A DNA stretch of 32,391 nt, from contig VBWB01000026.1 in assembly GCA_006218045.1 (NCBI GenBank), positions 1 to 32,391 of the forward strand, read 5' to 3'. Shown piece after piece: positions 1 through 32,391 of this stretch (position 1 is its first letter; every line of letters begins with the position of its first letter). This stretch comes from Stygiobacter sp. (GTDB lineage Bacteria; Pseudomonadota; Alphaproteobacteria; Rhodospirillales; Magnetospirillaceae). The notes under the pieces are model-generated. The model had not been told where the DNA came from, did no database searches, and was given only the letters and a program-made list of their open reading frames with translations. The position numbers were made by a program, and so were the translations under genes.

Positions 1-77
1 AGCGCCGCGCCGGCCACAAACATCGAGGCGAACGCCATTCCGGCGCCGGCCATTACCTTTTTCAAACCTTGGTTCAT
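1..77 (-). CDS. amtB: Probable ammonium transporter AmtB, N-terminal fragment
   Basis: Only the first 25 codons lie in the window; the gene runs off the left edge. The ATG at 77 is preceded by a G-rich Shine-Dalgarno-like stretch. The peptide begins MNQGLKKVMAGAGMAFASMF, with two lysines followed by a small, hydrophobic Ala/Gly-rich segment, which fits a signal peptide or first membrane segment. It lies 212 bases downstream of glnK on the same strand. In many proteobacteria glnK and amtB are paired, GlnK docking on the AmtB trimer to block ammonium uptake when nitrogen is plentiful. The call rests mainly on this pairing and the N-terminal character, because no transporter core motif is visible here. 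Another secreted or membrane protein is possible. Confidence 0.55.
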   Translation of the reverse strand, partial: MNQGLKKVMAGAGMAFASMFVAGAA

Positions 78-289
78 GGGATACCCCCGAAGCGGCTCTG
101 CAGTGATTGGGGTGCCGGCTTCCCCTGGGGCTGTGCCGGCGCTGACCACGGACTTAACAAGAACCGTGCCAGCCTATCCAACCAACGCTTTCGCCGCCTT
201 CTCCTGTGAATGGGACAGAATGGATGACTAATTCTTAAGCGCCCGCACCCGCCCGTGTTCAAAACATGGGCAGATGTCGGTGGTGCCGA

Positions 290-975
<686 letters not shown>

Positions 976-2217
976 ATGGATATGTCCACGATCCCATCTT
1001 CTCAGCCCTCACTTCAGGCGGACGTCCTCATCGTCGGCGGCGGCCCGGTCGGCGGCCTGACCGCCTGCGCCCTGGCCCAGGCCGGCCTTTCCATCGCCTT
1101 GGTCGAAGCCGCCGATCCCGCCGATCTGGCCCGGCCCGGCACCGATGGCCGCTCCATCGCCATTGCGCTTTCGGCCAAGCGGGTGTTCGACGGCGCCGGG
1201 GTGTGGTCGCTGCTGGCCGACGAAGCCGGACCGATCCTGCAAATCCGGGTCACCGACGGTGCCTCGCCGTTATTTCTGCATTACGACCATGATGCCATCG
1301 GCGACGAGCCTTTCGGCTGGATCGTGGAAAACACCACCATCCGCCGGGCCATTCACCAGCGCCTGGGTCAACTGCCCGGCGCCCAAGTGCTGGCCCCGGC
1401 CCGCGTCACCGCCATCGACCGCGATGCCGACGGCGTCACCGCCACCTTGGCCGATGGCCGCACCATCCGCGCTGGATTGGTGGTGGGTGCCGATGGGCGC
1501 GGCTCGACCATCCGCCGCTTGGCCGGCATCGGCGTGCAGCGCTTCGGCTACGGCCAGTCGGGCATCGTCACCACCGTGGCCCATGAAAGGCCGCATCGGG
1601 GCATCGCCCATGAACGCTTTCTGCCGTCCGGCCCCTTCGCCATCCTGCCCATGACCGGCAACCGCTCGTCCATCGTCTGGACCGAGCGGCTGCATCTGGC
1701 CGATGCCATCGTCGGACAAAGCGACCAGGACTTTTTGGCCGAACTCAACACCCGCTTCGGCGATTTCCTCGGCAAAGTCACCCTGGCCGGGCCGCGTTTC
1801 CATTATCCGCTGACCCTGCAACTGGCCGACCGTGCCATCGACCATCGGCTGGTACTGATCGGCGACGCCGCCCACGGCATGCATCCGGTGGCCGGGCAAG
1901 GCATGAACATGGGCATCCGCGATGTCGCCGCCCTGGCCGAGGTGATCATGGATGCCCGCCGCCTGGGCCTGGACGTGGGCGGCCCAGACGTGCTGACCCG
2001 CTATCAGCGCTGGCGCCGCTTCGACAACATGCTGATGCTGGGGCTGACCGACGTCATGGTGCGGCTGTTCTCCAACGATATCGGCCCGCTGAAACTGGCC
2101 CGCGACCTGGGGCTGGCGGCGGTGCAGACCATGCCGGGGGCCAAGCGCTTTTTCATGAAGCACGCCATGGGCGTGGTCGGCGACCTGCCGCGGATGATGC
2201 GGGGCGAACCCCTATAA
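976..2217 (+). CDS. UbiH/UbiF/Coq6-family FAD-dependent monooxygenase
   Basis: A 413-residue flavoprotein hydroxylase of the ubiquinone-biosynthesis family, of usual length. It has the N-terminal dinucleotide fold VLIVGGGPVGGL (GxGxxG at about residues 21-26), the middle VVGADGRGSTIRRLAGI motif and the C-terminal FAD-binding GDAAHGMHPVAGQGMNMGI (Gly296-Asp297). Such enzymes hydroxylate the ring of polyprenyl-phenol intermediates of ubiquinone. Which position this one modifies cannot be read from the sequence, so no symbol is given. The ATG at 976 (or the one at 982) fits the family N-terminus; reading further upstream would translate the tandem repeats. No strong Shine-Dalgarno is visible. 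It converges with the DUF1178 gene. Confidence 0.9.
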   Translation: MDMSTIPSSQPSLQADVLIVGGGPVGGLTACALAQAGLSIALVEAADPADLARPGTDGRSIAIALSAKRVFDGAGVWSLLADEAGPILQIRVTDGASPLFLHYDHDAIGDEPFGWIVENTTIRRAIHQRLGQLPGAQVLAPARVTAIDRDADGVTATLADGRTIRAGLVVGADGRGSTIRRLAGIGVQRFGYGQSGIVTTVAHERPHRGIAHERFLPSGPFAILPMTGNRSSIVWTERLHLADAIVGQSDQDFLAELNTRFGDFLGKVTLAGPRFHYPLTLQLADRAIDHRLVLIGDAAHGMHPVAGQGMNMGIRDVAALAEVIMDARRLGLDVGGPDVLTRYQRWRRFDNMLMLGLTDVMVRLFSNDIGPLKLARDLGLAAVQTMPGAKRFFMKHAMGVVGDLPRMMRGEPL

Positions 2218-2276
2218 TGACCGCTTAAAGCCCGGCGGCGCCTGAGACGGCCCGCTCCGGGCACGTCACTGACAAG

Positions 2277-2301
2277 ACACTGACCGCTGCGCGGTCAGTG
2301 T
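2277..2301. terminator. Hairpin at a convergent junction, probable bidirectional terminator
   Basis: A perfect 11-bp inverted repeat, ACACTGACCGC and GCGGTCAGTGT, with a 3-base loop. It lies between the UbiH-family gene (plus) and the DUF1178 gene (minus) and overlaps the last codons of the latter. No long T-run follows, so it may work with Rho or simply stabilise the 3' ends. Confidence 0.6.
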
Positions 2302-2531
2302 TGACCGGCGAATTGGCAGCCGCCGCAGCCCATGGGGGTGCAGGCCGGTGCAGGCGCGGCGGCAACCGATTTGCCCACATTGGGGGCCATGATCGCTTTT
2401 TCCACCCGGGTGTCACCGCATTCCGGGCAGGTCAGCTGGCCCCCGGCCTTCTTGGCGTCGAAATCGCCGGAATTGTCGAACCAGTGTTCAAAATGGTGAT
2501 CATGGGCGCAACGCAGGGTGTAGAGAATCAT
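2295..2531 (-). CDS. DUF1178 family small zinc-ribbon-like protein
   Basis: A 78-residue protein starting MILYTLRCAHDHHFEHWF, followed by DFDAKKAGG, LTCPECG and KAIMAP. This is the pattern of the DUF1178 family common in alphaproteobacteria. The cysteines (one in RCAHDH, the CPEC pair, more in the C-terminal GCGGC) suggest metal binding, although no biochemical role is established for the family that I can state. Length is at the short end of normal. It ends inside a hairpin shared with the convergent gene. xerD ends only 46 bases upstream on the same strand, so the two may be co-transcribed. Confidence 0.82.
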   Translation of the reverse strand: MILYTLRCAHDHHFEHWFDNSGDFDAKKAGGQLTCPECGDTRVEKAIMAPNVGKSVAAAPAPACTPMGCGGCQFAGQH

Positions 2532-2577
2532 GACGGTCGGGTTCCGCGAAAAAGTGGCTCGGCGGCTTATAGCATAA

Positions 2578-3498
2578 TCAGGTTTTTGGTTTCAGCAACG
2601 TCGCCAGGGGATGGTGCTGGTTGACCAGCCGGGTTTTCGGCTCTTCCAGCACATGGGTGTAGATTTCGGTGGTGGCGATATCGGCATGGCCCAGCAATTC
2701 CTGCACCACCCTTAAATCGGCGCCATGGGCGAGCAGATGAGTGGCGAAGGCATGGCGCAGCACATGCGGCGACAGCCGGCGCGGGTCGATACCGGCCTTC
2801 ATCCCCACCCGCAACAAGGCGCGGGCGAAGCCGGCGCGGGTCAGATGGCCAGTTTTGCCGGAACCGGGAAACAGCCAGCGCGAGGTCTTTTTCTTGCCCA
2901 GCACATCCTGACGCACCGGCAGCCACACGCGCAAGGCGGCGCGGGCCGGATCGGACAGCGGCACCATGCGTTCCTTGTCGCCCTTGCCGCGCACCACCAG
3001 CAAGGCGGGGTCGCGGGCGACGGCGGAATAGGGCAGGCCGACCAGTTCCGATACCCGCAGGCCGGTGGCGTATAGAAGCTCGAGCAGTGCATTCATCATT
3101 TCGCCCTGGGGCGAATCCAGGACGCGGGCGGCGCCCAGCAGGTCGCCCACTTGTTTTTCCGACAGATATTTGGGCAAGGATCGGCCCAGGCGCGGCGCGT
3201 CCAGGCGCGAGGTCGGGTCGTCGGCGCGCCAGCCCTCGGCGAAGACGAAGCCGTAGAACTGACGCAGGCAGGACAGCCGGCGGGCCTGGGTGCGGGTGGC
3301 CATGCCGGCATCGGCCAAAGCCCGCATATAAGCGGACAGATCGGCGGGCTGGGCGGAAAGCGGCGAAATCCCCCGCTTTGTCAGGTAATTGTCGAGATCG
3401 TCGAGATCGCGGCGATAGGCATCCAGGGTATTGATGGCGGCGCCACGTTCCACCGCCATCATTTCGAGAAAGGCTTCCTTGTGCCGCTCAGATGCCAT
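2578..3498 (-). CDS. xerD: Site-specific tyrosine recombinase XerD
   Basis: 306 residues with all tyrosine-recombinase catalytic residues: Arg148 (ATGLRVSELVGL), Lys172 (RGKGDKERMVPL), His245 and Arg248 (HVLRHAFATHLL), His271 (LLGHADIATTEIY) and Tyr280. The N-terminal SAM-like core-binding domain spans about residues 5-90. Length and spacing fit chromosomal XerD, which with XerC resolves chromosome dimers at dif in an FtsK-dependent way. The ATG at 3498 gives a normal N-terminus (MASERHKEAFLEMMAVERG). It overlaps the upstream secreted-protein gene by 11 bases, suggesting translational coupling. XerC and XerD are hard to tell apart, but the motifs favour XerD. Confidence 0.9.
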   Translation of the reverse strand: MASERHKEAFLEMMAVERGAAINTLDAYRRDLDDLDNYLTKRGISPLSAQPADLSAYMRALADAGMATRTQARRLSCLRQFYGFVFAEGWRADDPTSRLDAPRLGRSLPKYLSEKQVGDLLGAARVLDSPQGEMMNALLELLYATGLRVSELVGLPYSAVARDPALLVVRGKGDKERMVPLSDPARAALRVWLPVRQDVLGKKKTSRWLFPGSGKTGHLTRAGFARALLRVGMKAGIDPRRLSPHVLRHAFATHLLAHGADLRVVQELLGHADIATTEIYTHVLEEPKTRLVNQHHPLATLLKPKT

Positions 3499-5200
3499 TG
3501 GCCAAAAGCGCCTCCAGGGCCAACTGACGGGCGTCCTCGGCCAGACCGACCACCGCCAGGGCACTGATCACCTCGGACAGGGTCATGGGATCGACCCGGT
3601 CCAAGGGCACGTCGCCCATGGTGGCCAGAGCGGCCAGCAAGGTGCCGCCCAGGCGCGCATCCAGGGCCGCGCCCTGCATCAGCGCGAACAGGCCGGGATT
3701 GGGGCCGCCGGTGGGCAGGCTCAGCACTTCCAACCAAGCGCTGTCCGGTACCTTGGCCCCCAAACCGGCCAGAACCCCCAGCACCACGGCATTGCGCCGG
3801 GCCACCACATCCGGGGCCAGACCGGCCAGCGAGGCACGCCAACCGGCCAGACCGGCCAGCGACACCACCTTGCCGGGATCATCGCTCAGCGCGGTCAAGG
3901 GCCACAGCTTTTCCGCCTCGCGCACCACACTGACATCGGCGGTGGCGATGTCCAGCCACTTGGCCGCCGCTTCCGGTCGGCCCAGGGCATAGAAGGCGCG
4001 GGCGAAGAACGGCGCTTCCCGCGACAGCAAGGCATCGGGGCGGATGGCGGCGATGATCGCCTCGAACACCCGGGCGGTGCCGGCCACCCGGTGGCGCGCC
4101 ACCGCCAACTCGATGGCACGGGCGGCGAAACGGGCCTTCAACAGCGGATCAGGCTGATCGAAAGCGGCACGGAACAACAGCGCCCGCCCATGGCCGGCAC
4201 TGGCGGCGCGGTCCATGGGCGAGGCCATTTCGTCAGGGGCGAAGGTCAGCTCGAGATAGAGCTTGCGCAGATCGTCGGCGCTCATCAGCCCCACCGCCTC
4301 GGCCCGCTCGGCGGCGGCGACGCGCTGGGCCATGGGGGTGGCGGGATTGCCGGCGATGGCGCGGGCGACGGTGACCGGGGCGTTGGCGACCGCTATTTCC
4401 GGCAAAGCCATCTTGGCCGCCTTGAACAACGCCACATGCAGGGGCGAGAGCTCGGTCACCTCGATCTTGGCATTGGGAATGGGCGGCAGACCGGCCAGAA
4501 TCTCGGCGGCGGCGATGAAGCCGCTGTCGGCGGCCTTGCGTTCACGCAACAGGTCCAGGGCCAGATTGCCTTCCAGGGTGCGACCGCTGACCAGATGGCA
4601 AAAGGTCAGCAACCGGGCGTTTTCCGGATCGGAACCGGGTTGGAGGCGGGCGCAGGCCTCTTGAGTGCGACCGGCCAGCAAATGGGCATCGCGCTGCACC
4701 TTGGTGGCGATGGCGCCCTCCACCGAGGCGGGAGCCACGCTGGACAGACCGGCGACACCTTCCAGGTCACCCAGGGCCAACAGGCGCTCGGCCCGCAACT
4801 CCACCAAGGACGGCTTGGTGTCGGGCTTGGTGCCGTCGGGCGGAATGGCCGCCGTCAGCAGCAGGCGCCGTTCCAGCGAACGCACGGCGGGCGAGGCGTT
4901 GGCCCCGGGCAGGCGCGGGATCAGGGTGCGGACCACCTCGATGCTGGTGCCGTTCCACAGGGTGGCGGAAAAGCCGCCTTGCAACGCGTCCATGGTGCCG
5001 GCGGCTTCCGGGTTGGGCGCCTTCAGCGCATCACTGCCGATGCGCCCGACATTCTCGTAAGACGGCGGATCGGCCCGTTCCATGGTTTCCGGGTCGAAGG
5101 GCTGGGTCAGCGGCAGGGGCTGCTGAGCCAAGGCGGGGAAGACGGCCAGGGTGACGACCGCCAGGGCCAGGCCCAGCTTATTTCGGCAGGCGGTCATCAT
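3488..5200 (-). CDS. Secreted alpha-helical repeat-like protein of unknown function
   Basis: 570 residues. It begins with a signal peptide (MMTACRNKLGLALAVVTLAVFPALAQ, probable cleavage after ALA-Q), then a Pro-rich linker, then a long Ala/Leu-rich helical region that looks like TPR or SEL1-type solenoid sequence although no canonical repeat can be assigned by eye. It is probably periplasmic. The start at 5200 overlaps the preceding 46-codon gene by 23 bases, and its end overlaps xerD by 11, so all three probably form one transcript. I do not recognise a function. The opposite strand carries an equally long open frame, but that has no family features and is a GC-codon shadow. Confidence 0.75.
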   Translation of the reverse strand: MMTACRNKLGLALAVVTLAVFPALAQQPLPLTQPFDPETMERADPPSYENVGRIGSDALKAPNPEAAGTMDALQGGFSATLWNGTSIEVVRTLIPRLPGANASPAVRSLERRLLLTAAIPPDGTKPDTKPSLVELRAERLLALGDLEGVAGLSSVAPASVEGAIATKVQRDAHLLAGRTQEACARLQPGSDPENARLLTFCHLVSGRTLEGNLALDLLRERKAADSGFIAAAEILAGLPPIPNAKIEVTELSPLHVALFKAAKMALPEIAVANAPVTVARAIAGNPATPMAQRVAAAERAEAVGLMSADDLRKLYLELTFAPDEMASPMDRAASAGHGRALLFRAAFDQPDPLLKARFAARAIELAVARHRVAGTARVFEAIIAAIRPDALLSREAPFFARAFYALGRPEAAAKWLDIATADVSVVREAEKLWPLTALSDDPGKVVSLAGLAGWRASLAGLAPDVVARRNAVVLGVLAGLGAKVPDSAWLEVLSLPTGGPNPGLFALMQGAALDARLGGTLLAALATMGDVPLDRVDPMTLSEVISALAVVGLAEDARQLALEALLANGI

Positions 5201-5318
5201 TAATCACCTTTTCCACCCGCGCCTTGGGCGCCGGCAAATCGAACGAAGCCAGGAAGAAGCCGCCGCCCACCAGGACCAGCAGCACCACGACAAGCAAAAT
5301 ACCGGCAATCTTTCCCAT
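5178..5318 (-). CDS. Short single-pass membrane peptide (46 aa)
   Basis: A 46-codon frame beginning MGKIAGILLVVVLLVLVGGG and ending VINDDRLPK. It has one strongly hydrophobic N-terminal membrane segment (about residues 4-24) and a short basic/acidic tail. It overlaps the start of the 570-residue secreted protein by 23 bases on the same strand. That tight arrangement, and the clean lipid-spanning composition, are the reasons to call it a gene; no strong Shine-Dalgarno is visible. It could be a signal-anchored partner of the protein encoded next. Confidence 0.6.
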   Translation of the reverse strand: MGKIAGILLVVVLLVLVGGGFFLASFDLPAPKARVEKVINDDRLPK

Positions 5319-5459
5319 GGGACGCGAACAACCTTGCGTTTGAATTCTGGACAGGCCCGTTTCGGGGCGGATAAAAGTCATCAACGGACAAAACGGGGCG
5401 GACCACCCTTGGTCTTCCCCATCTTCGGCGTGCGTGAACGCATAAGGTAGGGGTCGACC

Positions 5460-6035
5460 ATGGCGAAACAGGGGCAGTGTATCGGCGTCGCCCCCGCGGA
5501 TCAATCTCGGCTGGGGCCGCGTCTCGACCGCACCATCGTTCTGGTCGGGCTGATGGGGGCGGGGAAATCCTGTGTCGGTCGCCGGCTGGCGGCTCGGCTG
5601 GGCCTGTCCTTCATGGATTCCGACGTCGAATTCGAGACCGCCGCCGGCTGCTCCATCAGTGATTATTTCGCCAAACACGGCGAAGCCGCCTTTCGCGACG
5701 GCGAGCGCAGGGTCATCGCCCGGCTGATGGAAGGTGCGCCGTGCATCCTGGCCACCGGCGGTGGCGCCTTCATCGACCCGGAAACCCGCGCCCGCATCAA
5801 GCAATCGGCGCTGTCGGTGTGGATCAGGGCCGATCTGGACCTCTTGGTCAAGCGCACCTCGGGCCGCGACCATCGCCCGCTGCTGAAAACCGGCGACCCG
5901 CGTGAAATCCTGTCGCGGTTGATGGAAGCCCGCTATCCCCTTTATGCCGAAGCGGACATCATCGTCGATTCCACCGACGAACCGCCGGAAGTCACCGTCG
6001 CCAAGATTTGCCAGGAACTGGAGAACCGCCGATGA
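5460..6035 (+). CDS. aroK: Shikimate kinase
   Basis: 191 residues. The P-loop GLMGAGKS (residues 30-37) is followed by MDSDVEFE (Mg/shikimate-binding Asp), FRDGERRVI (shikimate-binding Arg), the ATGGGAF glycine motif and the lid RDHRPLLK. It phosphorylates shikimate at the 3-OH with ATP, the fifth step toward chorismate. A short N-terminal extension of about 20 residues precedes the core. An AGGGG Shine-Dalgarno lies 7 bases before the ATG. The stop overlaps the aroB start in ATGA, a classic aroKB operon. Confidence 0.96.
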   Translation: MAKQGQCIGVAPADQSRLGPRLDRTIVLVGLMGAGKSCVGRRLAARLGLSFMDSDVEFETAAGCSISDYFAKHGEAAFRDGERRVIARLMEGAPCILATGGGAFIDPETRARIKQSALSVWIRADLDLLVKRTSGRDHRPLLKTGDPREILSRLMEARYPLYAEADIIVDSTDEPPEVTVAKICQELENRR

Positions 6036-7138
6036 GCATCGACCGCCTGCACATGGAACTGGGCGAGCGTGGATACGATATCCTGATCGGGTCCGGCCTG
6101 CTGGACCAGACCGGGGCGCTGATGGCCCCGGTGATGCGCGGCAAGCGCGCCTTTGTCGTCACCGACGATCAGGTCGGCCCGGTCTATCTGGATCGGGTGC
6201 TGGCCTCGCTCGACCAGGCCGGCATCGCTTACGGCCACACCCAGATCACCCATGGCGAACACAGCAAGGATTTCGCCCATCTGGAAGCCCTGGTGGATAC
6301 CATGCTCGACGCGCGCTGCGAACGCTCGACCATGATCGTCGCCTTGGGCGGCGGCGTCGTCGGCGATCTCACCGGTTTCGCCGCCGCCATCTTGCAGCGC
6401 GGCGTCGATTTCGTCCAAATCCCCACCACGCTCTTGGCCCAAGTGGATTCCTCGGTGGGCGGCAAGACCGGCATCAATACCAAAAAGGGCAAGAATCTGG
6501 TGGGTGCCTTCCACCAGCCGCGTCTGGTGCTGGCGGATATTTCCGTCCTCGACACCCTGCCGCGGCGCCAGGTTCTGGCCGGCTATGCCGAGGTGGTGAA
6601 ATACGGCTGCATCGACGATGCCGATTTCTTCACCTGGCTGGAAGCCAACGGCGACAAGGTGATCGACGGCGACGTCGCCGCCCGCCGCTATGCCGTCGCC
6701 ATTTCCTGCCGGGCCAAGGCCCGCATCGTCGCCGCCGATGAACGCGAGGGCGGCATCCGCGCGCTGCTGAATCTGGGCCACACCTTCGGCCACGCGCTGG
6801 AGGCGGAAACCGGTTATGGTGACGAGATTCTGCATGGCGAAGCGGTGGCCTTGGGCATGATCATGGCCTTCCGCCTGTCGGCGCGCATGGGTCTGGCCCC
6901 CGCCGCCGATGCCGAACGCCTTGAACGTCATCTGGCCGCCCTGGGCCTGCCCACCCGCTTGTCCAGGCAACGCCATTGGAACGTGGAAAGACTGGTGCAC
7001 CACATGGCCGGCGACAAGAAGATCAGGGACGGCAAGATCACCTTCGTCCTTGCCCGCGGCATCGGCAAAAGCTTTCTGACCCCCGAGGTGCCGCAACAGG
7101 CGGTGCATGACATGCTGGCCGAGTTCATCGGAGCCTGA
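6032..7138 (+). CDS. aroB: 3-dehydroquinate synthase
   Basis: 368 residues. NAD-binding ALGGGVVGDLTGF (about 105-117), the active-site segment PTTLLAQVDSSVGGKTGIN (about 136-154), AGYAEVVKYG with a metal-ligand Glu, and NLGHTFGHALE with metal-ligand His are all present. It converts DAHP to 3-dehydroquinate, the second step of the shikimate pathway, using NAD and a divalent metal. The ATG at 6032 overlaps the aroK stop by 4 bases. The next gene begins 4 bases after its stop, so the operon probably continues. Confidence 0.97.
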   Translation: MSIDRLHMELGERGYDILIGSGLLDQTGALMAPVMRGKRAFVVTDDQVGPVYLDRVLASLDQAGIAYGHTQITHGEHSKDFAHLEALVDTMLDARCERSTMIVALGGGVVGDLTGFAAAILQRGVDFVQIPTTLLAQVDSSVGGKTGINTKKGKNLVGAFHQPRLVLADISVLDTLPRRQVLAGYAEVVKYGCIDDADFFTWLEANGDKVIDGDVAARRYAVAISCRAKARIVAADEREGGIRALLNLGHTFGHALEAETGYGDEILHGEAVALGMIMAFRLSARMGLAPAADAERLERHLAALGLPTRLSRQRHWNVERLVHHMAGDKKIRDGKITFVLARGIGKSFLTPEVPQQAVHDMLAEFIGA

Positions 7139-7142
7139 CACC

Positions 7143-8417
7143 ATGGATGAGCTGACCCTGACCCTGCTGGCGATCTTCTTTCTGCTGATCGCCTCGGCAT
7201 TCTTTTCAGGGTCGGAAACGGCGCTGACCGCCGTGTCGCGCCCGATCATGCATCAGATGGAACAAGACGGCAGCCACCGGGCCAAGCGGGTCAACCGCCT
7301 GATCGCCACCCGCGATCGCCTGATCGGCGCTTTGCTTCTGGGCAACAACATGGTCAACATCCTGGCCTCGTCGCTGGCGACGGGGGCGATGGTGACCCTG
7401 TTCGGCGAGGCCGGAATCGCCTATGCCACCATCGGCATGACTGTGATCGTGGTCATGTTCGGCGAGGTGCTGCCCAAGACCTATGCCATCTACAACGTCA
7501 GCAAGGTGGCGTTGTCCGTATCCGGCCCGGTCACCGTGGTGACCGAGTTGCTGGGGCCGCCGGTCAAGGCCATCGAGGTGGCGGCCCGGCTGTTCTTCCG
7601 CCTGTTCGGGGCCAAATACGCCACCGAGGTTTCCATCGAGACCGCCATGATGGAATTGCGCGGCGCCATCGAGGTGCACACCCGCCAGGACGAGGTGCAG
7701 GAAGAACGCCGCATGCTGCGCTCGATCCTGGAACTGGGTGACGTGGAAGTGGGCGAGGTGATGACCCACCGCAAATCCACCATCACCATCGACGCTGGCC
7801 TGCCGCCGGCGGAAATCGTCGATCAGATCCTGAACAGCCCGTTCACCCGCATCCCCTTGTGGCGGGGCGATGCCGACAACATCATCGGCGTCGTCCACGC
7901 CAAGGACGTGCTGCGGGCGGTACGCGCCTTAGGCGGCGCGCTGGAGAGCCTGGACGTGGCCGAACTGGCCGCCGACCCCTGGTTCATCCCCGATTCCACC
8001 ACATTGTTGGAGCAGCTTCAGGCCTTCCGCGCCCGACGTGAACATTTCGCCCTGGTGGTGGATGAATACGGCGCCCTGATGGGGGTGGTGACCTTGGAAG
8101 ACATCCTGGAGGAAATCGTCGGCGACATCGCCGACGAACACGACGTCACCGTCGCCGGCGTCCGCCCGCAGACCGACGGCTCGTTCGTGGTCGATGGCAG
8201 CGTCACCATCCGCGATCTCAATCGCCAGTTCGAGTGGCGACTGCCCGACGATCAGGCCACCACCATCGCCGGCCTGCTGCTGCATGAAAGCCGGCAAATC
8301 CCCAATGTGGGCCAGGTGTTCCGCTTTTACGGTTTCCGCTTCGAGGTGGTGCGCCGGCAACGCAATCAGATCACCACCATCCGGATATTGCCGCCCAGTG
8401 GCGTCGTCAAAGATTAA
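7143..8417 (+). CDS. CNNM/CorC-type membrane protein with CBS pair (HlyC/CorC family)
   Basis: 424 residues in three parts. The first is a DUF21/CNNM transmembrane domain (about 1-190; start MDELTLTLLAIFFLLIASAFFSGSE with the typical FFSGSETAL motif, and GNNMVNILASS). The second is a cytoplasmic CBS pair (about 200-325, with RIPLWRG and LVVDEYGALMGVVTLEDILEEIVGDI). The third is a C-terminal CorC_HlyC transporter-associated domain (about 340-420, DGSFVVDGSVTIRDLNR). Relatives are implicated in Mg2+ or Co2+ transport or its regulation; the substrate cannot be read here. It starts 4 bases after aroB. Its stop lies inside the first copy of a 26-bp duplication. Confidence 0.93.
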   Translation: MDELTLTLLAIFFLLIASAFFSGSETALTAVSRPIMHQMEQDGSHRAKRVNRLIATRDRLIGALLLGNNMVNILASSLATGAMVTLFGEAGIAYATIGMTVIVVMFGEVLPKTYAIYNVSKVALSVSGPVTVVTELLGPPVKAIEVAARLFFRLFGAKYATEVSIETAMMELRGAIEVHTRQDEVQEERRMLRSILELGDVEVGEVMTHRKSTITIDAGLPPAEIVDQILNSPFTRIPLWRGDADNIIGVVHAKDVLRAVRALGGALESLDVAELAADPWFIPDSTTLLEQLQAFRARREHFALVVDEYGALMGVVTLEDILEEIVGDIADEHDVTVAGVRPQTDGSFVVDGSVTIRDLNRQFEWRLPDDQATTIAGLLLHESRQIPNVGQVFRFYGFRFEVVRRQRNQITTIRILPPSGVVKD

Positions 8418-8460
8418 AACAGGGGGCTGCCGCCGAAGATTAAAACAGGGGGCTGCCGCC
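8410..8460. repeat. 26-bp tandem duplication over the gene 3' end
   Basis: A unit beginning AAGATTAAAACAGGGGGCTG is present twice in tandem with a 26-base period (8410-8435 and 8436-8460). The stop codon of the CNNM-type gene is in the first copy. The second copy has the same TAA but lies downstream. A recent slippage or duplication is the simplest explanation. Confidence 0.85.
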
Positions 8461-8557
8461 CCCGCCCGCTCGGGGTGAACCCCGAACCCCCTTTGTTATT
8501 ATCCATGGGGTTTGGGGCATGGCCCCAATCGGGAACGGGCGGAAGCCCGCTTTATTT
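8461..8557. repeat. Palindromic intergenic repeats at a convergent junction
   Basis: This stretch holds CGGGGTGAACCCCG, then a TTGGGGC/GCCCCAA inverted pair (8512-8528) and then GGGCGGAAGCCCGCTTTAT (about 8538-8556), which reaches into the stop codon of dnaQ. The last two elements recur at 16.6 kb and 27.85 kb. The GC hairpin followed by a T-rich tail would terminate plus-strand transcripts from the CNNM-type gene; the palindromes can also serve the opposing dnaQ transcript. Confidence 0.7.
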
Positions 8558-9244
8558 CTGCTCTTCCGGCTCGCGCAGCCAAAGGGCTTTCTTCAGCTTG
8601 CCGATAAAAGCCGCATGCGCCTCCAGCTCTTCCGGCAGGGCCGCGTGCGGGCGCGGTTCGCGCCGCACCCGTTCCACCACGGTGCCGCCGCCTTTGCCGT
8701 TTGACCCCAACAACCCCAATTCCAAACCGGGCTGGCGTCCGCCGATCAGTTGCAGATAAACCTCGGCCAGCAATTCCGAATCCAGCAGCGCACCGTGAAA
8801 GGAACGGTGGGTGTTGTCGATTTCAAAGCGTCGGCACAAAGCGTCCAGATTGGCCTGGGCACCGGGGAACTTCTTGCGCGCCATGGCCACGGTGTCGATG
8901 GAGCGGCTCATGGGCAAAGGCTTAAAGCCCAGACGCGTCAGCTCGGCATTGATGAAGCGCATGTCGAATTCAGCGTTATGAATGACCAGAATGGCATCGC
9001 CGATGAAGTCCATGAAATCGGCGACGATTTCGCCGAAGACCGGCTTGTCCGACAAAAATTGCTCGGACAGGCCGTGGACCTTGAACGCCTCTTCCGGCAT
9101 GTCGCGTTCAGGATTGACGTATTGGTGATAGACCTTGCCGGTGGGCAGGTGGTTGAACAGCTCGACGCAGCCGATTTCAACGATGCGATGGCCGGTCAGC
9201 GGATCAAAGCCGGTGGTTTCCGTATCAAGCACGATTTCACGCAT
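8552..9244 (-). CDS. dnaQ: DNA polymerase III epsilon subunit (3'-5' exonuclease)
   Basis: 230 residues. Exo I is DTETTG (Asp7, Glu9), Exo II is IHNAEFDMRFINAEL, and Exo III is HGALLDSELLAEVYL with the catalytic His and Asp, typical of the DEDDh proofreading nuclease of replicative polymerase. A flexible Gly/Arg-rich stretch then leads to a C-terminal helical tail for binding the alpha subunit. The ATG at 9244 (MREIVLDTETTG) is the family start and overlaps the end of coaE by 8 bases. It is the last gene of the minus-strand run leading away from the predicted origin. Confidence 0.95.
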   Translation of the reverse strand: MREIVLDTETTGFDPLTGHRIVEIGCVELFNHLPTGKVYHQYVNPERDMPEEAFKVHGLSEQFLSDKPVFGEIVADFMDFIGDAILVIHNAEFDMRFINAELTRLGFKPLPMSRSIDTVAMARKKFPGAQANLDALCRRFEIDNTHRSFHGALLDSELLAEVYLQLIGGRQPGLELGLLGSNGKGGGTVVERVRREPRPHAALPEELEAHAAFIGKLKKALWLREPEEQK

Positions 9245-9878
9245 GGTCGAACCTTGGAGAGGGGCGGGGCGGCCAGGCGCCGCGCCCGGATTGGGCCAGC
9301 ACCAAGGTGACGGCACGACGCAGCGCGCGCAAGGCCGGTCCCTTGCCCGAGCCGGAACGGATAAGGAAATCGCCGCGCCGGCGTTTGAGCCCATCGGGCA
9401 TCTGCTGGGCCCGAATGGCGGCCAAGCGCTCGGGCGTCATGCCCGGTCGGGCCAGCACCCGCTCTGCCTGCAAGAAGGCCGGGCAGCTCACCACCGCCAC
9501 CCGGTCGCAGCGCGTGTTGCCGCCGGTCTCGAATAACAGCGGGATATCCAGCACCACCAGCGAACACCGTGCCCGCGCTTGGCGACGCAGGAAACCGGCT
9601 TCCTCGGCCCGCACCAACGGATGCAGGATGGCTTCCAGCCGTTTCAGTGCTGTCTTGTCGCCGAACACCCGCTGGCCCAACAGCGGGCGGCTGACGGCGC
9701 CGTCGATGACCACGCCGGGAAAAGCGGCATCAATTTCCGCCACCGCCTTACCGCCCGGCCCCATCAGTCGATGCACGGTGGCATCAGCGTCGTGCACGGG
9801 AATGCCCAGCCGCCGCAGCAAGCCAGAAGCGGTGCTTTTACCCATGCCGATGGAGCCGGTCAGTCCCAATATTTTCAT
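9237..9878 (-). CDS. coaE: Dephospho-CoA kinase
   Basis: 213 residues. The P-loop GLTGSIGMGKST (about residues 5-16), the DADATVHRL substrate segment, LHPLVRAEE and VLDIPLLFETG are all standard for CoaE, which phosphorylates dephospho-CoA in the last step of coenzyme A synthesis. The C-terminus carries an Ala/Arg/Pro-rich tail. It overlaps aroE by 4 bases upstream (ATGA) and dnaQ by 8 bases downstream. Confidence 0.95.
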   Translation of the reverse strand: MKILGLTGSIGMGKSTASGLLRRLGIPVHDADATVHRLMGPGGKAVAEIDAAFPGVVIDGAVSRPLLGQRVFGDKTALKRLEAILHPLVRAEEAGFLRRQARARCSLVVLDIPLLFETGGNTRCDRVAVVSCPAFLQAERVLARPGMTPERLAAIRAQQMPDGLKRRRGDFLIRSGSGKGPALRALRRAVTLVLAQSGRGAWPPRPSPRFDHA

Positions 9879-10711
9879 GACGTCAAGACGAAATCGCGTA
9901 GTTCCGGCGTCACTTCCGGCTGCTGGCCGAACCACAGGGTAAAGCCGCGCACCGCCTGCCACAGCAACATGCCCAAACCGTCGACCACCGGATTGCCGCG
10001 CGCCTGCGCCCGCAGCAGTAAATCGGTCATCAGCGGTGCATAAACGATATCGTTGACCACGGCGTTGGTGGGAAGGGCGGAAAGATCCAAATCCAGCGGC
10101 GGCTGGCCGCTCATCCCCAGGCTGGTGGTGTTGACCAACAGACCGGCCCCGGCCAGATCGACCCGGTCCCAAGCCCGCACCCTGATGGGGCCGCCGATCT
10201 CGGCGGCCAGTTTTTCCGCCCGCTCAAGGCTGCGGTTGACCAGCTGTATTTCAGGCACCCCGGCATCGGCCAGGGCGGCGACCACCGCCCGCGCCGCGCC
10301 GCCGGCGCCCAACACCACCGCCGGGCGGTTGAGATAGCCAAGGGGGGCTGGGTGGGTTTCCAGCAAATTCTGCATGAAACCGAAAGCATCGGTGTTAAGG
10401 CCCACAATCGCGCCGTCCTCACGCACCACCAAGGTATTGACGGCACCGATGCGCTTGGCCAGCGGTTCCACCTCATCGGCCAGGATCAGCGCCTGCTCCT
10501 TGTGCGGCACGGTGACGTTGGCACCGACGAACCCCATTTTCGCCAAGGCGCGGAACACGCTTTCAAAATCTTCGGGCCTGACCGGCAGCGGCACATAGGC
10601 GCCGTCGATGCCCAGACGATCCAGCCAATATCCATGCAATCGCGGCGAGCGCGAATGCCCCACCGGCCAGCCCAGAACCCCGGCCAGCTTGGCCTTGCCC
10701 GACAGGATCAT
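9875..10711 (-). CDS. aroE: Shikimate dehydrogenase
   Basis: 278 residues. The shikimate-binding region has GWPVGHSRSPRLHGYWL and ANVTVPHKEQA with the catalytic Lys; NTDAFGF has the partner Asp. The NADP Rossmann loop VVLGAGGAARAVV and the binding sequence VNRSLERA follow, then NTTSLGM and LGMLLWQA. It reduces 3-dehydroshikimate with NADPH. The ATG at 10711 overlaps the Maf stop in ATGA. It sits apart from aroKB, which is 3-4 kb away on the other strand. Confidence 0.96.
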   Translation of the reverse strand: MILSGKAKLAGVLGWPVGHSRSPRLHGYWLDRLGIDGAYVPLPVRPEDFESVFRALAKMGFVGANVTVPHKEQALILADEVEPLAKRIGAVNTLVVREDGAIVGLNTDAFGFMQNLLETHPAPLGYLNRPAVVLGAGGAARAVVAALADAGVPEIQLVNRSLERAEKLAAEIGGPIRVRAWDRVDLAGAGLLVNTTSLGMSGQPPLDLDLSALPTNAVVNDIVYAPLMTDLLLRAQARGNPVVDGLGMLLWQAVRGFTLWFGQQPEVTPELRDFVLTS

Positions 10712-11298
10712 GATGTCAGTTCCCCGTTTTCGCGCAAGAAATCCAAAAGCGGCAACAAGGGCAGCCCCAGGATGGTAAAATGGCTGCCCTCCACCGCCAT
10801 GAACAATTGCGCCCCCAAGCCTTCCAGCTGATAGGCGCCGACCGCGGACGAAACCACGGCGCCGGCCTGATCCAGATAAGCGTCGAGAAAGGCATCGGAG
10901 AAGCGGCGCATGGTCAATCGCGCCTCGTCGGTGTGGTGCCACAGTCTTTGGCCATCGCGCAGGGCGACGACGCTGGAGGTCAGGCGATGGGTCTTGCCGC
11001 GCAACAGCCGCAACTGATCGCCAGCGGCGACCCGATTGGCCGGCTTGTCGAACCACATTCCGTCGCAATCGAGCATCTGGTCGGCACCGATGACGATCTC
11101 GCCCGGACATTTGGCCGAGACCCGGGCCGCCTTCATTTCCGCCAGGGTTTCGGCGACACGCGATGGCCGGTCGGTTTCCTGCCGCAGGGATTGCTTGACC
11201 CCGTCCTCATCCACCGGCAAGACGAGCACGCGGAAATCCACCCCCGCCGCCCGCAACATGGTCTGGCGGGTGGCCGAGCCCGAAGCCAGCACGATCAT
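10708..11298 (-). CDS. Maf/YceF-type nucleoside triphosphate pyrophosphatase
   Basis: 196 residues starting MIVLASGSATRQTMLRAAG, the Maf N-terminal substrate loop. It continues with ETLAEMKAARV, IGADQMLDCDG with the catalytic Asp, and the LRGKTHRLTSSVVALRDG motif, then GAYQLEGLGAQLF. Maf proteins hydrolyse non-canonical or methylated NTPs and have been linked to cell-division control. The d/UTPase (Maf) versus m7GTPase (YceF) subtype cannot be fixed by eye. Overlaps of 4 bases join it to ppsR before it and aroE after it. Confidence 0.92.
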   Translation of the reverse strand: MIVLASGSATRQTMLRAAGVDFRVLVLPVDEDGVKQSLRQETDRPSRVAETLAEMKAARVSAKCPGEIVIGADQMLDCDGMWFDKPANRVAAGDQLRLLRGKTHRLTSSVVALRDGQRLWHHTDEARLTMRRFSDAFLDAYLDQAGAVVSSAVGAYQLEGLGAQLFMAVEGSHFTILGLPLLPLLDFLRENGELTS

Positions 11299-12122
11299 GC
11301 GTTGCCGTCCTGCTTGGCCTTGTGCTGGCCATGCAACTGCATGATGGTGGCCGAGGCCTCCTCGATGGAGCGCCTTGTCACGTCCACCACCGGCCAGCCG
11401 TGGCGGGTGAACAGCTTGCGGGCATTGGCCACCTCGTCGCGCACCTTCTCGAACTGGGCGTAATCGGATTCCTCGTCGTGATTGAGGAAACGTAGGCGGG
11501 CGCGGCGGATGTCGGACAGGCTTTTCGGATCCTTGGTCAGGCCGACCACCAGGGGGGTGCGGGCAGTTTCCAGGGTGCGGGGCAAGGGCACGCCGGGGAC
11601 CAGCGGATAATTGGCGCATTTGAAGCCGCGATTGGCCAGATACATGCAGGTCGGCGTCTTCGACGTGCGCGAGACGCCGACGACGACGATGTCGGCGTCT
11701 TCCACATCATCCATCAACTGGCCGTCATCATGGGCCAAGGTGAATTGCATGGCATCGATGCGGGCGAAATATTCGGCGTCCATCTGGTATTGCCGGCCCG
11801 GCATGGCATGGCTTTCGGCATTGAAATAGCCGGCCAGCGCCCCCATCACCGGGTCGAGCACCGGGATGAACGGCACCCGCATATGGCGGCAGGATTCTTC
11901 CAGCACGCCGCGCACCGCCACGTCGACCAAGGTGCACAGGACGATGCCGGGATTGGCCTCGATGCCGGCGATCACCCGTTCCACCTGCCCTTGCGAGCGC
12001 ACCAGCCACCAATTGTGCTGGACGGCGTTGATGCCCTCGAACTGCACCATGCAGGCGCGTACCACCGAGGTGACGGTTTCGCCGGTGGCGTCCGAGACCA
12101 GATGAAGATGCAAAGACTCCAT
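11295..12122 (-). CDS. ppsR: PPSR/DUF299 bifunctional kinase-pyrophosphorylase (RP001 homologue)
   Basis: About 275 residues. The start HLHLVSDATGETVTSVVRA and the P-loop-like VGVSRTSKTPTCMYLANRGFKCANYPLVPG are hallmarks of the regulator of PEP synthase or pyruvate phosphate dikinase, which phosphorylates its target with ADP and removes phosphate by pyrophosphorolysis. Which target applies is unknown. I take ATG 12122 (MESLHLHLVSD) because relatives begin just before HLHLVSD; ATG 12140 is the alternative and neither has a good Shine-Dalgarno. This gene borders the Caulobacter and Rickettsia origins, which is the main contextual clue to oriC next door. Confidence 0.9.
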   Translation of the reverse strand: MESLHLHLVSDATGETVTSVVRACMVQFEGINAVQHNWWLVRSQGQVERVIAGIEANPGIVLCTLVDVAVRGVLEESCRHMRVPFIPVLDPVMGALAGYFNAESHAMPGRQYQMDAEYFARIDAMQFTLAHDDGQLMDDVEDADIVVVGVSRTSKTPTCMYLANRGFKCANYPLVPGVPLPRTLETARTPLVVGLTKDPKSLSDIRRARLRFLNHDEESDYAQFEKVRDEVANARKLFTRHGWPVVDVTRRSIEEASATIMQLHGQHKAKQDGNA

Positions 12123-12322
12123 GCCACCCTGTGAATTCATCTGAATGATGGGGATAAGTCGAGCTTTACCAACAGGGGGGTGGATTCGCCCCCCATTCAT
12201 ACCGCATCCGCCCCGTCTTCCGTCCCGCCGGGACAAAAAACCGGACCATCGGCGACAATAGCGTGAATTGCGTTTCGCGGCACCAGCTTTCCCCGCTATC
12301 CGACTTTTCCCGGGCCTAATGA

Positions 12323-12338
12323 TGTCAATGGGTTGACA
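12323..12338. promoter_or_regulatory. TGTCAA/TTGACA inverted repeat in the origin region
   Basis: A perfect 6-bp inverted repeat with a 4-base centre (TGTCAATGGGTTGACA). Each arm matches a -35 hexamer on its own strand, but no good -10 hexamer sits at 16-18 bases on either side, so it may be a protein-binding palindrome rather than a pair of promoters. Confidence 0.4.
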
Positions 12339-12374
12339 GCGTTTTGCCCGATCTTTCCACAAGCCTGACCAAAA

Positions 12375-12393
12375 TCATGCTTCCTCTGCATGA
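12375..12393. promoter_or_regulatory. TCATGC-N7-GCATGA palindrome in the origin region
   Basis: A perfect 6-bp inverted repeat with a 7-base spacer lies between two DnaA-box-like sites. The spacing is that of a dimeric DNA-binding protein on one helix face. No known alphaproteobacterial origin regulator is recognised. Confidence 0.4.
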
Positions 12394-12525
12394 CTTTGTG
12401 CAAAATCTGTGGACAGAGTCGCATCCCCGATATCCACAGGCCCAACTAACCTCAACAACCTTTCTCTTAAGATTCAAAACTTGTAGAACTCTGCCCAGGT
12501 CAGCCACTCCCAAGGATCGAAGCCC

Positions 12526-13563
12526 GTGACCGCCACCAAGCCCTTTTTGCGTGCCCTTGCCGGTGAAACCATCACCCCGCCGCCTTTCTGGCTGATGCGG
12601 CAGGCCGGGCGTTACCTGCCGGAATACCGAGCCACCCGCACCCAGGCCGGATCATTCCTCGATCTGTGCTACAACCCGGAACTGGCGGTGGAAGTCACCT
12701 TGCAGCCGCTCAGGCGCTACGGCTTCGATGCCGCCATTTTGTTTTCCGACATCCTGGTGATCCCCGACGGCTTGGGGCAAGGTGTAGCGTTCAAGGAAGG
12801 CGAAGGTCCGGTGTTGACGCCGATTCGCTCGGCAAGGGATCTGGATGGTCTCGACCTCTCGGGCCTGCACGACCGCATGGCGCCGGTCTATGCCACCGTC
12901 GCCGGCCTGTCCAAGGCCATCCCCGCCACCACTGCCCTGATCGGCTTTTCCGGGGCACCGTGGACGGTGGCCACCTACATGATCGAGGGCGGCGGCTCGA
13001 AGGATTTTTCCCAGGCGAAAAAGCTGATGTGGGCCGAGCCCGAGACCTTCGCCCGGCTGATGGAACTGCTGATCGAGGCCACCGGGCAATACCTGATCCG
13101 TCAGATCGATGCCGGGGCCGAAGCCATCCAGATTTTCGACACCTGGGCCGGGGCGCTGCCGGAAACCGAATTCCGCAAATGGGTGATCGAGCCCGCCCGC
13201 CGGCTGGTCGAGCGTATCCACAGCGAACGCCCCGGTATTCCGGTGATCGGCTTTCCCCGCGGTGCCGGAATTTTGTACGAGGCCTATGTCACCGAGACCA
13301 AGGTCGACGGCGTCAGCCTGGATTCGTCGGTGCCGCTGGATTGGGCGGCACGGGTGTTGCAGCCCAAATGCACGGTGCAGGGCAATCTGGACCCCATCTT
13401 GCTGGTGGCCGGCGGCGACGCCTTGGATGCCGGCATCGACCGGGTGTTGAACGCCTTGGGCAAGGGTCCGTTCATCTTCAACCTCGGCCACGGCATCATT
13501 CCGCCGACGCCGCCGGAAAACGTGGCGCGGCTGGCGGAACGGGTGAAGGCCTTCAAGGGATGA
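12526..13563 (+). CDS. hemE: Uroporphyrinogen decarboxylase
   Basis: 345 residues. It has the family signature [15 protein letters not shown] (about 21-35), the catalytic-site [12 protein letters not shown], the [22 protein letters not shown] segment and [13 protein letters not shown] at the C-terminus. It removes four acetate carboxyls from uroporphyrinogen III to give coproporphyrinogen III. The start is GTG 12526, with AAGGA about 9 bases upstream; nothing else matches the family start. The 5' leader lies inside the predicted origin, as in Caulobacter, where hemE transcription and replication initiation are linked. hemH overlaps by 4 bases. Confidence 0.97.
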
Positions 13564-14552
13564 AAACCGCCATTATTCTGTTCAATCTGGGTGGACCGGA
13601 TCGCCTCGAGGCGGTAAAGCCGTTTCTGTTCAATCTGTTCAACGACAAGGCGATCATCGGCGCCCCCAATCCCATCCGTTGGCTGTTGGCCAAGTATATT
13701 TCGGCCAAGCGGGCCCCGGTGGCGCGGAAAATTTACCAACACCTCGGCGGCAAATCGCCCCTGCTGGAACAAACCCGGGAACAGGCCGCCGCCTTGCAAC
13801 AAGTGCTCGGCAATGATTTCAAGGTGTTGATCGCCATGCGTTATTGGCACCCCTTTGCCGATCAGGCTTTGCAAGAGGCCAAGACATGGGGGGCGGAACG
13901 GGCGATCCTGCTGCCGCTTTATCCGCAATTTTCCACCACCACCACCGGGTCTTCCCTGAAGCAATGGCATCAACTGGCCGCGGGCTGCTTCGGTGAAACC
14001 CGCACGGTGTGTTGCTATCCGGTCGAGCCCGGTCTGGTCCGGGCCATGGCCGGCCGGATCAGGATTGAATGGGATAAGGCGGTGGGGCAGGGTGGGCGGC
14101 CCCGCCTGCTGTTTTCCGCCCACGGTTTGCCGCAAAGCATCATCGACAAGGGTGACCCCTATCAGCGCCAGGTCGAGCAGACCGCCGCCGCCGTGGTGGC
14201 GGAACTGAATATTGCCGATCTGGACTGGGCCATCTGCTATCAAAGCCGGGTCGGCCCGGCCAAGTGGATCGGCCCCAGCACCGAGGACGAATTGCACCGG
14301 GCTGCCACCGATAAAGTGGCGGTGGTCGTCGCCCCGGTCGCCTTCGTCTCGGAACATTCGGAAACCCTGGTGGAATTGGACATCGAATACCGGCATCTGG
14401 CGGAAAAGTTGGGTATCCCTGCTTATTTCCGGGCGGGAGCGGTCAGTTCACACCCCGATTTCATCAAGGGTCTGGCCGATCTGGTGGGTGATCCCGGCGC
14501 CACCCGTGGCCGGGCCTGCGGCGACCAATGCTTGTGCAAGGGGGAAAAATGA
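13560..14552 (+). CDS. hemH: Ferrochelatase
   Basis: 330 residues. It starts [20 protein letters not shown]. It has [16 protein letters not shown], the catalytic LLFSAHGLP (His188) and [15 protein letters not shown] (Glu265). It inserts Fe2+ into protoporphyrin IX. The C-terminus ends [15 protein letters not shown] with three closely spaced Cys; with another cysteine elsewhere this could ligate a [2Fe-2S] cluster as reported for some bacterial ferrochelatases including that of Caulobacter. That is inference. The ATG overlaps hemE, and the TGA overlaps hemJ, each by 4 bases. Confidence 0.96.
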
Positions 14553-14983
14553 GCGGCGAAGCCTATTTGTGGATCAAGGCGGTCCATGTCATCGCGGTGA
14601 TTTCGTGGATGGCCGGGTTGCTGTATCTGCCTCGTCTGTTCGTCTACCATTGTGAAGTCCAGCCCGGTTCCGAGGCCTCGGAAAAATTCAAGGTGATGGA
14701 ACGGAGGCTGTTGAAGGCGATCATGACTCCGGCGGCCATCGTCGCCTGGGGTTTGGGCCTGTGGTTGGCCATCATTGGCGGTCTGTTCCAGGATGCCTGG
14801 TTCCATGCCAAGTTCACCTTGGTCATCCTGATGACGGTCAGCCATGTTTTCATGATGCGGTGGAAAAACGATTTCGCCGCTGATCGCAACACGCGGTCGC
14901 AAAAATTTTATCGCATCGCCAATGAAGGGCCGACCCTGCTGATGATCGGCATCGTGCTTCTGGTCGTGGTCAAACCCTTCTGA
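14549..14983 (+). CDS. hemJ: Protoporphyrinogen oxidase HemJ
   Basis: 144 residues with about four hydrophobic helices (AVHVIAVISWMAGLLYLP, IMTPAAIVAWGLGLWLAII, FTLVILMTVSHVFMMRW, LLMIGIVLLVVVKPF). His13 in AVHVIAVISWMAGLLYLPRL is the conserved residue of the HemJ/UPF0093 family, a heme-containing membrane enzyme that oxidises protoporphyrinogen IX to protoporphyrin IX in bacteria lacking HemG or HemY. It is coupled to hemH by ATGA, so three heme genes form one operon downstream of the origin. Confidence 0.93.
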   Translation: MSGEAYLWIKAVHVIAVISWMAGLLYLPRLFVYHCEVQPGSEASEKFKVMERRLLKAIMTPAAIVAWGLGLWLAIIGGLFQDAWFHAKFTLVILMTVSHVFMMRWKNDFAADRNTRSQKFYRIANEGPTLLMIGIVLLVVVKPF

Positions 14984-15025
14984 TCCTTCCCCCCAATCCT
15001 TCGCGGACGCACAAGAAATTGGCGT

Positions 15026-15054
15026 TTGACAGAACCGGGTTGTTTGGCTAAAGC
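15026..15054 (+). promoter_or_regulatory. Probable sigma-70 promoter for rho
   Basis: A perfect TTGACA at 15026-15031, a 17-base spacer and TAAAGC at 15049-15054. The -10 is only 3/6. It lies in the 215-base gap between hemJ and rho and would give a leader of about 140 bases, which is long enough for the autogenous attenuation known for rho in other bacteria; that regulation is not shown here. Confidence 0.55.
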
Positions 15055-15198
15055 TGGCACCATCCTTAAGGGCCGCCCGAAGCCCCCTTCCCAAAAATAT
15101 GTTCGCACTCAATCAGACGGATCAATCCGCGTCGAGATTCCCCTCGAAGGACCGCCTTTTGGTGGCCGGTGCTGAACATCCTTCATACGGACATCCCC

Positions 15199-16455
15199 AT
15201 GCATCTTTCGGAACTCAAGAAGAAAACACCGGCCGAACTTCTGGCCTATGCCGAAGAACTTCAGATCGAGAACGCCAGCACCCTGCGCAAGCAGGACATG
15301 ATGTTCGCCATTTTGAAGCAATTGGCCGATAACGATACCCCCATCTATGGCGAGGGGGTGCTTGAGGTCCTGCAAGACGGCTTCGGTTTCCTGCGCTCCC
15401 CGGAAGCCAATTATCTGCCCGGTCCCGACGACATCTATGTCAGCCCCAGCCAGGTCCGCCGCTTCGGCCTGCGCACCGGCGACACGGTGGAAGGCCAGAT
15501 TCGCTCACCCAAGGACGGTGAACGTTATTTCGCCCTGCTCAAGGTCAACACCATCAATTTCGAGCCGCCGGAAAACGTCCGCCATCGCATCAATTTCGAC
15601 AACCTGACGCCGCTTTATCCCAATGAAAAGCTGCGCCTGGAAGTGGATGATCCGACCAAGAAGGATCTGACCACCCGGGTCATCGATCTGATCGCCCCGG
15701 TGGGCAAGGGCCAACGCGCCTTGATCGTGGCGCCGCCGCGCACCGGCAAGACGGTGATGTTGCAGAACATGGCCCACGCCATTTCCGCCAATCACCCGGA
15801 AGTCTATCTGATCGTCCTGCTCATCGACGAGCGCCCGGAAGAAGTCACCGACATGGCCCGCTCGGTCAAGGGTGAGGTCATCTCGTCCACCTTCGACGAA
15901 CCGGCGGTGCGCCACGTCCAGGTCACCGAGATGGTGCTGGAAAAGGCCAAGCGACTGGTCGAACACAAGCGCGACGTGGTCATTCTGCTCGATTCCATTA
16001 CCCGTCTGGCCCGCGCCTACAACACCGTGGTGCCCAGCTCGGGCAAGGTGCTGACCGGCGGTGTCGATGCCAACGCCCTGCAACGGCCCAAGCGTTTCTT
16101 CGGTGCCGCCCGCAACATCGAGGAGGGCGGCTCGCTCTCCATCATCGCTACCGCGCTGATCGATACCGGCTCGCGCATGGACGAAGTGATCTTCGAGGAA
16201 TTCAAGGGTACCGGTAACTCGGAAATCATCCTGGACCGCAAGCTGTCGGACAAGCGCACTTTCCCGGCCATCGACATCACCAAGTCGGGCACCCGTAAGG
16301 AAGAATTGCTGGTCGATAAGGGCCAGTTGTCCAAGATGTGGGTTCTGCGTCGCATCCTGATGCCCATGGGGGTCAGCGACGCCATGGAATTCCTGGTCGA
16401 CAAGCTCAAGCACTCGAAGAACAATGCCGATTTCTTCGACGCGATGAATTCGTAA
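15199..16455 (+). CDS. rho: Transcription termination factor Rho
   Basis: 418 residues, the standard core Rho length. It has an N-terminal helical domain ([15 protein letters not shown]), an RNA-binding CSD with DGFGFLR (about 60-66), the Walker A APPRTGKT (178-185), Walker B VVILLDS, the Q-loop/R-loop [27 protein letters not shown] and [21 protein letters not shown]. It is a hexameric ATP-driven RNA translocase that ends transcription. The ATG at 15199 gives the normal start. In alphaproteobacteria rho often sits near the origin, as here. Confidence 0.97.
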
Positions 16456-16486
16456 CCCGTCTTCGCCGGGATGAATTCCAAAGACA

Positions 16487-16514
16487 AAAAAGCCTCGGGA
16501 AACCGGGGCTTTTT
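16487..16514 (+). terminator. Rho gene intrinsic terminator
   Basis: A 12-bp near-perfect stem (one G-T pair), AAAAAGCCTCGG and CCGGGGCTTTTT, with a GAAA tetraloop and a T-run, 32 bases after the rho stop. It is a textbook Rho-independent terminator and would also work on the opposite strand because of the A-run. Confidence 0.92.
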
Positions 16515-16559
16515 CATGGGCTGCGGGGCCGATACCCGCCTGGAGGCTCGATTGATCAT

Positions 16560-16619
16560 GGGAGGGTACGGGAGGCTCGCCTCCCGTTATCGGGGGATTG
16601 GGGGCATGCCCCCAAATCT
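16560..16619. repeat. Palindromic intergenic repeats at the rho convergent junction
   Basis: Two hairpins follow the rho terminator: GGGAGG-CTCG-CCTCCC (about 16570-16585) and the 18-base perfect palindrome TTGGGGGCATGCCCCCAA (16598-16615). The latter matches the motif at 8512-8528 apart from one G/C pair. They sit immediately before the end of the opposing gene at 16620 and probably act as its terminator. Confidence 0.75.
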
Positions 16620-17153
16620 CTATTCCGGCCGCTTGTTCTTGTTGATCTGGTTCTGCGCCCGGCTTTTCCAATCGTCCACCGGGGCGATATCGTCGATCAG
16701 ATGCTTGCCATGGATCGGCGGCAAATCGTCCAGGTGCAGGTCTTGGGCCGCCTGCTGTGGCGACTGAACCTGGGTATGGAACTTGGCCCGGTTCTTCCAA
16801 TCGTCGTTGGCATCGACGTGGCGATGCTCGACCATCTGCACCGGGTGTTTGCGCAAATAGGACGACAGCCAGAAGCTGGCCATGATCGGCGGCACGATGG
16901 TCAGCGCAAAGCGCCAAGCCATGGCCCAGAAGGTATCGCGTCCGCTTTGAACGATGATGGCTTCCTTGCATTCATAGCGGTCGCGGAAAGTGCCGAAACA
17001 TTCCGCCGCCATGCGGTCCTTGACCGTGGACGAGGAATGATGGGCCATCTCCGGATCCATCACCACGAACAGGGCGAGGCCGGCGACGGCCATCCACAAT
17101 AGGCTGGCCGCGCTGACGATCCAGACCAGACGGTTGCGTTCACCCTTGGTCAT
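16620..17153 (-). CDS. Two-TM protein with a duplicated DDWKxRA motif, function unknown
   Basis: 177 residues starting MTKGERNRL. Two hydrophobic segments are seen, VWIVSAASLLWMAVAGLALF and FALTIVPPIMASFWLSSYL, around a periplasmic-size loop with two Cys (ECFGTFRDRYECKEA) that could form a disulfide. The C-terminal cytoplasmic tail contains DDWKNRAKFHTQ and, near the end, DDWKSRAQNQINK, an internal repeat about 40 residues apart. The ATG at 17153 has GGAGG 5 bases upstream; an ATG at 17165 in the same frame is less likely. I do not recognise the family. It is probably transcribed with the downstream-facing minus-strand genes to its right. Confidence 0.75.
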   Translation of the reverse strand: MTKGERNRLVWIVSAASLLWMAVAGLALFVVMDPEMAHHSSSTVKDRMAAECFGTFRDRYECKEAIIVQSGRDTFWAMAWRFALTIVPPIMASFWLSSYLRKHPVQMVEHRHVDANDDWKNRAKFHTQVQSPQQAAQDLHLDDLPPIHGKHLIDDIAPVDDWKSRAQNQINKNKRPE

Positions 17154-17212
17154 GCCTTCCTCCATCCATCTGGGGAAGTATAAGCACGCCAAGGGCTGGC
17201 GGCAAATGATCG

Positions 17213-17671
17213 TCAGGGCAGCGAGACACCTTCCAGTTTCAGCAAGGCCCGCTTGGTGTCGATCCCGTCCATGCCGGAATAGCCGCCCAACGATCCATTG
17301 GTCCCCAACACCCGATGGCAGGGGATGATGATGGGGATGGGATTGCGACCGCAGGCGGTGCCCAGGGCGCGCGGACCGGTCTCCAACTCGCGCGCCAGAT
17401 CGCCATAGGTGCGGACCTTGCCGAAGGGGATGCCGGCAATGGAAGCCCACACCTTGCGCTGAAAGGCGGTGCCATGGGGGGCCAGCGGCAGGTCGAAAGT
17501 GGTCAGGGCACCGGCGAAATAGGCTTCCAACTGGTCGCGGGCACGTTCCAGCAACGGCCCCGGCGGCTCGTCGGTTTCCGGTGGCCAGCCCCAATCGACG
17601 GCGACGATGGCCTCGTCATCGGCGAAAATGGTCAGCGGTCCCACGTCGGTGTTCAAACTGATGAACGGCAT
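17213..17671 (-). CDS. ogt: Methylated-DNA--[protein]-cysteine S-methyltransferase
   Basis: 152 residues. The active-site motif IPCHRVLG has nucleophile Cys118. TAFQRKVWASIAGIPFGKVRTYGDLA (helix-turn-helix and arginine finger, about 68-93), GTACGRNPIPII and the C-terminal NGSLGGYSGMDGIDTKRALL are typical. It repairs O6-methylguanine by irreversible transfer to cysteine. No Ada regulatory domain is present, so it is the Ogt-type stand-alone enzyme. It overlaps the upstream DUF255 gene by 1 base (TAATG). Confidence 0.94.
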   Translation of the reverse strand: MPFISLNTDVGPLTIFADDEAIVAVDWGWPPETDEPPGPLLERARDQLEAYFAGALTTFDLPLAPHGTAFQRKVWASIAGIPFGKVRTYGDLARELETGPRALGTACGRNPIPIIIPCHRVLGTNGSLGGYSGMDGIDTKRALLKLEGVSLP

Positions 17672-19623
17672 TATTCCCCCCTCAACATCCGGGCAAGGTC
17701 AGCGGGTGCGCCCGTGGGGGCGGAGCATACCGAATTGCGGCACAATGTCGCCAGGGCGTCGTCGGTCCAGCGGATGATCAGATTGGGCAAAGCCGCCTGA
17801 CGCACCACCTCGATCATCTCGGCATTACCGCGGGGCAGGGTGACCAGCACCGGCTCGGCCAGCAGATCAAAACCGCTCAGCAGCGCCGACATATTGGCGA
17901 AATGATCGTTGAACTGATCCATGAAGGCGCTGACCACCGTGTGGGCCCGTTCGGCATGAGCGGGAGCGTCGGTGATCTGGGCCAGGGTGGCCAATACCTG
18001 AACCATGGTGCCGTTGGCCGAGGGCACTGCCGCATCCATCACTGTCTTGGTCCTGACGATGACGTCGCCGACCTCGTGTGCCACCTGGAAATAGCCGCCC
18101 TTGGCCTGATCCCAATGATGGCGCTGGGCGGCACCGACCCAGGCCTCGGCCCGGGTCAGGTAGCCGGTCTCGCCGGTGGCCTGATAAAGCGCCAGGGCGG
18201 CGCGGGCCATATGGGCGAGATCGTCGACGAAACCCACTTGCGCGGCCTGACCCTGGCACAGGGAATGGGCCAGGCGGTCATCATCCAATTTCATCTTGTC
18301 GGCAATGACGGCGAAGGCCCGCTCGGCCATGTCCAGCCAGTGGGCGCGGGCGAAGACGAAACCGGCGCGGGCGAGGCCTGCGATCATCATGCCGTTCCAG
18401 TCGGCCAAGACCTTGTCGTCGCGACCGGGGCGGATGCGTTTGGCCCGGGCGGCCAGCAAGAGGACCCGGGCCCGGGCCAGTTGTTCCTCGTGCTCATGGC
18501 CTTGCGGCTTGGAGCGGTTGAGGATGTTCACCCCTTCCCAATTGCCCTGGACGCTGACGTCATAGGCCTGGGCGAAAACCCGGGCCGTTTCGGCACCGAG
18601 AAGATCGACGATCTCTTGCGCTTTCCAGGTATAGAAGCGGCCTTCATGCCCTTCCGAATCCGCGTCTAGGGCCGCGGCGAAGGCAGTGCCCTCGGCCAGC
18701 ATTTCACGTGAAACCCACGCGATGCATTCCTCGATACGGGTCTGGAACAATGGGTTTTGGCCGTCCTGCCAGACCAGGGTCAGCAGGTCCACCAATTGGC
18801 CATTGTCATAGAGCATCTTTTCAAAATGCGGCGCCAGCCACACGTCGTCGGTGGAATAGCGCATGAAGCCGCCGCCCAGATGGTCGGTGATGCCGCCCTG
18901 GCAGATGCGGTCCAAGGTCAGGGTCACCGCCTGGTGCAATCCGGCATCCTTGGTCCGTTTGGCCGATCGCCACAGATAATCGAACAGACCGGGCTGGGGG
19001 AATTTGGGCGCGCCGCCCAAGCCGCCATGTTCCATGTCCATATGGCCCAGGATGGCCTTGGCGCCGCGATCGAGCCTCTCCAGGGTCAGGGGAGAGGCAT
19101 CGCCGCCGCCTTCTTGCGCCAGGGCCTCGACCAGGGCGGCGACATTGTGGTCGACGCGGTCGCGGTCGCGTTGCCACAAATCATGGATCGCCTGTAACAC
19201 CTCGGGGAAGCCGGGGCGGCCATAGCGCGGCGCCGGCGGGAAATAGGTGCCGCCCCAGAACGGTTTGCCGTCGGGGGTGCAGAACATGGTCAGCGGCCAG
19301 CCGCCATGCTGGCCCATGTGGTGCAGGGCCTGCTGATAGATGGCGTCCAGATCAGGCCGTTCCTCGCGGTCGATTTTCACGTTGACGAACAGCCGGTTCA
19401 TCAGCTCGGCGATCTCCGCGTTTTCAAAGCTTTCATGGGCCATGACGTGGCACCAGTGACAGGCGGAATAGCCGATGGACAGCAAAAGCGGCCGCCCGCT
19501 GGAGCTGGCCTCGGCCAGGGCGGCGTCACCCCAGGACCACCAATGGACCGGGTTGTCCTGGTGCTGGCGCAAATAGGGGCTGGTTTCACCGGCAAGGCGG
19601 TTGGTCATGAAGCGGGCATCCAT
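17671..19623 (-). CDS. Thioredoxin-fold DUF255/YyaL family protein
   Basis: 650 residues. The N-terminal thioredoxin-like domain has NRLAGETSPYLRQHQDNPVHW and the redox-like SIGYSACHWCHVM (Cys55 and Cys58), then GGWPLTMFCTPDGKPFWGGTYFP. The remaining part is an (alpha/alpha)6-type barrel with GGITDHLGGGFMRYSTD, PHFEKMLYDNGQL and DWNGMMIAGLARA, as in the YyaL/spermatogenesis-associated protein 20 family. Its role is not established. M6 at 19608 (MTNRLAGETSPYL) matches relatives better than M1, so the true start may be 15 bases further in. A parS-like palindrome lies inside the gene at 18700-18715. Confidence 0.92.
   Translation of the reverse strand: MDARFMTNRLAGETSPYLRQHQDNPVHWWSWGDAALAEASSSGRPLLLSIGYSACHWCHVMAHESFENAEIAELMNRLFVNVKIDREERPDLDAIYQQALHHMGQHGGWPLTMFCTPDGKPFWGGTYFPPAPRYGRPGFPEVLQAIHDLWQRDRDRVDHNVAALVEALAQEGGGDASPLTLERLDRGAKAILGHMDMEHGGLGGAPKFPQPGLFDYLWRSAKRTKDAGLHQAVTLTLDRICQGGITDHLGGGFMRYSTDDVWLAPHFEKMLYDNGQLVDLLTLVWQDGQNPLFQTRIEECIAWVSREMLAEGTAFAAALDADSEGHEGRFYTWKAQEIVDLLGAETARVFAQAYDVSVQGNWEGVNILNRSKPQGHEHEEQLARARVLLLAARAKRIRPGRDDKVLADWNGMMIAGLARAGFVFARAHWLDMAERAFAVIADKMKLDDDRLAHSLCQGQAAQVGFVDDLAHMARAALALYQATGETGYLTRAEAWVGAAQRHHWDQAKGGYFQVAHEVGDVIVRTKTVMDAAVPSANGTMVQVLATLAQITDAPAHAERAHTVVSAFMDQFNDHFANMSALLSGFDLLAEPVLVTLPRGNAEMIEVVRQAALPNLIIRWTDDALATLCRNSVCSAPTGAPADLARMLRGE
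18700..18715. promoter_or_regulatory. parS: parS-like site 1 (divergent), inside the DUF255 gene
   Basis: The 16-mer CATTTCACGTGAAACC keeps the 12-base palindromic core TTTCACGTGAAA of parS and matches 13 of 16 consensus positions (TGTTTCACGTGAAACA). It lies in a coding sequence about 6.3 kb from the predicted origin. It may be a secondary ParB site; the outer bases are weak. Confidence 0.6.
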
Positions 19624-19701
19624 CGACTGAAGATTGCGTGGGCGGGTTCAAAGGCTTAGTTTGGGATTTATGCAAGGTTTCACAAGGCCGGAATCGTCGC
19701 C

Positions 19702-19953
19702 ATGAAAATTACCGTCGATATCGATTGCACACCGGACGAGGCCCGCACCTTTTTCGGTCTGCCCGACGTCAAGCCCATGCAAGAGGCGATGATGAACCAG
19801 ATTCAGGAACGTATGACCGCCTCCTTGTCGGCCATGGAACCCGAAGCCATGTTGAAGACATGGCTGCCCGCCGGGGTTCAGGGCATGGAGCAGCTGCAAA
19901 AGATGTTCTGGGCCCAATTCGCCAGTGCCGGTCGGCGGGAGAGCAAGGAATGA
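19702..19953 (+). CDS. Small conserved protein, DUF6489-like
   Basis: 83 residues: MKITVDIDCTPDEARTFFGLPDVKPMQEAMM, then a helix-rich region with PEAMLKTWLPAGVQGMEQLQKMFWAQF. The CTPDEAR-x-FFGLPDV start is shared by a small family seen in many alphaproteobacteria, which I believe is DUF6489. The C-terminal amphipathic helix resembles phasin segments. No function is known. It is divergent from the DUF255 gene by 78 bases and overlaps the ferredoxin by 4 bases. Confidence 0.8.
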   Translation: MKITVDIDCTPDEARTFFGLPDVKPMQEAMMNQIQERMTASLSAMEPEAMLKTWLPAGVQGMEQLQKMFWAQFASAGRRESKE

Positions 19954-20291
19954 GTGTCAACACCGATCCCGATCCGTTTTATCGTATCCACGCCTTCGTC
20001 TGCACCAACCGTCGCCCTGATGACCATCCGCGCGGCTCTTGCGCTGCCCGGGGCTCCGAGCCGTTGCGCGATTACCTGAAGGCGGCGGCGAAGAAGAAGG
20101 GGGTGGGCGGTGTGCGCGTCAACGCCGCCGGCTGTCTGGACCGCTGCGAGCTGGGGCCGGTGCTGGTGATCTATCCCGAGGGCATCTGGTACGGCTTCAA
20201 CAGCCGCGAGGATATCGACGAGATCATCGACACCCATCTGTTGGGCGGTGGCCGCGTCACCCGGTTGATGTTGACCCCCGACCAGAAATGA
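19950..20291 (+). CDS. Thioredoxin-like [2Fe-2S] ferredoxin
   Basis: 113 residues with four Cys spaced as in thioredoxin-like ferredoxins: Cys18 (AFVCTNRRP), Cys31 (GSCAARG) and Cys62/Cys66 (GCLDRCELGPVLVIYPEG). The C-terminal WYGFNSREDIDEIIDTHLLGG is the usual helix. Such proteins bind one [2Fe-2S] cluster and transfer electrons; the partner is unknown. It overlaps the small gene before it and mnmE after it by 4 bases each. Confidence 0.9.
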   Translation: MSVNTDPDPFYRIHAFVCTNRRPDDHPRGSCAARGSEPLRDYLKAAAKKKGVGGVRVNAAGCLDRCELGPVLVIYPEGIWYGFNSREDIDEIIDTHLLGGGRVTRLMLTPDQK

Positions 20292-21595
20292 CGGTCGCCA
20301 CCATCTTCGCTTTGGCCAGCGCCCCCGGACGTGGGGGCGTTGCCGTTTTCAGGCTGTCGGGTCCGGCCAGTGCCGATGCCTTGCGCCGCCTGACCGGCAA
20401 GATTTCGCCGCCGCGTCTGGCCACCCGGGTGCGGGTGCGTCATGGCGATGAGGATATCGACGACGGTCTGGCGCTGTATTTCCCCGCCCCCCACAGCTTC
20501 ACCGGTGAAGAGGTGGTGGAACTGCATCTGCACGGCGGACGCGCCGTCGCCGCTGGCTTGTCCCAGGCTTTGCTGGAACTGGGCCTGCGTCCGGCGGAAG
20601 CGGGGGAGTTCTCGCGCCGTGCTTTCCTCAATGACAAGCTCGACCTGACCCGGGCCGAGGCCATCGCCGATCTGGTCGATGCCGAAACCGCCGCCCAACG
20701 CCGACAGGCGTTGAAGCAATTGGATGGGGGGCTGGCCGCTTTGGTCGAGGGCTGGCGTCAGGATCTGATCCGCGCTTTGGCCCTGACCGAGGCGATCATC
20801 GACTTTTCCGACGAGGGCATCGGCGACGATCTGGCCGACGATGTGTTGCGTCAGGTCCACGCCCTGATGGCCGACATGCGGGCAAAGGCGCTGGAAGGCC
20901 AGCGGCGCGAGCGGCTGCGCGACGGCATTCACATCGCCATCTTGGGCGCCCCCAATGCCGGCAAGTCCAGCCTGATGAACCGCATCGCCGGGCGCGAGGT
21001 GGCCATCGTCTCGGCCAAGGCCGGGACCACGCGCGACGTCATCGAGACCCATCTGGATTTGCACGGCTGGCCGGTGGTGCTGGCCGATACGGCGGGCTTG
21101 CGCGAGGCGGCCGAGGACATCGAGGTCGAGGGCATCGCCCGCGCCCTGGCTCGGGCGGAAAGCGCCGATCTGAAAATGCTGGTGTTCGACGCCGGCTTGC
21201 TGCCGGAGAGGGACGCGGCGACCCAAGCCATGATCGACACGGCCAGCATCGTCGTCTTCAACAAGGCCGATGTGGCGAATCCTGTCGACTCTGATGGCGG
21301 GATCATGGTATCCGCCCGCACTGGCCTGGGGCTTGATGCCCTGTTGGCCCGGCTGGAAAGCGAAGTGGCCGACCGCTTCGCCGTCGGCACCGAGCCGGCC
21401 CTGACCCGCGCCCGGCACCGGGCGGCGGTGGAGGAATGTCTGGCGGCGCTGGCCCGCTTCGATCCGGCCAAGCCGGTGGAACTGGCGGCCGAGGATTTAC
21501 GCCAGGCGGCCCAGGCCATCGGGCGGATCACCGGGCGGGTGGATGTGGAAGAACTGCTCGATGTGGTCTTCGCGGAATTTTGTATCGGCAAATAG
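20288..21595 (+). CDS. mnmE: tRNA modification GTPase MnmE
   Basis: 435 residues. The N-terminal folate-binding domain has TIFALASAPGRGGVAVFRLSG and RPAEAGEFSRRAFLNDKLDLTRAEA. The G domain is inserted in a helical domain: GAPNAGKSS (220-228), GTTRDVIE, DTAGLRE and FNKADV. The C-terminus CIGK (432-435) holds the catalytic Cys. With MnmG it makes 5-carboxymethylaminomethyluridine at the tRNA wobble position. The stop TAG is directly followed by the mnmG ATG. Confidence 0.97.
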   Translation: MTVATIFALASAPGRGGVAVFRLSGPASADALRRLTGKISPPRLATRVRVRHGDEDIDDGLALYFPAPHSFTGEEVVELHLHGGRAVAAGLSQALLELGLRPAEAGEFSRRAFLNDKLDLTRAEAIADLVDAETAAQRRQALKQLDGGLAALVEGWRQDLIRALALTEAIIDFSDEGIGDDLADDVLRQVHALMADMRAKALEGQRRERLRDGIHIAILGAPNAGKSSLMNRIAGREVAIVSAKAGTTRDVIETHLDLHGWPVVLADTAGLREAAEDIEVEGIARALARAESADLKMLVFDAGLLPERDAATQAMIDTASIVVFNKADVANPVDSDGGIMVSARTGLGLDALLARLESEVADRFAVGTEPALTRARHRAAVEECLAALARFDPAKPVELAAEDLRQAAQAIGRITGRVDVEELLDVVFAEFCIGK

Positions 21596-23473
21596 ATGTT
21601 TCACGTGAAACCCGATGAAACTTTGATCTGTGATGTTCTGGTCATCGGCGGCGGTCATGCCGGAGCCGAGGCGGCGTCTGCCGCTTCCCGCTTCGGCGCC
21701 GCCACCCTCCTGGCCACCCAGCGTCTGGAAACCATCGGCGAGATGAGCTGCAACCCGGCCATTGGCGGCTTGGCCAAGGGTCAGTTGGTACGCGAGATCG
21801 ATGCCCTTGACGGCGTGATGGGCCGGGCCATCGATAAGGGCGGCATTCAGTTCCGCATCTTGAACCGCAGCAAGGGACCGGCGGTGCAGGGGCCACGGGC
21901 TCAGGCCGACCGCAAGCTTTATCGCCAGGCGGTGCAGGCGCTGCTGGCCGAACAGGACAATCTGGCGCTGGTGCAAGGCACGGTCGAGGATTTGATCTAT
22001 AGGGACGGGCGGGTGGCCGGCGCCGTGCTGGCCGATGGCCGCACCATCGCTTGCGGGGCGGTGGTGGTGACCACCGGCACCTTCCTGCGCGGGCTGATCC
22101 ATTGCGGCGAACAGACCTGGCCCGCCGGTCGCTTCGGTGACGCGCCGGCCAATGGCCTGTCCGCCGCCCTGGCCCGCGCCGGCCTGCCGCTGGACCGGTT
22201 GAAGACCGGCACCCCGGCGCGGCTGGATGGCCGCACCATCCATTGGGACCAGTTGGAGATGCAGGCCGGCGATGATCCGCCGGTGCCGTTCTCCTATATG
22301 ACCGACAGGATCAGCACCCCTCAGATCGCTTGTGGCATCACCCATACCAGCGAGCGCACCCACGCCATCATCCGCGCCAATCTGCATCGGGCGCCCATGT
22401 ATTCCGGCCAGATCCAAAGCGTCGGTCCGCGTTATTGCCCCTCTATCGAGGACAAGGTGGTGCGCTTCGCCGGCAAGGACAGCCATCAGATTTTTCTGGA
22501 GCCCGAGGGACTGGACGACCCCACCGTCTATCCCAACGGCATTTCCACCTCGCTGCCCGCCGATGTGCAAGAGGCGATGATCCGCACCATCGCCGGTCTG
22601 GAGGATGTCACCATCCTTCGCCCCGGCTATGCCATCGAATACGATTTCGTCGACCCCCGGCAATTGAAGCGGTCGCTGGAAACCAAAACCATGAACGGTC
22701 TGTTTCTGGCCGGTCAGATCAACGGCACCACCGGCTATGAAGAGGCCGGCGCCCAAGGTCTGCTGGCCGGTCTCAACGCCGCCCGCTTCGTCGCCGGCAA
22801 TGAGGCCTTTATCCTCGATCGCGCCGACGCCTATATGGGGGTGATGATCGACGATCTGGTCAATTTGGGCACGCGTGAGCCCTATCGCATGTTCACCTCG
22901 CGCGCCGAGTACCGACTGATCCTACGCGCCGATAACGCCGACCTGCGCCTGACCGCCAAAGGCATCGAGGCCGGCTGCGTCGGTTCCGTCCGGGCCGCCG
23001 CCTTCACCGCCAAGGCCCAAGCGCTGGAAGAGGGCAGGGCGCTGCTCGACGCCTTGCGCGCGTCCCCCACTGTGCTGAAGAAGGCGGGGCTCGAGGTCAA
23101 CCAGGATGGAATCGTCCGCTCCGCCTGGGATTTGCTGGCCTATCCCAATATGGATTTGCCCCGTCTCGCCCAGGTCTGGCCCGCACTGGCGGTCTTGACC
23201 GGGGCGGTGGCCGAGCAACTGGAAATCGACGGCAAGTACCAGGGCTATCTGGCCCGCCAGGAGGCCGATATCCGCGCCTACCGGGCGGAGGAAAACCTGA
23301 CCTTGCCTTCGGATATGGATTACGACGCCATCGGCTCGCTGTCGGCGGAAGTGCGGCAGAAGCTTAAGGCGTCGCAGCCCGAGACGCTGGCGGTGGCGGC
23401 CCGCATCTCCGGCATTACCCCGGCGGCGATCACCGCCCTGTTGGCCCATGTCAAACGGCGCAATGCCGCATGA
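21596..23473 (+). CDS. mnmG: tRNA uridine-5-carboxymethylaminomethyl modification enzyme MnmG (GidA)
   Basis: 625 residues. The FAD site is [14 protein letters not shown] (about 15-27), then [53 protein letters not shown] and [24 protein letters not shown]. It partners MnmE. It starts MFHVKP, and those codons are a parS palindrome (21597-21612), so the protein N-terminus is shaped by the ParB site. The start is unambiguous because the ATG abuts the mnmE stop. Confidence 0.97.
21597..21612. promoter_or_regulatory. parS: parS site 2 at the mnmG start
   Basis: TGTTTCACGTGAAACC matches 15 of 16 bases of the parS consensus. It begins at the second base of the mnmG start codon. ParB binding here would load on the origin-proximal chromosome about 9 kb from the predicted oriC and 2.5 kb from parA. 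Confidence 0.9.
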
Positions 23474-23480
23474 CCCATAT

Positions 23481-24116
23481 ATGGTGTTTCACGTGAAACA
23501 AGACCACAAGAGCGATGGGCCGGACTGTCTGGCCCCCTTGTCCCTTTCCGCCGATGCCGTGACCCGGCTGGGGCTCTACGCTGACCTGCTGGTGAAGTGG
23601 CAGAAAACCATCAATCTGGTCGGCCCCGATACCATCCCCAGCCTGTGGTCCAGGCATTTCCTCGATTCCGCTCAGCTTTTCCCGCTTCTTCCCCAAAATA
23701 CCCACAGAGTTATCGACATGGGCAGCGGTGCCGGCTTCCCCGGTCTGGTGCTGGCCATCCTCGGCGCCCCCGACGTCCATCTGGTGGAATCGGATGCGCG
23801 CAAATGCGCCTTCCTGCGCGAGGTCGCCCGGGTGACCGAAACCCCGGTCACCATCCACAATGCCCGCATCGAGAAAGTACCGCCCCTGGGCGCCGATCTG
23901 ATCACCGCCCGCGCCCTGGCCCCCTTGGAAAAACTGCTGACCTGGGCCGAACCGCACCTGTTGCCCGGCGGCCACTGCCTGTTCCTAAAGGGCAGGGCGG
24001 CGGAAGACGAATTGACCCGGGCGGCCAAAGAATGGAATATCGCAACGCAACGGTTCCCGTCGCTGTCGGACCCGTCCGGCCTTGTCCTTCATTTAGAAGA
24101 GGTTCGCCGTGGCTGA
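23481..24116 (+). CDS. rsmG: 16S rRNA (guanine(527)-N(7))-methyltransferase RsmG (GidB)
   Basis: About 211 residues. The SAM-binding motif is VIDMGSGAGFPGLVLAILG (about 77-95), followed by VHLVESDARKCAFLREV and DLITARALAPLEKLLTW. It methylates N7 of G527 of 16S rRNA. ATG 23481 is taken as the start (MVFHVKQD); ATG 23463 (adds six residues, overlapping mnmG) or GTG 23484 are possible. The first codons coincide with a perfect parS. The TGA at 24114 lies inside the parA start region, overlapping by 8 bases. Confidence 0.95.
   Translation: MVFHVKQDHKSDGPDCLAPLSLSADAVTRLGLYADLLVKWQKTINLVGPDTIPSLWSRHFLDSAQLFPLLPQNTHRVIDMGSGAGFPGLVLAILGAPDVHLVESDARKCAFLREVARVTETPVTIHNARIEKVPPLGADLITARALAPLEKLLTWAEPHLLPGGHCLFLKGRAAEDELTRAAKEWNIATQRFPSLSDPSGLVLHLEEVRRG
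23485..23500. promoter_or_regulatory. parS: parS site 3 (perfect) at the rsmG start
   Basis: TGTTTCACGTGAAACA is an exact match to the 16-base consensus palindrome recognised by chromosomal ParB in many bacteria. It lies 0.6 kb upstream of parA and about 11 kb from the predicted oriC, the usual distance for a bacterial centromere. Confidence 0.96.
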
Positions 24117-24912
24117 GAATGGCAAAAAGCCGACCCGTGTCATCGCCATCGCCAATCAGAAGGGTGGGGTGGGCAAGACCACCACCGCCATCAATCTGGC
24201 CACGGCCATGGCGGCGACCAAGAAAACCGTGCTGCTGATCGACCTGGACCCCCAGGGCAATGCCAGCACCGGCCTGGGCATCGCCCGCGATGCCCGCGAC
24301 GTCAATTCCTATCACGTGCTGATCGGCGAGGCCGGCATGGCCGAAACCACCCACGACACCGAAATCCCTGGCCTCAAGATTGTGCCTTCGGGCGTCGATC
24401 TGTCGGGGGCCGAGATCGAACTGGTGGACATGGCCCGGCGTGAAGTCCGGCTGTCGGAAGCGCTGAAGCCGGCTTTGGGCGTCTATGATTATGTCCTGAT
24501 CGATTGCCCGCCATCGCTGAACCTGCTGACCCTCAATGCCTTGGTCGCCGCCAATTCGGTGCTGGTGCCGCTGCAATGCGAGTTCTTCGCCCTGGAAGGC
24601 ATCAGCCATCTGGTCAAGACCATCGAGGCCATCCGCAAGGGTTTCAACCCGACCCTGGAATTGCAGGGCATCGTGCTGACCATGTTCGACAAGCGCAACA
24701 ATCTGACCGAACAAGTGGCCGCCGATGTGCGCGAGTTCTTCGGCGAAAAGGTCTACAAGACGGTCATCCCGCGCAATGTCCGTATTTCCGAGGCGCCGTC
24801 CTATGGCAAGCCGGTGTTGATCTATGACCACAAATGCGCCGGCTCCGAAGCCTATATCCATCTGGCGGCGGAAGTGCTGAAGCGCGAAGTATCCTTGAGC
24901 AAGGGAGTGTAA
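24109..24912 (+). CDS. parA: Chromosome-partitioning ATPase ParA
   Basis: 267 residues. It has the deviant Walker A KGGVGKT (Lys18, Lys23), DLDPQGNAS, YVLIDCPPSL and VPLQCEFFALEGIS. ParA dimers bind DNA non-specifically and drive segregation of ParB-parS complexes. The start is GTG 24109 with AGAGG about 9 bases before it; the family start motif is VIAIANQKGGVGKTTT. It overlaps rsmG by 8 bases and parB begins 5 bases after its stop. Confidence 0.96.
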   Translation: MAENGKKPTRVIAIANQKGGVGKTTTAINLATAMAATKKTVLLIDLDPQGNASTGLGIARDARDVNSYHVLIGEAGMAETTHDTEIPGLKIVPSGVDLSGAEIELVDMARREVRLSEALKPALGVYDYVLIDCPPSLNLLTLNALVAANSVLVPLQCEFFALEGISHLVKTIEAIRKGFNPTLELQGIVLTMFDKRNNLTEQVAADVREFFGEKVYKTVIPRNVRISEAPSYGKPVLIYDHKCAGSEAYIHLAAEVLKREVSLSKGV

Positions 24913-24917
24913 GGACA

Positions 24918-25838
24918 GTGGCGGAAGACAAGCGTCGCAAGCTGGGCCGGGGCCTGTCGGCCCTGTTGGGGGATTCGGGCGTGGCCGCCGCCGCCGCCGT
25001 GGTCGAAGGGGCCGCCGTGCTGGCCGGGGAAACCGAAGCCGCGCCCATGGGCCTGCGCAATCTGCCGGTGGCGCAACTGAAGCCGGGCAAGTTCCAGCCG
25101 CGTCGGCAATTCGACGAAGCCGCCATCGCCGATCTGGTGGAATCGGTGCGGACCAAGGGGGTGTTGCAGCCCATCCTGGTGCGTCCGCATGAAGGCCAGT
25201 TCGAGATCATCGCCGGCGAACGGCGGTGGCGGGCGGCGCAGCGGGCGCAATTGCACGAAGTGCCGGTCATCATCCGCGACCTGTCCGACAAGGAAGCCCT
25301 GGAAGTCGCCCTGGTCGAGAACCTGCAACGCCAGGATCTGACCGCGCTGGAAGAGGCCGAGGGCTATCGCCGTCTGGTCGAGGAATTCAGCCACACCCAG
25401 GAAGAACTGGCCCGTGCCGTCGGCAAGTCGCGCAGCCACGTGGCCAATATGATGCGTTTGCTGGCCCTGCCGGGCCCGGTGAAGGATTTTCTCGACCAGG
25501 GCAAGCTGTCGGCGGGCCATGCCCGCGCCCTGTTGACCGCCACCGATCCGGTCGGCCTGGCCCAGCAGGTGGTGGACAAGCAATTGAACGTGCGGCAGAC
25601 GGAAAAGCTGGCCGGCGGCGAGGCGGGCGGTTCGGCCAAGGCAGTCAAGGGCAAAAGCCAGGGCAAGCCGTTCGACAAGGATGCCGATACCGCCGCCCTG
25701 GAGCGCGATCTGACCGAACAATTGGGCTGCCGCGTCACCCTGACCAGTTCGGGCAAGGGCGGCGAGCTGACCATCCATTACGGCAATCTCGAGCAGTTGG
25801 ACGACATCTTGTCGCGGCTGTCGCGCTCGGGCCTCTGA
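24918..25838 (+). CDS. parB: Chromosome-partitioning protein ParB
   Basis: 306 residues. The N-terminal KLGRGLSALLGD box activates ParA. The CTP-binding region has LKPGKFQPRRQFDEAAIADLVESVR and IIAGERRWRAAQR (about 98-110), then ENLQRQDL (134-141). A helix-turn-helix TQEELARAVGKSRSHVANMMRLL contacts parS, and the C-terminal dimer domain ends ILSRL. It starts at GTG 24918 with AAGGA nearby. It closes CTP-dependently around DNA after loading at the parS sites described here. Confidence 0.96.
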   Translation: MAEDKRRKLGRGLSALLGDSGVAAAAAVVEGAAVLAGETEAAPMGLRNLPVAQLKPGKFQPRRQFDEAAIADLVESVRTKGVLQPILVRPHEGQFEIIAGERRWRAAQRAQLHEVPVIIRDLSDKEALEVALVENLQRQDLTALEEAEGYRRLVEEFSHTQEELARAVGKSRSHVANMMRLLALPGPVKDFLDQGKLSAGHARALLTATDPVGLAQQVVDKQLNVRQTEKLAGGEAGGSAKAVKGKSQGKPFDKDADTAALERDLTEQLGCRVTLTSSGKGGELTIHYGNLEQLDDILSRLSRSGL

Positions 25839-25910
25839 TCCCGCCTCTCGACAGGGGGACAAGGCTGTTGAATACTGACGATCGACAGAAGTCGGTGAAG
25901 AGGTGTGGGG

Positions 25911-26267
25911 ATGAGCGAGGCAATCGAATCCGGCGGGCTGGACATGCTGCTCGACCGTCTGCCGACGGAAGTGGTCGCCAGCTTCACCCCGGAACAGCGG
26001 GCGGCATTGTGGAATGCGGTGAAACCCACATCGTGGCGCCGCCATCCCATCCATATCCGTCTGTCCTTTCCCCTGATCGGCGGCAATTACTTCCTGACCG
26101 TCGTCGGCGGTTCGGAAAAGCGCTCGGGCGAGCGGCGCACGCGGGAACGGCGTATGTTTCCCTTGCGCACCTTCGGCAATATCCTGTTTCTTCTCGGCCT
26201 CGGCGGCGCCTTTTATGCCGTCGCCATCCTGGGTATCTTCATGTTTTCCAATCTGATCGAATTCTGA
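25911..26267 (+). CDS. Small protein with one C-terminal membrane helix, function unknown
   Basis: 118 residues. The soluble part has MLLDRLPTEVVASFTPEQRAAL and WRRHPIHIRLSFPLIGGNYFLTVVGG, followed by a basic stretch (EKRSGERRTRERR) and then a hydrophobic helix, ILFLLGLGGAFYAVAILGIFMF. It is thus probably a tail-anchored inner-membrane protein with the basic segment on the cytoplasmic side. ATG 25911 has GAGG about 8 bases upstream. It follows parB by 72 bases on the same strand. I do not recognise it. Confidence 0.78.
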   Translation: MSEAIESGGLDMLLDRLPTEVVASFTPEQRAALWNAVKPTSWRRHPIHIRLSFPLIGGNYFLTVVGGSEKRSGERRTRERRMFPLRTFGNILFLLGLGGAFYAVAILGIFMFSNLIEF

Positions 26268-26289
26268 AAATCCGCGAAAGGCGTAATCG

Positions 26290-26763
26290 ATGACTTCCTG
26301 TCCCTGCGGTTCGGGCCAAAGCCTGGAACTGTGCTGCGCTCCCTTGCTGGCCGGTGCCGCCGCCGCTACCCCCGAAGCCTTGATGCGGTCGCGCTATACC
26401 GCCTTCACCCAGGCCAATGCCGTCTATCTGGAAGACACCCTGGCCCCCGAGGCCAAGGAAGATTACGACCGCGCCGAAACGGAAAAGTGGATCAAGGACG
26501 CCAAGTGGAACGGGCTTGAGGTACGGTCCAGCAGTGAGGACGGCGATAACGGCAGCGTCGAATTCGTCGCCCGCTATAGCCTTCGCGGCAAGCCCTTCGC
26601 CCATCATGAACTGGGCAGCTTCAAGAAGCTGGACGGACGCTGGGTCTATGTGGATGGGGTGATGAATCCGCGGGCGCAGCAGCGGGTGGTGGAAAAAGTC
26701 GGTCGCAACGACCCGTGCCCCTGCGGTTCGGGGAATAAATACAAGAAGTGTTGCGGCGCCTGA
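26290..26763 (+). CDS. YchJ-family protein with SEC-C motifs at both ends
   Basis: 157 residues. An N-terminal SEC-C-like zinc motif ([13 protein letters not shown]) is followed by the YchJ domain with [13 protein letters not shown], then a second SEC-C motif at the C-terminus ([18 protein letters not shown]). The central region is the NTF2-like YchJ fold with SVEFVARY. The function is unknown, although the SEC-C motif of SecA binds zinc and ribosomes or SecB. AAAGG lies about 9 bases before the ATG. Confidence 0.9.
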
Positions 26764-26771
26764 GCACCGCC

Positions 26772-27716
26772 ATGCGCGTCGCCGTCGTCATTCCCTGTTA
26801 TCGGGCGGGGCGCCATATCGGGGCGGTTCTGGACGGCCTTCCCGGTGATCTGGATCATATCCTGGTGGTCGACGATGCCTGCCCCGACGGCTCGGGGCAG
26901 GTGGCGCGCGACCGCGCTGCCAGCGATCCCCGCATCGAGGTGCTGACCCATGCGGTCAATGGCGGCGTCGGTGCCGCCATGGTCACCGGTTTCCGCCGCG
27001 CCTTGGACTTGGGGGCGGACATCGTCGTCAAGATGGATGGCGACGGCCAGATGGACCCCGCCTTACTGCCGGCCCTGCTGGTGCCGCTGCGAACAGGCCG
27101 CGCCGACATGGCCAAGGGCAATCGTTTTCGTGATTTCCGCGCCCTTCGCGCCATGCCGCCGTTGAGGTTGCTGGGCAACAGCGCCTTGTCTTTTCTGGTC
27201 AAGGCGGCATCGGGGCAGTGGGGGATGATGGACCCCACCAATGGTTTTCTGGCGCTTTCCCGGCGGGCGCTGGAGAACATCGAGCTGGATCGTCTGTCGC
27301 CGCGCTATTTCTTTGAATGCGATCTGATGATCCGTCTGGGCACGGCGCGGCTGGCGGTGGAAGACGTGGCCATGCCGGCACGCTATGGCGACGAGGAATC
27401 GTCGTTGCGCATTTCCCGCGTGCTGTTGACCTTTCCGCCCTTGCTGGCCCGGGGCTTCCTGCGCCGTCTGCTGCTGTCGTATTTCATCCACGACTTCAAC
27501 ATCGCCTCGCTTTACCTGCTCACCGGCCTGCCGCTGGTCCTGTTCGGCCTGATCATGGGCCTGGGCGAATGGGCCTTGTCCCTTGAAAGCGGCGTGCCGC
27601 GCACGGCGGGTACGGTCATGCTGGCCGGTTTGCCGCTGATCCTGGGCTTTCAATTGCTGTTGCAGGCCATCGCCTTCGATGTCGCCAATGCGCCCCGGCC
27701 CAAATCAGACCAATAA
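26772..27716 (+). CDS. Family 2 glycosyltransferase with two C-terminal membrane helices
   Basis: 314 residues. The GT-A fold begins RVAVVIPCYRAGRHI, then LVVDDACPDGSG, with the metal-binding DGDGQMDP (Asp89, Asp91). C-terminally there are hydrophobic spans ASLYLLTGLPLVLFGLIMGL and TVMLAGLPLILGFQLLLQAIAF. The layout resembles polyprenyl-phosphate sugar transferases of the DPM1 type. GTG 26748 would overlap the SEC-C gene; ATG 26772 fits the family. The last few residues (PKSDQ) and stop are encoded by the first copy of an intergenic repeat. The acceptor and donor are unknown. Confidence 0.9.
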   Translation: MRVAVVIPCYRAGRHIGAVLDGLPGDLDHILVVDDACPDGSGQVARDRAASDPRIEVLTHAVNGGVGAAMVTGFRRALDLGADIVVKMDGDGQMDPALLPALLVPLRTGRADMAKGNRFRDFRALRAMPPLRLLGNSALSFLVKAASGQWGMMDPTNGFLALSRRALENIELDRLSPRYFFECDLMIRLGTARLAVEDVAMPARYGDEESSLRISRVLLTFPPLLARGFLRRLLLSYFIHDFNIASLYLLTGLPLVLFGLIMGLGEWALSLESGVPRTAGTVMLAGLPLILGFQLLLQAIAFDVANAPRPKSDQ

Positions 27717-27761
27717 CGGGACTCCAATAAGGGGCTCCGCCCAAATCAGATCAATAACGGG
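27699..27761. repeat. 41-bp-period direct repeat at the 3' end of the glycosyltransferase
   Basis: A 22-base block starting CCCAAATCAGA and ending CAATAACGGG occurs at 27699-27720 and, with one mismatch, at 27740-27761. The first copy encodes the C-terminal residues and stop of the glycosyltransferase. The block belongs to the intergenic GGGGCTCCGCCCC palindrome family. Confidence 0.8.
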
Positions 27762-27849
27762 GCTCCGCCCCGGCCCGCCAGGGACTCGGTCCCTGGACCC
27801 GCTTTGCTTAAACCAAGGGGATCAAAGGGATTGATCCCTTTGCGGGCGC
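27762..27849. repeat. Short inverted repeats in the convergent junction
   Basis: This 88-base part contains GGCTCCGCCCC, the pair CAGGGACTCGGTCCCTGG (an 18-base imperfect palindrome, about 27779-27796) and AAAGGGATTGATCCCTTT (about 27825-27842). All are compact hairpins; no coding frame is supported. Confidence 0.7.
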
Positions 27850-27927
27850 GGGCGGAGCCCGCTTTATCATACGTGAATGGGCGGAGCCCGTTTTATCATA
27901 CGTGAATGGGCGGAGCCCGCTTTATCA
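27850..27927. repeat. Triplicated 29-bp terminator-like repeat
   Basis: Units at 27850-27878, 27879-27907 and 27908-27927 (truncated) each carry GGGCGGAGCCCG followed by TTTATCA, a hairpin plus T-rich tail on the plus strand. The middle copy has one C to T change. The third copy reaches the stop codon of the minus-strand gene. The same hairpin is found at about 8538-8556. Three terminators in series protect the convergent minus-strand gene from read-through. Confidence 0.85.
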
Positions 27928-28254
27928 CGCCCGATATTTCTGCGGTTCGGCGATGCCGCATTCTTCCGCTTCGGCGTCGAAGGCCTCGCGGTAGAGCGGA
28001 TAGGATTTGGTCTTGGTCATGGCTTCGCCGGTGCGGTCGTTGGTGTAGGTGGCCCGTTCCAGCAGCGGATGGCCAGCCTTGTTGGCGCAGGCATCGCCTT
28101 CGGCGATGATGGCGCGCAGCTGCGCCGACAGGCCGGCGGCATGACAGGCATCGAGCTCGGCCTCGAACCGCAATTCCTCGATTTCGGCCCGCAGGGCTTC
28201 GTTTTCCTGACGCAATTCTTCGATTTCCGCCTGTAGGCGTTCCATATCGCTCAT
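27925..28254 (-). CDS. Small coiled-coil protein, function unknown
   Basis: 109 residues. The first half is a leucine- and glutamate-rich coiled coil (MERLQAEIEELRQENEALRAEIEELRFEAE, about residues 4-33). The second half has two Cys (ACHAAG and GDACANKAG) and LLERATYTNDRTGEAMTKTKSYPLYREAF. ATG 28254 is preceded by GGAAAGA about 7 bases upstream; ATG 28245 (MERLQ) is possible. No family is recognised. It ends in the third terminator-like repeat. Confidence 0.7.
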   Translation of the reverse strand: MSDMERLQAEIEELRQENEALRAEIEELRFEAELDACHAAGLSAQLRAIIAEGDACANKAGHPLLERATYTNDRTGEAMTKTKSYPLYREAFDAEAEECGIAEPQKYRA

Positions 28255-28349
28255 GACGTGATCTTTCCAAGTAAGGCTGCGGCGCAGGCATAAGCGGCGG
28301 CGGCGCCGCTGTCAATCGCCTGGCGGAAGACTCGGCTGTTCTTAATAGC

Positions 28350-29072
28350 TCAGCGGCTTGCCAGCACGTCAATAACCTCGTCCGCTGCCGGCACCATTTC
28401 CACCCCCAATTCGGTCAGGCGGGCGATCAGGTGACGGGTCAAGACCGTGCCCTTTTTGAGCAGCACCGATCCATCTTTAACCAGAAGGTCGGCGGCCAAG
28501 GGGGTGTTGGGCAGGACATAGCCCAGCGGCTTGAGGGGGTGCGACGGTGGCTTGCCACCGCCGCGGGCGACGGGGTCAAGTCTCTCGGCCGCCGCCAGCA
28601 TGCCGCCGATGTCCATGGACTGAAAATGCTCCTTGGCCTGGATTTGTCGTGTGTCGGCAACCAGCGACACATAGAGGCGGCGGGCCAGATCCTCACGCGA
28701 GAACGGCTTGGAGAGAAATGAATCCGCGTCAAGGGCCAGCGCCACCGAGGTGAGGGCAAAGCTGGTGGACGCGGTGGCGACCAGAAAACAGGTGTCGTGA
28801 GGCAAAGGCAAGGCGCCCTGGCGCAACTCGCCGAGCAACTTGATACCATTGCCTCCCGGCATGTAATGGTCGCAAATTATCAGGCTGAGGGTGGGGTCGG
28901 CGGCCATGACGGTTCGGGCCTCGTCGGTCGAGGCGGCGGTCACCACGCACTCCGCCCCGAGGGAGACGAGCATTCGCTTCACCATCTGGCGCGAGAACAG
29001 CTCATCATCCACCACGAGGATGCGAAACGCTGTTTTCGGGTGTGCGGCTTCTCCATCGACCGTCGAAACCAT
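28350..29072 (-). CDS. Response regulator with an HD-GYP-like accessory C-terminal domain
   Basis: 240 residues. The receiver domain (about 15-130) has the acidic pair Asp22-Asp23 (ILVVDDE), phospho-acceptor Asp68 (LIICDHYMPGG), a conserved Thr/Ser position near 100 (FLVATAS) and Lys122 (FLSKPF). After a linker, the C-terminal part LGYVLPNTPLAADLLVKDGSVLLKKGTVLTRHLIARLTELGVEMV resembles the short beta-rich segment that precedes HD-GYP domains, but no HD-GYP follows. No DNA-binding domain is visible, so the output is probably protein-protein. A GAGGA lies 4 bases before ATG 29072. Confidence 0.88.
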   Translation of the reverse strand: MVSTVDGEAAHPKTAFRILVVDDELFSRQMVKRMLVSLGAECVVTAASTDEARTVMAADPTLSLIICDHYMPGGNGIKLLGELRQGALPLPHDTCFLVATASTSFALTSVALALDADSFLSKPFSREDLARRLYVSLVADTRQIQAKEHFQSMDIGGMLAAAERLDPVARGGGKPPSHPLKPLGYVLPNTPLAADLLVKDGSVLLKKGTVLTRHLIARLTELGVEMVPAADEVIDVLASR

Positions 29073-29156
29073 TCCATCCTCGCCAAATGTTCACAATGGA
29101 TTCTAGGGAAGGGCTGGACGGCCTATAGTGAAGGTTTTGTGAATGCCCTGCGGGTG

Positions 29157-30176
29157 CTACCAGCGCATCGTGCCGCCGATCTCTTTGCTCTTTTCGACAC
29201 CGCGTTTGCCAAGCAGCTCCCACTCATTGATCTGCATGTAGCGCGGTGCGAGAAACCGATATATCTCGTGCAGTCTTGCCGTAGTATGACTTGATTTAAC
29301 TGAATATACATCGCCCCATTGTTTTATTATATCCTCCCATGCGGAGAAGCGACAAAACAAGTCATCTCGTACGGTTCTAATATAATTTATCTGATTATCG
29401 ATATTCTTAAGCATAGCCATAATTTCGCCGGTTTGTGCGTCGACTTCTTCAAATTTTTCTTTGAACATCTTGATTGCCCGTTGCATCAAACGAGCGATCT
29501 GATCCGATGTGCCGAGCATGCCCTTGTCCGAACTGTAGATGCGCCGCAGATCGGTGACCTTGCCGTTGATAACCTTGACCTCGGCGAAAGTGTCGCGCAG
29601 GGATTCGATGCAGGCCAGTTCGCCGGCCAATTGTTCGATAAGGTGCGTCACCTCTTCACGCCGTTCCTCGCCGATTCCCAGTTCCCTGGCCGCTTCGGAG
29701 AAGGCCCGCGACACGTTCTTCTTGACCGCCGGATCCTCGACGATCTGCGACAATTCATCGACCGAGGTGAAGATGTGCTCGGCACCGGTCACCCAAGTGA
29801 CCATTTGCATGGTCAGGCGGTGACGGGCGATGATGAAATGCTTTTCCTTGGGGCTCCACGAGGCTTGGCGCGTGATGATCTCCTTGGGCAACGCGTCGCC
29901 GCGCTTCATCTCGCGGACGAATTTGAGCCCCTCCGCCACCTTCTTCAGCATGATGCCGTCGGGGGTGTCGCGTCCGATGCCGTACTGACGCTGAATCCCG
30001 GCCAGCGGCAGCACCGCGTCGTGATTGCCCAGCCGCAGAATGGCCACCGGCTCACCGGTTTCGGCAAGCCGGAAGCACAGATCCGCGCAAGAACCGAAGA
30101 AGTCGTGGTTGAAATGCACGATACTGCCGGCCTCGGCATTTTCCAGGGGATTGGCAGCTCCGCTTCCTGCTGTCAT
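29157..30176 (-). CDS. Unrecognised 339-residue coiled-coil protein upstream of the response regulator
   Basis: MTAGSGAANPLENAEAGSIV starts after an AGGTG about 5 bases upstream of ATG 30176. An N-terminal globular part (about 20-130, with HNDFFGSCADL, EPVAILRLGNHDAVLPLAG and FIIARHRLTMQMVTWVTGAEHIF) leads to a long charged helical stretch (about 150-290) with heptad-like spacing, ending in ARLHEIYRFLAPRYMQINEWELL. The last third is encoded by unusually A+T-rich DNA (29270-29480), unlike the GC-rich first part. It is 84 bases from the response regulator and on the same strand, so a pair is likely. I do not recognise the family. Confidence 0.75.
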   Translation of the reverse strand: MTAGSGAANPLENAEAGSIVHFNHDFFGSCADLCFRLAETGEPVAILRLGNHDAVLPLAGIQRQYGIGRDTPDGIMLKKVAEGLKFVREMKRGDALPKEIITRQASWSPKEKHFIIARHRLTMQMVTWVTGAEHIFTSVDELSQIVEDPAVKKNVSRAFSEAARELGIGEERREEVTHLIEQLAGELACIESLRDTFAEVKVINGKVTDLRRIYSSDKGMLGTSDQIARLMQRAIKMFKEKFEEVDAQTGEIMAMLKNIDNQINYIRTVRDDLFCRFSAWEDIIKQWGDVYSVKSSHTTARLHEIYRFLAPRYMQINEWELLGKRGVEKSKEIGGTMRW

Positions 30177-30415
30177 CTGGCACCTGTTCCATCGGTTGCG
30201 GTTGCGTGATTCGCCACGCACGGCAAATGCCCTATCATATCGTTCGTTCCAACGCCCCGGCACATGTTCGTATTGTGACGCATCGCATGATCATCCGTCG
30301 TCTCTGCCAACTGGAAACCAGCTGACGGGAGGCTGCGGCAGGCAGCATCATGTCACGGGCTCGAATGATTCCGAGCCGTGATCTACGGATGAGTTCGATC
30401 GGGGACGGAAACGCG
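30177..30415. other. Upstream region of the coiled-coil gene
   Basis: This gap holds the coiled-coil gene's presumed promoter but no clear -10 or -35 pair. A GGCTCG/CGAGCC inverted repeat (30358-30377, 8-base loop) is the only structure that stands out. No open frame is convincing. Confidence 0.4.
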
Positions 30416-30416
30416 A

Positions 30417-30440
30417 AAAGCCGCGGCGAACCGCGGCTTT
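30417..30440 (-). terminator. Intrinsic terminator downstream of the tRNA-Gly fragment
   Basis: Stem AAAGCCGCGG and CCGCGGCTTT with a CGAA loop, 10 bp perfect. Read on the minus strand it lies 15 bases after the tRNA-Gly CCA and is followed by a T-rich run, as expected for the native tRNA terminator. It would work in both directions. Confidence 0.85.
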
Positions 30441-30455
30441 CGAGTCATCTGATTT

Positions 30456-30500
30456 TGGAGCGGGCGAAGGGATTCGAACCCTCGACCCCAACCTTGGCAA
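30456..30500 (-). tRNA. tRNA-Gly(GCC) 3' half only; probable integration att site
   Basis: Minus-strand sequence reads TTGCCAAGGTTGGGGTCGAG, then the T-arm with GGTTCGAATCCC, acceptor CGCCCGC and TCCA. This is the anticodon loop (GCC) through the encoded CCA of tRNA-Gly. The 5' half (acceptor 5' strand, D-arm and 5' anticodon stem) is missing: immediately beyond 30500 the sequence no longer pairs. A broken tRNA whose identity starts in the anticodon loop is typical of the second attachment copy left when an island integrates into a tRNA gene. The intact tRNA-Gly should lie to the right, beyond the island. Confidence 0.85.
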
Positions 30501-30702
30501 TGGTCTGCCTGGACTAATGGACTAATGATATCAATGGATTATATTTCTCTACTCCAGCATGTGCATGATTTATACAATCTTAGGTAGTTTTAAATAAAGT
30601 CTACTCTCGCTGTGCGGCTCTATCCAGATCGATGGTTGATGGCTACAGGCTCAGAGTCCGTTGGGAAAGTCGTTCTAAGTATAGATGGCAAGATAGTGTA
30701 AT

Positions 30703-31255
30703 ATGGCAGCACGTCCTAAATGGTTAAATGAGGCTGCCTTGGTGTGGACTGCGGAGAACCGGTCGCGCTATGATCGTCGTGGTCAAAGATATCCCAGTGA
30801 CCTCACGAACGAGGAATGGGTGCTTTTGGAGCCGATGTTGCCGGTTGCGAAGGGCAATGGGTGTCCGCGCAAATATGTGCTTCGTGAGGTCATGAATGGC
30901 ATTCGCTATGTTCAGCGCTACGGCATGGCGGAGCAGTACATCAAGGAGGGCAAGAACGCGGTGAAGTGGACGCGGCTGTCCTGCCGGACCATGAAGGCCG
31001 ATGCGGCGCGGCTTCAGCTTCACGCCTTGGCCTACAACCTGTCCAACTTCCTGTGCATCCTGGCGCTGCCGGAGGAGATGGAAAGCTGGTCGCTGACCAC
31101 CATCCGCGACAGGGTGGTGAAAACCGGCGCGAAGGTCATCGCCCACACGCTATGCCGTCTTCCAGATGGCCGAGGTGGCGGTGCCGCGTGATCTGTTCCG
31201 TCGCATCCCCGCCATGATCGATGATCTGCGACCACTGGAACCGGCACTATGTTGA
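30703..31255 (+). pseudogene. Chimeric IS5/IS1380 transposase remnant with a frameshift
   Basis: One open frame joins two unrelated IS fragments. Codons from about 30736 to 30924 encode an IS5-family N-terminal segment (ENRSRYDRRGQRYPSDLTNEEW and REVMNGIRYVQRYG). From 30925 the frame continues in an IS1380-family C-terminal segment (MAEQYIKEGKNAVKWTRLSC, LQLHALAYNLSNFLCILALP). At about 31150 a frameshift occurs: the printed frame ends at a stop at 31189-31191, but the next frame continues YAVFQMAEVAVPRDLFRRIPAM to TGA 31255, as expected for IS1380. The junction at about 30924 implies an IS inserted in, or recombined with, another. Neither is intact. Confidence 0.85.
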
Positions 31256-31469
31256 CGGTTGAAGTTGTCGCACGGGGCGAACGACAGGCGAAGTGCGCCC
31301 GACACGTTGCGAAATGGGCTGAAATCGCGCCGCAGGAGACCATTAAGGCGGTTGGGGCGGCGTCCATGCCGCGACGGTAGACACCATCGCGCCATTCCGC
31401 CTTTCGGTTGGTCCGGAATTTGGCTATTCCGGACGGGCCGCCTATCGGGGGAATGTCGGGTTGGACAAC
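31256..31469. other. Non-coding remnant between IS fragment and acyltransferase
   Basis: A perfect 9-bp inverted repeat GTCCGGAAT/ATTCCGGAC lies at 31411-31434 with no T-run. A 43-codon frame at 31249-31380 shows no family similarity. This may include the right end of the IS1380 element, but I could not place its terminal inverted repeat. Confidence 0.4.
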
Positions 31470-31790
31470 ATGAAACCGAATTACATTCCGCTTGGGATTG
31501 ATCGCTTCCTGATGGCCCTGATGGTGTTCTTCTCACACACCACTGGGCTCGCGTATCTTCACCAGGATATCGCGTACTTTGGAGCGCTTGGGGTTCTCCT
31601 GTTCTTTTCTGTATCCGGCTACATAGTTTTCTACTCGTACTTCACGTTTTACGACGGCTCCCCGTTTCGTTTCCTCACGAACCGCGCCTTGCGGATCTAT
31701 CCAACGCTTTGGGCTTCTCTGGTGCTCGCCATTGCTCTGTGTGCAACCACGCCGGGGCTGGCCAAGATTTCCGCGAATGTGTCGCTTGAG
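31470..31790 (+). pseudogene. Acyltransferase-3 family protein, 5' part only, interrupted by an IS110-type element
   Basis: The first 105 or so residues (MKPNYIPLGIDRFLMALMVF) match the N-terminus of membrane acyltransferase-3 enzymes: an Asp-Arg in the first helix, a histidine in FFSHTTGLAY, then FFSVSGYIVFYSY and the RALRIYPTLWASL motif. These O-acetylate surface sugars or lipids. The family usually has over 330 residues; after about 31790 the similarity stops and IS sequence begins, so only the first three helices remain. Start ATG 31470 has GGTTGGA nearby; TTG 31461 is in frame. The base composition is lower in GC than in the chromosome. Confidence 0.8.
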
Positions 31791-32391
31791 ATACCGTGTT
31801 GGCGGTCAAGTTGTTTCGAACGGTCGGCGAGTTTTCATGACGCCGTATGCGATGACCAGCAGCTTGCGGGCGACGGCGACGAGCACCACCTTGGGTGACT
31901 TCCCGGCTTCTTTCAGACGGTCTGCGAAGGCTTTGAGGGTTGGGTTGTGCCGCCGGGCGGTCAGGGCGCACATGTAAAGGATCGCCCGGATTCTGGCATT
32001 GCCGACCTTGCTGATGCGGGATCGCCCGCGCACCGAACTGCCGGATTGGTGGTCTTGCGGATTGAGCCCGACGAAGGCGGTGATCTGCTTGTTGTGGCTG
32101 AATGCCCGAAAGTCGGGGATCTCGGCCAGGAGCACCGCCGCGGACTGGCTGCCGAGACCTGGGATGGACACCAGCAGATCGTGGCTGGTGCGCAGATGCT
32201 CGTCGGCCTGGATCAGGGCGGCAACAGCATCGCTGACGGCTTTGATTTCGGCATCCAGGTTGGCGATGGATCGCTCCAGCGAGGCCGCCACCAGGGCTGA
32301 AGATGTTCCCTGAGCACGGCGCTGGAGTTCCAGAACCCGCATTTCCTTCAGGGCGGCGCAGCGTCGCACCAGGGCCCTGAGTTCTCGCATG
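31791..32391 (-). mobile_element. IS110-family insertion sequence, right (3') part
   Basis: An IS110-type transposase fills the end of the window, running off the right edge. About 15-20 bases separate its stop codon (31806) from the acyltransferase coding sequence, so the right end is very short. IS110 elements have no terminal inverted repeats, so the exact left junction is approximate (31785-31800). In the IS110 group the bridge RNA is encoded upstream of the transposase, beyond the window. Confidence 0.8.
31806..32391 (-). CDS. IS110-family transposase (bridge recombinase), C-terminal part
   Basis: At least 194 residues are in the window and the N-terminal part is beyond the edge. The visible region has the C-terminal Transposase_20 domain: LLVSIPGLGSQSAAVLLAEI, AFVGLNPQDHQSGSSVRGRS, then SKVGNARIRAILYMCALTARR, and the terminal KSPKVVLVAVARKLLVIAYG. 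The N-terminal DEDD RuvC-like domain is not visible. A coiled segment (VLELQRRAQG to IKAVSDAVAALI) bridges the domains. The frame is open to the edge, so it may be intact. IS110 recombinases act with a bridge RNA. Confidence 0.9.
   Translation of the reverse strand, partial: MRELRALVRRCAALKEMRVLELQRRAQGTSSALVAASLERSIANLDAEIKAVSDAVAALIQADEHLRTSHDLLVSIPGLGSQSAAVLLAEIPDFRAFSHNKQITAFVGLNPQDHQSGSSVRGRSRISKVGNARIRAILYMCALTARRHNPTLKAFADRLKEAGKSPKVVLVAVARKLLVIAYGVMKTRRPFETT

Follow-up and report, generated by a model that had tools for sequence, protein, structure and literature searches.

A stretch of 32,391 nucleotides from Stygiobacter sp. (contig VBWB01000026.1; hereafter the window) carries two palindromes at the starts of mnmG and rsmG. 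Very probably, both are parS sites on which ParB of the chromosomal ParABS system loads, and DNA binding is what has preserved them at these two places beside parAB. This reading is built on features directly visible in the sequences: conservation of position and of codons, changes of reading frame, site changes shared within a genome, and paired changes of ParB residues and site bases. Overall, the relatives compared indicate that the amino acids at these gene starts are set by the DNA site and not by the needs of the protein.

As shown in Table 1, the sites lie in a gene order that Pfam assigns as MnmE, MnmG, RsmG, ParA and ParB. In the mnmG frame, TTTCACGTGAAAC comes immediately after the ATG at 21596 (ATG-TTT-CAC-GTG-AAA-CCC, MFHVKP), and in the rsmG frame the same TTTCACGTGAAAC follows ATG GTG at 23481 (ATG-GTG-TTT-CAC-GTG-AAA-CAA, MVFHVKQ), which is one of three in-frame ATGs for rsmG (23448, 23463, and 23481). 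Both gene-start sites have an in-frame GTG at their center. One frame of the palindrome reads VSRET, the second reads (N)TG-TTT-CAC-GTG-AAA (FHVK, with two possible starts), and the third holds a TGA stop.

When up to three mismatches were allowed, TGTTTCACGTGAAACA matched the window three times (at 18700 with three mismatches, at 21597 with one, and at 23485 with none), compared with a mean of 0.06 matches and a maximum of 1 in 100 shuffles of the window. Similarly, the core TTTCACGTGAAA occurs three times in the 4.33-Mb assembly (62 contigs), always in the window, and the reversed-pattern control gave 0. The three cores fall within 5 kb and at most 7.2 kb from parB, the rarity and clustering that mark chromosomal parS, and the two gene-start sites depart from the 16-bp chromosomal parS palindrome by zero and one mismatch. 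The shuffles and the genome count rule out chance palindromes and confirm the preliminary description in placing two parS-type sites, one of them a perfect 16-mer, on the starts of mnmG and rsmG. The site at 18700 is additional to these two; its codons are the same in the window and four relatives, and one other aligned DUF255 locus (L214) reads VEREM in other codons. A degenerate pattern for FHVK gave 14 strand matches in the genome, of which six are the three palindromes on both strands and eight use other codons. Noc-binding sites were considered and rejected: these are of the ATTTCCCGGGAAAT type and go with Noc Q173/R201, whereas the sites here are GTTTCACGTGAAAC and the ParB has R173/G201. 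Separately, away from the par locus, the genome of the window (G000) contains TTTCACGCGAAA half-variant sites at five scattered places (contigs C17, C21, C36, C39, and C53).

Table 1. Genes and putative parS sites at the mnmE-parB locus of the window
Feature	Coordinates	Strand	Remarks
DUF255 / thioredoxin-like gene	17671..19623	-	Pfam PF03190; holds site 3
parS-like site 3	18700..18715	+	core TTTCACGTGAAA (12 bp) intact, 3 end mismatches; WVSREML in minus-strand DUF255 gene
mnmE	20270..21595	+	Pfam; start putative; TAG stop abuts mnmG ATG
mnmG (gidA)	21596..23473	+	Pfam PF01134; putative start
parS 1	21597..21612	+	TGTTTCACGTGAAACC, 1 mismatch to TGTTTCACGTGAAACA; starts at second base of mnmG ATG; reads (M)FHVKP
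rsmG (gidB)	23481..24116	+	Pfam PF02527; putative start
parS 2	23485..23500	+	perfect TGTTTCACGTGAAACA, 5' end of rsmG; reads (MV)FHVKQ
parA	24109..24912	+	Pfam PF13614
parB	24918..25838	+	Pfam; contact residues R173 and G201 (Caulobacter numbering)

The same loci were compared in a class sample of 150 mnmG loci, two of them from G118, taken from the 149 of 172 searched genomes that gave a match, and in an order sample of 28 new loci, drawn from 105 genomes with a match (120 searched). Named relatives at 84-87% MnmG identity include three Magnetospirillum records, so that the genus is probably Magnetospirillum in a broad sense. Two protein motifs, GGGHAG in MnmG and KW..INL in RsmG, served as anchors for the site positions. 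By the rule used, a site at the mnmE-mnmG junction is present in 99/150 class loci (51/150 are without it) and in 22/28 order loci. Among the 90 class loci with a measurable mnmE end, the median start of the site is 13 nt downstream of the mnmE stop (68/90 within -2 to +40 nt), and its distance to mnmG is more variable than that to the mnmE end. The junction site therefore looks tied to the end of mnmE, and the mnmG start would meet parS because the mnmE-mnmG spacer is short.

The rsmG counts exclude 38 of the 150 class loci, in which no rsmG was recognized beside mnmG. At 55 nt before KW..INL (-55), the site is exact in 80/112 class loci, carries one or two changes in 9/112, and is absent there in 23/112; the corresponding figures in the order sample are 16/28, 1/28, and 11/28. 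Any site within -200 to +60 of the motif was found in 95/112 class loci (17/112 are without one) and in all 28 of 28 order loci. A strict -55 pattern, which encodes VSRET, matched 161/385 class genomes, with no reversed-control match among the rows listed. In a phylum sample of 299 genomes (by row count, 113 of the same class or closer and 186 of other classes), it matched 54, all of them in Alphaproteobacteria, and 0/186 in the other classes. Judged by these sequence matches, both parS places are widespread in Alphaproteobacteria.

Presence of the site goes with the partition genes. Among 120 loci with longer flanks, parS is present in 92/95 with parA or parB nearby versus 11/25 without them. 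Two of the three exceptions with parA/parB, L137 and L144, carry variant palindromes. The third, L118, has parA, parB, and rsmG near mnmG and a ParB with R173/G201, and no parS-like palindrome was found in its 6.1-kb locus. L070 was scored as lacking parS yet carries a variant palindrome.

We next consider whether codons or residues are conserved. Of the 82 loci of the class sample with VSRET at -55, 80 have the exact 14-mer, compared with 0.34 expected from the codon use of the same mnmG genes; of the two exceptions, L012 is a one-base variant and L022 a symmetric alternative palindrome. Across RsmG, VSRE is written in parS codons in 111/113 cases, the exceptions again being L012 and L022. 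Conversely, VSRET is absent from the -55 place in all 34 loci without a site there (23 class, 11 order), and many different peptides occupy that place. FHVK behaves in the same way: relatives that keep the peptide in synonymous codons, the observation named beforehand as speaking against the sites, were not found for MnmG, in which FHVK has parS codons in 29/29 cases (178 loci), and for RsmG it has them in 13/14 (140 loci); the remaining case, L140, differs from parS by one base. Taken together, these counts (80/82, 29/29, and 13/14) point to a constraint on the DNA beyond coding needs. The MnmG FHVK frame was counted upstream of the GGGHAG motif, and such upstream frames may include untranslated spacer; the useful point is therefore the absence of these peptides in other codons. 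In a conservation profile, third codon positions scored 0.991 in the site and 0.438 in the flanks; since the rows had been preselected for carrying the site, the profile is given no weight here. Moreover, close relatives place the palindrome of one gene region in different frames, reading FHVK, VSRET, or CFT*. The proposal of the preliminary description that the sites do a double job, as centromere and as coding DNA, is supported, the parS identity being assigned from sequence, gene context, and ParB residues.

Given that VSRET is the commoner class mark, FHVK, which had been put forward as a signature for finding parS, proved too narrow: overlap of the site with the mnmG start was seen in 15/176 rows, and by these sequence counts VSRET in RsmG is the better parS signature. 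That overlap, scored under a rule allowing no ATG between the site and GGGHAG, required six changes on a FastTree MnmG tree of 176 of the 178 rows, compared with a mean of 14.5 for shuffled labels, and none of 500 shuffles was as low. The frame would be easily used as a start because the full parS edge (TG) always offers an N-TG in addition to the GTG. Among members of the family of the window organism, the mnmG-frame TTT is preceded by ATG, GTG, CTG, ACG, GCG, or a stop. In L155, L182, and L190, no in-frame ATG, GTG, or TTG occurs upstream of the central GTG of the palindrome as far back as the nearest stop, and L182 has GGGAGGG 9 nt before this GTG. We infer the start codon used in each case; in these three loci, only the parS-internal GTG is available, and a protein begun there would omit MFH, so that the earlier claim that the sites fix MFHVKP is not supported.

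Within the genus and family of the window organism, the rsmG site also changes place. At the -55 place the rsmG of the window encodes LSADA, its FHVK being found at -113, and its genus mostly has FHVK further upstream in place of VSRET at -55. A congeneric sister, L159, combines FHVK at -110 with VSRET at -55. Elsewhere in the family, L156-L158 carry VSRET at -127 and -55, although the -127 copy may precede the start codon; L160 likewise has VSRET, together with an FHVK reading that lies before a stop.

Alterations of one site are often, though not always, shared by the other. One to three changes in the -55 14-mer were found in 11 of the 140 loci with rsmG, and in six of the 11 (L022, L033, L070, L098, L117, and L119) the other site has the same change. 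In L022, both sites are TGTTTCGCGCGAAACA, a 14-mer found only twice in that genome, and VSRET is kept by two synonymous changes. Both sites are TGTTCCACGTGGAACA in L070, where RsmG reads VPRGT and the 14-mer occurs eight times in the genome, and TGTTTCATGTGAAACA in L098 (VSCET). L117 and L119, which belong to one family, have TTCCACGTGAAAC in both sites (VPRET), and L033 has the same central change in both sites on opposite strands (VSHET). Four loci (L015, L089, L166, and L169) combine one canonical with one altered site, and a site can therefore also decay alone; L012 was assigned to neither group. Two genomes are of note in their own right. G101 (L070, L247) contains GTTCCACGTGGAAC eight times on seven contigs, and its ParB has K204. 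G143 (L095), a 0.9-Mb genome placed in the family of the window organism, has no TTTCACGTGAAA but has TGTTTCATGTGAAACA after the mnmE stop.

The ParB residues that contact the site were then compared with the site bases. The ParB of the window reads GKSRSHVAN...SAGHARA, giving R173 and G201 when aligned to the Caulobacter crescentus ParB (6t1f), which is parS-type specificity. In the work on ParB/Noc specificity residues (PMC7383237), two links are drawn to the 14-bp site, from residue 173 to its base 1 and from residue 201 to its base 6; the paired changes in our sample agree with both. Our 96 ParB rows comprised the loci with a ParB of at least 80 bits, that of the window, and four variant-site additions (L022, L070, L098, and L117); the L117 ParB was taken from its own genome, and the G395 ParB was aligned and left out of the count. 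R173 and G201 occur together in 92 of them. Of the remaining four, one could not be aligned at 201, another carries S173, and A201 is found in two (L022/G109 and L144/G069, from different families). The available part of PMC7383237 describes R173 and G201 as absolutely conserved in extant ParB, whereas here A201 (2/96) and S173 (1/96) occur together with altered matching bases. The base-6 palindrome GTTTCGCGCGAAAC was found only in the two A201 loci among the 96, a pairing with a chance of 1 in 4560 if the rows are independent; the choice of rows favors variants, yet the A201 of L144 was found before its sites. In the S173 locus (L122/G135), both sites are altered at base 1, and neither is a perfect palindrome. 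Base-4 and central variants occur with R173 and G201 unchanged and are therefore not explained by residues 173 and 201.

In L144, where ParB A201 goes with the base-6 change, the mnmG start is ATG TTT CGC GCG AAA, so that MnmG begins MFRAK, not MFHVK; the central GTG is gone, and GGGAGG lies 9 nt before the ATG. As a separate observation, the 2.0-Mb genome of L144 (G069) has 137 matches to NTTTCNCGNGAAAN, compared with 0 for the reversed control. They are mostly TTTCGCGCGAAA and TTTCACGCGAAA and are clustered; among the matches listed they lie on C7, C22, C27, C32, C34, C38, C39, and C41. It is possible that G069 is a genome with very many dispersed parS-like sites.

Could the peptides themselves be the object of selection, with FHVK and VSRET maintained because MnmG and RsmG need them to work, and the palindrome a coincidence of coding? 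The very wide conservation of VSRET at one position of RsmG is what such an explanation would predict. However, the codons are fixed as well as the residues (80/82), relatives have the same DNA in other frames or outside genes, loci without the site show many different peptides at the VSRET place, and the peptides shift with the palindrome (VPRGT, VSCET, VPRET, and MFRAK). On this codon and frame evidence we rejected conservation at the peptide level, which we regard as very improbable. Hardly credible, and the least probable of the alternatives, is control of mnmG and rsmG translation by an mRNA hairpin that the palindrome would form at the start codon. Although the palindrome can pair with itself and overlaps the start region, neither start region folded better than shuffles (z -0.72 and -0.29), on which ground the hairpin was rejected; furthermore, what is kept is sequence identity including the loop, not pairing alone, and it is kept in spacers and in the DUF255 gene on the minus strand as well.

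A further alternative accepts the sites as parS and adds that ParB spreading represses mnmG, rsmG, or parAB; the preliminary description had suggested such silencing of mnmG and rsmG. The location of the sites at gene starts upstream of parAB would suit it, and, according to the part of PMC7022226 available, ParB represses some genes beside parS in Pseudomonas aeruginosa. In Bacillus subtilis, however, loss of Spo0J left the genes beside parS unchanged (PMC7022226, same part). We consider such repression unlikely, and the suggested silencing of mnmG and rsmG is unsupported.

Returning to sites kept for DNA binding, we propose that they occupy two places, one directly after the mnmE stop codon and one near the 5' end of rsmG, and that reading frames settled onto the palindromes. 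In most Alphaproteobacteria with the sites, the first lies between mnmE and mnmG, and the second, read as VSRET, lies within rsmG. In the family of the window organism, the mnmE-mnmG spacer has shrunk to almost nothing, which brings the mnmG start codon onto the site, and in its genus the rsmG site mostly lies further upstream and in another frame. From known ParB biology, we infer that ParB binds and loads at these sites in chromosome segregation; it would nucleate there, slide over mnmG-rsmG-parAB, and build the partition complex. The N-terminal peptides may then be by-products of the centromere. Extending this to the whole class is, on balance, probable, with somewhat less confidence: the centromere would write the N termini of MnmG and RsmG; the palindrome would supply the mnmG initiation codon in several lineages, through its edge NTG or central GTG; and a change of a ParB recognition residue would bring a change of the site base and hence new codons (MFHVK to MFRAK, with VSRET kept only via paired synonymous changes), so that ParB specificity, the centromere, and two proteins would co-evolve as one unit.

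That parS sites occur within genes is already known from three systems, as far as the accessible parts of the respective reports go (PMC5815017, PMC4368675, and PMC9040568). The parS cluster of C. crescentus (PMC5815017) is, like the present one, alphaproteobacterial, clustered, and of the same consensus; it has five strong sites within 5 kb, and the genes that hold C. crescentus parS are reported to be essential or to carry a high fitness cost. The parts of that report at hand contain nothing on start codons, frames, or peptides and no occurrence of gidA, gidB, mnmG, or rsmG. In P. aeruginosa (PMC4368675), nine/ten predicted sites are within coding sequences, and intragenic parS have been mutated without amino acid change; this is a Gammaproteobacterium, however, and no start-codon overlap or class-wide peptide mark is described in the part available. 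For alphaproteobacterial repABC replicons, positive selection of parS has been proposed to act even where the site is part of a coding sequence (PMC9040568, in part), but these are plasmid/chromid RepB sites of another partition family and not the chromosomal mnmG-rsmG-parAB locus. In the open-licence literature, covered by titles and the beginnings of abstracts, we recognized no description of parS in the coding starts of mnmG/rsmG (gidA/gidB); nor did this literature yield an account of VSRET as a mark in RsmG, of the overlap with a start codon, or of a natural A201 pairing.

Overall, the findings suggest that a centromere leaves a readable and widespread peptide mark in a conserved enzyme. 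The evolution of ParB and its site would then be traceable from protein sequence alone, through VSRET and its variants in RsmG, and natural changes of ParB-parS specificity could be found at the contacts known from crystal structures. Conservation of the RsmG and MnmG N termini in these bacteria, accordingly, need not mean enzyme function.
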